A DNA stretch of 64,000 nt from Proteus vulgaris. GTDB lineage: Bacteria > Pseudomonadota > Gammaproteobacteria > Enterobacterales > Enterobacteriaceae. Below, in pieces: positions 1-64,000 of this stretch. Location: assembly GCF_033708015.1 (NCBI RefSeq), contig NZ_CP137920.1, positions 248,001 through 312,000 of the forward strand, in the 5' to 3' direction. Numbering within the stretch: position 1 is the first letter of the stretch; every line of letters begins with the position of its first letter. The notes under the pieces were generated by a model, which saw only the letters and a program-made list of their open reading frames with translations, made no database searches and was not told the origin of the DNA. The position numbers and the translations under genes are program-made.

Positions 1-240
1 GGTCGCTCTAAGCCTTATCCTGATATGTTTGATAAAGCCGCCTCACTGTTAAATCTTCCTCATGAGAAAATCTTACATGTGGGAGATCACCTTGTTACAG
101 ATGTTGAGGGTGCCGTTAATAGTGGACTACAAGCGTGCTGGATCAACCTTGATAACCGTAGTTTGTTTGAAGAAGGTGAAACCAGAGTCATGCCGCATAT
201 TGAAATTACAGATTTAAGCAAACTGATAGAATTAGTTTAA
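1..240 (+). CDS. yigB: HAD-family phosphatase YigB, C-terminal part (start lies outside the window)
   Basis: The reading frame is open from base 1 and ends with TAA at 238-240, so the window holds only the last 79 codons. The visible part starts GRSKPYPDMF and contains the HAD motif IV stretch HVGDHLVTDVEGA, with the acidic pair that binds Mg2+, followed by the GLQACWIN strand typical of this family. E. coli YigB is a cytosolic HAD phosphatase that can dephosphorylate 5-amino-6-(5-phosphoribitylamino)uracil in riboflavin synthesis. As in E. coli it lies directly upstream of uvrD on the same strand. The substrate is taken from the family and cannot be read from this fragment. Confidence 0.85.
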   Translation, partial: GRSKPYPDMFDKAASLLNLPHEKILHVGDHLVTDVEGAVNSGLQACWINLDNRSLFEEGETRVMPHIEITDLSKLIELV

Positions 241-338
241 TGTGATATTTAGTAAGAATGGTGCAGATAAACGCGGTTAAAAAGGGCTTTATTTTGCATA
301 GCGCGTAAATTCCTGTTAGTTTGTTGCTTACTCTCTAT

Positions 339-358
339 TTCTGTATATATCCACAGTA
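339..358. promoter_or_regulatory. LexA (SOS) box upstream of uvrD
   Basis: The sequence CTGTATATATCCACAG at 341-356 fits the CTG-N10-CAG LexA consensus with the usual AT-rich core. It ends 28 nt before the uvrD start codon. E. coli uvrD is a LexA-controlled gene, so repression by LexA and DNA-damage induction of this helicase are expected here. Confidence 0.85.
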
Positions 359-384
359 TTTTCTTCACTAAATGATTGGTAATT

Positions 385-2541
385 ATGGACGTCTCATATC
401 TGCTAGAAGGCCTTAACGATAAACAGCGCGAAGCAGTAGCCGCACCTCGTATTAATATGCTGGTGTTAGCTGGCGCAGGCAGTGGTAAAACACGGGTACT
501 GGTGCATCGTATCGCTTGGTTATTATCTGTTGAACAAGCTTCTCCTTTTTCGATTATGGCTGTGACGTTTACCAATAAAGCCGCTGCAGAGATGCGTCAT
601 CGTATTGAAGACTTAATTGGTACAAGCCAAGGCGGTATGTGGATTGGCACTTTCCATAGCCTTGCTCATCGTTTATTACGTGCACACTATCTTGATGCAA
701 ATTTGCCACAAGATTTCCAAATTATTGACAGTGATGATCAATATCGCCTTATTCGCCGTATTGTTAAATCAATGAACCTTGATGATAAACAATGGCCTGC
801 CCGTCAAGGTATGTGGTATATCAATGGAAAAAAAGATGAAGGTTTGCGACCGCAACATATTCAAACTTATGGTAATCCTGTTGAAGCAACATGGTTAAAA
901 GTATATCAGGCATACCAAGAAGCATGTGATCGCGCGGGTCTGGTAGACTTTGCGGAGCTTTTATTACGTGCCCACGAACTTTGGCTTAATAAACCTCAAA
1001 TCTTAGAGCATTATCAAAACCGCTTTACCAATATCTTGGTTGATGAATTCCAAGATACTAACCGTATTCAATATGCATGGATAAGAATGTTAGCAGGTCA
1101 AACTGGTAAAGTGATGATTGTAGGTGATGACGACCAATCTATTTATGGTTGGCGTGGTGCACAAGTTGAGAATATTCAAAATTTCTTAAATGAGTTTCCT
1201 GGCGCAGAAACTATCCGATTAGAGCAAAATTATCGTTCTACAAGTAATATTCTAAAAGCGGCAAATGCACTCATTGCCAATAACAGTGACAGATTAGGTA
1301 AAAACCTATGGACTGAAGGGGCTGAAGGTGAGCCTATTTCGCTGTATTGTGCTTTTAATGATCTGGATGAAGCGCGTTATGTTGTCGGTCGAATTAAGCG
1401 CTGGCAAGAAGAAGGTGGTGCGCTAACCGATTGTGCCATTCTTTATCGTAGTAATGCCCAATCTCGTATAATGGAAGAGGCGTTATTACAAGCGGCGATG
1501 CCATATCGTATCTATGGTGGTCAGCGCTTCTTCGAGCGCCAAGAGATCAAAGATGCCCTCTCTTATATGCGATTAACGGCTAATCGCCATGATGATGCTT
1601 CTTTTGAACGCGTGGTGAATACACCAACACGGGGCATTGGTGATAGAACATTAGACATTGTTCGCCAAGTCGCAAGAGATAACCAAATTACCTTATGGGA
1701 AAGTGCATTACAGGTTATCGAACATAAAATGCTAGCAGGGCGTGCAACAGCCGCAATACAACGGTTCTTAGAGTTAATTGAGACGTTGGCTTCTGAAACC
1801 GCAGACATGCCACTACATGTACAAACAGACCGAATTATTCGTGATTCAGGTTTAAAAGCGATGTATGAGCAGGAAAAAGGTGAAAAAGCGCAAGCCCGTA
1901 TTGAAAACTTAGAAGAACTGGTCACGGCGACTCGCCAATTTAGCTATCAAGATGAAGACGAAGATTTAATGCCATTACAAGCGTTTCTTTCGCATGCCGC
2001 ATTAGAATCAGGCGAAAGCCAGGCGGATGCGTATCAAGATGCCGTACAGTTAATGACGCTTCATTCGGCTAAAGGGCTCGAATTTTCACAAGTCTTTATT
2101 GTGGGTGTCGAAGAAGGCATGTTCCCAAGTCAAATGTCGCTAGATGAAGGTGGACGTTTAGAAGAAGAGCGTCGCTTGGCTTATGTTGGTGTCACGCGAG
2201 CAATGAAAAAGTTAACACTCACTTATGCTGAAAATCGTCGTTTATATGGAAAAGAAGTCAGTCATCGACCTTCTCGTTTTATTGGCGAATTACCTAAAGA
2301 GTGTGTTGAAGAAGTCCGTTTACGCGCGACAGTTTCACGCCCTGTTAATCATAGTCGTTTAGGCACTCCGATTATCGGCAATGATACGGGTTATTCGCTT
2401 GGACAACGTGTGAAACACCCCAAATTTGGTGATGGCACCATTATTAATATTGAAGGTAGTGGTGAACATTGTCGATTACAAATCGCTTTTAATGGTGAAG
2501 GTATTAAATGGCTGGTGGCAGCATTTGCTCGACTGGAATAA
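385..2541 (+). CDS. uvrD: DNA helicase II (UvrD), superfamily 1A 3'-5' helicase
   Basis: This 718-residue protein matches the usual length of UvrD (720 in E. coli). It unwinds DNA in nucleotide excision repair (displacing UvrC and the incised oligonucleotide) and in MutL-dependent mismatch repair. Helicase motifs are visible in order: Walker A AGAGSGKT (about 29-36), TFTNKAAAEM (Ia), the DEFQDTN Walker B, GDDDQSIYGWRGA (III), QNYRS (IV), TLHSAKGLEF (V) and VGVTRA (VI). The C-terminal Tudor-like tail (VKHPKFGDGTI) that contacts partners is present. The ATG at 385 was chosen because it gives the conserved MDVSYLL start; an in-frame TTG at 376 lies just upstream. Transcription is probably SOS-regulated from the box at 339-358. 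mutL is also in this window at 27192. Confidence 0.97.
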   Translation: MDVSYLLEGLNDKQREAVAAPRINMLVLAGAGSGKTRVLVHRIAWLLSVEQASPFSIMAVTFTNKAAAEMRHRIEDLIGTSQGGMWIGTFHSLAHRLLRAHYLDANLPQDFQIIDSDDQYRLIRRIVKSMNLDDKQWPARQGMWYINGKKDEGLRPQHIQTYGNPVEATWLKVYQAYQEACDRAGLVDFAELLLRAHELWLNKPQILEHYQNRFTNILVDEFQDTNRIQYAWIRMLAGQTGKVMIVGDDDQSIYGWRGAQVENIQNFLNEFPGAETIRLEQNYRSTSNILKAANALIANNSDRLGKNLWTEGAEGEPISLYCAFNDLDEARYVVGRIKRWQEEGGALTDCAILYRSNAQSRIMEEALLQAAMPYRIYGGQRFFERQEIKDALSYMRLTANRHDDASFERVVNTPTRGIGDRTLDIVRQVARDNQITLWESALQVIEHKMLAGRATAAIQRFLELIETLASETADMPLHVQTDRIIRDSGLKAMYEQEKGEKAQARIENLEELVTATRQFSYQDEDEDLMPLQAFLSHAALESGESQADAYQDAVQLMTLHSAKGLEFSQVFIVGVEEGMFPSQMSLDEGGRLEEERRLAYVGVTRAMKKLTLTYAENRRLYGKEVSHRPSRFIGELPKECVEEVRLRATVSRPVNHSRLGTPIIGNDTGYSLGQRVKHPKFGDGTIINIEGSGEHCRLQIAFNGEGIKWLVAAFARLE

Positions 2542-2576
2542 GCCTCGATTAGAGTGAATGAATATTATTCTAATAT

Positions 2577-2623
2577 AAAAACACCCTTAGTGATTAGATA
2601 GATACACGGGGGTGTTTTTTTTT
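2577..2623 (+). terminator. Intrinsic terminator of uvrD
   Basis: The inverted pair AACACCC (2580-2586) and GGGTGTT (2609-2615) encloses a 22-nt loop and is followed directly by a run of T, about 40 nt after the uvrD stop codon. Confidence 0.75.
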
Positions 2624-2687
2624 AAGGGAAGCTTGCGTCGGTTAAGGAATAATCTCGTTATCTATTCTTACTTAACGGGATCTCTTA

Positions 2688-3050
2688 ATGAAGCTCACTA
2701 GTTTGTCGCATACCAACGCTTTTATTACACCAGTTACACCTTGCTCGAAAACGTCGTCTGTCTCTTTTTCGAGTAATGAATTATTGATCGAAAATATTGA
2801 GGAGATCCTTCTTGATACTTATTACCACTGTGAACCGATCAATAAATTTGAAGAAGATTTGTATTGCAAATTATTGAGACACCAGCGTGATTTTGTTCCT
2901 CGTATTAATCTCTATTACAGTGTTGTGATTAACCATATTCAATGGATTAATAACACAATATCAACAAGTGCGTATTTGTTAAAGAAGAAGAATAAAAAGA
3001 GAAAATTCTCTTCCGCGTTTATACAAATCTGTAACTTAGCGGAAGAGTGA
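2688..3050 (+). CDS. Hypothetical protein, 120 residues, family not recognised
   Basis: The frame encodes a small protein without a recognisable domain. The N-terminal 30 residues are Ser/Thr-rich and probably disordered. The middle (about 33-95) looks helical with acidic clusters (IENIEEILL, FEEDLYCKLL). A very basic stretch KKKNKKRK follows near residue 99. There is no signal peptide and no clear membrane segment. It lies between the uvrD terminator and the convergent rarD gene, where E. coli has corA, yigF and yigG. The sequence before the ATG (GGGATCTCTTA) is a poor ribosome binding site, so the start or even the gene is uncertain. I infer a lineage-specific gene and assign no function. 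Confidence 0.55.
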   Translation: MKLTSLSHTNAFITPVTPCSKTSSVSFSSNELLIENIEEILLDTYYHCEPINKFEEDLYCKLLRHQRDFVPRINLYYSVVINHIQWINNTISTSAYLLKKKNKKRKFSSAFIQICNLAEE

Positions 3051-3061
3051 GTGTTAGAGAG

Positions 3062-3955
3062 TTAGCTACGTCTTAAATGGCGTTGTGTATAAAGTGCATC
3101 AAGCGTAAAGAGGATCAACGCAACCCAAATAAAACCAAAGGTGATTAGGCGTTCTGCATCTATCTTCTCGCCATATACCATTGTCGCAAGAATAAACATC
3201 AAGGTTGGGCCAATATATTGGAAAAAGCCCAAGGTTGATAAACGTAGATGATGCGCCGCTTCTGTAAAGAGTAGTAATGGTACAGTCGTAATAATACCGG
3301 CTGCAATTAATAAGGTATTTAATGACCAACTGTTTTCCAGCATATTGCTAGTCGGCGAATGTGTGAAAAATAAAATATAAATTAAAGCAACAGGAAATAG
3401 CCATAATGTTTCTACTAGCATACCTGTTTGTGCATCGACACCTAATTTTTTACGCAGTAATCCATAAAGACCAAAAGTCACGGCGAGGCTTAACCCAATC
3501 ACGGGTACTGAACCAAAGTGCCAGAGTTGAATAAATACGCCCGTAAATGCTAAACCTACCGCTATCCATTGCATACGGCGGAAGCGCTCGCTTAAGAACA
3601 GCATACCAAACAACACGTTAACCAGTGGGTTAATAAAGTAACCAAGGCTGGCTTCTAGCATATAGCCATGGTTAACCGCCCATATATAGGTAAGCCAGTT
3701 AGTTGCGATAATGACAGCCGTTAGTGCTAAAAGAAAAATTTTTTTAGGTTGACGTATTAACTGGCGCAAATAAGGCCAATGACGACTGATAGTCATTAGA
3801 ATCAACATAAAAAAGAACGACCATAAAATACGGTGCGTTAAGATCTCTTCTGCGGGCACTTCTTGAATGCTTTTAAAATAAACAGGGGCAATACCCCAGA
3901 TCAAATAGGCGCCTAAGGCACATAAAACGCCTTTCATCGTGTTTTTCTGGCTCAT
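3062..3955 (-). CDS. rarD: EamA-family inner-membrane transporter RarD
   Basis: The 297-residue protein is almost entirely hydrophobic, with about ten predicted membrane helices in the two-fold EamA arrangement. The opening GVLCALGAYLIWGIAPVYFK is the hallmark RarD start. E. coli RarD belongs to the drug/metabolite transporter superfamily; its substrate is not established and its name comes from a chloramphenicol-sensitivity phenotype. The ATG at 3955 was preferred to an upstream in-frame ATG at 4036 because E. coli RarD starts just before the same GVL motif and the upstream 27 residues are non-conserved and polar. It is convergent with the unknown gene ending at 3050 and codirectional with yigI, as in E. 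coli. Confidence 0.92.
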   Translation of the reverse strand: MSQKNTMKGVLCALGAYLIWGIAPVYFKSIQEVPAEEILTHRILWSFFFMLILMTISRHWPYLRQLIRQPKKIFLLALTAVIIATNWLTYIWAVNHGYMLEASLGYFINPLVNVLFGMLFLSERFRRMQWIAVGLAFTGVFIQLWHFGSVPVIGLSLAVTFGLYGLLRKKLGVDAQTGMLVETLWLFPVALIYILFFTHSPTSNMLENSWSLNTLLIAAGIITTVPLLLFTEAAHHLRLSTLGFFQYIGPTLMFILATMVYGEKIDAERLITFGFIWVALILFTLDALYTQRHLRRS

Positions 3956-4100
3956 GCTATCTCTGGTATTGATGGAAAGGAAAAGTGTGACGGGGTTATC
4001 ATACCCAATGACATTATCTAATGTGTCATTAGGCATGTATTTTTACAAGTAATTAATACTAATCTAAGCATTATCGCGCGCAATGAATTTTAATAAAGGC

Positions 4101-4568
4101 TTAACCTACAATATAGGTTGCAGTCCCACTTGCAATATGAACTTGTTTTTCATTATGTAATTCAACACGAGCAACAGACACCTTATTGCCACTGCGTAAA
4201 ATATGGCTACTTGCAGTAAAATATTCTCCACGTCCTGGTCTTAAATAATCAACACGTAAGTCAATTGTGCCCATATTAGCGAGTTTTTGCTCAAGTAGCT
4301 CTTGGGATATTGGTGCTAAACGTGTTAATGCATTACCGACACAAACCAACCCTGCACTGACATCAAGTACAGACGCAATGAGTCCGCCATGTAAGATACG
4401 TTGAGCGATATTACCAACAAGTTTATCTTGATAGCGAAATTGAATTTCCGCATAGTCTTGTTCAAAGCGAACGAGCTCTAAGCCGATTAATTGATTAAAG
4501 GGCATCTTATAAACAAAAACATGACCAATTAGTGTTTGAGCCTCTTCTAATGTTAACTGTTTTTCCAT
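4101..4568 (-). CDS. yigI: Hotdog-fold acyl-CoA thioesterase YigI
   Basis: At 155 residues it equals the E. coli YigI length. The PaaI-type hotdog core is visible: [21 protein letters not shown] carries the HGG turn and the Asp of the helix that forms the active site, and [15 protein letters not shown] is the following strand pair. Members hydrolyse acyl-CoA thioesters in the cytosol; E. coli YigI acts on medium- and long-chain acyl-CoAs. The start at 4568 has a good ribosome binding site (AGAGGTT on the minus strand) and matches the family length; an upstream in-frame start at 4589 would add seven residues. It is followed by rarD on the same strand, with a 145-nt gap. Confidence 0.92.
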
Positions 4569-4800
4569 TTTTAGAACCTCTGTTATCACGTCATTAAGTT
4601 AATACTATGTTAATAATACATGACGAAGTCGTAATTGCACATTCGTGCTATAAATATAATGATGTAAAAATATACGAGATTTAATGGCGATTACGTGTAA
4701 AATATGGTCGCAAACGTGTAATAAAGCATATATATAAGAATTAATTCGAAAGTAAGTACTAACTTCTATATTATTCAATAATGAAACAGGATCATTAACT

Positions 4801-5673
4801 ATGCGTTACATCCGTTCTTTACTTGCGGTGGTTTTATTCTATCCAGCATGGGGATTTACATCCGAAATACAAGCATCATCTCCTGCACCGCTTGTTCAGG
4901 GCAGTATCATTTCTGGTTTATTACAAGAATATGATTCACCTTTTGTTCTTTATCCTTATGAATCCAATTATATTATTTACACTGATACCTCTGATATGAA
5001 TAAAGAGGCTATTCAAAGTTATGATTGGGGTAATAAGGCTAAAAAAGATGAGGTGAAATTTCAGCTCAGTTTGGCTTTCCCTTTATGGCGCGGTATCGCG
5101 GGTGAAAACTCTGTTTTAGCGGCATCTTATACTCAACGCTCTTGGTGGCAATTAAGTAATAAGAAAGAATCGGCTCCTTTCCGTGAGACAAATTATGAAC
5201 CACAACTTTTTCTAGGGTGGGCAACAGATTATAAATTTGCGGGGTGGACACTTCGTGAAATAGAAGCGGGTTTTAACCACGAATCGAATGGCCGATCAGA
5301 TCCCACCTCTCGTAGTTGGAACCGCGCTTATGCACGTTTTATGGCACAAAAAGGCAATTTACAGCTTGATCTAAAACCTTGGTATCGCTTTAGTGAAAGT
5401 GCTGAACGTGATGATAATCCAGAGATTAATCGCTATATGGGTTATTACCGTTTAAAAGCGGGCTATCGGTTAGGCGAAAGTGTGATCACTGCGACTGGGC
5501 GTTATAACTGGAACAGTGGTTATGGGGCGGCTGAATTAGGCTGGAGTTACCCAATTACTAAACATGTACGCTTTTATACCCAAGTATTTAGTGGTTATGG
5601 TGAATCAATGATTGATTATAATTTTCGTCAGACACGAGTTGGTGTTGGCGTGATGCTTAATGATATGCTGTAA
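4801..5673 (+). CDS. pldA: Outer-membrane phospholipase A1 (OMPLA)
   Basis: The 290-residue protein has an N-terminal hydrophobic signal sequence (about residues 5-20). The rest is rich in aromatic and alternating residues expected of a 12-stranded outer-membrane barrel. The catalytic region FNHESNGRSDPTSRSWNRAY shows the His160-Ser162 pair and Asn174 (precursor numbering), matching His142, Ser144 and Asn156 of mature E. coli OMPLA. The enzyme dimerises with Ca2+ when the asymmetry of the outer membrane is disturbed and hydrolyses phospholipids that reach the outer leaflet. It heads the pldA-recQ-pldB-yigL series on the plus strand and has its own terminator. The lysophospholipase gene pldB lies two genes downstream and could act on its products. 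Confidence 0.96.
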   Translation: MRYIRSLLAVVLFYPAWGFTSEIQASSPAPLVQGSIISGLLQEYDSPFVLYPYESNYIIYTDTSDMNKEAIQSYDWGNKAKKDEVKFQLSLAFPLWRGIAGENSVLAASYTQRSWWQLSNKKESAPFRETNYEPQLFLGWATDYKFAGWTLREIEAGFNHESNGRSDPTSRSWNRAYARFMAQKGNLQLDLKPWYRFSESAERDDNPEINRYMGYYRLKAGYRLGESVITATGRYNWNSGYGAAELGWSYPITKHVRFYTQVFSGYGESMIDYNFRQTRVGVGVMLNDML

Positions 5674-5714
5674 TTTTCCCCGTTCTGGGTTAGCATAGCC
5701 TTATAAATGATGAT

Positions 5715-5743
5715 GGCACCTTCACATTGGTGCCTTTTCTTTT
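5715..5743 (+). terminator. Intrinsic terminator after pldA
   Basis: GGCACC (5715-5720) and GGTGCC (5729-5734) form a 6-bp stem with an 8-nt loop, followed by TTTTCTTTT. It separates pldA from recQ. Confidence 0.8.
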
Positions 5744-5787
5744 ACTCCTCATCATAGTTTTTATCAGCAGCTTTTCAGAGGAACGGT

Positions 5788-7617
5788 GTGTCCACAGCAG
5801 AAGTTCTTAATTCAATGCCATCAGCACAGGCTATTTTGCGAGAAACCTTTGGTTATCAGCAATTTCGTCCTGGTCAGCAAGAAATCATCCATACTATTAC
5901 AACGGGAAGAGATTGCCTCGTCGTGATGCCGACAGGGGGGGGTAAATCCCTTTGTTATCAGATTCCAGCATTATTGCTCGATGGGGTGACGGTGGTTATT
6001 TCTCCACTAATCTCACTGATGAAAGATCAGGTCGATCAACTTTGCCTTCATGGTATTGAAGCTGCTTATTTAAATTCAACCCAAACGCGAGAAGAGCAGT
6101 TTGATGTTCAAATACGTTGTCAAAAGGGTGAAATAAGACTGTTGTATATTGCTCCTGAACGCTTAATGATGGAAAGTTTCCTTCAGCAATTAGTGCAATG
6201 GAAACCAGCATTACTTGCTGTTGATGAAGCTCACTGTATTTCACAATGGGGACATGATTTTCGTCCTGAATATCGCGGTATAGGGTTATTAAGGCAATAT
6301 CTTCCGGATGTTCCCATTATTGCATTGACGGCAACAGCCGATAATACAACACGTTACGATATTATTAATCAGCTAGCGTTGCGTGATCCTTTAATTCATA
6401 TCAGCAGTTTCGATAGACCGAATATCCGCTACACTTTAGTAGAGAAATACAAACCACTAGATCAGCTTTGGCTATTTATTCGTGGTCAGAAAGGAAAATC
6501 AGGCATTATTTACTGTAATAGTCGCAGTAAAGTCGAAGAAACAGCAGCGCGTTTGAGTAAACGCGGATTAAGTATTGCGGGTTATCATGCTGGAATGGAA
6601 ATGGCACAACGCGCTAAAGTACAAGACGCTTTTCAACGTGATGATTTACAAATTGTGGTTGCCACTGTCGCCTTTGGTATGGGGATAAATAAACCTAATG
6701 TCCGATTTGTGGTTCACTTTGATATTCCGCGAAATATTGAGTCTTATTATCAAGAAACAGGACGTGCTGGGCGAGATGGACTGCCCGCAGAGGCGGTATT
6801 ATTTTACGATCCTGCTGATATGGCGTGGTTGCGTCGTTGCTTAGATGAAAAACCAGAAAGTGATCAAAAAGCCATTGAAATGCATAAGCTTAATGCGATG
6901 GGGGCATTTGCTGAAGCTCAAACTTGCCGACGGTTAGTACTGCTAAATTACTTCGATGAACATCGACAGAATGCCTGTGGTAACTGTGATATTTGCCTTG
7001 ATCCCCCTAAGCAATATGATGGTTTAGTGGATGCACAAAAAGCATTGTCCTGTATTTATCGTACGGGTCAGCACTTTGGTATTGGTTATATTGTTGAAAT
7101 TTTAAGAGGCGCGAATAATCAGCGTATTCGAGATTTGGGACACGATACATTACCAGTTTATGGTATTGGTAAAGCGCAAAGCCATGAACATTGGGTAAGT
7201 GTGATCCGCCAGCTTATTCATTTAGGTATGGTGACACAAAATATTGTCCATCGCTCTGCATTACAACTGACAGAGATGGCAAGACCGATCTTACGTGGTG
7301 AAGTGCCATTACAATTAGCCGTACCGAGATTATTAAGCCCGACAAAAAGCCGTAATCAACAAACAAAAAGTACCCATAGACAGTATGATAGAAAACTCTT
7401 TGCGAAACTACGTAAATTACGTAAGTCTATTGCTGATGAGGAAAATATTCCGCCATTTGTCGTCTTTAATGATGTCACATTGATTGAAATGGCAGAACAA
7501 TGCCCCGTTTACCCAGATGAATTGTTATTAATAAACGGTGTTGGACAACGAAAATTAGAACGCTTTGGACCCGCTTTTATGACACTCATTCGTGACCATA
7601 TTGAGGGCTTCGAATAA
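5788..7617 (+). CDS. recQ: ATP-dependent 3'-5' DNA helicase RecQ
   Basis: The product has 609 residues, exactly the E. coli length. It acts in the RecF recombination pathway and unwinds forked and joint DNA. Visible domains: helicase domain 1 with Walker A MPTGGGKSLCYQ and the DEAH box VDEAHCISQWGHDFRPEY; domain 2 with the arginine-finger region QETGRAGRDG; the RQC zinc module with its cysteines in AQTCRRL, ACGNCDIC; the winged helix; and a C-terminal HRDC domain (KLFAKLRKLRKSIADEE onward). The start is GTG at 5788, preceded by AGAGGAAC. pldB follows after 18 nt, so recQ, pldB and yigL probably form one transcript. rhtC and rhtB, which separate recQ and pldB in E. coli, are absent. Confidence 0.97.
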   Translation: MSTAEVLNSMPSAQAILRETFGYQQFRPGQQEIIHTITTGRDCLVVMPTGGGKSLCYQIPALLLDGVTVVISPLISLMKDQVDQLCLHGIEAAYLNSTQTREEQFDVQIRCQKGEIRLLYIAPERLMMESFLQQLVQWKPALLAVDEAHCISQWGHDFRPEYRGIGLLRQYLPDVPIIALTATADNTTRYDIINQLALRDPLIHISSFDRPNIRYTLVEKYKPLDQLWLFIRGQKGKSGIIYCNSRSKVEETAARLSKRGLSIAGYHAGMEMAQRAKVQDAFQRDDLQIVVATVAFGMGINKPNVRFVVHFDIPRNIESYYQETGRAGRDGLPAEAVLFYDPADMAWLRRCLDEKPESDQKAIEMHKLNAMGAFAEAQTCRRLVLLNYFDEHRQNACGNCDICLDPPKQYDGLVDAQKALSCIYRTGQHFGIGYIVEILRGANNQRIRDLGHDTLPVYGIGKAQSHEHWVSVIRQLIHLGMVTQNIVHRSALQLTEMARPILRGEVPLQLAVPRLLSPTKSRNQQTKSTHRQYDRKLFAKLRKLRKSIADEENIPPFVVFNDVTLIEMAEQCPVYPDELLLINGVGQRKLERFGPAFMTLIRDHIEGFE

Positions 7618-7635
7618 AGCCAATAAGGAGAGCCA

Positions 7636-8640
7636 ATGACAGCCACTCTGTTTAAATATTCGTGGTTATCGCGTGAAAAGCAGTTTTCTGCATTTACGAA
7701 TGGCGTCTTATTAGATTTTTGGGGGCAACGTGAAGAGGGTGAGTTTGTTGGTGTCGATGGCGTCAAAATTCGCTATGTTCATTGGCGCTCACCATCGCAC
7801 AATAAAGCACTGGTTATTGCTTCAGGCCGTAGCGAAAGCTATGTAAAGTACCCTGAAGTTGCATTCGATTTCTTTCACTCAGGCTATGATGTTTTTCTTC
7901 TCGATCATCGAGGACAAGGGCTTTCTGGCAGATTATTAGAAGATACGCAAAAAGGGCATGTAGAAAAGTTCAGTGATTATATCGATGATTTCTCGACGTT
8001 CGTCGAAACGGTAGTGCTACCTTTTCAATACCCACATTATTTTGCATTAGCTCACTCAATGGGCGGTGCTATCTTAGCGGGATATCTTCTAAAGCAAACT
8101 CATGTTTTTAAAGCCGCGGCATTAAGTGCGCCAATGTTTGGTATAAAATTACCCATCCCTCGCTGGGTGGCTAATTTTTTAGTTAACCGAGCAGAACAAA
8201 GTCAATCTGAAAGAAATAACTACGCGGTATCTACAGGTAAATGGTTTCCACTGCCTTTTATCCTTAATGTGTTAACACATAGTCATGAGCGATATCGCCG
8301 ATATTTACGTTATTATGCTGATTTTCCAGAACTACGATTAGGCGGTCCTACTTATCATTGGATGGGGGAAAGTCTAAAAATGGGAGATGGGTTAATTGAA
8401 CATGCGGGAGAGATTAATACCCCTCTATTAGTGCTCGAGGCAGAGCAGGATAAGGTGGTAGATAATCAAGAGCTAAGGGCTTTCTGTGAACGTTATAGTC
8501 AGTCCAGAACAAGAGAAGAAAAGCAAAAATTGCCACTGGTGATTGAAGGTGCGCATCATGAAATCTTGTTCGAAATAGATAAGCTACGCTCACAAGCATT
8601 AAATGAAATCTGTGAGTTTTATGATAAGCATTTATTTTAA
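7636..8640 (+). CDS. pldB: Lysophospholipase L2
   Basis: This 334-residue alpha/beta-hydrolase has the nucleophile elbow AHSMGGA, a G/A-x-S-x-G type motif, and late in the chain a DKVV aspartate region and an EGAHHE histidine that can complete a Ser-Asp-His triad. PldB removes the remaining acyl chain from lysophospholipids at the inner membrane. There is no signal peptide. A ribosome binding site AAGGAG lies before the ATG. It sits 18 nt after recQ and 12 nt before yigL, which suggests co-transcription. Confidence 0.94.
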   Translation: MTATLFKYSWLSREKQFSAFTNGVLLDFWGQREEGEFVGVDGVKIRYVHWRSPSHNKALVIASGRSESYVKYPEVAFDFFHSGYDVFLLDHRGQGLSGRLLEDTQKGHVEKFSDYIDDFSTFVETVVLPFQYPHYFALAHSMGGAILAGYLLKQTHVFKAAALSAPMFGIKLPIPRWVANFLVNRAEQSQSERNNYAVSTGKWFPLPFILNVLTHSHERYRRYLRYYADFPELRLGGPTYHWMGESLKMGDGLIEHAGEINTPLLVLEAEQDKVVDNQELRAFCERYSQSRTREEKQKLPLVIEGAHHEILFEIDKLRSQALNEICEFYDKHLF

Positions 8641-8652
8641 TCAGGAATGTGT

Positions 8653-9453
8653 ATGTATTCGATAGTCGCTTCAGATCTTGATGGCACATTGTTATCACCT
8701 AATCATGTATTAACTCCCTATACGCAAGAAACTCTGCACCTACTTATTAATAAAGGCGTGCATTTTGTATTTGCAACAGGCCGTCATCATGTCGATGTTG
8801 CTCAAATTCGTGATGGATTAGGCATTAACGCGTATATGATAACGTCTAATGGTGCACGAGTGCATAACACTCATGGCGACCTTATTTTTAGCCAAGATCT
8901 TGAGCCTGAAATTGCTTATGATTTGGCGCTTATGGTTTTTGATCACCCTGAAATTGAAACTAATATTTATGCCAGTGACTACTGGTATGTTAATAAGGAG
9001 ATGCCAGGGGCTTGTGAGTTTTTTCGAGAATCAGACTTTGGCTATGAGCTATATTGTAAAACAGGATTTCCAACCACTCATGTCTGTAAGGTCTTCTTCA
9101 CCTCTGATGATCATGAACTATTACTGAAACTAGAAAATGAAATTAATCAGCGTTGGGGTGATAAGGTTAATGTAAGTTTCTCACTGCGTAATTGCTTAGA
9201 AGTGATGGCAGGCGGTGTATCTAAAGGTGAGGCATTAGAGAAAGTGGCTGAACTGATGCAACACTCTGCGAAAGATGCTATTGCATTTGGTGATGGTATG
9301 AACGACAAAGAGATGCTACAGATGGCGGGTAAAGGTTGTATTATGGAAAATGCACACCAGACATTAAAAGATCTGCTACCTAATATGGAAGTGATTGGCA
9401 CGAATGCCGATGACGCCGTTCCTCATTATTTACGTAAGCTATATCAAGTGTGA
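8653..9453 (+). CDS. yigL: HAD-family (Cof type) sugar/pyridoxal-phosphate phosphatase YigL
   Basis: The 266-residue protein opens with the catalytic HAD motif I SDLDGTLLSP, has the motif II region FATGRHHVD, the Cof-type cap in the middle, and ends with motif IV AFGDGMNDKEML followed by GTNADDAVPHYLRKLY. E. coli YigL dephosphorylates sugar phosphates and pyridoxal phosphate and helps relieve glucose-phosphate stress through the SgrS regulon. The second ATG (8653) was chosen over 8647 because the AGGA element lies 8 nt before it and E. coli YigL starts at the same residue. It is the last gene of the recQ-pldB-yigL run. Confidence 0.94.
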   Translation: MYSIVASDLDGTLLSPNHVLTPYTQETLHLLINKGVHFVFATGRHHVDVAQIRDGLGINAYMITSNGARVHNTHGDLIFSQDLEPEIAYDLALMVFDHPEIETNIYASDYWYVNKEMPGACEFFRESDFGYELYCKTGFPTTHVCKVFFTSDDHELLLKLENEINQRWGDKVNVSFSLRNCLEVMAGGVSKGEALEKVAELMQHSAKDAIAFGDGMNDKEMLQMAGKGCIMENAHQTLKDLLPNMEVIGTNADDAVPHYLRKLYQV

Positions 9454-9462
9454 TCCCTTCTA

Positions 9463-9503
9463 AAAAAAGGCGAGCAAAATATGTTGTTCGCCTTTTTCTT
9501 TTT
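9463..9503. terminator. Bidirectional terminator between yigL and the fimbrial operon
   Basis: AAAGGCGAGCAA (from 9466) and TTGTTCGCCTTT (to 9495) form a long stem. T-runs flank it on both strands, so it can end yigL on the plus strand and the fimbrial operon on the minus strand. Confidence 0.85.
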
Positions 9504-9521
9504 AAATCCATCTACATCTCG

Positions 9522-10544
9522 TCAGTGATATTGCATTGTAAACTGTAATGTTCCGTTTGCTTTACCTGCACTCGTTGTATCTGATGTTTGAATATAACCG
9601 GCTTCTAAAGGAATAGAATAATTTCCTGCACTGCTATTTTTTTCACTGACAGTAATTAATTCCCCCAGTTTGATAGGCTGATTTTTATATTTAACTTGGA
9701 TACCGTACCCCTTGGCAGTATTGTTGTCTGTTGGATTACTTAAGCTAATCGTTCCAGCAGTTTGTTGATCATCCGCAACACCATTAAATCGGATCTTAAT
9801 GGGCGAAACCGGATCACAACTCAAATTAATATTAAAATCTTTAATACTTTCGGGACTTACAGAGCCAACACCACTAAAACTCGATTTAGGCACAGTACCT
9901 AATGGCACATTAATATTATTATTCACAACATCGCAGCCACTAGAGACAATATTTAAAGAGGATAGATTAATTACAGGCTCAGTTTTTCCTACATAGTCAC
10001 TGGTGATAAAGCCATTATTGTAGATAATAAGCATAGCGACCCGTGATGCAGGGATCGTTTGTGATTTTACATTATCTCGTAATTTATAAAGCTTCATTTC
10101 TAATGAAACAGAATAATTTCCACTGGTAGCATAGGTTGTGCAAATTAGGCGATTGCTGAAGTTACCATCAATGTTTTGCTGACCATCGACATAAGCAGCG
10201 CCGCTACAACCCCCACTAATGGTGCCATGTAAGGTATACCCCACACCACTACTGTTAAATTCTTTGACATATGCGCCATTAACTCTAGGACTAGACGTAT
10301 TAAATGAACCCGGTAAATAAATTCCTGGTCTGACAGCATTTCCAGAAAGGTTCCACCATGTCCATGCGTTCATCGTTCCTAACGGGATCGTCGCAATTTC
10401 CGTTAAAATTGGTGCCGAACGTGAGACATAAATGGGCGCGGAGTAGGTGACGGTTTTAGTGGTAAACTCTGCCCTAAATTCTGCAAATGTGGTTGGTGTA
10501 TACAAAATAGCAGACAGACAACCTAGGATTATATATTTATTCAT
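9522..10544 (-). CDS. Fimbrial tip protein / two-domain adhesin of a chaperone-usher pilus
   Basis: This 340-residue precursor has a signal peptide (MNKYIILGCLSAILYTPTTF) and looks bipartite. The N-terminal half (about 25-190) has one Cys pair (GGCSGAAY and RLICTT), as expected for a receptor-binding domain. The C-terminal half (about 195-340) is a pilin-like domain with its own Cys pair (SSGCDVV and LSCDPV) and the terminal beta-strand motif LQFTMQYH. The architecture resembles FimH- or MrpH-type tip adhesins; the ligand cannot be inferred. The ATG at 10544 has AGGTGA just upstream; a GTG at 10553 is possible. It is the last gene of the operon, directly after the usher. Confidence 0.85.
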   Translation of the reverse strand: MNKYIILGCLSAILYTPTTFAEFRAEFTTKTVTYSAPIYVSRSAPILTEIATIPLGTMNAWTWWNLSGNAVRPGIYLPGSFNTSSPRVNGAYVKEFNSSGVGYTLHGTISGGCSGAAYVDGQQNIDGNFSNRLICTTYATSGNYSVSLEMKLYKLRDNVKSQTIPASRVAMLIIYNNGFITSDYVGKTEPVINLSSLNIVSSGCDVVNNNINVPLGTVPKSSFSGVGSVSPESIKDFNINLSCDPVSPIKIRFNGVADDQQTAGTISLSNPTDNNTAKGYGIQVKYKNQPIKLGELITVSEKNSSAGNYSIPLEAGYIQTSDTTSAGKANGTLQFTMQYH

Positions 10545-10553
10545 TATGCTCAC

Positions 10554-13079
10554 CTATCTGCATTCAAGTTGTAAAAATTGGATTTTTTCTAAGGCAAGAT
10601 CCACATTTAACGTTGTTTGGCACCGTTCAACAGCACTATTACCCCACTTAGCGCGTAGTTGGCTGTGTTCAGGTACACCATTTAAGAAAACCTCACCATC
10701 ATTGGCTACAATTCCACTTGAAAGCAGGTGGTCGTCTTTATAAATCTCAACTTGAGTACCAAATGGTAATGGTGTTCCGTTGTAGTGTAAGTTTGCAAGC
10801 ACACGAGCCCCTTTTCTTGCTTTGAAATCGGCTAAGACAATGGCGCCTTTGGTTGGAATAACGGTTGTCGATGTTAATTCAACGTCGTTATTACCTGTTA
10901 AAGAAGCGGGATCAACAGTCACTTTATTACGTTCATAACGTGAAACATTAGGAATGACTGCATAACCTTGTGCATTGGTATACAAACTTTGTGCGCTACT
11001 GACTTTTAAGTTATCAATATCTTCTGCTTTAATTAAAATGGCAGAATCGTAAATGGTACGAGATGGTGTGATCCCACCTTGATGAACTAAAAGTGCGCCA
11101 GTCGCGCCCCAATTCATTGATTGATAGCGTTTGTCGTAACTGTAACCTGCGCTGATCTCCCCTCCAGAAGCGCTGTAAGTGCCGTTAACAGCGCCACTGT
11201 ATTCTTGACGAGAATGATTGTAGTTTTGTGAAATATCATATTGCAGATTGTTATCGTCCAACTGAGTACCACTTAAACTCACAGAACTAATAGAATCACC
11301 TTGTTTACTGGTGTTATAGCGATAACTTAACCAGTTGTTATTCTGACCAATATTAAATGGAAGACTAAAACTAATAGATAAAATCTGATCGGTTAATCCG
11401 CTTTCTTGACGTTTGTTATAGGCATAAGAGACGCTATAGCTTAATGCACGATAATTTGAGTTAAAACTCACATTAACATTACGATCGACCCTGTCTTGAT
11501 ACCAATAATATTGCTGATAACCATTTAATGAGAGATAGCCCAAATCGCCTAAAGATTGAGATACAGATAATTGGAACTGTTTTTTCTTACGATATAGATG
11601 AGAAAAACGCTCATTAGCTGCTGAGAAATCGTAATAATCTTTTGTTGAATAGCGATAGGAAGCGAGTGAAAAACCAGTTTTAGTATCAGGTAAATATTTA
11701 GAATATTGAATACGATAAGATTGCCCTTGGGCTTCATCGTCATTTATTAGCGTTGTTTTCGCATGAGTAATATCCGCAGAAACGGCACCTAAATAGCCAA
11801 GATTAACGCCTGTGCCTAACGCATAAGCTTGATAATCAGCAGAGATTAATGTGCCACCATAAATGGATAAATTATAAGGAAGCCCATAAATAGCCGAGGT
11901 TTGAAAGAAATTAGGTTTTCTTGCGGCCGTATCTACATGATATTTACCAATATCTACACTGTATTTTAAGTTACCTGCACGTTGCATCATGGGAACAGCA
12001 GAAAAAGGTTGTGAAAAAGTACGGGTTGTTCCATCGGCCTCTTCAATCGTAACCTGTAAATCACCACTGTAAGACGTGGGATACAAATCTGAAATGGCAA
12101 ACTCACCCGGTGGAACGGAAGTCTGATAAATGATGCTGTTATTTTGTCGAACGGTGACAACGGCATTACTTTGCGCGATACCTCTGACGATGGGAGCAAA
12201 TCCACGTTGGCTTTGTGGCAACATGCTTTCATCAGAAGCTAATTTAATGCCACGATAAGGAATACTCTCTAATACATCATTATCAGACGCAGTTTCACCT
12301 ATAGTTAAGCGACTTTTTAAACTACGAATATCTCGCTCAACATAAGTCTGTAAGCTATTCCATTGAGATGAGTTATCACCATTTTTATTGTAGTTACTGT
12401 GGTTACGTAAACGCCAAGCACCAACGTTAACGCCACTACGTAACCCTAAGAAAATAGAGTTACTATTATCTTGGTCACGATACCAATACTGATTTTGACG
12501 ATAAGAATAGTTAACAAAAGCCGCATTTATGCCATCGTTCCACTGTGCTGGTGGAATATAACCTTGCCCATAATTGTATAAAGCAATTTGTGGTATAGAA
12601 AACGACAGACGTGCTCGTGAAAAATCATACTGATACTTTGCATTCGGAATAACGTTAGCAATATCGGTAATTATTGATGTGCTTGCTTGCTGACTAAATT
12701 GCGAAGTTGCAGATTCTTTCACCCCCCAATTTAATAAATCTTGTTTGGTGAGCTCTGGTGTCAGTGCTTTTTTTTCTTCATCAAAAATAAAACGGACTTG
12801 GCGATTGTCGATTAGTTTATTATTGAGATAAATATCAACAGAATAGACACCAGGAAGCTGTCCTCCGGTATAAGAAAAATAATCAAGGTTATTAATATCT
12901 GCGATTTGGTTTTCTATTCCTAAATTGAGTGCATCAGGATTAAATTTCTCTTCAGCAATCACCTGATAAGGAAATAAAATAGAGGTTATCGCCATGGCAA
13001 GTAGACAATGGCGACAGAGATTATCGGTAGGAAAGACCGATAATTGCTTTGTAGATAATGCGATGATGGATAAAGTCAT
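10554..13079 (-). CDS. Outer-membrane usher of a chaperone-usher fimbria
   Basis: At 841 residues it has the usual usher length. After a signal region (the hydrophobic stretch near residues 26-42) the conserved usher N-domain begins (FNPDALNLG, then YFSYTGGQLPGVYSVDIYLN). Next come the barrel strands with the plug region (residues near 210-320, GFAPIVRGIAQSNAVV) and the C-terminal domains (AIVLADFKARKGARVLANL, GQ-like loops). A pair of cysteines near the C-terminus (ERCQTTL, LQLECR) is typical. The usher assembles subunits delivered by the chaperone encoded 12 nt upstream and secretes the fibre. Confidence 0.95.
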   Translation of the reverse strand: MTLSIIALSTKQLSVFPTDNLCRHCLLAMAITSILFPYQVIAEEKFNPDALNLGIENQIADINNLDYFSYTGGQLPGVYSVDIYLNNKLIDNRQVRFIFDEEKKALTPELTKQDLLNWGVKESATSQFSQQASTSIITDIANVIPNAKYQYDFSRARLSFSIPQIALYNYGQGYIPPAQWNDGINAAFVNYSYRQNQYWYRDQDNSNSIFLGLRSGVNVGAWRLRNHSNYNKNGDNSSQWNSLQTYVERDIRSLKSRLTIGETASDNDVLESIPYRGIKLASDESMLPQSQRGFAPIVRGIAQSNAVVTVRQNNSIIYQTSVPPGEFAISDLYPTSYSGDLQVTIEEADGTTRTFSQPFSAVPMMQRAGNLKYSVDIGKYHVDTAARKPNFFQTSAIYGLPYNLSIYGGTLISADYQAYALGTGVNLGYLGAVSADITHAKTTLINDDEAQGQSYRIQYSKYLPDTKTGFSLASYRYSTKDYYDFSAANERFSHLYRKKKQFQLSVSQSLGDLGYLSLNGYQQYYWYQDRVDRNVNVSFNSNYRALSYSVSYAYNKRQESGLTDQILSISFSLPFNIGQNNNWLSYRYNTSKQGDSISSVSLSGTQLDDNNLQYDISQNYNHSRQEYSGAVNGTYSASGGEISAGYSYDKRYQSMNWGATGALLVHQGGITPSRTIYDSAILIKAEDIDNLKVSSAQSLYTNAQGYAVIPNVSRYERNKVTVDPASLTGNNDVELTSTTVIPTKGAIVLADFKARKGARVLANLHYNGTPLPFGTQVEIYKDDHLLSSGIVANDGEVFLNGVPEHSQLRAKWGNSAVERCQTTLNVDLALEKIQFLQLECR

Positions 13080-13091
13080 AACTTTACACTC

Positions 13092-13751
13092 TTAATTTAA
13101 TACTTTATCTACAGTTGCACCGTAGTCATTAATAAACTGCACAGTGACTTTCTGAGAAATGAGACTCTCTTTAAGTAACACCACTTCTTGATGAGGGTTG
13201 ATTAAAGGGTCGTAAGGGTAGCGTTTGTCATCAATAAAAATATGTTTAATTGTTAGGTGATAAGGTGTTTTATTATTAAGCACTAAGCCTTGGCTTTGTT
13301 TTGACAATTCGACGTTATTAAAATTAAGTGGCTCAATATCATTAGAGCGTAAAAAGAGTTTAAATTGAGAATTAATGACGAGTTGTAATTGATTTTCAGG
13401 GCTTTTTTCAACAGGTGGAATTGATTTTATATTTAGCCAATAGACGACTTCAGTATTTGAATTTAACGGTTCACCCGTATAGGAAATACGTGCAGTTCCT
13501 GTGCTATCAGGTTCGATACGAAAAAGCGGTGGCGTTGCAATAAAAGGTGTTTTTTCTGTACCTTGAAAAGCAGAAACCCAACTCTGGATAAGATAAGGTT
13601 TTTCTTTATCGGTATTAAGAATAGGAATGCTTATTTCACGCGCATTATCGTTATAAACAAACCGAGTTCCCCCTACACTGACTCCTGCAGCATGGCTTTC
13701 CGTTATGAGAGAAAATAATAAAAATAGAGTTAGAAGGATATTCTTTTTCAT
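13092..13751 (-). CDS. Periplasmic fimbrial chaperone (PapD-like)
   Basis: The 219-residue protein starts with a signal peptide (MKKNILLTLFLLFSLITESHA) and continues GVSVGGTRFVYNDNAREIS, the N-terminal strand pattern of PapD/FimC chaperones. The first immunoglobulin-like domain includes the FRIEPDSTGTARI segment before the F1-G1 region and the usual LNIKSIPP motif. It caps pilin subunits in the periplasm by donor-strand complementation and hands them to the usher. The frame extends 47 codons upstream into the major subunit gene, but the signal peptide fixes the start at 13751. It lies 58 nt after the major pilin gene, which may allow differential expression. Confidence 0.94.
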   Translation of the reverse strand: MKKNILLTLFLLFSLITESHAAGVSVGGTRFVYNDNAREISIPILNTDKEKPYLIQSWVSAFQGTEKTPFIATPPLFRIEPDSTGTARISYTGEPLNSNTEVVYWLNIKSIPPVEKSPENQLQLVINSQFKLFLRSNDIEPLNFNNVELSKQSQGLVLNNKTPYHLTIKHIFIDDKRYPYDPLINPHQEVVLLKESLISQKVTVQFINDYGATVDKVLN

Positions 13752-13809
13752 AAATGGCGCCACAAAGTTAAGAGAAATAAGAGGGTAATAAGTATTACCC
13801 TCGTTTTTA

Positions 13810-14331
13810 TTATTTATATTGGATGCTATAAACAGCAGATCCATTTGCTGGGCCAGGTGTTGCTTGGGCTGTTGCTTTGTAACGTGCAACATAGTCTAAG
13901 TTAATTTCTGTCCCTGTGATTTCGACTTCTTTTGAATCGTCATATAGTTTGATTGGAGACACGGCATCTTTTTCAAAGAGAGCGATACCCACATTTGTTG
14001 CGCCACCAGAGACTTGCTCGATCGCTAAAATATCGCTATCAACGGCATCGCGATTTCCACCAAAACGGACAGCCACAGTGGTATTCAGTGGGCAATCAAT
14101 GAGTTTAATTGTGAAGTCTTTTAAGCCTGCAACTTCACCTTTAGCCGCTAAACTTTTTGATGATACTTTTCCTAAATCTACGGTTAGATTTTTAGATGAA
14201 CTATCGACAGTACAGGCTTGATCTGTTATTTCTCCGATAAAGTTAATTGTGCCCGATGCAAAAACAGCAGGTGTAGAAAGTAGAGAGAGACTCATCCCTA
14301 ATAAATAGAGTGATTTATTTAATTTGCTCAT
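13810..14331 (-). CDS. Major fimbrial subunit (type 1 pilin family)
   Basis: This 173-residue precursor has a signal peptide ending near STPAVFA. The mature part shows the pilin pattern: GTINFIGEITDQACTVD at the start, Cys40 and Cys80 placed for the conserved disulphide, the LGKV and ANG-S stretches, and a C-terminal YSIQYK with the penultimate aromatic strand read by chaperone and usher. It is first in a compact four-gene operon (pilin, chaperone, usher, tip). That is smaller than the mrp or pmf operons of Proteus, and no separate minor subunit or recombinase gene is visible. The ATG at 14331 is preceded by TAGGACCG. Confidence 0.94.
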   Translation of the reverse strand: MSKLNKSLYLLGMSLSLLSTPAVFASGTINFIGEITDQACTVDSSSKNLTVDLGKVSSKSLAAKGEVAGLKDFTIKLIDCPLNTTVAVRFGGNRDAVDSDILAIEQVSGGATNVGIALFEKDAVSPIKLYDDSKEVEITGTEINLDYVARYKATAQATPGPANGSAVYSIQYK

Positions 14332-14401
14332 GATCGGTCCTATATAAAAAGTAGTTATTTTTACTTTTTAATTTATTTATAAGTATAGATTTAAGTATTA
14401 G

Positions 14402-14430
14402 TTTATTTGCATAAGAAATATGCAAATAAA
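14402..14430. repeat. 12-bp perfect inverted repeat in the fimbrial promoter region
   Basis: TTTATTTGCATA (14402-14413) and TATGCAAATAAA (14419-14430) are perfect inverted copies separated by AGAAA. The centre lies about 85 nt before the start codon of the major pilin on the minus strand. There is no GC-rich stem or T-run, so it looks like an operator rather than a terminator. A further TTTGCAT occurs at 14465-14471. Confidence 0.75.
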
Positions 14431-14536
14431 ATATAACATCACAAAAAATTTAAGTTAATAAAGATTTGCATGAGTTTTTTTTGCCTTCATATCAAATTAT
14501 TTAATGTTCGTTTTTAAAATTAAAAATAATGTTTAA

Positions 14537-15412
14537 TTAATCACTAATTAAATTTTGATGTGGATTATTTATTAAGGACAATAAGTTTTTTATATCTCCT
14601 GCCGAAAATGAATTTTTATTCAGGTAAAGATAGAACTTATATTCTTTATCTTCATTGTGTGTTTTTAATTGCTTGATTGTATTTTTATTCAATTCTTCCT
14701 GAACAACCGTTAAGGGAAGTCGAGAATAACCAATACCTTGCTTGACTAAGTTTATTGCTGTTTCCACTGAGCCAACATGAATAACTTGGTTATTATGATC
14801 GACATTTGAACTATCAGCGAGTAAAGAAATATAGGTATGTTGTTGTAATTCCTTAGATAATTCATCATGTTGAAGATGTTGTAAAACACTCTTAGGGTGT
14901 GTTACTAATACGGTTTTAATGCTTTCTAAATCAATGGGTTGTAATGATTTTATATTATAATGTGTGATCACCAAATCGTGATCTTTTTGCGCTAAAATAT
15001 CTGATTTACTGAGTGCAGTTTTATGAATATTAATATCATAATGTCTATTCTCTTTAATAAATTGAGATAATTTATTCCAGAAAGCACCTGAAATATATAA
15101 AGGATCGATGAGTACATTTATCTTTAACTTATTGTTAAGCAATAAGTTTTTTGCCTTTTTCTCTAACGAGATTGCTTTTTCAGTAATTTCTCTAGAAAGT
15201 TCAAGTAATAATTTACCCTCGTGAGTAAGTACCGCTCGTCTTTTCTCTAAAGAGAGGATTTCAACGCCTCAAGTCTGCTCTAATTTATTGATAGTATAGC
15301 TAATTGATGATTGTGTTCTATGTAATGCATCTGCGGCCTGAGCAAAGCCACCGTAGTCAACGACGGCTTGTAAGGTAATCCACTGATCGAGAGTCGTTCG
15401 GGATTTTTCCAT
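14537..15412 (-). pseudogene. LysR-type transcriptional regulator interrupted by an in-frame TGA
   Basis: Read on the minus strand from the ATG at 15412, the frame gives a typical LysR winged-helix start (TLDQWITLQAVVDYGGFAQAADALHRTQSSISY as two overlapping blocks). It then reads KLEQT, a TGA stop at 15271-15269 (codon 48), and continues GVEIL in the same frame. In LysR proteins this site is normally LEQQLGVEIL-like, so the stop replaces a leucine, consistent with a TTA-to-TGA change. The frame then stays open to 14537 through the effector domain, giving 291 codons, the normal LysR length. No frameshift is seen. Translation could restart at a TTG at 15142 but would lack the DNA-binding domain. 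It stands upstream of, and codirectional with, the fimbrial operon, so a lost regulator of that operon is an inference. A sequencing error is the alternative. Confidence 0.8.
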
Positions 15413-16644
15413 AATGGAACCTTTATATTATTGTTTATTTAATACTCATTAAAAATGAAGCTAGCAATATATCTTAGCATTGTTAATAGGTAGTAATACT
15501 CATTTTTAAATCAAGTTTAAAAAATATTAACATTACAGCTTATAATGTTATTTATTAATAATTAGTACAATTTTTAGAGGAAATATTTAATATTTTTTAT
15601 TTTAATTTTTTTATTTAATAAATTAGATATAACTAATCTGACTATTTTTTAAAATGACTTGTTTAACTAGATAGTATTATATTTAACGATAGCGAAGACT
15701 TTTTATTTATATTGTTATTTTTTATTTTATCTTTATTTATAGATTTGAATTTATGAAATTATAATATTAAATGTAATTTATATTTATCTTGTTTTAAATA
15801 ATTCTTTATTTATTTTTATAATCTTTTTATTTTTTGTTTTTTTATTTTTTTCTTATTATTTTTTAATATAAAAAATGAGTATTTTAAATATTTTATATTT
15901 CTTTAAGGGAATTAAATCAAGGCAAAGAAGGCTGCTTTTGATGATAAATACTATATGATAATCTAAATTAGATTATGTTTAGTGTTAAATATGGGGGTGT
16001 AGATATATTGCGATATGTAAAGCTATGGGTGTTTTAGAATCGGATGTTAAGTATTGTACGCTATAAATGACTTAATCTATTTAACTTAGGGAAACGAAAC
16101 GATCAGATAGAGGCAATAATTTAAAAGCTAGAATCCAAAAAACGCAATTTCTACTCATTCTATGAGTTAAATTAAGTATAAAAATGTGAAAATATGATTT
16201 AGATCAATAATTGAGGTGAGAATTTTAGTTAAGCGCTCGATTTCGTTAATAGCGTGGTGAAATAATAAAAGCGAAACAAAACATATTTCATCTTAAGGTA
16301 AATTAAATGCCTTATCCAAAATGGCATGTTTCTCTCTGATTAAATGAGTATTCTGTTAGAAAAATATACGACATTAAAAATACTCATCTGAAAAAGTAAC
16401 ATTCTCTTTATGATGCTCACTTTATTATCTTCATATTGCTATCAAGTGATAGATAGTTTCTTTTCGTTATTACTTATCAATTTTATTAAACAAAAAATTA
16501 AAAAATAATCTTCTTTTTTTTCTAGAAATAAGGGGTTAGGACGAAAATATGAATTAATTTGGTGCAATCAATGAGCTATGAGAGAAATAGACAAATAGGA
16601 TAAGGCGAAAAAAGCATCATAGAAAAGGATGAAAAGAATGAGGC
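15413..16644. other. AT-rich intergenic desert with repeated ACTCAT/ATGAGT hexamers
   Basis: No frame of useful length or conserved protein is seen on either strand in about 1.2 kb of very AT-rich DNA. The hexamer ACTCAT (or its complement ATGAGT) occurs at 15444, 15498, 15875, 16153, 16162, 16344 and 16382. Six of the seven are TACTCAT, and the 16153-16167 pair is an inverted repeat with a 3-nt spacer. The first two lie 30-90 nt before the broken lysR gene. The segment sits at the point where gene order jumps from the E. coli 86-min block to the 94-min block. Confidence 0.6.
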
Positions 16645-16652
16645 AAAAAGAA

Positions 16653-16697
16653 TAAAGCCATTATCTTTCGTTTTTTTTGAGAAAATAATGGCTTTTT
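16653..16697 (-). terminator. Intrinsic terminator of the rsgA-psd-mscM operon
   Basis: AAAGCCATTAT (16654-16664) and ATAATGGCTTT (16685-16695) form an 11-bp stem. On the minus strand it is followed by TTTATTCTTTTT, 25 nt beyond the mscM stop codon. Confidence 0.8.
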
Positions 16698-16719
16698 ATC
16701 AAATTAATTGATGTAGGAC

Positions 16720-19700
16720 TTATAATCCACCCACTTCTCTTGGTGTTGCTCGCATTGAGCTACGAATTGTATTGCCCATCATGTCCACTCTTGCTTGGAA
16801 GGGGGGGAATGGTAATGGAATACCGTGCTCTGCAAAGGCTAAGAGAATATTTTGGTGGATCTCGTGTCTTGCCGGCATTCTATGTCCCATCTCTGCAGCA
16901 TAAACGCGTAATTCAAAAATCTGAATTCCTTGCTGTAAATCGACGAGATAAACTTCAGGTGCGGGATTTTCTAAAATCATTGTAGAGCGTTTTGAGGCTT
17001 CTAATAACACATTGGTCACTTGCTCACTATTGCAGTCTGCGGGAGCGGGGATTGTCATGACGATACGCGTAACGGAATCTGATAGAGACCAGTTAATAAA
17101 TTGCTCTGTAATAAAGGCCTTGTTCGGTACGATAATTTCTTTTCTATCCCAGTCGGTTAACGTCGTTGCCCGTGTGTTGATCTTAGAAATGTTTCCGGTC
17201 AAATTACGAATGGTGACGGTATCGCCAATACGGATTGGCTTTTCAAATAAGATCATCAAACCTGAAATAATGTTGGCAAAAATTTCTTGTAAACCAAAAC
17301 CTAACCCGACCCCCATTGCGGCGACTAGCCATTGTAATTTTGACCACTCGATCCCTAATAAAGAGAAGCCCACAATACTACCAATTAAGGTGATGGTGTA
17401 TTTGGTCATAGTGGTAATGGCGTAACCCGTACCTGGCGTTAAATCAAGATGCTGTAAAATAGCCAACTCAAGTAAAGCTGGAAGGTTTCGAACTAATTGG
17501 GTTGTAATAATGATGACGAGGATCGCCACTAAAATAGAGCCCATCGTGATAGGTTGCACCGTGTTAACGCCATTCACCGATGACGTGACGTCCCAAAGTC
17601 GGATATTGTCGACGAAAGAGAACGCTGTGTTTAATTCAGACCATAGTAAGATCATCGAGACTAATGCAATCATAGTCAGAATAGAGCGAACTAAACCAAT
17701 AGATTGCGCGCTAATCGCATCAAGGTCTATTTCTTGAGCTTCAATTTCAAGTCCGACTGTGCTCTCACCACTGCTTCCGATAATTGTGTTTTCATCTTCC
17801 CCTTTTGCACGTTGAGCGAGAATTTCTGCACGCTTTTGTTTAGCACGTTCAAAGGCTAATTTCCGGCGCTGAATAAGCATCCATCGCTGAATAATATGGT
17901 AGATAATCAGTAGCGCAAACCAAATGGCGACAGACATTTCTAAACGACCGAGTAAGACAATCGATGTAGAAAGATAACCTAAGACAGCGGCTAAACCAGC
18001 AATAACAGGAGCAACAAGTAAGAACCACCATAAAATGGTGTTGATGAGGTTATCGCCAGATCCATGTTTATCAAGATAAAGCGGGACATGCGCTTTTTTA
18101 AGGCTAGACGTAATAAAACTTAAGGCGATACAGAGTAGTAAGAAACAGAAGCGCCCGACTGTTGGCGCAAATTCTCTATCACTATAATATTCAAAGGTAA
18201 TTAATGACATCATCAGTGGAACGATGACAAAAATAGAAAGTTGGTAAAAGCGCATTGCTTTTTTAACACGGCTCTCTTTCCATTTAAATTGAGCAATAAA
18301 GAGACCGTTAGGACGTGCAAACGTTGCGCTGATCATAAATAACCACAGTACAGGTGCTGCGGCTGTTACCCCATATCCAATAGCGCCAGCCATTGGATAA
18401 CGCCATTCAACACTTTGTAAACCATAACCCACCGCAGACCATAACAGAGGTAATGGTAATGCAATTAAAATAGACCAAAAGACCGTGCGTATTGTCAGAG
18501 AAAAGTGATCTTGTGTGACTTTACCAATACGATTGCTGACTCTTTCAAGAAATGCGTTGTAATGTTTTCGCGTGCGTAGGCTAAAACCGACAATCGATAA
18601 AGTGATAAACAGGAATAGGAATGTATCCTGATTTTTAAGCATACTGACAGCTGCATGACCTAATTGTGAAAAGGTATCTAGCGAAAGAAGTCGAGTGATA
18701 TCTTTGACTAATAAAACCGGATAATTAAGTTTGATAGGACTAATATCGGCAACCCAGAACATATAACGGTTTGTTGCGTCTTTTGTCTCTTTTAATGCAT
18801 CCGCTAATTGCGTTGTCGCAACTTTTAGTTTTGTTAACTCAAGAATTTGAGAGTCATAACCAGATAGTAGCGAATTCAGTAATTCATGTCGTGCTTGGAT
18901 AAGAGAATCAAAAATATATTGCTGAGCTTCAGGCAATTTAGAGCCATCGGCAGTTTCTGGAGGCTGGATCTTACTTAAGTTTTCCAGCATATCCTCATAG
19001 CCTAAACGTTCGACACGTAACTGAATGATATCTCTATCAAGTTCTTGTGAGCGAGGCATTTCGGGTAAGCGGGCTAGTTGTGTTCTTAATGCTTCACCTA
19101 ATGCTGTAGAGCCACTTAACCATTGTGCTTGTTCTCGAATCGTGGTGAGCGTTTGACGAACTTGTTGTGTTTGCTGTGTCGTAATGCGTTGCTTTTCTGA
19201 CAACTGACTCATTTCCTGTGTCTGTTTATTCAGGATCTGAGAGAGTTCACGGTTAGTTTGGATCTGCTTTGTCAGAAACTCAGGAAGCTCGCCTCCTTTC
19301 TCTGCTAGCATCTCTGTTTTTTCTAATGCGAGATCCGCTACTTCTTGGCGTTTTATATTTAATAAGCTGCGTAACTGTTGTAGTTGTACATCAAGACGTT
19401 GATAGCGTTTTTTAAACAATTCTAAGCGAAGGCGAGCGATTTCTTGGCGGTTATTCGCTGAAAGTTGAGCCATTTCTAGCTCATTAACCATGGCTTTACG
19501 CGCGGTGACTTCTGCTTGTGTGAGCTTATTTTGTGCTTCTGTTAACGGTGTTGTTGATGCACTGACCGTCGCGAGTCTTGCTGTTGCATCACTAAGTAAA
19601 CGGCGCGCTTCAGAAAGTTGTTGAGGCAATAAGTTTAAAGATTCGCTAATTTCACGGCTTTTATCTTGCTCTTGTTGTTGAAGCCTTGCTTGTTCCATTA

Positions 19701-20055
19701 ATTGGCTACTGACTTGAATAATTTTCTGTTCTAAATCAGGGATGCTAATTTTTTCAGGGATAGTAGGAACAGCGTGGCTTTCCTCAAGAAGTTTCGTTCT
19801 TAGCTCTTGCGTAATTTGAGGGTAATCATCAATGGTTTTTTGATAGCTATCTGCGTTTGTTTGCGCTTTTTCACCGTCATTAATCCAATTGATCGTGCCT
19901 TGTAGCGCCTGAACTGTCTCAATATCTTGAGGATTGGTGCTTCCTTCAAGTTGTTTAATATCTTGACGTAATTTCTCTACATCTGCTGATATTGCGGATG
20001 TACTTAATGAAAGTGTCAAAAAGAGCGAGAGGAAAAGACTGATTATCAGGCGCAC
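16720..20055 (-). CDS. mscM: Miniconductance mechanosensitive channel MscM
   Basis: This 1111-residue protein of the MscS superfamily has the MscM/MscK layout. A signal peptide (about 1-23) is followed by a long periplasmic coiled-coil domain (about 24-440, rich in Q, E, L), about eleven membrane segments from near residue 470, and the conserved MscS pore and beta domain near the end. The pore helix and following segment read MGVGLGFGLQEIFANIISGL, FEKPIRIGDTV and TDWDRKEIIVPN. The channel opens on hypoosmotic shock and releases solutes through the inner membrane. The gene follows psd by 21 nt, as in E. coli, where psd and mscM are co-transcribed. Confidence 0.95.
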   Translation of the reverse strand: MRLIISLFLSLFLTLSLSTSAISADVEKLRQDIKQLEGSTNPQDIETVQALQGTINWINDGEKAQTNADSYQKTIDDYPQITQELRTKLLEESHAVPTIPEKISIPDLEQKIIQVSSQLMEQARLQQQEQDKSREISESLNLLPQQLSEARRLLSDATARLATVSASTTPLTEAQNKLTQAEVTARKAMVNELEMAQLSANNRQEIARLRLELFKKRYQRLDVQLQQLRSLLNIKRQEVADLALEKTEMLAEKGGELPEFLTKQIQTNRELSQILNKQTQEMSQLSEKQRITTQQTQQVRQTLTTIREQAQWLSGSTALGEALRTQLARLPEMPRSQELDRDIIQLRVERLGYEDMLENLSKIQPPETADGSKLPEAQQYIFDSLIQARHELLNSLLSGYDSQILELTKLKVATTQLADALKETKDATNRYMFWVADISPIKLNYPVLLVKDITRLLSLDTFSQLGHAAVSMLKNQDTFLFLFITLSIVGFSLRTRKHYNAFLERVSNRIGKVTQDHFSLTIRTVFWSILIALPLPLLWSAVGYGLQSVEWRYPMAGAIGYGVTAAAPVLWLFMISATFARPNGLFIAQFKWKESRVKKAMRFYQLSIFVIVPLMMSLITFEYYSDREFAPTVGRFCFLLLCIALSFITSSLKKAHVPLYLDKHGSGDNLINTILWWFLLVAPVIAGLAAVLGYLSTSIVLLGRLEMSVAIWFALLIIYHIIQRWMLIQRRKLAFERAKQKRAEILAQRAKGEDENTIIGSSGESTVGLEIEAQEIDLDAISAQSIGLVRSILTMIALVSMILLWSELNTAFSFVDNIRLWDVTSSVNGVNTVQPITMGSILVAILVIIITTQLVRNLPALLELAILQHLDLTPGTGYAITTMTKYTITLIGSIVGFSLLGIEWSKLQWLVAAMGVGLGFGLQEIFANIISGLMILFEKPIRIGDTVTIRNLTGNISKINTRATTLTDWDRKEIIVPNKAFITEQFINWSLSDSVTRIVMTIPAPADCNSEQVTNVLLEASKRSTMILENPAPEVYLVDLQQGIQIFELRVYAAEMGHRMPARHEIHQNILLAFAEHGIPLPFPPFQARVDMMGNTIRSSMRATPREVGGL

Positions 20056-20076
20056 AAAGTTACTCCGAATTACGAG

Positions 20077-20973
20077 TTATTCACTGATGGCATTATTGTC
20101 ATTACCAGCGACATTGATGATGGAACCCAGTTGTTCCCCCATTAATGTAACGGAGCCATTCATAAGATCTTTATTCAATTGAACGGTATTTTCTGGGAAA
20201 AGGTTGATGACAGTTGAGCCTAACTTAAATCGGCCCATTTCTTCACCTTTCTTCAAGAATATCGCTCCTGCTTTATCCGCTTGAGGATATGTCCAACGTT
20301 TAATAATACCTTCACGAGGTGGTGTTACCATGCCACACCAAACCGTTTCAATACTACCCACAATAGTTGCACCCACCAGAATTTGTATCATTGGGCCAAA
20401 TTGAGTTTCAAAGAGACAGATAATACGTTCATTGCGTGCAAATAAATTAGGAACATTAGCTGCCGTTAATGGATTAACAGAGAAAAGATCGCCGGGAACA
20501 TAAATCATCTCTTTTAATAAGCCATCACAAGGCATGTGAACACGGTGGTAATCACGAGGTGAAAGATATGTCGTAATAAACTGACCATTACGGAACTTAT
20601 CTGCCAACATAAAATTACCAGCAAGTAATGCTTCAAGAGTGTAGTGATGTCCCTTGGCTTGCAAGATTTGATCATCTTGAATTAGACCAAGTTGACTGAC
20701 TGCACCATCAGCTGGTAGTGCAAGTTTGTCATTCCCTTCAACGATAGGGCGTGCACCGTCTTTTAACGCACGAATAAAAAAGTCATTGAATGTAGAATAA
20801 GCTTGGAATTGGCTGTCTTTCGCTTCATTCATATCGACTTTATAAGCTTTCGCAAACGTCTTGATAACAAACTGGGTGATGGCGCCCGCTTTTTTATTTG
20901 CGAACCAACCTGCTAATTGTGTTAGCCATAATTTAGGCAATAAATACTGTAGTTTAATTTTTAGCTTGTCCAA
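20077..20973 (-). CDS. psd: Phosphatidylserine decarboxylase proenzyme
   Basis: The 298-residue proenzyme converts phosphatidylserine to phosphatidylethanolamine at the inner membrane. The self-cleavage motif LGST is at residues 251-254 (Ser253 becomes the pyruvoyl group of the small alpha subunit). The processing triad partners Asp89 (PADG) and His146 (HRVHMP) are also visible, one residue offset from E. coli D90/H147/S254. It is shorter than the E. coli protein (322) because the C-terminal tail after GNDNNAISE is missing. It sits between rsgA (87-nt gap) and mscM (21-nt gap), all on the minus strand. Confidence 0.96.
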
Positions 20974-21060
20974 AATGGCAACCTCTGGGATTAAACGATA
21001 AAAATAGACAAAAGGGGTCTATTGTACCCACCCTTAATAGGGTTGTCAGTGAATCAATTA

Positions 21061-22119
21061 TTAAGAGTCTAAATTAATATTCTTACGAACTTTCACCTGA
21101 CTCATACTTTCTAAAATTCGATGGTAGTTTTCAAATCGTGTTTCTGCGATTTCGTTGTTTCTTACTGCTTCACTGATTAAACATCCCGGATCGTCTAAGT
21201 GCTTACAATCACGGAATTTGCAGCCACCAAGATACGGCCTGAATTCAATAAAACCTTTTGTTACTTGCTCTGGCGTTAAGTGCCATAAACCAAATTCACG
21301 TACTCCCGGAGAGTCAATCACATCTCCGCCTTGTGGGAAATGGTAAAGGCGTGATGCGGTTGTCGTATGTTGGCCTAAACCCGAGTTATCAGAGACTTGA
21401 TTAACAACAATGCTTTCTTCCATTGGGGGTAACAGCGTATTAAGTAAACTTGATTTACCGACACCGGATTGCCCAGCAAAAATAGAGATGCGTCCAATAA
21501 GTTCTTGAGTCAGCGCTTCTAACCCTTCTTTAGTATAGCTAGAGACTTCAAGGACACGATACCCAATATCTTTATACGTTTGCATCCATTCACTTACCGT
21601 CTTACGGCTTTCTTCATCTAACATATCGATTTTATTGAGCACAATGAGAGGTTCAACGTTTAAAGTCTCACATGCGACAAGGTAACGGTCGATAATATTT
21701 AAAGAAAGTTCAGGCAAAATAGCCGAAACGATAATAATTTGATCAATATTAGCGGCAATTGGTTTAATACCATCATAATAGTCAGGTCGAGTAAGCACTG
21801 AAGTTCGTTCGTGTACGGCTTCAACAATACCATTTACGCGGACATTTTCTTGTGTTTGTAGCGCAGGGCGCCAAACAACTTTATCACCTGTTACCAGTGA
21901 TGAAATTGTGCGTCGAATATTGCATCGTGTAATTGTGCCGTCAGCAGCTTCGATATCTGCATGTTGACCAAAACGGCTGATGACTAAGCCTTCGGTTGCC
22001 TCGCCTAATTGCGTATCGTCTAATTCAACGTGGTTTTTTTTCTCTTTGCTCTGCAAACGCTTTTTATGATTTTCTTGTACTCGGCGTTGCTGGCCTTTAG
22101 ATAATTTACGTTTTGTCAC
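21061..22119 (-). CDS. rsgA: Ribosome small-subunit-dependent GTPase RsgA (YjeQ)
   Basis: The 352-residue protein has a basic N-terminal extension ([15 protein letters not shown]), an OB-fold, a circularly permuted GTPase domain and a zinc knuckle. G motifs appear in permuted order: NKID (G4), [10 protein letters not shown] (G1) and DSPGVREFG (G3). The zinc ligands lie in [15 protein letters not shown]. RsgA binds the decoding centre of late 30S intermediates and releases RbfA, coupling GTP hydrolysis to 30S maturation. It is divergent from orn, with 115 nt between start codons, and is the first gene of the minus-strand rsgA-psd-mscM set. Confidence 0.96.
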
Positions 22120-22234
22120 CGATCCTCACTTGTATTCTTCGGTTAGATGTTCTTCTGTCGTGCTTATTGAGTAAACGCGCTATGATAAACGCTAAAATAT
22201 CATGTCTCACACTTAGAAACAGCTAGGATATATT

Positions 22235-22780
22235 ATGTCAAAAAGCGAGAACAATCTGATCTGGATAGATCTGGAAATGACAGGTCTAGATCCTGAATGT
22301 GACCGTATCATCGAAATTGCCACTATTGTGACAGATCCTCAACTTAATATTTTAGCCGAAGGCCCAGTAATTGCCGTCCATCAATCTGATGAACAATTAA
22401 GTTTAATGGATGAATGGAATACACGTACCCATACCGCTAGTGGCTTAGTTGAGCGCGTAAAAGTCAGTTCATATGATGATAATTCAGCACAAAAAGCGAC
22501 ACTTGAATTCCTAGAAAAATGGGTACCAAAAGGTGTATCACCTATTTGTGGTAATAGTGTGGGGCAAGATCGACGTTTTCTATACCGTTATATGCCAGAG
22601 TTAGAGCAATATTTTCACTATCGTTATCTTGATGTAAGCACATTAAAAGAATTAGCACGTCGTTGGAAACCTGAAATTTTAGAAGGCTTTAAGAAAAAGA
22701 ATACGCATCAGGCATTGGATGATATTCGTGAATCGATTGCAGAGCTTGCTTATTATCGTAAAACTTTTATTAAAGAGTAA
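22235..22780 (+). CDS. orn: Oligoribonuclease
   Basis: The 181-residue DEDDh exonuclease shows Exo[11 protein letters not shown] with the Asp-Glu pair, Exo[13 protein letters not shown], and the ExoIII region [11 protein letters not shown] with the catalytic His. It is a cytosolic 3'-5' exoribonuclease that degrades di- to pentanucleotides at the end of RNA decay, including pGpG from cyclic-di-GMP turnover. The length equals that of E. coli Orn. It is divergent from rsgA and followed by the glycine tRNA cluster, as in E. coli. Confidence 0.97.
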
Positions 22781-22868
22781 AAAACGTGCATTAATGATTC
22801 ATATTGCATCATTGTGATGGTTTTATCAGCATGTAATCAAAAAAACGTATTTTTTTGTTGATAAAGGC

Positions 22869-22896
22869 TTGCGGTTAAGCATTTTTCTCGTATAAT
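22869..22896 (+). promoter_or_regulatory. Promoter of the tRNA-Gly cluster
   Basis: TTGCGG (22869-22874) and a perfect TATAAT (22891-22896) are separated by 16 nt. A GC-rich discriminator (GCGC) follows and an A/T-rich upstream segment precedes it, as is usual for stable-RNA promoters under growth-rate and stringent control. The first tRNA starts about 50 nt downstream. Confidence 0.8.
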
Positions 22897-22946
22897 GCGC
22901 TTCCCGTACCGATGAAGAATTTTGTTTGTACGGGTGTAAGAAAGAC

Positions 22947-23022
<76 letters not shown>

Positions 23023-23058
23023 ATCTTTCTTAGACAATTATTAGTCGTGTTATGCGAT

Positions 23059-23134
<76 letters not shown>

Positions 23135-23169
23135 AATCTTTTACTAGTCATTGTCAAAACTTACCAAAT

Positions 23170-23245
<76 letters not shown>

Positions 23246-23274
23246 AGTTTTTTTCCTCTGTTTTACCAAATCTC

Positions 23275-23304
23275 ACTTTTAATCCCCATACTTTTAATCC
23301 CCAT
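23275..23304. repeat. Tandem pair of a 15-bp unit downstream of the tRNA cluster
   Basis: ACTTTTAATCCCCAT is present twice in direct, gapless succession (23275-23289 and 23290-23304) with no mismatch. Its origin is unknown; slippage duplication is the simplest explanation. Confidence 0.8.
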
Positions 23305-23694
23305 AAAGAAATTTTAAGTTTTTTCTCTCACTTTTTTTAATATCAACTACACTGTTTTAGGGTGCAGATTAAGTAATTTTACTTAATGCGCACAAAAAGC
23401 GTGTTCGGGATTATTGTTCAAAAAAGAAAATATTATTACTACATGTAAGATCAAGCTATTTTTTTGTGATCTATCTTTGATCTTTGCTTGCATTTCTATT
23501 TTGACGGCACTAGAATGTGCGCCTTTCCTCATTTAGAGGGGAAACTTGAGGTAAGATCATTTTTTAGGATTTAGGCCTTTATTCTGTTAAACATGCATTG
23601 AATAGTATTTTAGAAAAAGAAAAGAGTTTCTCTGACTTTTCTGTAAAAAAAAGTGATATATATTCTACTATTCTTAAAATCTTCCCAAATCGAT

Positions 23695-23703
23695 TTATCC
23701 ACA
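23695..23703 (+). promoter_or_regulatory. DnaA box 1 of the datA-like region
   Basis: TTATCCACA is a perfect match to the strongest DnaA-box consensus and lies 65 nt upstream of the second perfect copy. Confidence 0.85.
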
Positions 23704-23759
23704 GCAAGATGCTAATAATCACCGCATCTAAACACTATTTATTTTTTTACTGCACAGAG

Positions 23760-23768
23760 TTATCCACA
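23760..23768 (+). promoter_or_regulatory. DnaA box 2 of the datA-like region
   Basis: A second perfect TTATCCACA in the same orientation, 37 nt before the IHF site. Confidence 0.85.
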
Positions 23769-23805
23769 AGTTCGTATTCTTAGGTGCTAAGAATATTATT
23801 CTCTT

Positions 23806-23818
23806 TAATAAATTGATT
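23806..23818. promoter_or_regulatory. IHF binding site of the datA-like region
   Basis: TAATAAATTGATT matches the 13-bp IHF consensus (YAANNNNTTGATW) at every defined position. It lies between the DnaA boxes at 23760 and 23924, where bending would bring them together. Confidence 0.7.
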
Positions 23819-23923
23819 GGTTTTTATATCTAATTGATAACTAAGTTTATTTTAATTTTTTTAATTTTGAGTCTTAGTTCGCTTGAATTTTTTTTTCATG
23901 TTGATAGGCAAGGGATTTTTATT

Positions 23924-23932
23924 TTATTCACA
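23924..23932 (+). promoter_or_regulatory. DnaA box 3 of the datA-like region
   Basis: TTATTCACA fits the TTATNCACA consensus and has the same orientation as boxes 1 and 2, 105 nt beyond the IHF site. Confidence 0.7.
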
Positions 23933-23976
23933 GAGGAAATTAATGATTACTCGTAATGCGTTTATTCTGTTAAAAA

Positions 23977-25131
23977 TTAAGCGTCGCGAGGCAAGCCTTT
24001 AGTTATCGCCCTTACTAAACGTTTTTGTTGTGAAGTCTGTATTTTTACTTCTTTTTCATTTCTCTTTGCTGTCTGTTGTGCAATCGCCCAGTTTAAATGT
24101 TCATCTAAAACATCACTCAATCCAAAACGTTTTTGCAAGGCAAGTATAATTTTATCTTGGTAAGGTGCATTTCCTAGCGCCACGCTAATATTTCTCAGCC
24201 AGCGTAAATAGCCAATACGACGGATTGGCGAACCTTCAGTGATACGCAAAAATTTATCTTCACTCCATTGAAAGAGATTGAGTAATTCTGGGGTATGAAG
24301 TGCACTTCTTGGGGAGAAATCTTCTTCGTCAGTCAGTGATGAAAAACGATTCCAAGGACAGATAAGCTGGCAATCATCACAACCATAAATACGATTACCC
24401 ATCAGAGGGCGAAACGCTTCAGGAATGGCTCCCTCAAGTTCGATAGTAAGATAAGAAATACAGCGACGAGCATCAATAGTATAAGGTTCAACAATGGCAC
24501 CTGTCGGGCAGGTTGTCATACAGGCGACACATTTACCGCATTGCTCTTCAACAGGGCTATCTATCGGTAATGGTAAATCAATCAGTAGTTCACCAAGGAA
24601 AAACCAAGAGCCTGCTTGATTGTTAATAACAAGTGAGTGTTTACCAACCCAGCCAAGCCCAGCTTTAACGGCTAATGGACGTTCCATGATAGGTGCTGAA
24701 TCAACAAAAGGACGAAAATTGACGACTCCTTGATATTCAAACTGCTGACAATATTGTGAAATTCTTTCGCCAAGTTTTTTAAGACGCTGCCTTAATACTT
24801 TGTGATAATCCCGACCCAGCGCATAACGGCTGATATAGCCTTGTTCTGGATTATTTAAGGTTCGTGCAAATGCGGCATCCGTAGGGAGATAATTCATTCT
24901 GACACTGATAACACGTAATGTCCCAGGCACCAATTCATGAGGCCTGGCTCGAGTCATTCCATACTTTTCCATCCATGCCATTTCACCATGATATTGTTTA
25001 TCTAACCAGGCTTGTAGGCGAGGTTCTTCAAGTGATAAGTCAGTATCACATATCCCTGTTTGTTGAAAACCTAGCTCAGAACCCCATAATTTAATGTTTT
25101 GAGCGAGAAGATTAAGATCGAGTGATGACAT
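23977..25131 (-). CDS. queG: Epoxyqueuosine reductase QueG
   Basis: The 384-residue protein catalyses the last step of queuosine synthesis, reducing epoxyqueuosine in the wobble position of tRNAs with GUN anticodons. It uses a cobalamin cofactor and two 4Fe-4S clusters. The cluster ligands are visible as CGKCVACMTTCPTGAI and, later, CDDCQLICPWN. The N-terminal half holds the cobalamin-binding region, and a HEAT-like tail follows the clusters. It is divergent from tsaE. In E. coli nnr (yjeF) lies between the two; here there is only a 224-nt gap without it. Confidence 0.96.
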   Translation of the reverse strand: MSSLDLNLLAQNIKLWGSELGFQQTGICDTDLSLEEPRLQAWLDKQYHGEMAWMEKYGMTRARPHELVPGTLRVISVRMNYLPTDAAFARTLNNPEQGYISRYALGRDYHKVLRQRLKKLGERISQYCQQFEYQGVVNFRPFVDSAPIMERPLAVKAGLGWVGKHSLVINNQAGSWFFLGELLIDLPLPIDSPVEEQCGKCVACMTTCPTGAIVEPYTIDARRCISYLTIELEGAIPEAFRPLMGNRIYGCDDCQLICPWNRFSSLTDEEDFSPRSALHTPELLNLFQWSEDKFLRITEGSPIRRIGYLRWLRNISVALGNAPYQDKIILALQKRFGLSDVLDEHLNWAIAQQTAKRNEKEVKIQTSQQKRLVRAITKGLPRDA

Positions 25132-25355
25132 GAATAAACCGAATCAATAGGTAAGAGGTGAGTCCTAAGAGCGCGCAGTGTATCATAGTGAGGCTGTAGG
25201 AAAAATCCTCACAATAAATAGATTTATGGTATGGTTATTTGATAGTGATTTCGATAACTATTTGCCTTAAGAAAACATATAAAGCTTAGTATTTGATGTT
25301 CTCCAACGATCTCTCTTTATTAAGCCGTTATAACTTAACAATAGATTATATAAAT

Positions 25356-25823
25356 ATGAAAGAATGGGTTGTTACATTAGAAGATGAAGCGGCAACAGTT
25401 GAACTCGGGCGTACTGTTGCAATGGCGACTAATCATAGCGGATTGATCATTTATTTATATGGCGATCTGGGCGCTGGAAAAACAACCTTTAGCCGAGGCT
25501 TTTTACAAGCGCTTGGTCATCAAGGGCATGTAAAAAGTCCAACGTATACATTAGTTGAACCCTATATGCTTTCACCAAATCCTGTTTATCATTTTGATCT
25601 TTATCGTTTAGCTTCTGCTGAAGAGCTAGAGTTTATGGGAATACGCGACTATTTTGAGCAAGACGCGTTATGCCTTATTGAATGGCCATCGCAAGGCGAA
25701 GGCTTTTTACCTAACGCGGATTTAGAGCTTCATTTAAGCTACGAAGACGAAGGTCGAAAAGCGCGTTTTGTTGCCCTTTCACAAAGAGGGAATACTGTTT
25801 TATCCCGTATTCAGTCTGCATAA
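25356..25823 (+). CDS. tsaE: tRNA threonylcarbamoyladenosine biosynthesis ATPase TsaE
   Basis: The 155-residue P-loop ATPase has Walker [15 protein letters not shown], the conserved [11 protein letters not shown] segment, HFDLYRL and the IEWP motif. It works with TsaB, TsaC and TsaD to make t6A37 in ANN-decoding tRNAs. The ATG at 25356 was chosen because the conserved protein begins at residue [10 protein letters not shown]; in-frame starts at 25293/25296 would add about 20 non-conserved residues, and neither start has a strong ribosome binding site. It heads the tsaE-amiB-mutL-miaA-hfq-hflX-hflKC series; amiB begins 13 nt after its stop. Confidence 0.93.
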
Positions 25824-25836
25824 AGGAATATTGATT

Positions 25837-27168
25837 ATGTCGAGTCTCATCACCATTGTGAGTCAAAGTCAGCGTTATGTTGTTGCCTTTCTGTTGGTTG
25901 TTTTGTCTTTATTTTTTGTGCAAGCAGCACAAGCCGCTACTGTGACAGAAGTAAAAGCAGAAAACGGTATTTCAGCAACAACCCTCACATTCACGTTTAG
26001 TGATGGGAAGCCGAGTTATCGATATTACTCATTAAAAAACCCTGACCGTTTAGTGATGGATTTTAAACAAAGTACAAAAATCACGGGATTACCGGCAGCA
26101 TTAGGTAATGGGCAGTTAGCCCATAAAATTCGCTCAACGCAATCAAAAGATAGTCAATACCAAAGTTTGGTTGTTGAGCTTGCTCAGCCTGTGGTGGTTA
26201 CTGAACGTTTGATGAATGCAAGTGGTGGCTATAAGTTAGTGCTTACTATTAAGGCTCTGAATGGTCGACAAAATAGCAATACCCAATCCACCGTCAGTAT
26301 TGTTGCGTTATCACCAAGTGCGACCGTCACTACATCAAATTCAAGTTTAAATACTAATCGGGAAATGGCCCCTTTAATTACCCAATCAACACCCGAGGTT
26401 ACCCCTGTTGCGCCTATTGTAAAACCACGAACCACATCGTCAAAACCACAAGCCGGTTCACGCCAAATTATTATTGCGATAGATGCGGGGCATGGTGGGC
26501 AAGATCCGGGAGCGATTGGTCAGAAAGGTAATCGTGAAAAAGACGTAACGCTAAGTGTGGCAAGGAAGTTGGAAGCTCGCTTACGTAACGATCCTATGTT
26601 TAAACCCGTTCTAACACGCAGTGGTGATTATTTTATTTCAGTTGCAGGGCGCTCTGAAGTTGCCCGTAAGCAGAGCGCGAATATGTTAGTGTCTATTCAT
26701 GCAGACTCAGCCCCCAATCGTAGTGCAAGAGGTGCTTCTGTCTGGGTGCTTTCTAATCGTCGCGCAAACAGTGAATTAGGTAAGTGGCTCGAACAAAGTG
26801 AGAAACAATCTGAATTACTCGGTGGTGCAGGTGATGCATTAGATGGTGCAGATCCCTATTTAAGCCAAGCAGTACTCGATTTGCAGTTCGGTAATTCACA
26901 GCGAGTAGGTTATGACGTTGCTGTTGCTGTATTGTCTGAATTAAGGAAAGTGGGTTCATTACATAAGAAAACACCAGAGCATGCGAGTTTAGGTGTTTTA
27001 CGTTCACCTGATATTCCTTCCATTTTAGTTGAAACAGGTTTTATCAGTCACGCGTCAGAAGAGCAGTTACTCATTTCCGACGCTTATCAAGAGAAACTTG
27101 CGGCATCTATTCATGCAGGTTTAAAAAATTATTTTCTGGCTCACCCTTTACAAAATGCGCCTAATTGA
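25837..27168 (+). CDS. amiB: N-acetylmuramoyl-L-alanine amidase AmiB
   Basis: This 443-residue periplasmic amidase splits the septal peptidoglycan amide bond between MurNAc and L-Ala during daughter-cell separation. A long signal peptide ends near AQAA (residue 34). An AMIN domain that targets the septum follows (about 36-140), then a Ser/Thr/Pro linker (150-205) and an Amidase_3 domain (210-440). Zinc ligands and the catalytic Glu are visible: His219 (DAGHGG), Glu234 (REKD), His288 (SIHAD) and Glu399 (VETGF). In E. coli it is activated by EnvC. The upstream part of the open frame overlaps tsaE; the ATG at 25837 gives a proper signal peptide. Confidence 0.95.
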   Translation: MSSLITIVSQSQRYVVAFLLVVLSLFFVQAAQAATVTEVKAENGISATTLTFTFSDGKPSYRYYSLKNPDRLVMDFKQSTKITGLPAALGNGQLAHKIRSTQSKDSQYQSLVVELAQPVVVTERLMNASGGYKLVLTIKALNGRQNSNTQSTVSIVALSPSATVTTSNSSLNTNREMAPLITQSTPEVTPVAPIVKPRTTSSKPQAGSRQIIIAIDAGHGGQDPGAIGQKGNREKDVTLSVARKLEARLRNDPMFKPVLTRSGDYFISVAGRSEVARKQSANMLVSIHADSAPNRSARGASVWVLSNRRANSELGKWLEQSEKQSELLGGAGDALDGADPYLSQAVLDLQFGNSQRVGYDVAVAVLSELRKVGSLHKKTPEHASLGVLRSPDIPSILVETGFISHASEEQLLISDAYQEKLAASIHAGLKNYFLAHPLQNAPN

Positions 27169-27191
27169 TTGAGTAAAATGGAATAAAGGTC

Positions 27192-29201
27192 ATGGCGATA
27201 AATTTATTACCTCCTCAGCTTGCAAACCAAATTGCCGCAGGGGAAGTTGTTGAAAGACCGGCCTCTGTTGTTAAAGAGTTGCTGGAAAATAGTTTAGACG
27301 CAGGTGCGACCTCGATTGATATTGATATCGATAAAGGCGGCGCGAAGCTTATTCGTATTCGTGATAATGGGTGTGGTATCAATCGCGATGATTTGAAGTT
27401 AGCACTTGCTCGCCATGCAACTAGCAAAATATCAAGTCTGGACGATCTCGAAGCCATAATGAGTATGGGCTTTCGTGGTGAAGCGTTAGCGAGCATTAGC
27501 TCAGTTTCTCGTTTAACGTTGACATCACGTACTCAAGATCAAGAAGAAGCATGGCAAGCTTATGCTGAAGGCAGAGATATGGCTGTCGCTGTTAAGCCTG
27601 CGGCTCATCCTGTCGGAAGTACGGTTGAAGTGCTTGATCTCTTTTATAACACGCCAGCAAGACGTAAATTTTTGCGTACTGAAAAAACAGAGTTTGCACA
27701 TATTGATGAAGTGGTTCGTCGCATTGCGTTATCGCGTTTTGATGTTTCTATCAATCTGACTCATAACGGTAAACGCGTTCGGCAATACCGTGCAGTAAAA
27801 GATGAAAATCAGCAAAATCGCCGATTGAGTGCAATTTGCGGTAATAATTTTGTTAATCAATCGATGTTGTTATCGTGGGAACATGGTGATTTAGCAATAA
27901 AAGGTTGGGTAGAACACCCTTTATCACCGGTGCAAAGTAGTGAAATTCAGTATTGCTATGTGAATGGACGAATGATGCGTGATAGATTAATTAATCATGC
28001 TATTCGCCAAGCTTATGAAGGTTATTTACAAGGAGAGCAGCAACCTTCTTACATCTTATATTTAAGCGTTGATCCTCACCAAGTTGATGTTAATGTCCAC
28101 CCAGCTAAACATGAAGTTCGCTTCCATGAATCTCGTTTGGTTCATGATTTTATCTATCAAGGTGTGTTGAGTGTTTTACGACAAGCAACGCAAGAGCCTT
28201 TATCTCTGGATTCGGATGATGAAGAAGAGCACGAAATAGCTTTAAATTTCCCTGAAAATCGTCAAGTTGCAGGTGAAAATGTATTTTCTCAGCCTTATCA
28301 AGCACCAGTAACTCAAACTCAGCCAAATACACCATCACATCAATACAGTGAACGAGAGCACAACAATAACTCACATCAAAAACAAGCCTCTCAATTTGGA
28401 GATCGCCGTCAATTTGGTGAAAGCTATCAAAGGACACAGGGTGCGCTTTATCAAAAAATGATGCAAGAAAGTGTATCAACATCAGAAGATAGAGAAAAAA
28501 TACCACTATTTCCTGAGCGTGCCCCATTGAATTTAGGCGAACTCGTTCATACAACTAATAATATCAAAGAAGATGCTATTTCGGTGATGCCTCGTTCCGT
28601 CAATGCGAAAGATGGACAAACTGATTATACTTTTGGGCGAGTATTGGCAATTTATCAGCACAAATATGCGTTAATAGAATCTTCACAAGGTCTTGGGTTG
28701 TTATCATTGGAAGAAGCTGATTTTCTGTTAAAATGTGCGCAATTACTGCCTAAAGATGAAACATTGAAACCACAACCTTTGCTCGTGCCTTTAAAGTTGG
28801 CATTGAGTAAAGAGGAGATTAGTGTATTTAATCAGTTTCAATCGCTAATCAGCCATTTTGGGATCATTATCGAAATTTCTCACGGTAAAGCAACGATACA
28901 TGCGGTGTCGTTACCTTTGCGTCAGCAAAATTTACCTGTGTTACTGACGGCATTATTAGCCTATTTGTCAGAAGAGCAATCTTGTACCGAGCAACAGCTT
29001 GGGCAGTGGCTAGCAAAACAATTAGGGGCAGAGCAGGTGCAATGGTCGCAAGCTCAGGCCGTAGGATTATTGGCTGATATTGAAAGACTTTGTCCTCAAT
29101 ATGTCAGACAGCCAGCAAAAAACTTATTACAATTAATTGATTTACAACCGGTGGTAGTGGCATTAAATAATGAGCGATGTGAACACGCAAATAAAACCTA
29201 A
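27192..29201 (+). CDS. mutL: DNA mismatch repair protein MutL
   Basis: The 669-residue GHKL ATPase couples MutS mismatch recognition to MutH incision and UvrD loading. The N-terminal ATPase motifs are ENSLDAGA (residues near 33-40), DNGCGI, HATSKI and [10 protein letters not shown]. The middle linker (about 340-460) is Gln/Asn/Ser-rich and poorly conserved. The C-terminal dimerisation domain begins near [16 protein letters not shown]. No endonuclease motif DQHA(X)2E(X)4E is visible, as expected for species that use MutH. The 3' end overlaps miaA by 32 nt. Confidence 0.97.
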
Positions 29202-30111
29202 AGCAATTTTTCTAATGGGACCTACAGCGTCAGGTAAAACAGCATTAGCAATTGCACTGAGACAGAAACTGCCTGTAGATATTATTAGCGTGGATTCAGC
29301 TCTTATCTATCGTGGTATGGATATCGGTACAGCAAAGCCAGATGCGAATGAGCAATCGCTTGCTCCACATCGATTAATTGATATTCTAGACCCTGCATTT
29401 CCCTATTCTGCTGCGGATTTTCGACGTGATGCACTCAATGCAATGGAAGAAATTACCGCAGCTGGACGAATTCCACTATTAGTGGGTGGGACTATGCTAT
29501 ATTTTAAAGCGTTACTTGAAGGTCTATCGCCTTTACCTAGCGCTAATTCAGATGTTCGTGCTGAAATAGAAAAAAAAGCAGCAGAGCAGGGGTGGGAGGC
29601 AATACATAAAGAGTTAGCATTAGTTGATCCCGTTGCAGCACAACGGATCCATCCTAATGATCCTCAACGACTTTCACGTGCGCTAGAAGTTTACTTGATT
29701 TCAGGTAAGACAATGACGGAATTGACCAAAATATCAGGCGAGTCTTTGCCTTATGATGTTTATCAATTTGCGATTGCTCCGAAAGATAGAAATGTTCTTC
29801 ACCAACGCATTGAAGCCCGTTTTAAACAGATGTTAACGTGTGGATTCGAAGATGAAGTAAAATCATTATATGAACGGGGCGATTTGCATGAAGATCTACC
29901 TTCTGTACGTTGTGTCGGTTATCGCCAGATGTGGTCATATTTATCTGGCGAAATAGATTATGATGAGATGGTTTATCGAGGGATCTGCGCTACCCGGCAA
30001 TTAGCGAAGCGACAAATCACTTGGTTAAGAGGTTGGAATGATATTCACTGGCTTGATAGTGAAGATCCAAAACAATCTCTTGACACTGTTTTGCAGGTAG
30101 TTAGTGCATAG
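29170..30111 (+). CDS. miaA: tRNA dimethylallyltransferase MiaA
   Basis: The 313-residue enzyme transfers the dimethylallyl group from DMAPP to N6 of A37 in tRNAs that read UNN codons, the first step to ms2i6A. Walker A GPTASGKT, the [16 protein letters not shown] substrate segment, [19 protein letters not shown] and the C-terminal [12 protein letters not shown] are all present. The ATG at 29170 lies inside mutL but gives the conserved MSD start, so the 32-nt overlap seems real and suggests translational coupling. hfq follows after 109 nt. Confidence 0.97.
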
Positions 30112-30220
30112 ATGGTAGGTTTGTGTAAAATTGATAGTTGCCAAAGCGCAATTTTTGAGTAGTTCATTTTTCGAACCCATTGGGTTCTAATATAAAACAA
30201 CAAAATAAGGAAAACATAGA

Positions 30221-30508
30221 ATGGCTAAGGGGCAATCTTTGCAAGATCCTTTCCTGAACGCATTACGTCGTGAAAGGGTTCCCGTTTCTATCTATTTGGT
30301 AAACGGCATTAAATTGCAGGGTCAGATCGAATCTTTTGACCAATTTGTTATTTTGCTGAAAAACACAGTAAGTCAGATGGTATACAAACATGCTATCTCT
30401 ACCGTGGTACCTTCGCGTCCTGTTTCTCATCATAGCAACACAGGCACGAACCAAACGGGTACAGGTTACAATGGTGGCACTGCTCAGCAGGATGATGTTG
30501 CAGAATAA
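30221..30508 (+). CDS. hfq: RNA chaperone Hfq
   Basis: The 95-residue Sm-like protein forms hexamers that pair small RNAs with mRNAs. The N-terminal Sm1 and Sm2 motifs are intact: [19 protein letters not shown], the distal-face [17 protein letters not shown], and YKHAIS with the proximal-face residues. The C-terminal tail is Ser/Thr/Gly/Asn-rich with an acidic tip (DDVAE), as in enterobacteria, and slightly shorter than in E. coli (102). An intrinsic terminator follows, so read-through into hflX may be partial. Confidence 0.98.
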
Positions 30509-30535
30509 TAATCCAATATTATTCTTGATATAAGA

Positions 30536-30571
30536 AAAACATAGGTAGGGAGACTTTACCTATGTTTTTTC
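30536..30571 (+). terminator. Intrinsic terminator after hfq
   Basis: ACATAGGTA (30539-30547) and TACCTATGT (30557-30565) form a 9-bp stem followed by a T-run. It lies inside the superoperon, between hfq and hflX. Confidence 0.8.
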
Positions 30572-30602
30572 CTGTTTTTATAAAGTCCAAGAGGTTTCGC
30601 CT

Positions 30603-31886
30603 TTGTTTGATCGTTATGAAGGTGGCGAATTAGCCGTTTTAGTGCACGTCTTCTTTTCTCAAGAAAAGGACGTTGATGATTTGCAAGAATTTGAATCTTT
30701 GGTGACATCTGCGGGTGTTAAACCAGTTCAGATTATTACTGGCAATCGAAAAGCACCTCATCCTAAATATTATGTGGGTGAAGGTAAAGCAGAAGAAATT
30801 GCCGAAGCTGTAAAAGCAAGTGGTGCAGATGTTGTTTTATTTAATCATGCACTGACACCTGCACAAGAACGAAATCTGGAAAGACTTTGTGAATGCCGAG
30901 TGGTTGATCGCACGGGAGTTATCCTTGATATCTTTGCTCAAAGAGCAAGAACCCATGAAGGAAAGCTACAGGTAGAACTTGCCCAGTTACGTCACTTATC
31001 AACCCGTTTAGTCAGAGGGTGGACTCACCTTGAAAGACAAAAAGGGGGGATTGGGTTACGAGGACCAGGCGAAACTCAGCTAGAAACAGACCGCCGCTTA
31101 CTCCGAGGTAAAATTAGTCAAATTTTAATGCGATTGGGTAGGGTTGAGCGTCAGCGTGAACAAGGACGACAAGCGCGAAGTAAAGCTGATATTCCGACAT
31201 TATCCCTTGTTGGTTACACAAATGCAGGAAAATCGAGTTTATTTAACCATATTACCTGTTCAGATGTGTATGCAGCAGATCAGCTCTTTGCAACATTAGA
31301 TCCAACACTCAGACGTATTCAAGTTGATGATGTGGGAACTGTTGTATTAGCCGATACTGTTGGATTTATTCGACATTTACCTCATGATCTTGTTGCTGCT
31401 TTTAAAGCTACTTTGCAAGAAACGCGAGAAGCAACTTTGCTTCTTCATGTTATTGATGCAGCAGATAGCCGTTTTGAGGAAAATATTCATGCAGTTGAAA
31501 GTGTATTAGAAGAGATTGATGCTCAAGAAATACCAACACTGCATGTTATGAACAAAATTGATCTTCTTGAAGATTTTACTCCAAGAATAGATCGAAATGA
31601 AGAAAACTTACCCGTTAGGGTTTGGGTTTCGGCACAAACAGGCGAAGGTATTCCGCTGTTATATCAGGCGTTGACAGAACGTCTTTCAGGTGAGATCGCA
31701 CACTTTGAATTACGTTTACCGCCAGAAAATACAGGGCGCTTACGTAGTCGTTTTTATCAATTACAGTCAATAGAACGTGAATGGATTGAAAAAGACGGTA
31801 AAGTTGGGCTAATCATACGTATGCCTATGGTAGACTGGCGCCGCCTTTGCAAGCAGGAACCAAATTTATTGGATTACGTGGTCTGA
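30603..31886 (+). CDS. hflX: Ribosome-associated GTPase HflX
   Basis: The 427-residue Obg-HflX GTPase splits stalled or stressed ribosomes, including after heat shock. The N-terminal domain has the family signature [18 protein letters not shown], then the glycine-rich [18 protein letters not shown] stretch, and a G domain with G1 [12 protein letters not shown]3 ADTVGF and G4 NKID. The start is TTG at 30603 (MFDRYEGGE), preceded by AAGAGG about 8 nt upstream; E. coli hflX also starts with this MFDRY sequence. The ribosome target comes from the family. Confidence 0.96.
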
Positions 31887-31978
31887 TATTCGGCCATAAT
31901 AATGAACATTAACTGAGAGCTGGCGACGAAATCGGCTCTTAAGCCTGATAAATCTAATCATAATAATGGAGCTAGAAC

Positions 31979-33253
31979 ATGGCGTGGAATCAGCCCGGTA
32001 ACAACGGACAAGACCGCGACCCGTGGGGTAACCGAAACAGCGGCAATAATAATGGCGATGGCAACGGTAACTCCAACGGCAATCAAGGAGGTCGGAATCG
32101 CGGAGCATCAGATCTCGATGATATGTTCCGTAAACTGAGTGAAAAACTTGGTGGTTTCGGCGGCAAAAAAGGTGGAAACTCCTCTTCTGGCCAAAATGGC
32201 GGTCCCCGTGGCAATGCTGGAAATCTTTTGATTTCTCTTGCATTAGGTGCGGTTGTCGTGGTTTGGGCTGCAAGTGGTTTTTATACTATCAAAGAGGCAG
32301 AACAAGGCGTAGTGACTCGTTTTGGTAAATTTTACCAAATCGTTGAACCTGGTCTGAACTGGAAACCGACTTTCATTGATGAAGTTCAGCCTGTTAACGT
32401 AAAAACTATCCGTGATTTAACCACGGGTGGCATGATGTTAACGTCAGATGAAAACATGGTTCAAGTTGAGATAAACGTGCAGTATGTTGTCTCTGATCCA
32501 GAAACATTCCTGTTTAACCTGACAACACCAATTAACAGCTTAGGTCAGGCAACTGACAGTGCAGTCCGTGGCGTTATTGGTCGTTCAGAAATGGAAAAAA
32601 TTCTGACTTCTAATCGTTCAGAAATTCGTGACCAAACACGTCAAGAATTAGAAGAGACTATTCGTCCTTATAACATGGGTATCTCGATTGTGGACGTCAA
32701 CTTCCAAGTTGCTCGCCCACCAGAAGCGGTAAAAGCGGCATTTGATGACGTAATCGCGGCACGAGAAGAAGAACAAAAAACTATTCGCCAAGCTGAGGCT
32801 TATAAAAACGAAGTGTTACCGTTAGCAAAAGGTAACGCACAACGTATGATTGAAGAAGCGACGGCTTATAAAACCAGTGTGGTGATGAAAGCAGAAGGTG
32901 AGGTAGCAAGCTTTGCTAAAATCTTACCTGAATATCGTGCTGCACCTGAAATTACTCGCGAGCGTCTTTACATTGAAACGATGGAAAAAGTGCTATCAAA
33001 AACACGTAAAGTCATCGCTAATGATAAAGGTAACAGCATGTTAGTGTTGCCTTTAGAGCAAATGTTACGTCAGCAATCTCAATCCGCATCATCAAATACA
33101 GTTGAGGCGCCTGCGCGTATTAGCACACCTGCTCCAACTGTAAATCCAGCACCGGCACAAAAACCCGCAACAACGACTTATGGTAATGGTGGATATGGTA
33201 GTCATAATGGCGGTTATGGTCAGCCTTACGGCAATAATCAAGGAGGACAATAA
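31979..33253 (+). CDS. hflK: FtsH protease modulator HflK (SPFH/band 7 protein)
   Basis: The 424-residue inner-membrane protein has a Gly/Asn-rich cytoplasmic N-terminus (about 1-80), one membrane helix (about 81-100), and an SPFH domain starting IKEAEQGVVTRFGKF. A coiled-coil (AREEEQKTIRQAEAYKNEV region) and a Gln/Gly/Pro-rich C-terminal tail follow. With HflC it forms the large KC cage around FtsH and limits degradation of membrane substrates. hflC starts 2 nt after its stop, so the two are translated together. Confidence 0.96.
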   Translation: MAWNQPGNNGQDRDPWGNRNSGNNNGDGNGNSNGNQGGRNRGASDLDDMFRKLSEKLGGFGGKKGGNSSSGQNGGPRGNAGNLLISLALGAVVVVWAASGFYTIKEAEQGVVTRFGKFYQIVEPGLNWKPTFIDEVQPVNVKTIRDLTTGGMMLTSDENMVQVEINVQYVVSDPETFLFNLTTPINSLGQATDSAVRGVIGRSEMEKILTSNRSEIRDQTRQELEETIRPYNMGISIVDVNFQVARPPEAVKAAFDDVIAAREEEQKTIRQAEAYKNEVLPLAKGNAQRMIEEATAYKTSVVMKAEGEVASFAKILPEYRAAPEITRERLYIETMEKVLSKTRKVIANDKGNSMLVLPLEQMLRQQSQSASSNTVEAPARISTPAPTVNPAPAQKPATTTYGNGGYGSHNGGYGQPYGNNQGGQ

Positions 33254-33255
33254 TC

Positions 33256-34260
33256 ATGCGTAAAGTTATCGCTGTTGTTGCAGTTATTATTTTAGCGTTG
33301 TTGTACTCTTCTGTGTTTGTCGTTCAACAGTATGAGCGTGGTATTATTTTACGCTTTGCGAAAGTTGTACGTGATGCTGAAAATAAACCTGTTGTTTATG
33401 AACCTGGTCTTCACTTTAAAATTCCATTTATTGAGAATGTGAAAAAACTGGATGCACGTATTCAAACTATGAACATCCAGCAAGACCGTTTCTTATCAGG
33501 TGAGAATAAAGACTTATTGGTCGATTCTTATCTGAAATGGCGTATCAGTGATTTCAGTACTTACTATTTGGCAACAGGTGGTGGTAATACAACGCAAGCA
33601 GAAACATTATTGCGTCGTAAATTCAGTGACCGTTTACGTTCTGAAATTGGTCGTATGAGCGTGAACCAAATTATTACGGATTCTCGTGGTCGTTTAACCA
33701 TTGATGTTCGTAATGCACTGAATGAAGGTACACCTTCTCGTGATACAAGTGCTGCTGATGATGCAATCGCTATTGCTGCTAAAAAAGTGGCTGAAGAAAC
33801 TAAAGGTCAAGCTCCTGCTATCAACATGAACAGTATGGCGGCATTAGGTATTGAAGTGATTGACGTTCGAATCAAGCAAATCAACTTACCTATGGAAGTT
33901 TCGGAAGCGATTTATCAGCGTATGCGTGCAGAGCGTGAAGCCGTTGCTCGTCGTCATCGTTCACAAGGTCAAGAGCAAGCTGTGAAAATTCGTGCTGCTG
34001 CGGATAAGACGGTAACAGAGACACTTGCTGAGTCTGAGCGTGAATCATTACGTCTTCGTGGTGAAGGTGATGCCCAAGCGACTAAACTATTTGCTGATGC
34101 GTTCAACCAAGACCCAGACTTCTATGCCTTCATTCGTAGCTTACGTGCCTATGAAAAGAGCTTTAACCAAGATGGTAATGACGTCATGGTGTTAAGCCCA
34201 GATAGTGATTTCTTACGCTATATGAAAGCACCAACAAAAGCACGAGCAATTGAAGAATAA
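33256..34260 (+). CDS. hflC: FtsH protease modulator HflC (SPFH/band 7 protein)
   Basis: The 334-residue partner of HflK has one N-terminal membrane helix (about 4-20), then the SPFH start VVQQYERGIILRFAKV and the coiled-coil region ERESLRLRGEGDAQATK. It assembles with HflK on the periplasmic side of FtsH. This ends the superoperon; a strong terminator follows within 40 nt. yjeT, which follows hflC in E. coli, is absent. Confidence 0.97.
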   Translation: MRKVIAVVAVIILALLYSSVFVVQQYERGIILRFAKVVRDAENKPVVYEPGLHFKIPFIENVKKLDARIQTMNIQQDRFLSGENKDLLVDSYLKWRISDFSTYYLATGGGNTTQAETLLRRKFSDRLRSEIGRMSVNQIITDSRGRLTIDVRNALNEGTPSRDTSAADDAIAIAAKKVAEETKGQAPAINMNSMAALGIEVIDVRIKQINLPMEVSEAIYQRMRAEREAVARRHRSQGQEQAVKIRAAADKTVTETLAESERESLRLRGEGDAQATKLFADAFNQDPDFYAFIRSLRAYEKSFNQDGNDVMVLSPDSDFLRYMKAPTKARAIEE

Positions 34261-34295
34261 TTTCTGAACGTATTAAACCGTTTAAGTAAATAATA

Positions 34296-34330
34296 AAATC
34301 CTCCACCTTTAAAAGTGGGGGATTTTTTTT
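34296..34330 (+). terminator. Intrinsic terminator after hflC
   Basis: ATCCTCCAC (34299-34307) pairs with GTGGGGGAT (with one G-T pair) around an AAA-rich loop, followed by eight T. Confidence 0.85.
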
Positions 34331-36015
<1,685 letters not shown>

Positions 36016-36040
36016 TCTGTATTAAATTGGTTTGATGTGA

Positions 36041-36075
36041 AAATCGTCCCTGAAAATGACAGGGGCGATTTTTTC
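36041..36075 (+). terminator. Intrinsic terminator after purA
   Basis: AAATCGTCCCTG (36041-36052) and CAGGGGCGATTT (36060-36071) form a 12-bp stem with one G-T pair, followed by T-rich sequence. Confidence 0.85.
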
Positions 36076-36216
36076 GTATCTGTTTGTTGGTTAAATTGAG
36101 ATAAAAATACGCGTTACACACATAAGATAAGATAGTGTTACACTCGGTTTTGCTTCTGTTTTATCAGTAACGAGTAGAAATAATAAGACAATGTTATTGC
36201 TGTAATGTCAGAAATA

Positions 36217-36257
36217 GAAAAGCGATCTGTTGAAAATCGACAGTATCGCTTTTTCTT
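36217..36257 (+). terminator. Second hairpin-plus-T-run downstream of purA
   Basis: AAAGCGAT followed by CTGT pairs with ACAG and ATCGCTTT (one bulged T) and is followed by TTTTTCTTT. It lies about 145 nt beyond the purA terminator with no gene between. The whole 36076-36442 gap holds no coding frame I trust; besides this hairpin it contains the short palindrome AATGA-TATTC-TCATT at 36371-36385 before nsrR, which could be an operator. Confidence 0.6.
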
Positions 36258-36442
36258 TGCCTGTGATATCGCTATTATTTTGTTAATAGTCAAGTGAGAG
36301 AGGGAAATCACTCACTTTTGAGCATATCTTTGCTAAATGTCCAAAAATTAAACATAATATTGCTTAATAAAATGATATTCTCATTAATAATTACTTATCC
36401 CTTAATGACTTTAAGAGGGAAAAACACTTTTCAGAGGTCATT

Positions 36443-36871
36443 GTGCAATTAACCAGTTTTACAGATTATGGATTGCGGGCATTGATATATATGGCTTCAC
36501 TGCCAGAAGGCAAAATGACGAGTATCACTGAAGTGACACAAGTCTATGGTGTCTCGCGTAACCATATGGTGAAAATTATTAATCAACTTAGCCATTTAGG
36601 TTTTGTTGAGGCTATTCGTGGTAAAAATGGAGGGATCCGTTTAGGCAAGCCTGCAACAGACATCATTGTGGGTGAGGTTGTTCGTGCTTTAGAGCCACTT
36701 TCATTAGTAAACTGTAGTGCTGAGTTTTGTCACATTACCCCAGCGTGTCGACTAAAATTAGTGTTGAATCAGGCGATTGAGCAGTTTTTGAAAGAGTTAG
36801 ACCGTCACACACTCGCAGAGCTAGTTGAAAATAATAGCTCCTTATATAAATTGTTATTAGAAGATGTTTAA
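36443..36871 (+). CDS. nsrR: Nitric-oxide-sensing repressor NsrR (Rrf2 family)
   Basis: The 142-residue winged-helix protein opens [18 protein letters not shown], as in E. coli NsrR. Its iron-sulphur ligands Cys91, Cys96 and Cys102 are present in the same positions ([12 protein letters not shown]). The recognition helix is in [15 protein letters not shown] destroys the cluster and derepresses genes such as hmp and ytfE. The start is GTG at 36443 with CAGAGG five nt upstream. rnr follows 39 nt after its stop, and rlmB after that, as in E. coli. Confidence 0.96.
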
Positions 36872-36910
36872 GTCGACTATTTCATCAAATCTGATAGCTT
36901 GGAGGTCATA

Positions 36911-39403
36911 ATGTCAAAAGATCCTTTTCAGGATAGAGAAGCAGAAAAATACGCCTCTCCAATTGCTAGTCGCGAATATATTTTAGAAGAAATGAAAAAA
37001 CGCACGGCACCAATGAGCCGTGAAGATTTAGCACAAGCGTTAAAAATTTCAGGTGAAGAAGACTTAGAAGCGTTGCGTCGCCGTTTAAGAGCAATGGAGC
37101 GTGATGGTCAGTTAGTTTTTACTCGTCGCCAGTGCTACGCATTACCTGAGCGCCTTGATTTATGGAAAGGCAAGGTCATTGGTCACCGCGATGGTTATGG
37201 TTTTTTACGTGCAGAAGGTCAAAAAGATGACCTCTATCTTTCACAAGATGAAATGAAAAAAACAATGCATGGCGATGTTATCCTTGCTCAACCTTTAGGT
37301 ATGGATAGAAAAGGTCGCCGTGAAGGTCGTGTTGTTCGTGTTATTGAACCACGAAATAACCAAATTGTAGGTCGCTATTTTATTGAGTCAGGGATGGGAT
37401 TTGTCGTCCCTGATGATAGCCGTTTAAGCTTTGATATCCTTATTCCTAAAGAAGATATCATGGGTGCACGAATGGGAAATGTGGTGGTTGTTGAAATCAC
37501 AACAAGGCCAACTCGCCGCACTCAAGCCGTAGGCCGTATCGTCGAAATTTTAGGTGAAACTATGGGAACGGGTATTGCGGTAGAAATCGCATTACGTACT
37601 CATGAAATTCCGTATACATGGCCTGCAAAAGTGACAAAAGAAGTGGCAGATTTAAAAGAAGAGGTGCCTGAATCTGCTAAAGAAGGACGTGTTGATTTAC
37701 GTAATTTGCCTTTAATTACTATTGACGGTGAAGATGCGCGAGACTTTGATGATGCCGTTTATTGTCAGCGCAAAAAAGGGGGAGGCTGGCGTTTATGGGT
37801 TGCGATTGCTGATGTTAGCTATTATGTCCGCCCACAAACAGCATTAGATACAGAAGCACGTAGTCGAGGAAACTCTGTTTATTTCCCTTCTCAAGTCGTA
37901 CCGATGTTGCCAGAAGTTCTATCTAATGGATTGTGTTCATTAAACCCACAGGTTGACCGCTTGTGTATGGTCTGTGAGATGACCGTTTCTGAGCAAGGGC
38001 GTCTTTCTTCTTATAGATTCTATGAAGCGGTGATGAGTTCTCATGCACGAATGACCTACACGAAAGTGTGGAAAATTATTCAAGGTGATGAGGAACTGCG
38101 TGAACACTATAAGCCCATCGTTAAAGATATTGAACATCTGTATGAGTTATACCAAGCATTAGATAAAGCACGTGAACAACGTGGGGCGATTGGTTTTGAA
38201 TCAGAAGAAGCGAAGTTTATCTTTAATGCAGAGCGTCGAATTGAACGTATTGAGCCTGTTGTTCGTAATGATGCACATAAATTGATTGAAGAGTGCATGA
38301 TCCTTGCTAATATCGCAGCCGCTCGCTTTGTTGAAAAAAATGAAGAACCTGCACTTTATCGTATTCATGATAAACCCAAAGAAGACAGCGTCCTGAATTT
38401 ACGCTCTGTCTTTAATGAACTCGGTTTAACGTTGCCTGGCGGCTTAACGCCAGAGCCAGCAGATTATGCGCGAGTCATGAAAGAGGTTGAAGATAGACCT
38501 GATCGCGAAATGCTACAAACCATGATTTTGCGCTCAATGAAACAGGCAATTTACGATCCTGAAAATCGTGGGCACTTTGGTTTAGCATTAAAATCTTATG
38601 CGCACTTTACCTCACCAATTCGTCGCTATCCTGATTTAGCTCTGCATCGTGCAATTAAATATCAGATTGCGAAAGAAAAAGGTCACGGTTCGCAACGTTG
38701 GACCCCAACAGGTGGCTACCACAGTGATATGGATACCATGTTGCAATTAGGTGAGCACTGCTCTTTAACCGAGCGCCGTGCTGATGAAGCTACACGAGAT
38801 GTGGCTGATTGGCTGAAATGTGACTTTATGCTGGATCAAATTGGTCAACAGTTTACCGGTATTATTACCAGCGTAACGGGCTTTGGTTTCTTTGTTCGCT
38901 TAAATGATCTGTTTATTGATGGTCTGGTGCATGTTTCTACATTAAATAATGATTACTATCAGTATGATAATGTAGGGCAACGCTTAATTGGCGAGTCTTC
39001 AGGACAAGTTTATCGCCTTGGCGATGAAGTGGAAGTGAAAGTTGAAGCTGTCAGTATGGATGAACGTACTATCGACTTCTCTTTAATTTCAACAACACGT
39101 ACTGCGCGTAATCCGGGTAAAACAGCCCGTGTTCGTGGTCTAAAAGGTGAAAAAGACAAGAAAAATGCCAGTTCTAGCAAATCTCGTCGTCGTGATGCAA
39201 GCAAGGATAAAAACTTTGAGCCAGATAGTGCCTTCAAAAAAGGCAAATCATCAGGTCGAGGTAATGCGAGCAAAGACAAAGCGGTAAAAGACCAAGTCGC
39301 GAAAGACAAAGCCAGTAGCAAACGTAAGAAAGCATCATCACAAACCAAAAAGATAGAGGCAAAACTTAAAGCTAAACGCGCTGCCAAACGCGATAACGCA
39401 TAA
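36911..39403 (+). CDS. rnr: Ribonuclease R
   Basis: The 830-residue 3'-5' exoribonuclease of the RNB family degrades structured RNA, acts with tmRNA/SmpB on nonstop mRNAs and in rRNA quality control. An N-terminal helix-turn-helix-like region and two cold-shock domains lead to the RNB core with [16 protein letters not shown] (catalytic aspartates) and [13 protein letters not shown]. An S1 domain ([15 protein letters not shown]) and a very basic Lys/Ser/Ala tail (about 730-830) follow. A strong GGAGGT lies 4 nt before the ATG at 36911, so this start is preferred to the in-frame one at 36899. Confidence 0.97.
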
Positions 39404-39427
39404 AGTTTCGTTCTTCTGGTTCTCTTT

Positions 39428-39455
39428 TTAAAAGGCGGAGACCCCGCCTTTTATC
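39428..39455 (+). terminator. Terminator or attenuator between rnr and rlmB
   Basis: AAAAGGCGG (39430-39438) and CCGCCTTTT (39444-39452) form a strong stem with a 5-nt loop ending in a short T-run, 25 nt after rnr. Read-through could still supply rlmB. Confidence 0.75.
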
Positions 39456-39495
39456 TGTTTTGTGCCTTTTTATTTTTTAATGAGTAAATACCGCT

Positions 39496-40239
39496 ATGAG
39501 CGAAGAAATTATTTATGGTATTCACGCAGTAACCGCATTACTTGAGCGTGATCCTGCACGTTTTAAAGAAGTTTATGTATTAAAAGGGCGTGAAGATCGC
39601 CGTTTAACACCTGTTATTCATGAATTAGAAGCACAAGGTATTCTGGTTCAAGTGGCGAATCGCCAATGGTTGGATAGCCAAACAGAGGGTGCTGTTCACC
39701 AAGGTATTATTGCTAAAGTAAAACCAGGTCGTCAGTATCAAGAACAAGATTTACCAGACTTATTAGCTAGTGTTGGTACGCCTTTCTTATTAGTGCTGGA
39801 TGGTGTCACTGATCCCCATAATTTAGGGGCTTGTTTACGTAGTGCAGATGCCGCTGGTGTGCATGCTGTTATTGTCCCGAAAGATCGTTCTGCACAATTA
39901 AATGCAACGGCCAAAAAAGTGGCTTGTGGTGCGGCAGAAAGTGTCCCTTTAATTAAAGTGACTAACCTTGCTCGTACATTGCGTTTTCTGCAAGAAGAAA
40001 ACATTTGGATTGTCGGCACAGCTGGCGAGGCAGACCATACTTTATATCAAAGCAAACTTACAGGCCCAATGGCATTAGTGATGGGCGCTGAAGGTGAAGG
40101 TATGCGCCGTTTAACACGTGAGCATTGTGATGAGCTAATTAGTATCCCTATGGCGGGTACCGTGTCTTCACTTAATGTTTCTGTGGCAACGGGTGTCTGT
40201 TTATTTGAAGCGATGCGTCAGCGTATTAGTGTAAAATAA
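39496..40239 (+). CDS. rlmB: 23S rRNA 2'-O-methyltransferase RlmB (G2251)
   Basis: The 247-residue SpoU/TrmH-family enzyme methylates the 2'-OH of G2251 in the peptidyl-transferase P-loop of 23S rRNA. Its N-terminal substrate-binding domain (about 1-75) and the knotted SPOUT domain are visible, with motif 1 [17 protein letters not shown], motif 2 [11 protein letters not shown] and motif 3 [18 protein letters not shown]. It follows rnr by 92 nt with a hairpin in between. Confidence 0.96.
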
Positions 40240-40340
40240 TCGCTTAGTCTATTTTATTCTCTATACTCCCTTGAGTTTTATTGACCGCGGGGGTATAGTG
40301 ACGCGTCAATTTTTTCAGTCACAACTTAAACAAGTTCCTT

Positions 40341-40801
<461 letters not shown>

Positions 40802-40809
40802 TTAGTGCT

Positions 40810-41362
<553 letters not shown>

Positions 41363-41402
41363 TAGGTATATAGTCCATTAATGACTTGTAGAGGATAAGG
41401 TA

Positions 41403-41852
41403 ATGCAAATTATTCTGCTTGATAAAGTAGCGAATCTGGGTAGCCTGGGTGATCAGGTTAACGTAAAATCGGGCTATGCTCGTAACTATTTAATCCCACA
41501 GGGTAAAGCTGTTTCTGCGACTAAGAAAAACATCGAGTTTTTCGAAGCGCGTCGTGCTGAGTTAGAAGCTAAATTAGCTGAAACTTTAGCAGCAGCTGAA
41601 GCTCGTGCAGCGAAGATCAATGCACTGGGTTCTGTCACTATCAGCTCTAAAGCGGGTGACGAAGGTAAACTGTTTGGTTCAATCGGTACTCGTGACATCG
41701 CTGATGCAGTAACTGCTGCTGGCGTTGAAATGTGTAAGAGCGAAGTTCGCCTACCAAATGGCGTTCTGCGTACTACTGGTGACCACGAAGTTCACTTCCA
41801 AGTTCACAGTGACGTATTCGCTGAACTGAATGTTATCATCGTTGCTGAATAA
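41403..41852 (+). CDS. rplI: 50S ribosomal protein L9
   Basis: The 149-residue protein shows the N-terminal rRNA-binding domain ([36 protein letters not shown]), the long connecting helix rich in Ala/Glu/Lys, and the C-terminal globular domain. L9 extends from the base of the L1 stalk. It is the last gene of the operon and is followed by a strong terminator. Confidence 0.98.
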
Positions 41853-41883
41853 TCTCTGATTAAACAGTTAATGTTGATAAAGA

Positions 41884-41913
41884 AAAACGCCAGCTTAGCT
41901 GGCGTTTTTTTTG
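41884..41913 (+). terminator. Intrinsic terminator of the rpsF-rplI operon
   Basis: AACGCCAGC (41886-41894) and GCTGGCGTT (41898-41906) form a perfect stem with a 3-nt loop and are followed by eight T. Confidence 0.92.
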
Positions 41914-41934
41914 GTAAATAAAATACCCTTCTTA

Positions 41935-42594
41935 CTATGGTGTACGGTAATAACTTCCATCACTCAAACGTGTGTAAGTGATCACAGTACCCGCACTATT
42001 TGTCACTTCTAGCATACTGACATCACCTTGTGGATTACGCTGTAAACGAATAGATTGCCCTGAGCGTAATTGGCTTAATGATTTTTGTTGGTCTTCTGAC
42101 TTCGCCATAGAGAATGCATCATTAACAGGTAGTTGATTATCTCTAAAAAGTTGCGCTAAAGTTTGCCCCTCTTTAATGGTATAAGTTTGCCATGTTTGCG
42201 CGGGTATTGATTGCGTGTTTTGTAATGGCGTTGTTTGAGCAATGTTTTCCTCCGGATCTTTTGTCGTTGGATCCTCTATTGATGGCGAAACGTCCGGCTC
42301 GGCATTTAAACTATCTTGTGTTTGAGGGATCGGTGTTTGATACACGGGATCATTTGTAGATGCGATTGGCACAGGGAGATCATGCGTTGACGATGCGGGT
42401 TGAGGTGGCTCACTCGTGTTTTCACTGGTCGGCCAAAAAAACACGACTAATAAAGCAATTGCAACAACCAGTATTGCTCGACGATGTAAGCCAGGGAATT
42501 TGCCCATATTCACCTCATTATTGCTCTGTGAATCAGTATTATGAATTGCTGTAACATCTTTTTTATTCCTTGTAGCCATACTAGCACGAACCAT
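41935..42594 (-). CDS. ytfB: OapA-domain cell-division-associated protein YtfB
   Basis: The 219-residue protein has a cytosolic N-terminus (about 1-38), one membrane helix (RAILVVAIALLVVFFW, about 39-55), and a long Pro/Thr/Ser/Gln-rich periplasmic linker. A C-terminal OapA/LysM-like domain (about 133-219) starts WQTYTIKEGQTLAQLFRDNQLPV and ends LSDGSYYRTP. E. coli YtfB localises to the septum and binds glycans, and its overproduction blocks division. The minus-strand ribosome binding site AAGGA lies 3 nt before the ATG. The sequence runs convergent to rplI. Confidence 0.88.
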   Translation of the reverse strand: MVRASMATRNKKDVTAIHNTDSQSNNEVNMGKFPGLHRRAILVVAIALLVVFFWPTSENTSEPPQPASSTHDLPVPIASTNDPVYQTPIPQTQDSLNAEPDVSPSIEDPTTKDPEENIAQTTPLQNTQSIPAQTWQTYTIKEGQTLAQLFRDNQLPVNDAFSMAKSEDQQKSLSQLRSGQSIRLQRNPQGDVSMLEVTNSAGTVITYTRLSDGSYYRTP

Positions 42595-42640
42595 GATCCT
42601 TACCTGCTCCCTGAATTCTTTTCAGAATTATCTATCCGCT

Positions 42641-44341
42641 CTAATTGTTAATGTTTTTATTTCCTTGATGGTTAACTAAAAATAGTTTCATACGTTGATA
42701 CACATTTTTATCCGTTTCTATGGTTAAAGCTTGGGTTAATTCACCATAAAGATCATGAGGCAATAATGTGTCAGACCATGTTGAAAGAACATTCAGCGCC
42801 ATATTTCTATCACGCAATGTCGGGCTGCGTAATTGCCTTTTGATAAGTGACCAGCCGATACCAGGAAAACCACCAAGATCCTGCATAATATATTCAACGG
42901 CATGATGAGACCGATATTCAGTGTCGGTAGCTGTTAATGGATCATCTGTGCTATCAAATGCCATTAATTCAATTTGTTGTTCTGCAAGTTTCACTACTCT
43001 TTCTATTTTGTGAGAAGTATCTGTTTGCATTAATTGGTGCCACCAATCTGCATTGGGATCCTCTTTTTGTAGTGAGAAGAGCAATTCCCAAATATCAAGA
43101 TGCAGAGATTTAGCAACAAGGCTTGCTTGGTAATTTTTTGAACGTGAAGGACTTTGTAATGCTTCGATAATGAACGTCGACCATTCTGGTTTTTGAATAA
43201 TTCTTTGTGAAACGGAGATAATTTGTTGTTGGCAATGATCGTCCCAGCCAAGAGACTCGAGCAATAGCCAATCTTCACCACGACTTTGCACAAAATCGGC
43301 GATTTCGCAGACGCAATATAAGTGTTTTAATTCTTTAGGTGGCAAAGTATCGACTTGTGAAATAAAAGTATTACACGCTTGAGCGCCTTCTACATAATCA
43401 TAGATGTCTTTTGCTGGGCCTCCATTAATCAATGCGCGTACAAGATCGCTACAACCAAGCAGTAAGTCATTATCTAAAGGATGCGTGTGCAACATCTCTA
43501 ATAATGCCCCTTTTGTGACACAATCATAGGCGACATATTCTGTCATTACATTATTTTTATATCCTTCAGTCAGCAACCAATAGCGATTATTAACAGACAG
43601 CGTTGAAGGTAGATGTTCGATAAATTGAATACGTCCCCAGCCTTTAGTTCGTTGACCAAGGGAATATAGAAAAGGCTCAAATTCTTCACAAGAAAGGCGC
43701 TGTTTTAGCGAACGAATAGCATAAAGTGTAAATTCAGGATGAAGGGAAAACAATAAAAGCAAACGTTGAGAAGTACTGTCGTTGAACGATCCTAATAGTC
43801 CTAAAGCGATTTTGATCGGGTTTTTATCAGGACTTAACTTCAAGAGCCATAAGATGAATTGAAAATAGATTTCATTATTAATCAGTGTTTCATCTTGTTC
43901 TATTTTATCTATCAGATATGCAATATAGGTAATCGGTGCCAGTTTATCTTGGCAGGATATTAAATAAAAAGACTCGACATGCTCTTTATCTGGCAAAAGA
44001 ACGACATGTTTGATTGCATGATAGAGTGACAATGCAAATTCCTCACATGCTTTTTGAGAAGGCTGTTGTTCAATTGCTTTACCTATTCGTTGGTGCAAAA
44101 TAATGCCTTCACGAGCGCCTGCTGACCAACTAAAAGGTACTGAATTATCATCAGGTTTTATTTTTAGGTGCGCGCATGACAATAGATTTAATTCATCGGG
44201 TAAAGGTGTATCACCTATTTCATAAGGTGCTAATTGTGAAAGAATTGAAGGAATAGAAGAAGGATAAACGTTAGGAAAGTCTATTGTGAGGTCGATAGAC
44301 AGAGGTGACTTACTGAAAAGCTTATCGCGCCAATTAGTCAT
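42641..44341 (-). CDS. Hypothetical 566-residue helical protein, family not recognised
   Basis: This large frame has good house-keeping-like composition but no motif I can name. It starts MTNWRDKLFSKSPLSIDLTID and is then almost wholly helical-looking, with Leu-rich repeats of 30-45 residues (for example LILWLLKLS-, LLLLFSLHPEFTLYAIRSLK-like blocks), suggesting a HEAT/ARM-type solenoid. No signal peptide, membrane helix or nucleotide-binding loop is seen. The last 130 residues contain the best-defined part (GGFPGIGWSLIKRQLRSP). It is codirectional with ytfB, 46 nt upstream of it, and divergent from the Zur-controlled operon. I assign no function; a scaffold or protein-binding role is inference. 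Confidence 0.75.
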   Translation of the reverse strand: MTNWRDKLFSKSPLSIDLTIDFPNVYPSSIPSILSQLAPYEIGDTPLPDELNLLSCAHLKIKPDDNSVPFSWSAGAREGIILHQRIGKAIEQQPSQKACEEFALSLYHAIKHVVLLPDKEHVESFYLISCQDKLAPITYIAYLIDKIEQDETLINNEIYFQFILWLLKLSPDKNPIKIALGLLGSFNDSTSQRLLLLFSLHPEFTLYAIRSLKQRLSCEEFEPFLYSLGQRTKGWGRIQFIEHLPSTLSVNNRYWLLTEGYKNNVMTEYVAYDCVTKGALLEMLHTHPLDNDLLLGCSDLVRALINGGPAKDIYDYVEGAQACNTFISQVDTLPPKELKHLYCVCEIADFVQSRGEDWLLLESLGWDDHCQQQIISVSQRIIQKPEWSTFIIEALQSPSRSKNYQASLVAKSLHLDIWELLFSLQKEDPNADWWHQLMQTDTSHKIERVVKLAEQQIELMAFDSTDDPLTATDTEYRSHHAVEYIMQDLGGFPGIGWSLIKRQLRSPTLRDRNMALNVLSTWSDTLLPHDLYGELTQALTIETDKNVYQRMKLFLVNHQGNKNINN

Positions 44342-44536
44342 AATACGCCCTATTTGTTTTGCCGTCTTAGTATAACTTTAGCGGAAAATAGGATAGTGGG
44401 ACAAAAAAAGACAGAAAATCCACTTATATCACTTAAAAAATTCCCATCAAAAATATGTTTCTCTTCTTGATATAAAAGATCAAATCAAAAAAAACTGGTC
44501 AATAAAATTAAAACGCGGTACATTAGCAACACTCTT

Positions 44537-44560
44537 AAATGTAATATTATAACATTACAA
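44537..44560. promoter_or_regulatory. Zur box upstream of rpmE2-rpmJ2-zinT
   Basis: TGTAATATTATAACATTACA (44540-44559) is an AT-rich palindrome with TGTAAT/ATTACA arms that resembles the enterobacterial Zur consensus (GTTATANTATAAC type core). It ends 17 nt before the rpmE2 start codon, where bound Zur would block transcription when zinc is sufficient. The three genes downstream are classic Zur targets, which supports the call. Confidence 0.82.
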
Positions 44561-44576
44561 TAAAGCGAGGTTTATT

Positions 44577-44825
44577 ATGAAACTCGGTATTCACCCTCAA
44601 TATCGGACAGTGATTTTCCATGACACGAGTGCAGATGCTTATTTTAAAGTGGGTTCAACCATCCAAACAGAAAAGACAGTAGAGTATGAAGGGAAAACAT
44701 ACCCTTATGTGACATTAGATGTCTCTTCTCAATCACATCCATTTTATACCGGTAAGCAAAAGACGCATTCTCAAGAAGGTAATGTGGCACGCTTTAATAA
44801 ACGTTTTGGTCAATTTATTAAGTAA
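44577..44825 (+). CDS. rpmE2: 50S ribosomal protein L31 type B (zinc-independent)
   Basis: The 82-residue paralogue starts [20 protein letters not shown] and has no cysteine at all, so it lacks the zinc ribbon of the ordinary L31. Such type B copies (ykgM in E. coli) replace the zinc-bearing protein on ribosomes during zinc starvation, freeing zinc. It is first in the Zur-controlled operon, with AGCGAGG before the ATG; rpmJ2 follows 10 nt after its stop. Confidence 0.95.
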
Positions 44826-44835
44826 GGAAGAAACA

Positions 44836-44961
44836 ATGCAAGTATTAAGTTCATTAAAAAGTGCAAAACAACGTCACCCAGATTGTAAAGTAGTGCGTCG
44901 TCGTGGCCGCCTTTATGTCATTTGTAAGTCAAATCCACGTTTTAAGGCCGTTCAGGGGTAA
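44836..44961 (+). CDS. rpmJ2: 50S ribosomal protein L36 type B (zinc-independent)
   Basis: A 41-residue protein, [20 protein letters not shown] to NPRFKAVQG. It keeps two cysteines (PDC and IC) but lacks the complete Cys3-His ligand set of the zinc-binding type A L36. It corresponds to ykgO of E. coli. The start at 44836 has AAGGAAG upstream. It lies between rpmE2 and zinT, with a 4-nt gap to zinT. Confidence 0.94.
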
Positions 44962-44965
44962 GATT

Positions 44966-45613
44966 ATGCCAAAGCCTATTTTTTCTTGTGTTTTAATTAT
45001 GGGAATATTGGGGAGTGCTATGTCTGTTTTAGCACATAGCCACCATCATGAAAAAGTCCAAACACAAGCCCAACGAAATGCTGCGAATGGAATTTTTGAA
45101 GATAAGGATGTTCTCGATCGCCAACTCAGTGATTGGGATGGCGTATGGCAATCTGTGGAGCCTTACCTTCTCAGTGGCGAACTCGATGAGGTTTTACAAA
45201 AGAAAGCAGAAACGAAAAAAGACAAAACGATGGCAGAATATCGCGCTTACTATACACAGGGCTATAAAACTGATGTAGATATGATTGGTATTGAAAACAA
45301 TATTATTGAGTTTCATCGTAGCGAAAAAGTTGATAGTTGCGAATATCACTATGATGGTTATCGTATTTTACATTATGAATCGGGTAAAAAAGGGGTTCGT
45401 TACTTGTTTAGATGTGATGATCCTAAAAGCCAAGCGCCAAAATTTATTCAATTTAGTGATCATATTATTGCACCAGAAAAAGCAGGGCATTTTCATTTAT
45501 ATATGGGGAACACATCGCAAGATGAATTGCTTAAAGAACTCAATAACTGGCCAACATATTATCCTTATTCAATGAAAGCAGATGATATTGTTCACGAGAT
45601 GCTTTACCACTGA
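44966..45613 (+). CDS. zinT: Periplasmic zinc-binding protein ZinT
   Basis: The 215-residue protein has a signal peptide (MPKPIFSCVLIMGILGSAMS, cleavage likely before HSHHHEK). The mature protein begins with a His-rich segment and contains the ZinT signature DWDGVWQSVEPYL, YKTDVDMIGI and GHFHLYMGN, whose His residues bind zinc. A Cys pair (SCEYHYDG and FRCDD) can form the conserved disulphide. ZinT captures zinc in the periplasm and assists ZnuA under starvation. The frame is open 21 codons further upstream, but only the start at 44966 yields a signal peptide. Confidence 0.95.
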   Translation: MPKPIFSCVLIMGILGSAMSVLAHSHHHEKVQTQAQRNAANGIFEDKDVLDRQLSDWDGVWQSVEPYLLSGELDEVLQKKAETKKDKTMAEYRAYYTQGYKTDVDMIGIENNIIEFHRSEKVDSCEYHYDGYRILHYESGKKGVRYLFRCDDPKSQAPKFIQFSDHIIAPEKAGHFHLYMGNTSQDELLKELNNWPTYYPYSMKADDIVHEMLYH

Positions 45614-45647
45614 TCACTAATTGATAAGAACATTTCGCTGACACCTT

Positions 45648-45682
45648 ATACCCTTGGTTATTATCGAGGGTATTCTTCCTTA
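45648..45682 (+). terminator. Probable terminator after zinT
   Basis: ATACCCT (45648-45654) and AGGGTAT (45667-45673) form a 7-bp stem with a 12-nt loop. The following TCTTCCTT is only moderately T-rich. Confidence 0.5.
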
Positions 45683-45758
45683 AAAATAATGATAAAAAAG
45701 AAAAAGCAGTAGCATCCTTGCTGACTTACTTTTATCAGTTAAATAGCGTTAAAAATGA

Positions 45759-47207
45759 TTATAACCCCTGGCAGAGATACTTCATTTCCATATAGTCTTC
45801 AATACCGTGTTCAGAACCTTCACGGCCTAAACCTGATTGTTTAATACCACCAAATGGGGCAACTTCGTTGGAGATTAAACCCGTATTAATTCCGACCATG
45901 CCGTATTCTAAATTTTCAGCAACACGCCAAATGCGTTGTGGATTTTCACTATAAAAATAGGCTGCTAAGCCATAAATAGTATTATTGGCTAAGTGCACCA
46001 CATCATCTTCATTTTCAAACACCACTAAAGGCGCTACAGGACCAAAGATCTCTTCTTCAAGAATATGACTATCGGCGGGGACATTACCAACAACCGTAGG
46101 CTGGAAAAAATTTTCACCCGCTTTATCACTTTCTCCGCCACAAAGCAGTGTTGCACCGCGTTTTAACGTGTCAGTGAGTAAAGATTGTGATTTCTCAACC
46201 GCTTTGCGATTAATAAGAGGTCCAATAGTGACACCTTCTTCAAAACCATTTCCCACTTTAAGCTTTTTAACAGCGGCAACAAAGCGTTCACTAAATTGTT
46301 GGTAAACATCTTTGTGAATATAAAAACGGTTAGCACAAACACAGGTTTGCCCTGCATTACGGAATTTAGCGCCCATTGCTCCTTCAACAGCTTTATCAAT
46401 ATCAGCATCATTAAACACGATAAAGGGGGCATTACCGCCTAATTCTAAAGAGACTTTTTTTACACTATCTGAGCATTGGCGCATTAATAAACGTCCTACC
46501 CCCGTAGAACCTGTAAAACTTAATTTGCGAACACGGTTATCAGAGGTAAAGACTTCGCCAATTTTAATCGCATCTCCAGTCACAATATTAATCACACCAG
46601 CGGGAATACCTGCTTGAGCCGCTAACGCCACTAACGCCAATGCGGTATAAGGTGTTTCATTGGCAGGCTTAATTACCATAGTGCAACCCGCAGCTAATGC
46701 AGGAGCGGCTTTGCGGGTGATCATAGCGGCTGGAAAGTTCCAAGGCGTGATAGCCGCACAAACACCAATACCTTGTTTAATTACCATCAAACGTTTATCA
46801 GCAGAAGGTGAAGGAATAATTTCACCGTTTGTTCTTTTACCTTGTTCTGCAAACCACTCGATAAAAGAAGCTGCATAAGCAATTTCACCTTCCGCTTCAG
46901 CGACAGGTTTACCTTGCTCAAAAGTCATTAATTCAGCCAGTTTTCTTTTATTTTCAGTGATTAATCTAAACCAATTTTGCAATAATGCTCCGCGCTGATG
47001 TGCGGTAAGTGCGCGCCATTTGGGTAAGGCTTTTTGTGCAGCATCAACAGCCATTATTGCTTCTTCTGTTGCCATATTGGGTATAGTACCAAGTAAAGTA
47101 CCCGTGGCAGGATCGATAACCTCAACAGTTTCATTGTTTTTAGCATTACACCAAAGACCATCAATATAGCCTTGTTCGCGGAAATAGGGGTTTGTCGTTA
47201 TCTTCAC
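45759..47207 (-). CDS. gabD: Succinate-semialdehyde dehydrogenase-type aldehyde dehydrogenase
   Basis: The 482-residue NAD(P)-dependent aldehyde dehydrogenase has the cofactor segment PWNFPAAMITRKAAPALAAG, the FTGSTGVG turn, the general-base Glu in LELGGNAP and the catalytic Cys in GQTCVCANR. Its closest named relatives are GabD enzymes, which oxidise succinate semialdehyde to succinate in GABA breakdown; other semialdehydes (for example glutarate semialdehyde) are possible. The start is GTG at 47207, with AGAGAGGT six nt upstream. No gabT or gabP is adjacent, so the substrate is not fixed by context. It is convergent with zinT. Confidence 0.85.
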   Translation of the reverse strand: MKITTNPYFREQGYIDGLWCNAKNNETVEVIDPATGTLLGTIPNMATEEAIMAVDAAQKALPKWRALTAHQRGALLQNWFRLITENKRKLAELMTFEQGKPVAEAEGEIAYAASFIEWFAEQGKRTNGEIIPSPSADKRLMVIKQGIGVCAAITPWNFPAAMITRKAAPALAAGCTMVIKPANETPYTALALVALAAQAGIPAGVINIVTGDAIKIGEVFTSDNRVRKLSFTGSTGVGRLLMRQCSDSVKKVSLELGGNAPFIVFNDADIDKAVEGAMGAKFRNAGQTCVCANRFYIHKDVYQQFSERFVAAVKKLKVGNGFEEGVTIGPLINRKAVEKSQSLLTDTLKRGATLLCGGESDKAGENFFQPTVVGNVPADSHILEEEIFGPVAPLVVFENEDDVVHLANNTIYGLAAYFYSENPQRIWRVAENLEYGMVGINTGLISNEVAPFGGIKQSGLGREGSEHGIEDYMEMKYLCQGL

Positions 47208-47467
47208 TTAATACCTCTCTGAACACATTATATATTGATATTTATAAGGCTAGGCAGCTCTGTGCCTATTTATAATTATATGCCTGTGTTGCTATGTTGT
47301 GAAAATAAGTATGACAAATGCTAATAAAAAAATGTCAAAAAGCGGAGAATAGGGGTAATGGCTTACGTTTTTAATGAATAATTCCCATTACTCAAGACTG
47401 AAGGTTTACGCTGTACCTTACCACTGTTATTCTTGGATCTAACTTTCATAAAAAACAGGTATTTTTC

Positions 47468-48088
47468 ATGTCAAAACCATCATTTGATTCTATTGAATCA
47501 CAGGCAAGTTACGGTATTGGTCTGCAAGTCGGTCAACAACTGACTGAATCAGGTCTTCAAGGATTAGAGCCCGCAGCACTGTTAGCTGGCTTGACCGATG
47601 CATTAGAAGGTAATGCGCCTTCTGTACCTGTTGAAACATTACACAACGCTTTACGTACTATGCACGAGCGTGCTGAAGCTGTTCGTCAAGAACGCCAAGC
47701 AGAGTTGGCTGATGCTGGTAAAGTTTTCTTAGAAGAAAATGTGAAAAACGAAGGTGTTCAAGTTACAGAATCAGGTTTACAGTACAAAGTACTGACAGCG
47801 GGTGAAGGTGCAATTCCTGCACGTACTGATCATGTTCGTGTTCACTACACGGGTCGTTTAATTGATGGAACTGTGTTTGATAGCTCAGTTCAACGTGGAC
47901 AGCCGGCTGAATTCCCTGTAAATGGCGTTATCGCAGGCTGGATTGAAGCATTAACATTAATGCCAGTCGGTTCAAAATGGGAATTATATATTCCTTACCA
48001 ATTAGCTTATGGCGAACGTGGAGCAGGTGCGGCTATCCCTCCATTCGCAACATTAGTATTTGAAGTAGAATTATTAGAAATTTTATAA
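47468..48088 (+). CDS. fklB: FKBP-type peptidyl-prolyl isomerase FklB (FKBP22)
   Basis: The 206-residue protein has an N-terminal dimerisation domain (about 1-90, [18 protein letters not shown]) and a C-terminal FKBP domain (about 95-206) with [37 protein letters not shown], and [13 protein letters not shown]. It catalyses cis-trans proline isomerisation. It has no clear signal peptide, as for E. coli FkpB/FklB-type cytosolic members. A terminator follows at 48119. Confidence 0.96.
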
Positions 48089-48118
48089 TTTCTTATTCTG
48101 CAGTGGATTAGAGTAAAG

Positions 48119-48150
48119 AATAGCCGGTTTTTGCCGGCTATTGTTGTCTT
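48119..48150 (+). terminator. Intrinsic terminator after fklB
   Basis: AATAGCCGG (48119-48127) and CCGGCTATT (48134-48142) form a 9-bp stem followed by a T-rich stretch. Confidence 0.8.
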
Positions 48151-48230
48151 TGGGCTAAAATAAAGAGACTGTAGAGTAATTAATTTTTATAAGAGAAGTT
48201 ATCTGCTTATAGAAATAAGAGAGGTGCATG

Positions 48231-48971
48231 ATGTTAGAACAAGTCAGCAAAATAGCCCGCCAAGCCGGTATGGCGATAATGCAAATCTACCAGCAATCAG
48301 AGCCTATCCAAGTACAGGAAAAAAGTGATAATTCACCTGTCACAGAGGCTGATTTGGCCGCTCACCAAATTATTAAACAAGGACTTGCTTCTATTGCTCC
48401 TGATATACCTCAATTATCTGAAGAAGATCCACCTGAATGGGAAGTTCGCCGTCATTGGGAGCGCTATTGGTTGATTGATCCTCTAGATGGCACTAAAGAA
48501 TTTATCAGTAAAAATGGTGAGTTTACGGTAAATATTGCCTTAATTGAAAAAGGTATTCCTGTTTTAGGGGTTGTCTATACACCTGTGCAAAATGTGTTAT
48601 ATGCAGCAGCAAATAAGCAGGCATGGAAAGAAGTGTGCGGCCAGCGATTACCTATTCATGCAAGTCAGGCTGAACCCCCTGTGATAGTGATCAGCCGTTC
48701 TCATCAAGATGACGAGTTAAAAGAATATTTATCACAGCTAGGTGAACATCAAACGGTCGCGGTCGGCTCATCGCTAAAATTTTGTCTTGTTGCTGAAGGC
48801 AAAGCACAGCTTTATCCCCGCTTTGGACCTACGCATACATGGGATACCGCAGCAGGTCATGCTGTTGCGATTGCAGCAGGCGCACATGTTACGGATTGGA
48901 AAGGAGTAACGTTAGATTATTCCCCAAAAGAGTCACTGATAAATCCAGGATTTAGAGTGTCTATCTTTTAG
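48231..48971 (+). CDS. cysQ: 3'(2'),5'-bisphosphate nucleotidase CysQ
   Basis: The 246-residue enzyme of the inositol monophosphatase fold removes the 3' phosphate of PAP(S), relieving PAP build-up in sulphate assimilation. Metal-binding motifs are [19 protein letters not shown] and, near the end, [10 protein letters not shown]. It acts at the cytosolic face of the inner membrane and is Li+-sensitive in the family. Two ATG codons are adjacent; 48231 has better spacing from GAGAGG and gives the E. coli length. Confidence 0.95.
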
Positions 48972-49024
48972 TACCAATTTAAGAAATCGGAGCCCTTTGT
49001 TTAACAAGGGCTCTGACACAGGAA

Positions 49025-49585
49025 TTATTCTTTAATTAAATCGTTGATAAGGTTGATTGCGGTTGTAATTTCGGCACCACTTAATACACCTTCTTTGACG
49101 AAACGGACTTTACCTTGTTTATCTAAAACAACAATAGCTGAACTCTCTTTTTCTAATCCCCAGCCTTTTAATGCAGCACCATTGGCATCAACAATAAACT
49201 GTGACCAAGGAAATTCTTTTTTACTGTCTTCAACACTACCACGAACAAATGGGCCGGTACCAAATACTGCATCATCAGTATTAATAATTGTTGTCGTTTG
49301 ATAATTGTCATGTGGGAATTTAGCCAGTTTTACGGCTTCAATAAACGGCGCATTCATCTCCTTAGCTTTGCTACGTCCTGCTATATGCTGAACAGTACGT
49401 ACTTTTCCACTGAGCAGACCACTGTTCCAGTTTTGATAGCTAAACTTATCCTTGGTTGTGTCATAAAGTAGCTCACCTTTGTCATTAATTGTGACCGCGG
49501 GAAGTAGTGTATTTTCAGTGATGTTATGTGCAAATGCCCATGTAGATGTACTGAATAAAAGAGCAGCTAAGGTTATTTTGTGCAT
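49025..49585 (-). CDS. ytfJ: YtfJ family periplasmic protein
   Basis: The 186-residue protein has a signal peptide (MHKITLAALLFSTSTWAFA) and a thioredoxin-like fold region with the conserved LSGKVRTVQHIAGRSKAKEMN, NTDDAVFGTGPFVRGS and WSQFIVDANG segments. The CxxC motif of thioredoxins is absent; no cysteine is seen. Its function is unknown in E. coli as well. The second ATG (49585) has AGGA eight nt upstream, while the first (49591) would be too close. It faces cysQ convergently. Confidence 0.88.
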   Translation of the reverse strand: MHKITLAALLFSTSTWAFAHNITENTLLPAVTINDKGELLYDTTKDKFSYQNWNSGLLSGKVRTVQHIAGRSKAKEMNAPFIEAVKLAKFPHDNYQTTTIINTDDAVFGTGPFVRGSVEDSKKEFPWSQFIVDANGAALKGWGLEKESSAIVVLDKQGKVRFVKEGVLSGAEITTAINLINDLIKE

Positions 49586-49868
49586 AGCCATTGTCCTATT
49601 ATTGAAATCGACGTTAGTTTCTATCTAAGCATAGAAGCTAGTGAGGAATAATACCTCATCATTGATACAATTATTTAACATTGAGTGGGTAAAATAGCGT
49701 ACACACTATCTTTATTTATATTCTTTACTGTCAATAAATGTAAAAACAGATAAGGAAATCAAATAAGTTGAACCTAGTACTTATAATTAGGTCTTTAAAT
49801 TTGATATATAAAGATAAGTCTTTATGACTTATTAAACTCAACAACGAGCATGGGAGACTAACTGAAAG

Positions 49869-50075
49869 ATGAAAATCTTCAATCGCTATAACCCTGAAAA
49901 AATTGCTCTCTACGTTAAGACATTATTTCGTGGACGGTTTTACATCAAAGGAATGGGTGCATTTGAATTCGATTACGGTAAAATTTTATTACCTAAAATA
50001 AGAGATAAGCTACATTTTAATGTCATGAGTGAAGTGAACCAGCAGGTCATTTTACTGAAAGCAGAAATGGGCTAA
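49869..50075 (+). CDS. ytfK: YtfK, small activator of (p)ppGpp accumulation
   Basis: The 68-residue basic protein ([20 protein letters not shown] and [16 protein letters not shown]) matches E. coli YtfK over its full length. That protein interacts with SpoT and shifts it towards (p)ppGpp synthesis during phosphate and fatty-acid starvation. The gene stands alone on the plus strand with 277 nt of AT-rich DNA upstream; I see no clear Pho box there. Confidence 0.9.
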
Positions 50076-50154
50076 CTTTTATCTAATAGATAACTGAGTC
50101 TTTCTCGTGAGTGCCTTCGATAAGACTCAGTTATTAATTTCAACTCGTTACTTT

Positions 50155-51534
50155 TTAGCTCGCCGTTTTATTCTCATCTGCCTTTGTATCGACTTCGGTT
50201 GTTGTCTGCATAACAGGGACATGTTCTTGTAAAACAGGCTTAACAGGTGGAATATCATCAATTTTGGTGACAAGCAGTTGATCTATTTTGTAATTATCAA
50301 TATCAACAACTTCAAATTTATATCCTGAAAACTTCACATAATCCGTGCGTTTCGGAATTTTACGTAAGCGATACATCATAAAACCTGCGATGGTTTCGTA
50401 GTTACTTGAATCTGGGAAATCGTCGATATCAAGTACACGCATGACATCATCAATTGGCGTACCGCCTTCAACTAACCATGAGTGTTCATCACGACTCACA
50501 ATTTGCTCTTCTTGCCCTGGCCCAATTAAATCGCCCATTAAGGTTGTCATTACATCATTTAACGTAATGACCCCCATCACCATCGCGTACTCATTAAGAA
50601 TGATCGCGAAGTCTTCACCAGATGTTTTAAAACTTTCCAGCATATCTGAAAGCGTTAAGGTATCAGGAATAATCAGTGCCTTACGGATATGAACACCTTC
50701 ATTGAGATTTAGGCTTTGTCCGTTAATAACGCGATTAAGAAGCTCTTTAGAATCTACATAACCAATAATATGGTCGATATCACCTTCACAAACTAAAAAT
50801 TTAGAGTGAGGCTGGGTCGCAATTTTCTCTTTGATATCGCTTTCTGTTTCTTCGCGATCAAAATAGACAACATCTTCTCGTGGTGTCATTGCGGAGGGGA
50901 CTGTACGAGATTCTAATTCAAAGACATTCTCAATCAACTCATGCTCTTGTTTGCGTAAAACCCCCGCAACCGCACCGGCTTCGACAATGGCAAAAATATC
51001 ATCAGAAGTAATGTCTTCATTTCTGACCATTGGGATTTTAAATAATTTGAAAATAAGATCTGCCATACCATTAAATAACCACACCAAAGGGCGGAAAAAG
51101 GCAAGACAGAAACGCATGGGGTTCACAATTCTTAATGCAATCGCTTCTGGTTTTATCATACCAATGCGTTTGGGGGTTAAGTCAGCCAATAAAATGAACA
51201 TCGATGTGACAATAATAAAGGAACAAATAGATCCCAGTTGTTGCGCTAATGGTTCTTCAAAAAACTGGAGGTAAAAGTTTTTCAATGAAGGAGAGAATGC
51301 TGATTCGCCAACAATACCCGCTAAGATAGCGACGGCATTTAATCCAATTTGCACGACGGTAAAAAACATGCCCGGCATTTCTTGCATCTTTAATACGCGT
51401 GCGGCGTTAATATTGCCCTCATCAACAAGTTGTTTGAGCTTAATTCGACGAGAAGCAGCAAGAGAGATTTCAGACAGCGAAAAAAAGGCGCTGATAGCAC
51501 AAAGCAAAAGCACAATGAGTAAACTATTAAGCAT
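50155..51534 (-). CDS. paeA: Inner-membrane CorC/CNNM-type protein, polyamine exporter PaeA
   Basis: The 459-residue protein (ytfL in E. coli) has a DUF21/CNNM membrane domain with three to four helices (MLNSLLIVLLLCAISAFFSL first), a CBS pair (about 200-330, starting ESRTVPSAMTPREDVVYF), and a C-terminal CorC_HlyC domain (about 345-430, RDEHSWLVEGGTPIDDVMRVL). In E. coli and Salmonella it is needed for efflux of cadaverine and putrescine in stationary phase. The ATG at 51534 gives the conserved MLNS start; an in-frame start at 51555 would add seven non-conserved residues. Confidence 0.92.
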   Translation of the reverse strand: MLNSLLIVLLLCAISAFFSLSEISLAASRRIKLKQLVDEGNINAARVLKMQEMPGMFFTVVQIGLNAVAILAGIVGESAFSPSLKNFYLQFFEEPLAQQLGSICSFIIVTSMFILLADLTPKRIGMIKPEAIALRIVNPMRFCLAFFRPLVWLFNGMADLIFKLFKIPMVRNEDITSDDIFAIVEAGAVAGVLRKQEHELIENVFELESRTVPSAMTPREDVVYFDREETESDIKEKIATQPHSKFLVCEGDIDHIIGYVDSKELLNRVINGQSLNLNEGVHIRKALIIPDTLTLSDMLESFKTSGEDFAIILNEYAMVMGVITLNDVMTTLMGDLIGPGQEEQIVSRDEHSWLVEGGTPIDDVMRVLDIDDFPDSSNYETIAGFMMYRLRKIPKRTDYVKFSGYKFEVVDIDNYKIDQLLVTKIDDIPPVKPVLQEHVPVMQTTTEVDTKADENKTAS

Positions 51535-51684
51535 ATAAGGCTCACACCACCCCAAGTATTTAATCCAAAGGGTAATACTGGAGTGTTAAAAATAGAAGAT
51601 AAATCAATATATTGTGATGAAATTAGTCACAAAGAGAGATAAGAGGGCGTAATTATATCATCGCCCTACTATTTTCTGCTAGTT

Positions 51685-52311
51685 TTACTTTTCGGGAGGA
51701 TAACAGATGCCTATCCCACCTAAACCACAATAACCTTGTGGATTTTTGTATAAATATTGCTGGTGGTAATCTTCAGCAAAATAAAAAGGACCCGCTGGCT
51801 GAATTTCTGTGGTGATTGCTTCAGTCACACCTTGAATATTCATTGCTTGTTGATAACGTTTTTTGGACTCAATAGCTTGTTCATATTGCTCTGCATCAAC
51901 AGTGTAAATGGCAGAACGATATTGGCTACCAATATCGTTACCTTGACGCATACCTTGTGATGGGTTGTGGTTTTCCCAAAAAAGAGCCAAAAGTTGTGAA
52001 TAGCTAATCACCGAGGGATCAAAAACAATTCTCACCACTTCACTATGGCCTGTTAAACCTTGGCAAACTTGTTGATAGGTTGGATTTTCTGTTACACCAC
52101 CGCTATAACCTGCACTTGTTGAATAAACACCTTTTTGCTGCCAAAAAAGACGTTCAACTCCCCAAAAACACCCCATCGCAAAATAAGCGATACTCATTTT
52201 TTTAGGGATCTCATTAATAGAATGCCCATTTACTGCATGATTAGCAGATATTTCTAATGGTGTTGATGTACCCCTTAAGGCATTCTCTGGTTGGTAAGCT
52301 TTATGTTGCAA
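51685..52311 (-). CDS. msrA: Peptide-methionine (S)-S-oxide reductase MsrA
   Basis: The 208-residue enzyme repairs methionine-S-sulphoxide. The catalytic motif [13 protein letters not shown] carries the nucleophilic Cys, and recycling cysteines lie in [14 protein letters not shown] at the C-terminus. The start is TTG at 52311, supported by GGAG seven nt upstream and by the conserved N-terminal ENALRG-TPL stretch matching E. coli MsrA. It is divergent from tamA, as in E. coli, with 138 nt between starts. Confidence 0.95.
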
Positions 52312-52449
52312 GGTAGACTCCAGTTTTTATATTTGTAAACGCTTTACTATGGTAAAGGCTTAATATTGTTATAAACTAAATCTACAATAAAGCTTAAAAT
52401 AGTTTGTCGTCAATTCATCACATGGATTAAATCATATTGAGGAGAAAAC

Positions 52450-54192
52450 GTGCCGAGATACTCCGTTATCTACGTTCTCTGTCTGTCTTTTATCGCACCT
52501 GTTGCCTATGGGGCAAATTTGCGTTTAAAAGTAGAAGGTTTAGAAGGGCAACTCGAAAAAAATGCGCGAGTTCAGCTATCAAACATTACAACAGAAGAAG
52601 TTGCACCTGACGGGCGTTTTCGTGCGCGTGTTGAAAAGGCAATTCAAGAAGGGCTTCGCCCTTTAGGCTATTATCAGCCTACGGTGACATTCTCTTATCA
52701 AGAAAATACACCACCTGCTCGATCTGTATTAACCGCTAAAGTAGAACCGGGTATTCCTATTTTACTGAAAGGAGTCGATGTAGTTCTCGAAGGTGGCGCG
52801 AAAACAGATAGCCAATATGCGAAAGTCATTAAAGAAAATACACCTCCTCTTGATAGTGTTTTAAACCATGCAGACTATGAGAAACTCAAAGGTTCATTAA
52901 CAGGGCTTGCAATTCGTCGTGGTTATTTTGATGCGGAAATGCAAAAAAGTCAGTTGGGCGTTTCTTTAGATAATCATGCTTCATATTGGGATTTTATTTT
53001 CGATAGTGGAGAGCGCTATCGTTTTGGTAAAGTGAATTATACGGGATCACAAATCCGTGAAGATTACTTACAAAATATCGTTCCTTTTAAAGAAGGACAA
53101 TATTACACCTCAGAAGATTTGGCTGAATTTAATCGCCGTTTAGCGGCAACAGGGTGGTTTAATTCTGCGGTTGTGACGCCTGATATTGCTAAAGCACGCA
53201 GTGAACATTCTTATTTGCTACCTATGGATGCAGTTGTTACTCCTCGCTCTCGTAACTATGTTGAGCTTGGTGGGGGTTATGCTACTGATGTTGGTCCTCG
53301 CCTTAATATGCAGTGGGATAAACCTTGGATGAACTCACGAGGTCATAGCTTAACGTCTAATATCAGTGTTTCTCAGCCAGAACAATCTATTGGTGCTAAT
53401 TATAAAATTCCACTGAAAGTCAATCCATTAGAGCAGTACTATGGTGTTCAGGGCGGGTTTAAACGTACCGATTTAAATGACACTCGTTCTGATACTACAA
53501 CACTTAATGTGTCCCGTAACTGGGATATGTCAACAGGCTGGCAATACAGTGTGAATACACGTTGGAGCCTCAGCCACTTTACTCAAGGTGAAGTCACTAA
53601 TACAACCATGCTGCTTTATCCAGGGGTAACGGCGAGCCGTGTACGCCAACGGGGCGGTATGATGCCTTCTTGGGGGGATAGCCAACGTTATACATTAGAT
53701 TACTCCAATAAAATATGGGGCTCTGATGTCGAATTTGCTGCATTCCAAGCACAACATGTTTGGATACGTACACCATGGGACGGACATCGTTTTGTGGTAA
53801 GAGGCAATTTCGGTTGGATTGAAACTAACGCGTTTGAGCGAGTGCCGCCTGAATTACGTTTCTTTGCCGGTGGTGATAGAAGTGTCCGTGGTTTTAAATA
53901 CCAAAGCATCTCACCAGAAGATGGAAAAGGAAATTTAACAGGGGCATCAAGAATGCTGGTAGGTTCGCTCGAATATCAATATAACGTCACTGGTAATTGG
54001 TGGGGCGCTGTCTTTATTGATAGCGGTGAAGCCGTTAATGATTTTACGCGCAGTGATTTTAAAACAGGTGCCGGTGCTGGTGTGCGTTGGGCATCACCGG
54101 TTGGTCCTATCAAATTTGATTTAGCATTACCCGTCAGTGATGTTGATAAGCGTAGACTCCAGTTTTATATCGGGTTAGGAGCAGAGTTATGA
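52450..54192 (+). CDS. tamA: Translocation and assembly module outer-membrane protein TamA
   Basis: The 580-residue Omp85-family protein has a signal peptide (ending near VAYG), three POTRA domains (about 25-265), and a 16-stranded barrel with the conserved RSVRGF motif (residue near 480) and the C-terminal signature ending FYIGLGAEL. With TamB it forms the TAM complex, linked to outer-membrane protein insertion and phospholipid transport to the outer membrane. The start is GTG at 52450. The stop overlaps the tamB start by 4 nt (ATGA). Confidence 0.96.
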
Positions 54193-57100
54193 AGAAGTGG
54201 TTGAAATGGATTGCACTTACCCTCCTTATCATTATTTTGCTTACTTTTGGTGCTGTCGCTTGGATTTTGGGAACACAATCAGGTTTGCATTTCGCTATTA
54301 ATAGCGCAGCACGGTGGGTTCCTGGTTTAGCCATTAAAGACGTTAATGGTGGTTGGCAAGATCTGCGTTTAACGGGTGTTGAGTATCAAATGCCCGGTGT
54401 TGATGTTAATGTCGGTGAATTATCATTGGGATTACGTTTAGCGTGTTTGACTGATAAACAAGTGTGCATAGATACGGTAGGAACACGCGATGTTATCGTC
54501 AATGTCGATACCAGCGCTTTTCCTCCTTCTGAAGAAACACCGCCTTCAGAGCCTTTAACAGAGCTGAATGCACCATTACCTATCTATTTAAATTTACTTT
54601 CATTAGAAAATACGCATGTGAAGATTGACGATATGGCAATCTCACTCGGTGAATTTAAAACTGGCGCACAGTGGGAAGGTCGTCAAGTTACATTAAATCC
54701 AACACTCATTAATGATTTGCTGGTGGCGTTACCCAAAACGCCAGAAGAAGGCAGTATTGAGGCGGTTGCCCAAGATGTAAAAGAGGTTGCAACGGAAAAG
54801 CCGCCAGTGAAGCCGGCAACATCAGAAGAAAAAGAACAGGCATTAGCTGAGACAATTAAGGCGATTTTCGCAAAACCAATATTAGCCGAATTACCTGAGA
54901 TTATTATTCCTGTTGATATCAATATTGAAGGAATTGAAGGTAAGCAATTACAGATTAGCAGTGATGCCCCCGTTACAATTAACCAATTATCATTTGAAGC
55001 AAAGACCCAAGGTAAGCGAGTTAATCTCACTAAATTAAATGTTGATGCACCTGAAGGTGAAGTGAGTTTAAATGGGGAAATTACTCTAGATAAAGAGTGG
55101 CCTGTTAATTTAGCCGTGAATGCGACTATTCGTGATGTTGCTGGGCTTGAAGATTTTAAAGATCAAAAAGCAACGCTTTCTTTGCAAGGCGCATTACTTG
55201 AAGAGCTTAAATTAGCACTTTCTTTAACAGGAACGGTTACAGCAACTTTAGATGCTCAAGCTGAACTGGCAAAACCACACCTTCCATTAAAATTGACGCT
55301 TGAAAGCCAGAAAGTGCGTTGGCCATTAACGGGAGATGTTCAGTATCAACTTAACGATACTCGATTACGTTTAAATGGTCAGACAGATAACTATGATCTT
55401 TCATTACGCTCCGATATTAAAGGTCAGGAGATCCCGCCAGCAAAATTAACGCTGGATGCGAAAGGGAATGAAGAGAAAATAGAGCTAACGCGTTTACGCT
55501 TAGCCGCTTTGCAAGGTCATGCCGATATTACGGGTGTTGCTGATTGGAGTAAGGCAATTAGCTGGAATGCATTGCTGACTATTTCGGGAATTAATACGGT
55601 AAAACAGTACCCAGATATGCCGGCGAAACTAGAGGGACGTATTGCAACAACAGGTAGCCTCTATGGCGGAAGTTGGCAATTACGTGTTCCTGAAATTACC
55701 TTAGATGGCAATATCAAAAACAATATTATCAAAGCGAGAGGTAATGCTTATGGTAATGATTCTGGTCAATGGAATATCCCTCAGTTAAAACTTATTCTTG
55801 GTAAAAATAACCTAGATATTGAAGGGCATTTAGGTGATAAATGGGCATTAGATGCCAATATTAATGCACCTGGCTTAAATGGTTTAGTGCCTGGATTGGC
55901 TGGAGTCATTAAAGGTAAGGTTAATATTCGTGGTGATATTAATACGCCTAAGATTATCGCAGATATCAATGCTCATGGTATTAAATGGCAAGATCAAGTC
56001 AGTGTTGAATCCATCGCTATTAAAGGTGATGTTCAATCGGACAAAGAAATTGGTGGCAAATTAGCGATTACTGCACATCAGTTAAAACAAGCTGATTTAA
56101 TTATCCGTAATTTAACCCTGGATGCTGCTGGTACAGAAAAACAGCATAAACTGACGCTAAAAATGGAAGGGGAGCCTGTTTCAGGAGGGCTGACATTAGC
56201 GGGTTCATTCGATAAAGAAAAACAGCAATGGAAAGGAACATTAAATAATACGGCATTTGATACTCCTGTGGGTGAGTGGCGTTTAAATAAAGCGATCGCA
56301 TTGAATTTGTTGGCAGAAAAGCAGGAAGTCACCATTGGTTCCCATTGTTGGGTAAATCCAAATGCACAAGTTTGTGTTCCTAAAGCGATAACAGTGGGTG
56401 AAAGCGGATCTGCGGCCATTACATTGACGCGTTTTGATCTCGCGATGATCAAACCTTTCTTACCACCAGAGACTTCTGTTCGAGGTGTATTTACTGGTGA
56501 TGCGACGGCAACCTGGAACTCAAAAGGTGGGTTACCGAAAGCATCAGTAAACCTGAAAGGGCAAGGTGTTGCAGTAAAACAGAATATTGAAGGTACTATT
56601 TTACCGATCGATTTTGATGCTATCACCTTAAATGCAGGCGTTAACAATGGCAAAGCATCATTACAATGGCTGATTAGCATTGCGGGCAATGGTGATATTA
56701 AAGGTAATGTACACGTTGCGGATCTTGAGAAAAAACGCCAGCTATCAGGTACGGTGGATATCGATAATCTGACATTAGATTTAATCAAACCATTCTTAGG
56801 TAAAGGCGAAATTGCTCAAGGTCGTATTGGTGCGCAATTGCGTTTAGGCGGTAATGCTCAATCTCCACTGTTATTGGGTCAATTTGGTATTAATCAATTA
56901 AAAGTGGTTGGGCATTGGATCCCGTTTGATATTACGAAAGGGAACGTTGATGTTCAATTCAATGGTGCGACGTCTGATTTAAGTGGCAGAATCGAAACCC
57001 CAGAAGGTTATTTAAATCTTACTGGTAATGCCGACTGGCGTAAGTTAGATGAATGGCATGCAGTCGTGGCTGCAAATGGTAACAAATTACGTGTTGCATT

Positions 57101-58013
57101 ACCTCCGATGGTACGTATTGATGTTAATCCTGATTTAGTGTTTGAGGCTAGTCCAAATTTACTGAAACTTGATGGGCGCATTGATATTCCTTGGGCACGT
57201 ATTGTTGTTCAGGATTTACCTGAGTCTGCCGTATCCGTTTCTTCTGATGAAGTTATGCTGGATAAAAACTTGCAGCCAATTGCACCAAAAGAGACATCGA
57301 TTCCAATTCAAAGTAATTTAGCGATTAATATTGGCGATGATGTGACACTGAACGCATTTGGGCTTAAAGCTAGATTGACGGGGGCACTTAAAGTCAATCA
57401 GAATAAACAAGGACTCGGTTTAAATGGTCAAATCGATATTCCAAAAGGTGAATTCAAAGCCTACGGACAAGATTTACAAGTCCGTAAAGGACAAATCTTG
57501 TTCTCAGGACCTGTTGATCAACCTTACTTAAATATTGAAGCTATTCGTAATCCTGAAAATACGGCAAATAATGTGATTGCTGGCGTCAGGGTGACAGGGC
57601 TTGCAGATAAACCTAAAGTTGAGATTTTCTCTGAACCTGCTTTTACACAGCAAGAAGCATTATCCTACTTGCTAAGAGGTGAAGGACTCGATAAAAGTGG
57701 TGACGCGGATTCATCACAAATGACAGCAATGCTGATAGGATTAGGCGTTGGACAAAGTGGTCAGCTTGTAGGGCGTATTGGTGAAACCTTTGGGGTTTCG
57801 GACTTAGCGCTTGATACACAAGGTGTGGGGGATAGCTCACAAGTTGTGGTTAGCGGTAAGATCACAAACGATCTACAAGTGAAGTATGGTGTGGGTATAT
57901 TTGATTCGCTAGCGACGTTAACTTTACGTTATCGCTTGATGCCCAGGTTGTATTTACAAGCAGTGTCTGGTATGAATCAGGCAATAGATCTGCTTTATCA
58001 ATTTGAGTTTTAA
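54189..58013 (+). CDS. tamB: Translocation and assembly module inner-membrane protein TamB
   Basis: The 1274-residue AsmA-like protein has one N-terminal membrane anchor (about 7-27, [20 protein letters not shown]), a very long periplasmic beta-taco repeat body, and the conserved TamB (DUF490) C-terminal domain, which ends [26 protein letters not shown] (as two overlapping parts). It bridges inner and outer membrane and probably conducts phospholipids. It is coupled to tamA by a 4-nt overlap; ytfP follows after 5 nt. Acidic Glu/Pro-rich segments near residues 110-130 and 190-220 look like lineage-specific insertions. Confidence 0.96.
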
Positions 58014-58018
58014 ATTAT

Positions 58019-58366
58019 ATGCGAATTATTGTTTATGGTAGTTTACGGCAAAACCAAGGTAACCATCACTGGATGACTTATGCACAGCTTTTGGGTGAAC
58101 ATAAATTAGTGGGATATAAACTTTATGATTTAGGTTTTTACCCTGCGGTTATTGAAGGTGAGGGTGAAATAGAGTGCGAAGTCTATCGGATCACGCCTTC
58201 TATCTTGACAGAGCTTGATGAATTGAAAAAGAACGATCAAGATTACAAGCGCCAACTGATTTCAACACCTTATGGTAGTGCTTGGATCTATCTTTATCAA
58301 AAACCCGTTGATGGCTTGAGAGAAATCAAAAGCGGAGATTGGTTAAAACGTCATGAGGAAGAGTAA
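58019..58366 (+). CDS. ytfP: Gamma-glutamylcyclotransferase-like protein YtfP
   Basis: The 115-residue protein has the AIG2-like fold with the substrate-binding YGSLR motif near the start (IIVYGSLRQNQGNH) and the acidic residue in EVYRI. The family cyclises gamma-glutamyl amines or peptides, but the substrate of YtfP is not known. It lies 5 nt downstream of tamB, with a strong terminator after it, and closes the tamA-tamB-ytfP operon. Confidence 0.93.
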   Translation: MRIIVYGSLRQNQGNHHWMTYAQLLGEHKLVGYKLYDLGFYPAVIEGEGEIECEVYRITPSILTELDELKKNDQDYKRQLISTPYGSAWIYLYQKPVDGLREIKSGDWLKRHEEE

Positions 58367-58409
58367 TAGGTAAATTTAGCTATTACGATAGATAACTTAA
58401 TAATAACAA

Positions 58410-58440
58410 AAAAACTCGATATAAATATCGAGTTTTTTTT
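58410..58440 (+). terminator. Intrinsic terminator after ytfP
   Basis: ACTCGATAT (58414-58422) and ATATCGAGT (58425-58433) form a 9-bp stem with a 2-nt gap and are followed by eight T. It marks the left border of the AT-rich insertion; 58441-58624 beyond it holds nothing recognisable. Confidence 0.85.
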
Positions 58441-58624
58441 ATAAAAATATTATTTTCTATAAATTTAATTATGGGTTTAATTTTTAACTGCCATTTAATT
58501 ATTTATAATAAAATTAGTCTATTTTTAATAAATTTAAATATTTATATTTTTTAAAATTTAAATAAGTAATTATTAATTTAATTTTTATCTGTATCGATAT
58601 GAAAATTATTAATGGTAGACCTGA

Positions 58625-58654
58625 TTGACAGCAAAATAAATTTAATGTTAAAAC
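58625..58654 (+). promoter_or_regulatory. Candidate promoter of the small-peptide gene
   Basis: A perfect -35 TTGACA (58625-58630) is followed after 17-18 nt by TTAAAA/TAAAAC, a weak -10, about 65 nt before the ATG of the peptide gene. A weak -10 with a strong -35 may indicate an activator. Confidence 0.4.
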
Positions 58655-58716
58655 AGCTTTGCTTAAGAAGGAAAGAGATAACTATCTTATTATTAAATAG
58701 TGAAATAAGGTAATTT

Positions 58717-58980
58717 ATGGATAAATTAAATGACATTACTCAACTTTATAATAATCCTCCCAAAGACGTAAAACATAATAGAGTAAATCATGGTTTTACT
58801 GACATGATATTACAAACAAAAAACGTAGCAACAGATACATTAGATAAACTCGCTTATCTTGCAGGTATTAAAAATGCACCTGCCGATGATAAGTATTTAA
58901 AATTAAATACAACTAATTTAGATGCATTGCTAAAAAGTGCAAAGTCACTGGGTTATGATATCGAAGTTGTCAGTATTTAA
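58717..58980 (+). CDS. Small protein of 87 residues, possible precursor peptide of a novel cluster
   Basis: The gene encodes a soluble peptide rich in Asn, Lys, Asp and Leu, with no Cys and no Trp, no signal peptide and no double-Gly site. The N-terminal part (MDKLNDITQLYNNPPKDVKH) is polar. The middle (about 28-52) and the C-terminal end (TNLDALLKSAKSLGYDIEVV) look helical. The end faintly recalls the closing helix-strand of small XRE/HTH_37-type regulators, so a regulator is the main alternative. It has its own likely promoter, a fair ribosome binding site (AAGG, 7 nt before ATG), and an intrinsic terminator right after the stop, so it should be made in excess over the two genes behind it. 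No homologue is recognised. Confidence 0.7.
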   Translation: MDKLNDITQLYNNPPKDVKHNRVNHGFTDMILQTKNVATDTLDKLAYLAGIKNAPADDKYLKLNTTNLDALLKSAKSLGYDIEVVSI

Positions 58981-58984
58981 TTCC

Positions 58985-59010
58985 AAAGCAGCCATAAGGC
59001 TGCTTTTTTA
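58985..59010 (+). terminator. Intrinsic terminator/attenuator between the peptide gene and the cupin gene
   Basis: AAAGCAGCC (58985-58993) and GGCTGCTTT (58998-59006) form a perfect 9-bp stem with an ATAA loop and end in a T-run, 4 nt after the peptide stop codon and 19 nt before the next gene. The next gene has a strong ribosome binding site but no obvious promoter of its own, so it is probably expressed by read-through. Confidence 0.85.
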
Positions 59011-59028
59011 AATGTATAGGAGGCAGTC

Positions 59029-60321
59029 GTGAATAAGGATATTAATGAACTTAATAAAAATATTAATATTGTAGGATTACATTGGATTACTCGCTGGCGA
59101 GTGAATAACGGAAAACAACAGTCTTATGTTATTCCCTTCGCAACAACTTATCCTATTAATATTGTTTACCATGGTAAAAGTGAATTTAAATATGGGCAGT
59201 ACGGTATTCATCTTGGTCAACAAGATACATTAACTTTTTTAGGTGATGAAAAACAAAAGATACTGGCTAAATTTATTGATTGTCGTAAAAATTCACCAAC
59301 ATTTAAATCAGAATTAAGTTTTGAGATAACACCATCATCCGCAAGAACACTAATTATTCCCCCAGGGGTCGCCCATACTTTTTCTCATCTAGAGAATGTT
59401 TTTACCTTAAATAACTATTCTCTTTTTTTACCTACAATCGAGCAATTAGCAAGTGAAACGTTTAATTGGTCACCTAATAATGATGTGATAAATCTTCCTG
59501 AGAATATCGATATTAATGAGATTGAAGGCTATGAGCCAATGACAGAAGAAGCCTCTGCACTGGTCTATCATCGGATCGCAGAGATACAACAGCAATGGTT
59601 AAGTCAACATCGATTTCTACACTCTGAAACCCGTAAAATCCGTTTAGATAATGGCGATGAGATTAATTTAAGATTTCGAGAGAAAATAGCAGATACTCAA
59701 AAACAACAATTACCTACATCGACTATTTTAGGTGTTGAATTTCATGAAATGGCGACCTTACATACTGGTAAAGAGAGTGGTATTGTCCCATTAACGCGAC
59801 AATCCCCTATGTATCTAGTTGAACATGGTCATGAGGATTATGATTTTGACTCTTATGGATTACATTTAGGGCAAGAAGATCATTTAACTTTTCTAGGTGA
59901 TATATCTCATGAAATCACCGTTAAGCTGGTGGATATGCGTGAAAATTCCCCCACGCTATTTTATGAAGATGAAATTATTTTTAATCCTGCACCCAATATT
60001 GAGTTAGTGATCCCTTGTGGTGTTGCCCATGCCTTATTTAATATGGCGAATATCATTACTGTTAATCGACCAGTTATCTATTTAGACAAAGAAAAAGAAT
60101 ATATTCCAGGCTATGATGTCATTGATTGGAAAATTGCTAATAAAAATTATCAATCTTATCACGTTAATAAAATAGCAGCAGACTTAAGCTATTATCAATT
60201 CCTCGTTTCTAAACAACAGGAGTTAATGAAACACAAGCCCACCCATCATACTCCAAAATCGATTGTTATTTATGATGAAAATAACCAGCCTATTAAAGTA
60301 TTAATTAAAGAAAAGGTATAA
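59029..60321 (+). CDS. Tandem-duplicated RmlC-like cupin protein
   Basis: The 430-residue protein consists of two homologous halves, about 1-215 and 230-430. YGIHLGQQDTLTFLGD (58-73) recurs as YGLHLGQEDHLTFLGD (276-291); RKNSPTF recurs as RENSPTL; IIPPGVAHTF recurs as VIPCGVAHAL. The SPT and IP-GVAH elements and the preceding His are those of dTDP-4-dehydrorhamnose 3,5-epimerase (RmlC)-like cupins, and both halves keep His61/His116 and His279/His334. Each half ends with a helical segment plus a beta tail. RmlC itself is a single domain of about 180 residues and works beside rmlA, B and D, none of which is here, so a sugar role is doubtful. The start is GTG at 59029 with AGGAGG five nt upstream. 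Confidence 0.85.
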   Translation: MNKDINELNKNINIVGLHWITRWRVNNGKQQSYVIPFATTYPINIVYHGKSEFKYGQYGIHLGQQDTLTFLGDEKQKILAKFIDCRKNSPTFKSELSFEITPSSARTLIIPPGVAHTFSHLENVFTLNNYSLFLPTIEQLASETFNWSPNNDVINLPENIDINEIEGYEPMTEEASALVYHRIAEIQQQWLSQHRFLHSETRKIRLDNGDEINLRFREKIADTQKQQLPTSTILGVEFHEMATLHTGKESGIVPLTRQSPMYLVEHGHEDYDFDSYGLHLGQEDHLTFLGDISHEITVKLVDMRENSPTLFYEDEIIFNPAPNIELVIPCGVAHALFNMANIITVNRPVIYLDKEKEYIPGYDVIDWKIANKNYQSYHVNKIAADLSYYQFLVSKQQELMKHKPTHHTPKSIVIYDENNQPIKVLIKEKV

Positions 60322-60329
60322 CTTCGATT

Positions 60330-61520
60330 ATGCGTATTGTCTTTTTCTATATGCTTTTTTTGGTGTTAAGTGCTGATGGCTTAATGGTTTTTTTAACACC
60401 TGTTATTGTTTATCAATTAACAACAAGTATTGAGTATGCGGGATTGACATACGCCTTATGGTGGTTACCACGCATTTTTTTAATACCGCTTATTGGTCAA
60501 TATATTGATACTCTAGGTGTGCGCCCTGTTTCTATTCTTTCTGATAGTAGTAAAATTATTGGCTGTTTATTTTTATTAACTTCAGATTTTTCCTCTGATT
60601 TAGTGATTGCAATTAGTTTTGGATTAGTGGGAAGTTTAATTTCTATTGGTAATTCACAGACGCTGATTTCATATGAAAAAATTATTGCATTGATGAGTCA
60701 CCATAAAGAACATCATATTAATATAATGTCACGAATAGATTTTTTGGGCATGATCACCGGTCCATTCATTGGGATGTTATTTATTGAGCATGGATACCGT
60801 TATTTACTTATTATTCCCTGTTTATTCTATTTTATTAACGCAGTATTCTTTTTGTTCTTTTATCTAGAGCCAAAAGAGAGTCACGCTGCCACTCAATTAC
60901 ATAGCCAAGCAGAGACGTTACGAGTCACTAAAAGGATGGTAATGATTTTTACATCTCCTATTTTGATTTTTTCTATTTTAATTGCTATTGGGAATAATAT
61001 GTTTGATGGATTAATTGAATCGAGTGGTATGGCATTAATTGATCAATCGATGAACTTACCGATTAAATACTATGGCTTTATTGATATTTCTGCGGGGATC
61101 TGTGGTGTAATAGGTACTTATTTATATGGCTATTTAACTCATTATTTAAATCGAAAATTATTACTGTCTCTGTCAATTTTCATCATCACAATAAGTTCTT
61201 CTTTACTGATTATTTTTCAACAAGATATCACTATTTTTATTATCTTTTATGCCCTATCCATTATTGGTAAGGTTTTTTCAGGGAATATCTTGCGAATGTT
61301 CAGAATAGAAATCATTCCTGTGACGCAATTAGCCAGTACTTCCTCACTGATTATTTTATTTAATCAACTGATCTTACCCATTGTGGGTGGGCTTTTGTTT
61401 TTCTCTACTGGTGAAGTCGCCTTTATTTATACACTGATGGCGATTGCGATAGGGATAACATTGATAAGTGGTGTATTGCTTGTGACGTTTCATCATAAAA
61501 AAAGCCCTTCAATAAAATGA
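60330..61520 (+). CDS. Major facilitator superfamily transporter of the cupin cluster
   Basis: The 396-residue integral membrane protein has about ten to twelve hydrophobic segments. Between helices 2 and 3 it carries the MFS motif-A-like sequence GQYIDTLGVRP, and the central cytosolic loop is polar (LEPKESHAATQLHSQAETLRVTKR). Overall it resembles MFS exporters of the EntS/MFS_3 type, but no substrate can be read from the sequence. It starts 8 nt after the cupin gene, so the two are surely co-transcribed. Export of a product made with the cupin protein is the natural inference; self-protection by efflux is another. Confidence 0.85.
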   Translation: MRIVFFYMLFLVLSADGLMVFLTPVIVYQLTTSIEYAGLTYALWWLPRIFLIPLIGQYIDTLGVRPVSILSDSSKIIGCLFLLTSDFSSDLVIAISFGLVGSLISIGNSQTLISYEKIIALMSHHKEHHINIMSRIDFLGMITGPFIGMLFIEHGYRYLLIIPCLFYFINAVFFLFFYLEPKESHAATQLHSQAETLRVTKRMVMIFTSPILIFSILIAIGNNMFDGLIESSGMALIDQSMNLPIKYYGFIDISAGICGVIGTYLYGYLTHYLNRKLLLSLSIFIITISSSLLIIFQQDITIFIIFYALSIIGKVFSGNILRMFRIEIIPVTQLASTSSLIILFNQLILPIVGGLLFFSTGEVAFIYTLMAIAIGITLISGVLLVTFHHKKSPSIK

Positions 61521-61560
61521 AGAGCTTATTTATCAGTAAGTTATTCTGAGTGGGTCAGAA

Positions 61561-62088
61561 TTATTTTTTAGCGCGTTCGAAAGAAGACAGAATTTCAGCT
61601 TTAGCTGCCTCTACGCCTTCCCAACCATCAACTTTTACCCATTTACCAGATTCTAAATCTTTGTAATGTTCGAAGAAGTGTTTGATTTGTGCTTTTAACA
61701 GTTCAGGCAGATCGTTCACATCTTTAATGTGGTCGTATTCTTTGCTCAGTTTAGTGTGTGGAACTGCAACGAGTTTCGCATCTTCACCTGATTCGTCAGT
61801 CATTTTCAGTACGCCAACAGGACGGCAACGAATAACTGAACCTGGTTGTAATGGATATGGTGTTGGAACCAGAACGTCTACTGGGTCACCATCTAAAGAT
61901 AACGTGTTATTGATGTAACCGTAGTTGCATGGGTAGAACATTGCAGTTGACATAAAACGGTCAACGAATAGTGCGCCACTTTCTTTATCAACTTCGTATT
62001 TGATAGGATCCGCATTTGCTGGGATTTCAATAACAACATAGATATCTTCTGGTAGTTCTTTACCAGCAGGAACATGATTCAGGCTCAT
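61561..62088 (-). CDS. ppa: Inorganic pyrophosphatase (family I)
   Basis: The 175-residue soluble enzyme hydrolyses pyrophosphate and drives biosynthetic reactions. The signature [11 protein letters not shown] with its three Asp metal ligands, the YPCNYGYI segment and the C-terminal WVKVDGW are present; the protein is nearly identical in layout to the E. coli enzyme (176). It faces the accessory transporter gene convergently, with 40 nt between stops and only an imperfect hairpin there. Confidence 0.98.
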
Positions 62089-62230
62089 AAAAAATTTCCT
62101 ATAAAAAAATTAATTTTACGTGGCCGTTAGTATAGCGAAAAGTTTTTAACAATACCCGTTTTTTGCCAAACATGTTGCGTTCTGACGTAAAAATAAGCAA
62201 CAAATAAAAGAAAGGGATATTTTCAAAGAT

Positions 62231-62262
62231 GAAAAAACCGGACGAATAAGAAGCCCGGTTTA
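62231..62262 (-). terminator. Intrinsic terminator of fbp
   Basis: AAACCGG (62235-62241) and CCGGTTT (62255-62261) form the stem; on the minus strand it is followed by TTTTTTC, 26 nt after the fbp stop codon. Confidence 0.75.
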
Positions 62263-62287
62263 TCTATGTGAATGTGAAACGAATGGA

Positions 62288-63295
62288 TTATTCTTCGTCT
62301 GGATATTGCGCCATAAAGCTTTCAGCTTGTTCAACCATCGATTTAGTCCCTACAAAGAAAGGCATACGTTGGTGAAGCTCTTTTGGTTCGATATCAAGAA
62401 TACGCTCTTTACCGTTGCTTGCTTTACCGCCAGCTTGTTCGGCTAAGAACGCCATTGGATTGCATTCATAGAGTAAACGTAATTTACCAGTAGGGTGGCT
62501 TGCAGTACTTGGGTAAATATAAATCCCCCCCTTCAGTAAATTGCGGTGAAAATCAGCAACTAAAGAACCAATATAACGGGTGGTATAAGGGCGGTTTGTT
62601 GCTGCATCTTGTTCTTGGCAATACTTAATGTATTTTTTTACCCCTAATGGGAATTTGATGTAGTTACCTTCGTTGATTGAGTACATATTTCCTGTTGGTG
62701 GGAAATGTACACTTTCATGAGATAAACAGAATACACCTAAAGAAGGGTCGTAAGTAAAGGCATGAACACCACAACCTGTTGTATAAACGAGCATGGTTGA
62801 TGAACCATAAACGACATAGCCAGCGGCGACTTGGCGATGACCTGGTTGTAAGAAGTCATCTAAAGTGACAGGTTGTCCAATCGGTGTAATACGGTGGTAA
62901 ATAGAGAAAATTGTTCCGACGGAAACGTTTACATCAATATTTGACGAACCGTCTAAAGGATCCATTAGTACAACATACTTGGCATTTTCAGCACGATCAC
63001 CTTCAAAGATAACAATATCATCTTCTTCTTCTGATCCGATACCCGCAACTTCACCGCGTGCTTTTAATGCAGCTTTCAGTTTCTCATTCGCGTAAAGATC
63101 CAGTTTCATCTGGGCTTCACCTTGAACATTAGAAACACCGTTAGTACCAAGAATATCGACTAACCCTGCTTTGTTAATATCACGGTGGATAATTTTAGCC
63201 CCAAGCTTAATTGCTGAAAGTAATGCAGTAAGTTCACCCGTTGCATGGGGAAAATCTTGTTGTTTCTCGACGATAAATTCGCCTAATGTTTTCAT
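62288..63295 (-). CDS. fbp: Fructose-1,6-bisphosphatase class 1
   Basis: The 335-residue enzyme removes the 1-phosphate of fructose 1,6-bisphosphate in gluconeogenesis. Visible are the N-terminal [15 protein letters not shown], the metal site [20 protein letters not shown], the substrate-binding NEGNYIKF and [19 protein letters not shown], and [20 protein letters not shown] near the end. The frame is open 80 codons upstream, but the E. coli start and AGGA spacing fix the ATG at 63295. ytfQRT-yjfF, found between ppa and fbp in E. coli, is missing here. Confidence 0.97.
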
Positions 63296-63460
63296 GACGC
63301 AGGTCCTGAATGTGAGTGGGTAAAGTAAAAAAGGAGAGAAAATCTCCTTGGTGGTGGCAAGTTTAGCCAAAGAATCGGATGATTCAAAGGTTAATCCGTT
63401 TCTTATCTGCTTTTTGATCGTTAGAATAGTGACCAACTTCATGCTATTGGACAGAAATTC

Positions 63461-64000
63461 ATGCACATTCATATTCTTGGTATTTGTGGCACCTTTATGG
63501 GAAGTCTTGCCATTCTCGCTAGAGCGAAGGGACATAAAGTTACAGGCTCAGACGCTAATGTCTATCCACCCATGAGTACTTTACTAGAAAATCAGGGAAT
63601 CGAACTGATTGAGGGATATGACCCAAAACAATTAGAACCTGCCCCTGACATGGTGATTATTGGTAATGCAATGACACGAGGAAACCCTTGTGTTGAAGCT
63701 GTACTTGAAAAAGGTTTGCCTTATACCTCAGGCCCTCAGTGGCTACATGACTATATTTTACCTGAACGTTGGGTGTTAGCCGTCGCTGGAACTCATGGTA
63801 AAACTACAACAGCAGGTATGCTGGCTTGGGTTTTAGAAGATTGCGGTTATAAACCTGGCTTTTTAATTGGCGGTGTACCGGGTAATTTCCAAGTATCTGC
63901 ACAGTTAGGTGAAAGTCCTTTCTTTGTGATTGAAGCTGATGAATATGACAGCGCTTTTTTTGATAAGCGTTCTAAATTTGTTCATTATTCTCCACGCACA
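63461..64000 (+). CDS. mpl: UDP-N-acetylmuramate:L-Ala-D-Glu-meso-DAP ligase Mpl, N-terminal part (runs off the window)
   Basis: The frame is open from the ATG at 63461 to the last base, giving 180 codons of a protein that is about 457 residues in E. coli. It starts [20 protein letters not shown] (Rossmann-like N-domain) and reaches the ATP-binding loop AGTHGKTTT near residue 110, then [10 protein letters not shown] and [16 protein letters not shown]. Mpl recycles murein tripeptide by joining it to UDP-MurNAc in the cytosol. It is divergent from fbp, as in E. coli, with 165 nt between starts. Confidence 0.95.

Follow-up and report, generated by a model that had tools for sequence, protein, structure and literature searches.

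A recurring, movable unit of a small protein, a double RmlC-like cupin and an MFS transporter in Proteus and six other genera

What might a small protein, a double cupin and an MFS transporter do together between ytfP and ppa of Proteus vulgaris, in the interval that holds the toxin-antitoxin pair chpSB in E. coli? The preliminary description of this locus, correct about chpSB as confirmed for E. coli K-12, proposed a three-gene system in which the cupin modifies the peptide or makes a small molecule exported by the transporter. We analyzed the locus in a window of 64,000 nucleotides (contig NZ_CP137920.1) and compared it with related loci.

Layout of the interval and its three proteins

The ORFs and domain matches confirm the layout described between ytfP and ppa: a small ORF (87 aa, 58717–58980), a terminator-like hairpin, a double-cupin gene with a GTG start (430 aa, 59029–60321) and, 8 nt after its stop, an MFS gene (396 aa, 60330–61520), all three genes on the + strand. 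The terminator scan listed two other terminator-like hairpins, both on the - strand: one behind ytfP (58408–58439), with a terminal T run on the + strand too, and one overlapping the last codons of the MFS gene (61502–61527), on the ppa strand. The GC fraction is 0.22–0.37 in the 500-base windows from 58250 to 61249, versus 0.37–0.44 on either side. The low GC reported for the interval is thus real, but AT-richness alone does not prove the insertion claimed with it, since a low GC behind ytfP can also be seen in relatives whose site is empty (0.23–0.39 in four of them).

Comparison between loci gave a promoter-like element, TTGACA-N14-ATGTTAA (58625–58651, + strand), 65 nt before the start codon of the small-protein gene. 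The pattern is present in 13 of 17 loci for 0.005 expected from mononucleotide shuffles, an expectation that is too favourable because the pattern was drawn from the very upstream alignments that were counted. The promoter proposed for the peptide gene rests on this comparison; the promoter scan, whose sites were fewer than in shuffles (12 vs 22.7), did not list it. The hairpin of the spacer between the small-protein and cupin genes (58985–59006, + strand) has a 9-bp stem and a 4-nt loop, and folds with its spacer at -14.9 kcal/mol. It was not listed by the terminator scan, probably because the stem runs into the T run. A spacer hairpin was found in all 15 loci submitted to mononucleotide shuffles (z from -3.1 to -8.8; the spacers of L007, L012 and L026 were left out), with stem sequences that vary among genera.

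Profile searches of each protein, recommended in the preliminary description, gave PF00908 for the cupin, MFS_1 for the transporter and no HTH domain for the small protein. PF00908 matches the cupin in two stretches (E 4e-13, 49.8 bits, above the gathering score of 27). The two halves, at about residues 14–175 and 228–392, each carry invariant H(x)4D and PxGxxH motifs and align to each other over 152 columns (hhalign probability 100, E 7e-57). H61, D66, H116, H279, D284 and H334 do not vary in any of the 119 cupins aligned from the matches listed (the input was the best 120 of the 190 past the E-value, three of these 120 being dropped as too short). In cupins the two motifs, with their typical spacing, carry the metal ligands; this cupin may be metal-dependent, with putative 2-His-1-carboxylate ligands coming from both motifs. 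In a first Foldseek search the best-placed structures were those of plant globulins, oxalate decarboxylase and quercetinase, with poor superposition (TM about 0.2); in a second look the top was occupied by RmlC relatives and ketoisomerases, mostly over residues 221–388, the first half being less covered. PHROGs gave a short RmlC match (phrog_8784, 33.8 bits).

The third protein matches MFS_1 (E 1e-20, 73.9 bits, cut-off 33.4) and carries GPxxG at residue 144 and, at residue 56, the MFS loop 2-3 motif GxxxDxxGxR, present in 14 of the 15 MFS sequences checked. No related solved structure was found at E 0.1, and the PHROGs family that it matches, phrog_2034 (50.9 bits), has no known function. Relatives of the small protein bear the RefSeq label “XRE family transcriptional regulator”. 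We put this identity aside, no HTH family appearing among the domain matches of 33 members nor among those of 14 members of the small-protein family.

Spread and linkage of the three genes

All three genes are present at 12 of the 12 small-protein loci found in the genome contig collection, distributed in seven genera (Proteus, Pantoea, Serratia, Erwinia, Chimaeribacter, Dickeya and Providencia). Genes are damaged in three of these loci; intact three-gene versions occur in Proteus, Providencia, Dickeya, Serratia, Pantoea and Chimaeribacter, and the flanks differ outside Proteus. Whichever of the three genes is the query, the matches fall in an identical set of 9 out of 20 Proteus genomes (a G048 match, 39% over 55 residues, was dropped from this count as an RmlC-like domain) and in an identical set of 4 out of 72,556 plasmid records. 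Six of the 20 Proteus genomes lack the unit, ppa lying 127–361 bases behind ytfP, and in five a sulfatase gene is found behind ytfP instead. Purifying selection (dN/dS) acts on all three genes, each genome being counted once (several loci represent one genome twice, e.g. L003/L018 and L004/L017); for the small gene dS is computable in 9 of 13 pairs, and dN/dS in these is 0.03–0.25. The small protein, the cupin and the MFS transporter are a recurring, movable unit, with the co-occurrence across genera and the variable flanks that the preliminary description named as support for a unit. Among the close relatives searched, the cupin and MFS genes are not regularly found without the peptide gene.

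In broader genome sets the small protein was found in 2 of 394 Enterobacterales genomes (the window's own and G400), and the cupin in a single genome, the window's own, among 398 drawn from the phylum and again among 369 drawn from the class, as well as in 1 of 398 genomes in the family of G444. The cupin had no match by blastn in 5,426 E. coli genomes, a search that a distant copy could escape since the copies of other genera are about 64–66% identical in DNA to that of the window.

Double cupins of about 40% identity are also present in Actinomycetota and Bacteroidota. At the largest distance read, locus L052 of what is probably a Pseudomonadaceae genome, a relative of the small protein (130 aa) is followed by a double cupin 32% identical to ours, and no relative of the window's MFS was found within the 16 kb read at this one locus. 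The longest contig has a length identical to that of a small-protein cluster for 17 of the 42 close cupin clusters, versus 0 or 1 in 20 shifted controls (two cupin clusters without a length value were dropped). The three-gene set thus holds among close relatives, but only the small protein and the cupin stay together at L052; because of this pair, their tie looks older than the association with the MFS.

A tentative role and its rivals

The explanation we place first, tentatively and short of calling it probable, is a mobile biosynthesis-and-export unit. The hairpin after the small gene would let part of the transcription pass, so that the small protein would be in excess over the cupin. The small protein would be the substrate or the carrying scaffold of the double cupin, itself a metal-dependent RmlC relative that would no longer act on dTDP sugars, and the MFS protein would export the released product. 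The three-gene linkage, the spacer hairpin, the promoter-like pattern (chosen from the alignment in which it was counted), the dN/dS values, the cluster pairing, L052 and the invariant His and Asp residues support this reading. Modelled alone from an alignment of 33 sequences, the small protein has a mean pLDDT of 66; this low confidence is compatible with a substrate peptide, and may reflect the shallow alignment alone.

Several observations count against it. The unit contains no protease gene. The C-terminal half of the small protein is the more conserved (27 of 45 positions invariant versus 6 of 42 in the N-terminal half), the reverse of a typical leader followed by a variable core. MFS exporters usually carry small molecules, which argues against the export of a 45-residue peptide. 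The absence of an MFS relative at L052 and the P. penneri locus, with a broken MFS frame beside intact small-protein and cupin frames, also weigh against biosynthesis and export. Lastly, the first-half alignment with E. coli RmlC alone does not place H61 opposite the RmlC histidine.

Almost as likely, and a real possibility, is an obligate two-protein enzyme: the small protein would fold and serve the cupin as subunit or activator, and the pair would convert a small molecule that the MFS exports or imports. The 87-aa protein seems to be a short version within a family that also has members of 111–140 aa, the short forms matching a long form in profile comparison (hhalign probability 95). These long relatives give the impression of ordinary helical proteins, which argues against a substrate peptide; the 87-aa protein could be a folded partner rather than a precursor peptide. 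The conserved C-terminal half, I51, K52, A75 and G79, invariant in 14 diverse members chosen, and the L052 pair without this MFS point in the same direction. The hairpin between the genes suggests in contrast unequal amounts of the two proteins, and the fold of the short form is predicted at low confidence. A bolder extension of biosynthesis and export is conceivable, though we would not call it likely: a new class of ribosomal product, in which a dedicated small protein with an invariant IK motif would be modified by a single self-duplicated metal cupin, perhaps in several bacterial phyla, the enterobacterial versions having gained a dedicated exporter and become a mobile three-gene cassette.

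A cassette for anti-phage defence or inter-bacterial competition, a mobile island with a product directed against competitors or phages, is compatible with biosynthesis and export but unlikely. Its presence is patchy, copies are found on plasmids, and others adjoin phage terminase, portal and integrase pieces (Serratia), transposase genes on their flanks (Erwinia MAG) or cas3 (Dickeya). However, none of the three proteins matches a PADLOC family at E 0.1, so that a known anti-phage system was put aside; a tblastn search of 50,697 phage records at E 1e-10 gave no match for the cupin, and neither it nor the small protein has a relative in the viral contigs.

The RefSeq name of the cupin, “dTDP-4-dehydrorhamnose 3,5-epimerase family protein”, would make it a sugar-nucleotide epimerase of a polysaccharide pathway, which we consider very improbable. 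The RmlC equivalog model (NCBIfam TIGR01221) gives 35.8 bits for a cut-off of 155.75. No homologue of rfbA, B, C or D was found in the window, as first reported for the rml genes, or in 14 related loci (E. coli queries, tblastn, E 0.01, at which RfbC does not pick up the cupin itself). In modest alignments with E. coli RfbC (hhalign probabilities 29–75), the Lys of QDKLV is aligned to T67 in the first half and to H285 in the second, and RGLH to a gap and to YGLH respectively; this Lys and the Arg of RGLH are active-site residues of RmlC. A toxin-antitoxin pair in the chpSB position, with the small protein as antitoxin and the cupin as toxin, is the least credible: the small gene does precede the larger one in a shared interval and the unit is mobile, but the hairpin separates the genes, no toxin family appears among the Pfam, NCBIfam and PADLOC matches, and G018 has an intact cupin frame next to a small gene shortened to 80 aa and altered at its C-terminus, a state that such a pair would hardly tolerate.

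Significance and comparison with known systems

The preliminary description knew of no system with a peptide, a double cupin and an MFS, and none was found in the open-access literature (titles and abstract starts; subscription papers are mostly outside this scope). Two families for which no described function was found are tied together across a large sequence distance, which suggests that the RefSeq names “XRE regulator” and “epimerase family protein” hide an undescribed system. The unit may yield an exported product of which we found no description. The three genes are small and transferable to a laboratory strain, which makes it possible to test directly what the cupin does to its partner or together with it.

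Microcin C is made by an enterobacterial RiPP gene cluster. Such clusters resemble the unit by a small ORF, a tailoring enzyme and an exporter; the unit differs from them by its C-terminal conservation, with no leader/core layout seen and no protease. Cupin-4/NHLP proteusin clusters also use a cupin as modifying enzyme (PMC9426513). Here the cupin is of another family, and the small protein belongs to no known precursor family. The C-terminal EELIAAAREAGYDV segment of one distant member faintly resembles Nif11-type leader peptides (PF07862), but the short forms have no core behind this segment; this match, the sole one in 14 members, is below the cut-off (13.3 bits vs 23.8, E 0.1), and a Nif11 precursor was put aside.

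Bacilysin synthesis involves the bicupin BacB and the MFS exporter BacE. The unit is alike in this pairing, whereas the bacilysin set has other enzymes and no small protein. RmlC (PF00908) and the sugar 3,4-ketoisomerases QdtA and FdtD share with our cupin the fold and the DxRxxS and IPxGxAH segments, and the histidine of RGLH in RmlC is aligned to H279 of the second half. In contrast, the RmlC Lys is not opposite a Lys here, no sugar genes lie nearby, and the protein of the unit combines two cupins per chain, H(x)4D in both halves and a small-protein partner.

The three-gene locus and its genomic sites

In this Proteus genome, the small-protein ORF (87 aa; 58717-58980) lies between ytfP and ppa. 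It is followed by the tandem cupin (430 aa; 59029-60321), in which Pfam finds PF00908 in two stretches, and by the MFS gene (60330-61520), which matches MFS_1 of Pfam. The GC content between ytfP and ppa is 22-37% in windows spanning 58250-61249 versus 37-44% around. The Pfam search of the small protein gave nothing, and there was no significant match among the Pfam, NCBIfam, PHROGs and PADLOC families. Three tRNA genes in tandem (22947-23242) and an RpsF leader (40319-40404), both ordinary, are also encoded in the window.

The genome_contigs collection (84,980 species) was scanned with patterns of the small protein, which reach close relatives only. This yielded 12 loci. In all 12 the cupin and MFS genes follow in unchanged order, although the copies of P. 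faecis, P. penneri and an Erwinia MAG are damaged. All five Proteus loci occupy the ytfP-ppa interval, while the seven others have different flanks; the three genes thus co-occur across genera with variable flanks, an outcome that the preliminary description had named as support for a unit. The neighbors are dusA and a qor-like gene in Providencia, cas3 in Dickeya, FecCD and an amino acid permease in a Pantoea, and transposase genes on both sides in an Erwinia MAG. In Serratia nevei (L021) it is bounded by pieces of phage terminase and portal genes and by part of an integrase gene; cargo genes often occupy a position of this kind in P2-like prophages. Two plasmids also carry the unit, one of Chimaeribacter and one of Pantoea piersonii.

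Used as lone queries, the cupin, the MFS (limit E 1e-15) and the small protein matched the identical 9 of 20 Proteus genomes. Each of the three genes likewise matched the identical 4 of 72,556 plasmid records, one of these searches being made with a Pseudomonas cupin at a stricter limit. Two of these four (PLSDB NZ_OL790811.1 and NZ_OL790812.1) are 4.08-Mb Proteus mirabilis records filed as plasmids and evidently chromosomes; one of them contains the ytfP-ppa region (L014).

In the 20 Proteus genomes the stretch behind ytfP (58367-61560 in the window; L031-L050) holds the unit or its remains (9 genomes), has ppa close by, at 127-361 bases from ytfP (6), or contains a sulfatase gene running in the opposite direction, with ppa beyond the stretch read (5). 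The sulfatase was identified by Pfam in one case, the other four being 96-98% identical to that one. E. coli K-12 does have chpSB between ytfP and ppa, as stated in the preliminary description. Given the recurrent three-gene loci, their differing flanks, the varied contents behind ytfP and chpSB in E. coli K-12, the ytfP-ppa interval is a variable site holding a mobile unit.

Integrity, selection and transcription signals

Among 18 loci, every genome being entered once, the three frames are intact in 14. The MFS is broken in P. penneri (L018) and the cupin in the Erwinia MAG (L022); the small gene and the MFS are damaged in genome G018 (L007); in P. faecis (L026) the small gene is shortened, only 109 aa of the cupin are left and the MFS is shorter. 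In comparisons of 13 pairs, dN/dS ranges from 0.03 to 0.25 for the small gene (dS computable for 9 pairs), from 0.04 to 0.16 for the cupin (8 pairs) and from 0.12 to 0.19 for the MFS (8 pairs); several of the dS values, being near or above 1, are rough. The MFS of another copy (L002, genome G019) is far more diverged from that of the window (72% identical, dS 1.02) than its cupin (96%, dS 0.27), which suggests that this MFS was replaced through recombination.

A promoter-like pattern, T(T/C)GACA-N12-16-ATGNTAA, precedes the unit in 13/17 loci (all except L017, L020, L027 and L028) versus 0.005 expected from shuffles, an expectation that is too favorable because the pattern was written after seeing the alignments. 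A hairpin separates the small-protein and cupin genes in all 15 spacers tested (z -3.1 to -8.8 versus mononucleotide shuffles); its stem sequence differs from genus to genus. It also appears in folds, made without shuffles, of the spacers of L053 and of the distant locus L052. A strongly expressed small gene with transcription reduced behind it is a common layout of precursor peptides. It would also fit a scaffold or a subunit needed in excess.

Age of the small protein-cupin pairing

Named relatives of the small protein occur in Photorhabdus, Pectobacterium, Winslowiella, Burkholderia and Pseudomonas. In 14 diverse members, chosen by us, I51, K52, A75 and G79 are invariant. Four proteins of 111-140 aa, found at E 0.02-0.9, share its LY, LAGIK and AGYDV segments, and the short-form (87-aa type) profile matches one of them, P0206, with a probability of 95. 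The longest contig has the same size, 6216, for P0206 and for the double cupin P0162. More generally, 17 of 42 close cupin clusters match a small-protein cluster in the exact size of the longest contig, versus 0 or 1 in 20 shifted controls.

In the family of G444, probably Pseudomonadaceae in view of four strong OprD matches in G444, 1 of 398 genomes has a double cupin that shares 32% identity with the window's. At this locus (L052) a long-form small protein (130 aa, or 138 aa from an upstream start) directly precedes the cupin, which reduces the doubt left by the weak E-values of the long relatives. No relative of the window's MFS was found in the 16-kb stretch around L052 (E 0.001). Small protein and double cupin thus appear to be partners even in distant relatives, and the MFS, judging from this one locus, seems to have been added in the closer forms.

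Proposed function and related systems

GPxxG is present at residue 144 in 15/15 MFS copies and GxxxDxxGxR at residue 56 in 14/15; we take both to be drug-exporter motifs. The small protein is most likely the target or substrate carrier of the double cupin, which would act on it or on what it carries, and the MFS would export the resulting product. Almost as likely, the double cupin would be an enzyme of which the small protein forms a subunit; this reading accounts at least equally well for the long forms and for the conserved C-terminal half of the small protein. A toxin-antitoxin pair is unlikely because in G018 the small gene is truncated while the frame of the cupin stays intact.

No paper about the three-gene set was found in the open-access literature searched, in agreement with the preliminary description, to which no described system of this composition was known. 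The nearest idea in the literature searched comes from sponge symbionts, where a cupin-4 enzyme is associated with NHLP precursors (PMC9426513); the cupin of the unit belongs to a different family. A small ORF with an enzyme and an exporter is a known kind of arrangement, of which the unit is a variant, and one that could found its own class if its chemistry is confirmed.
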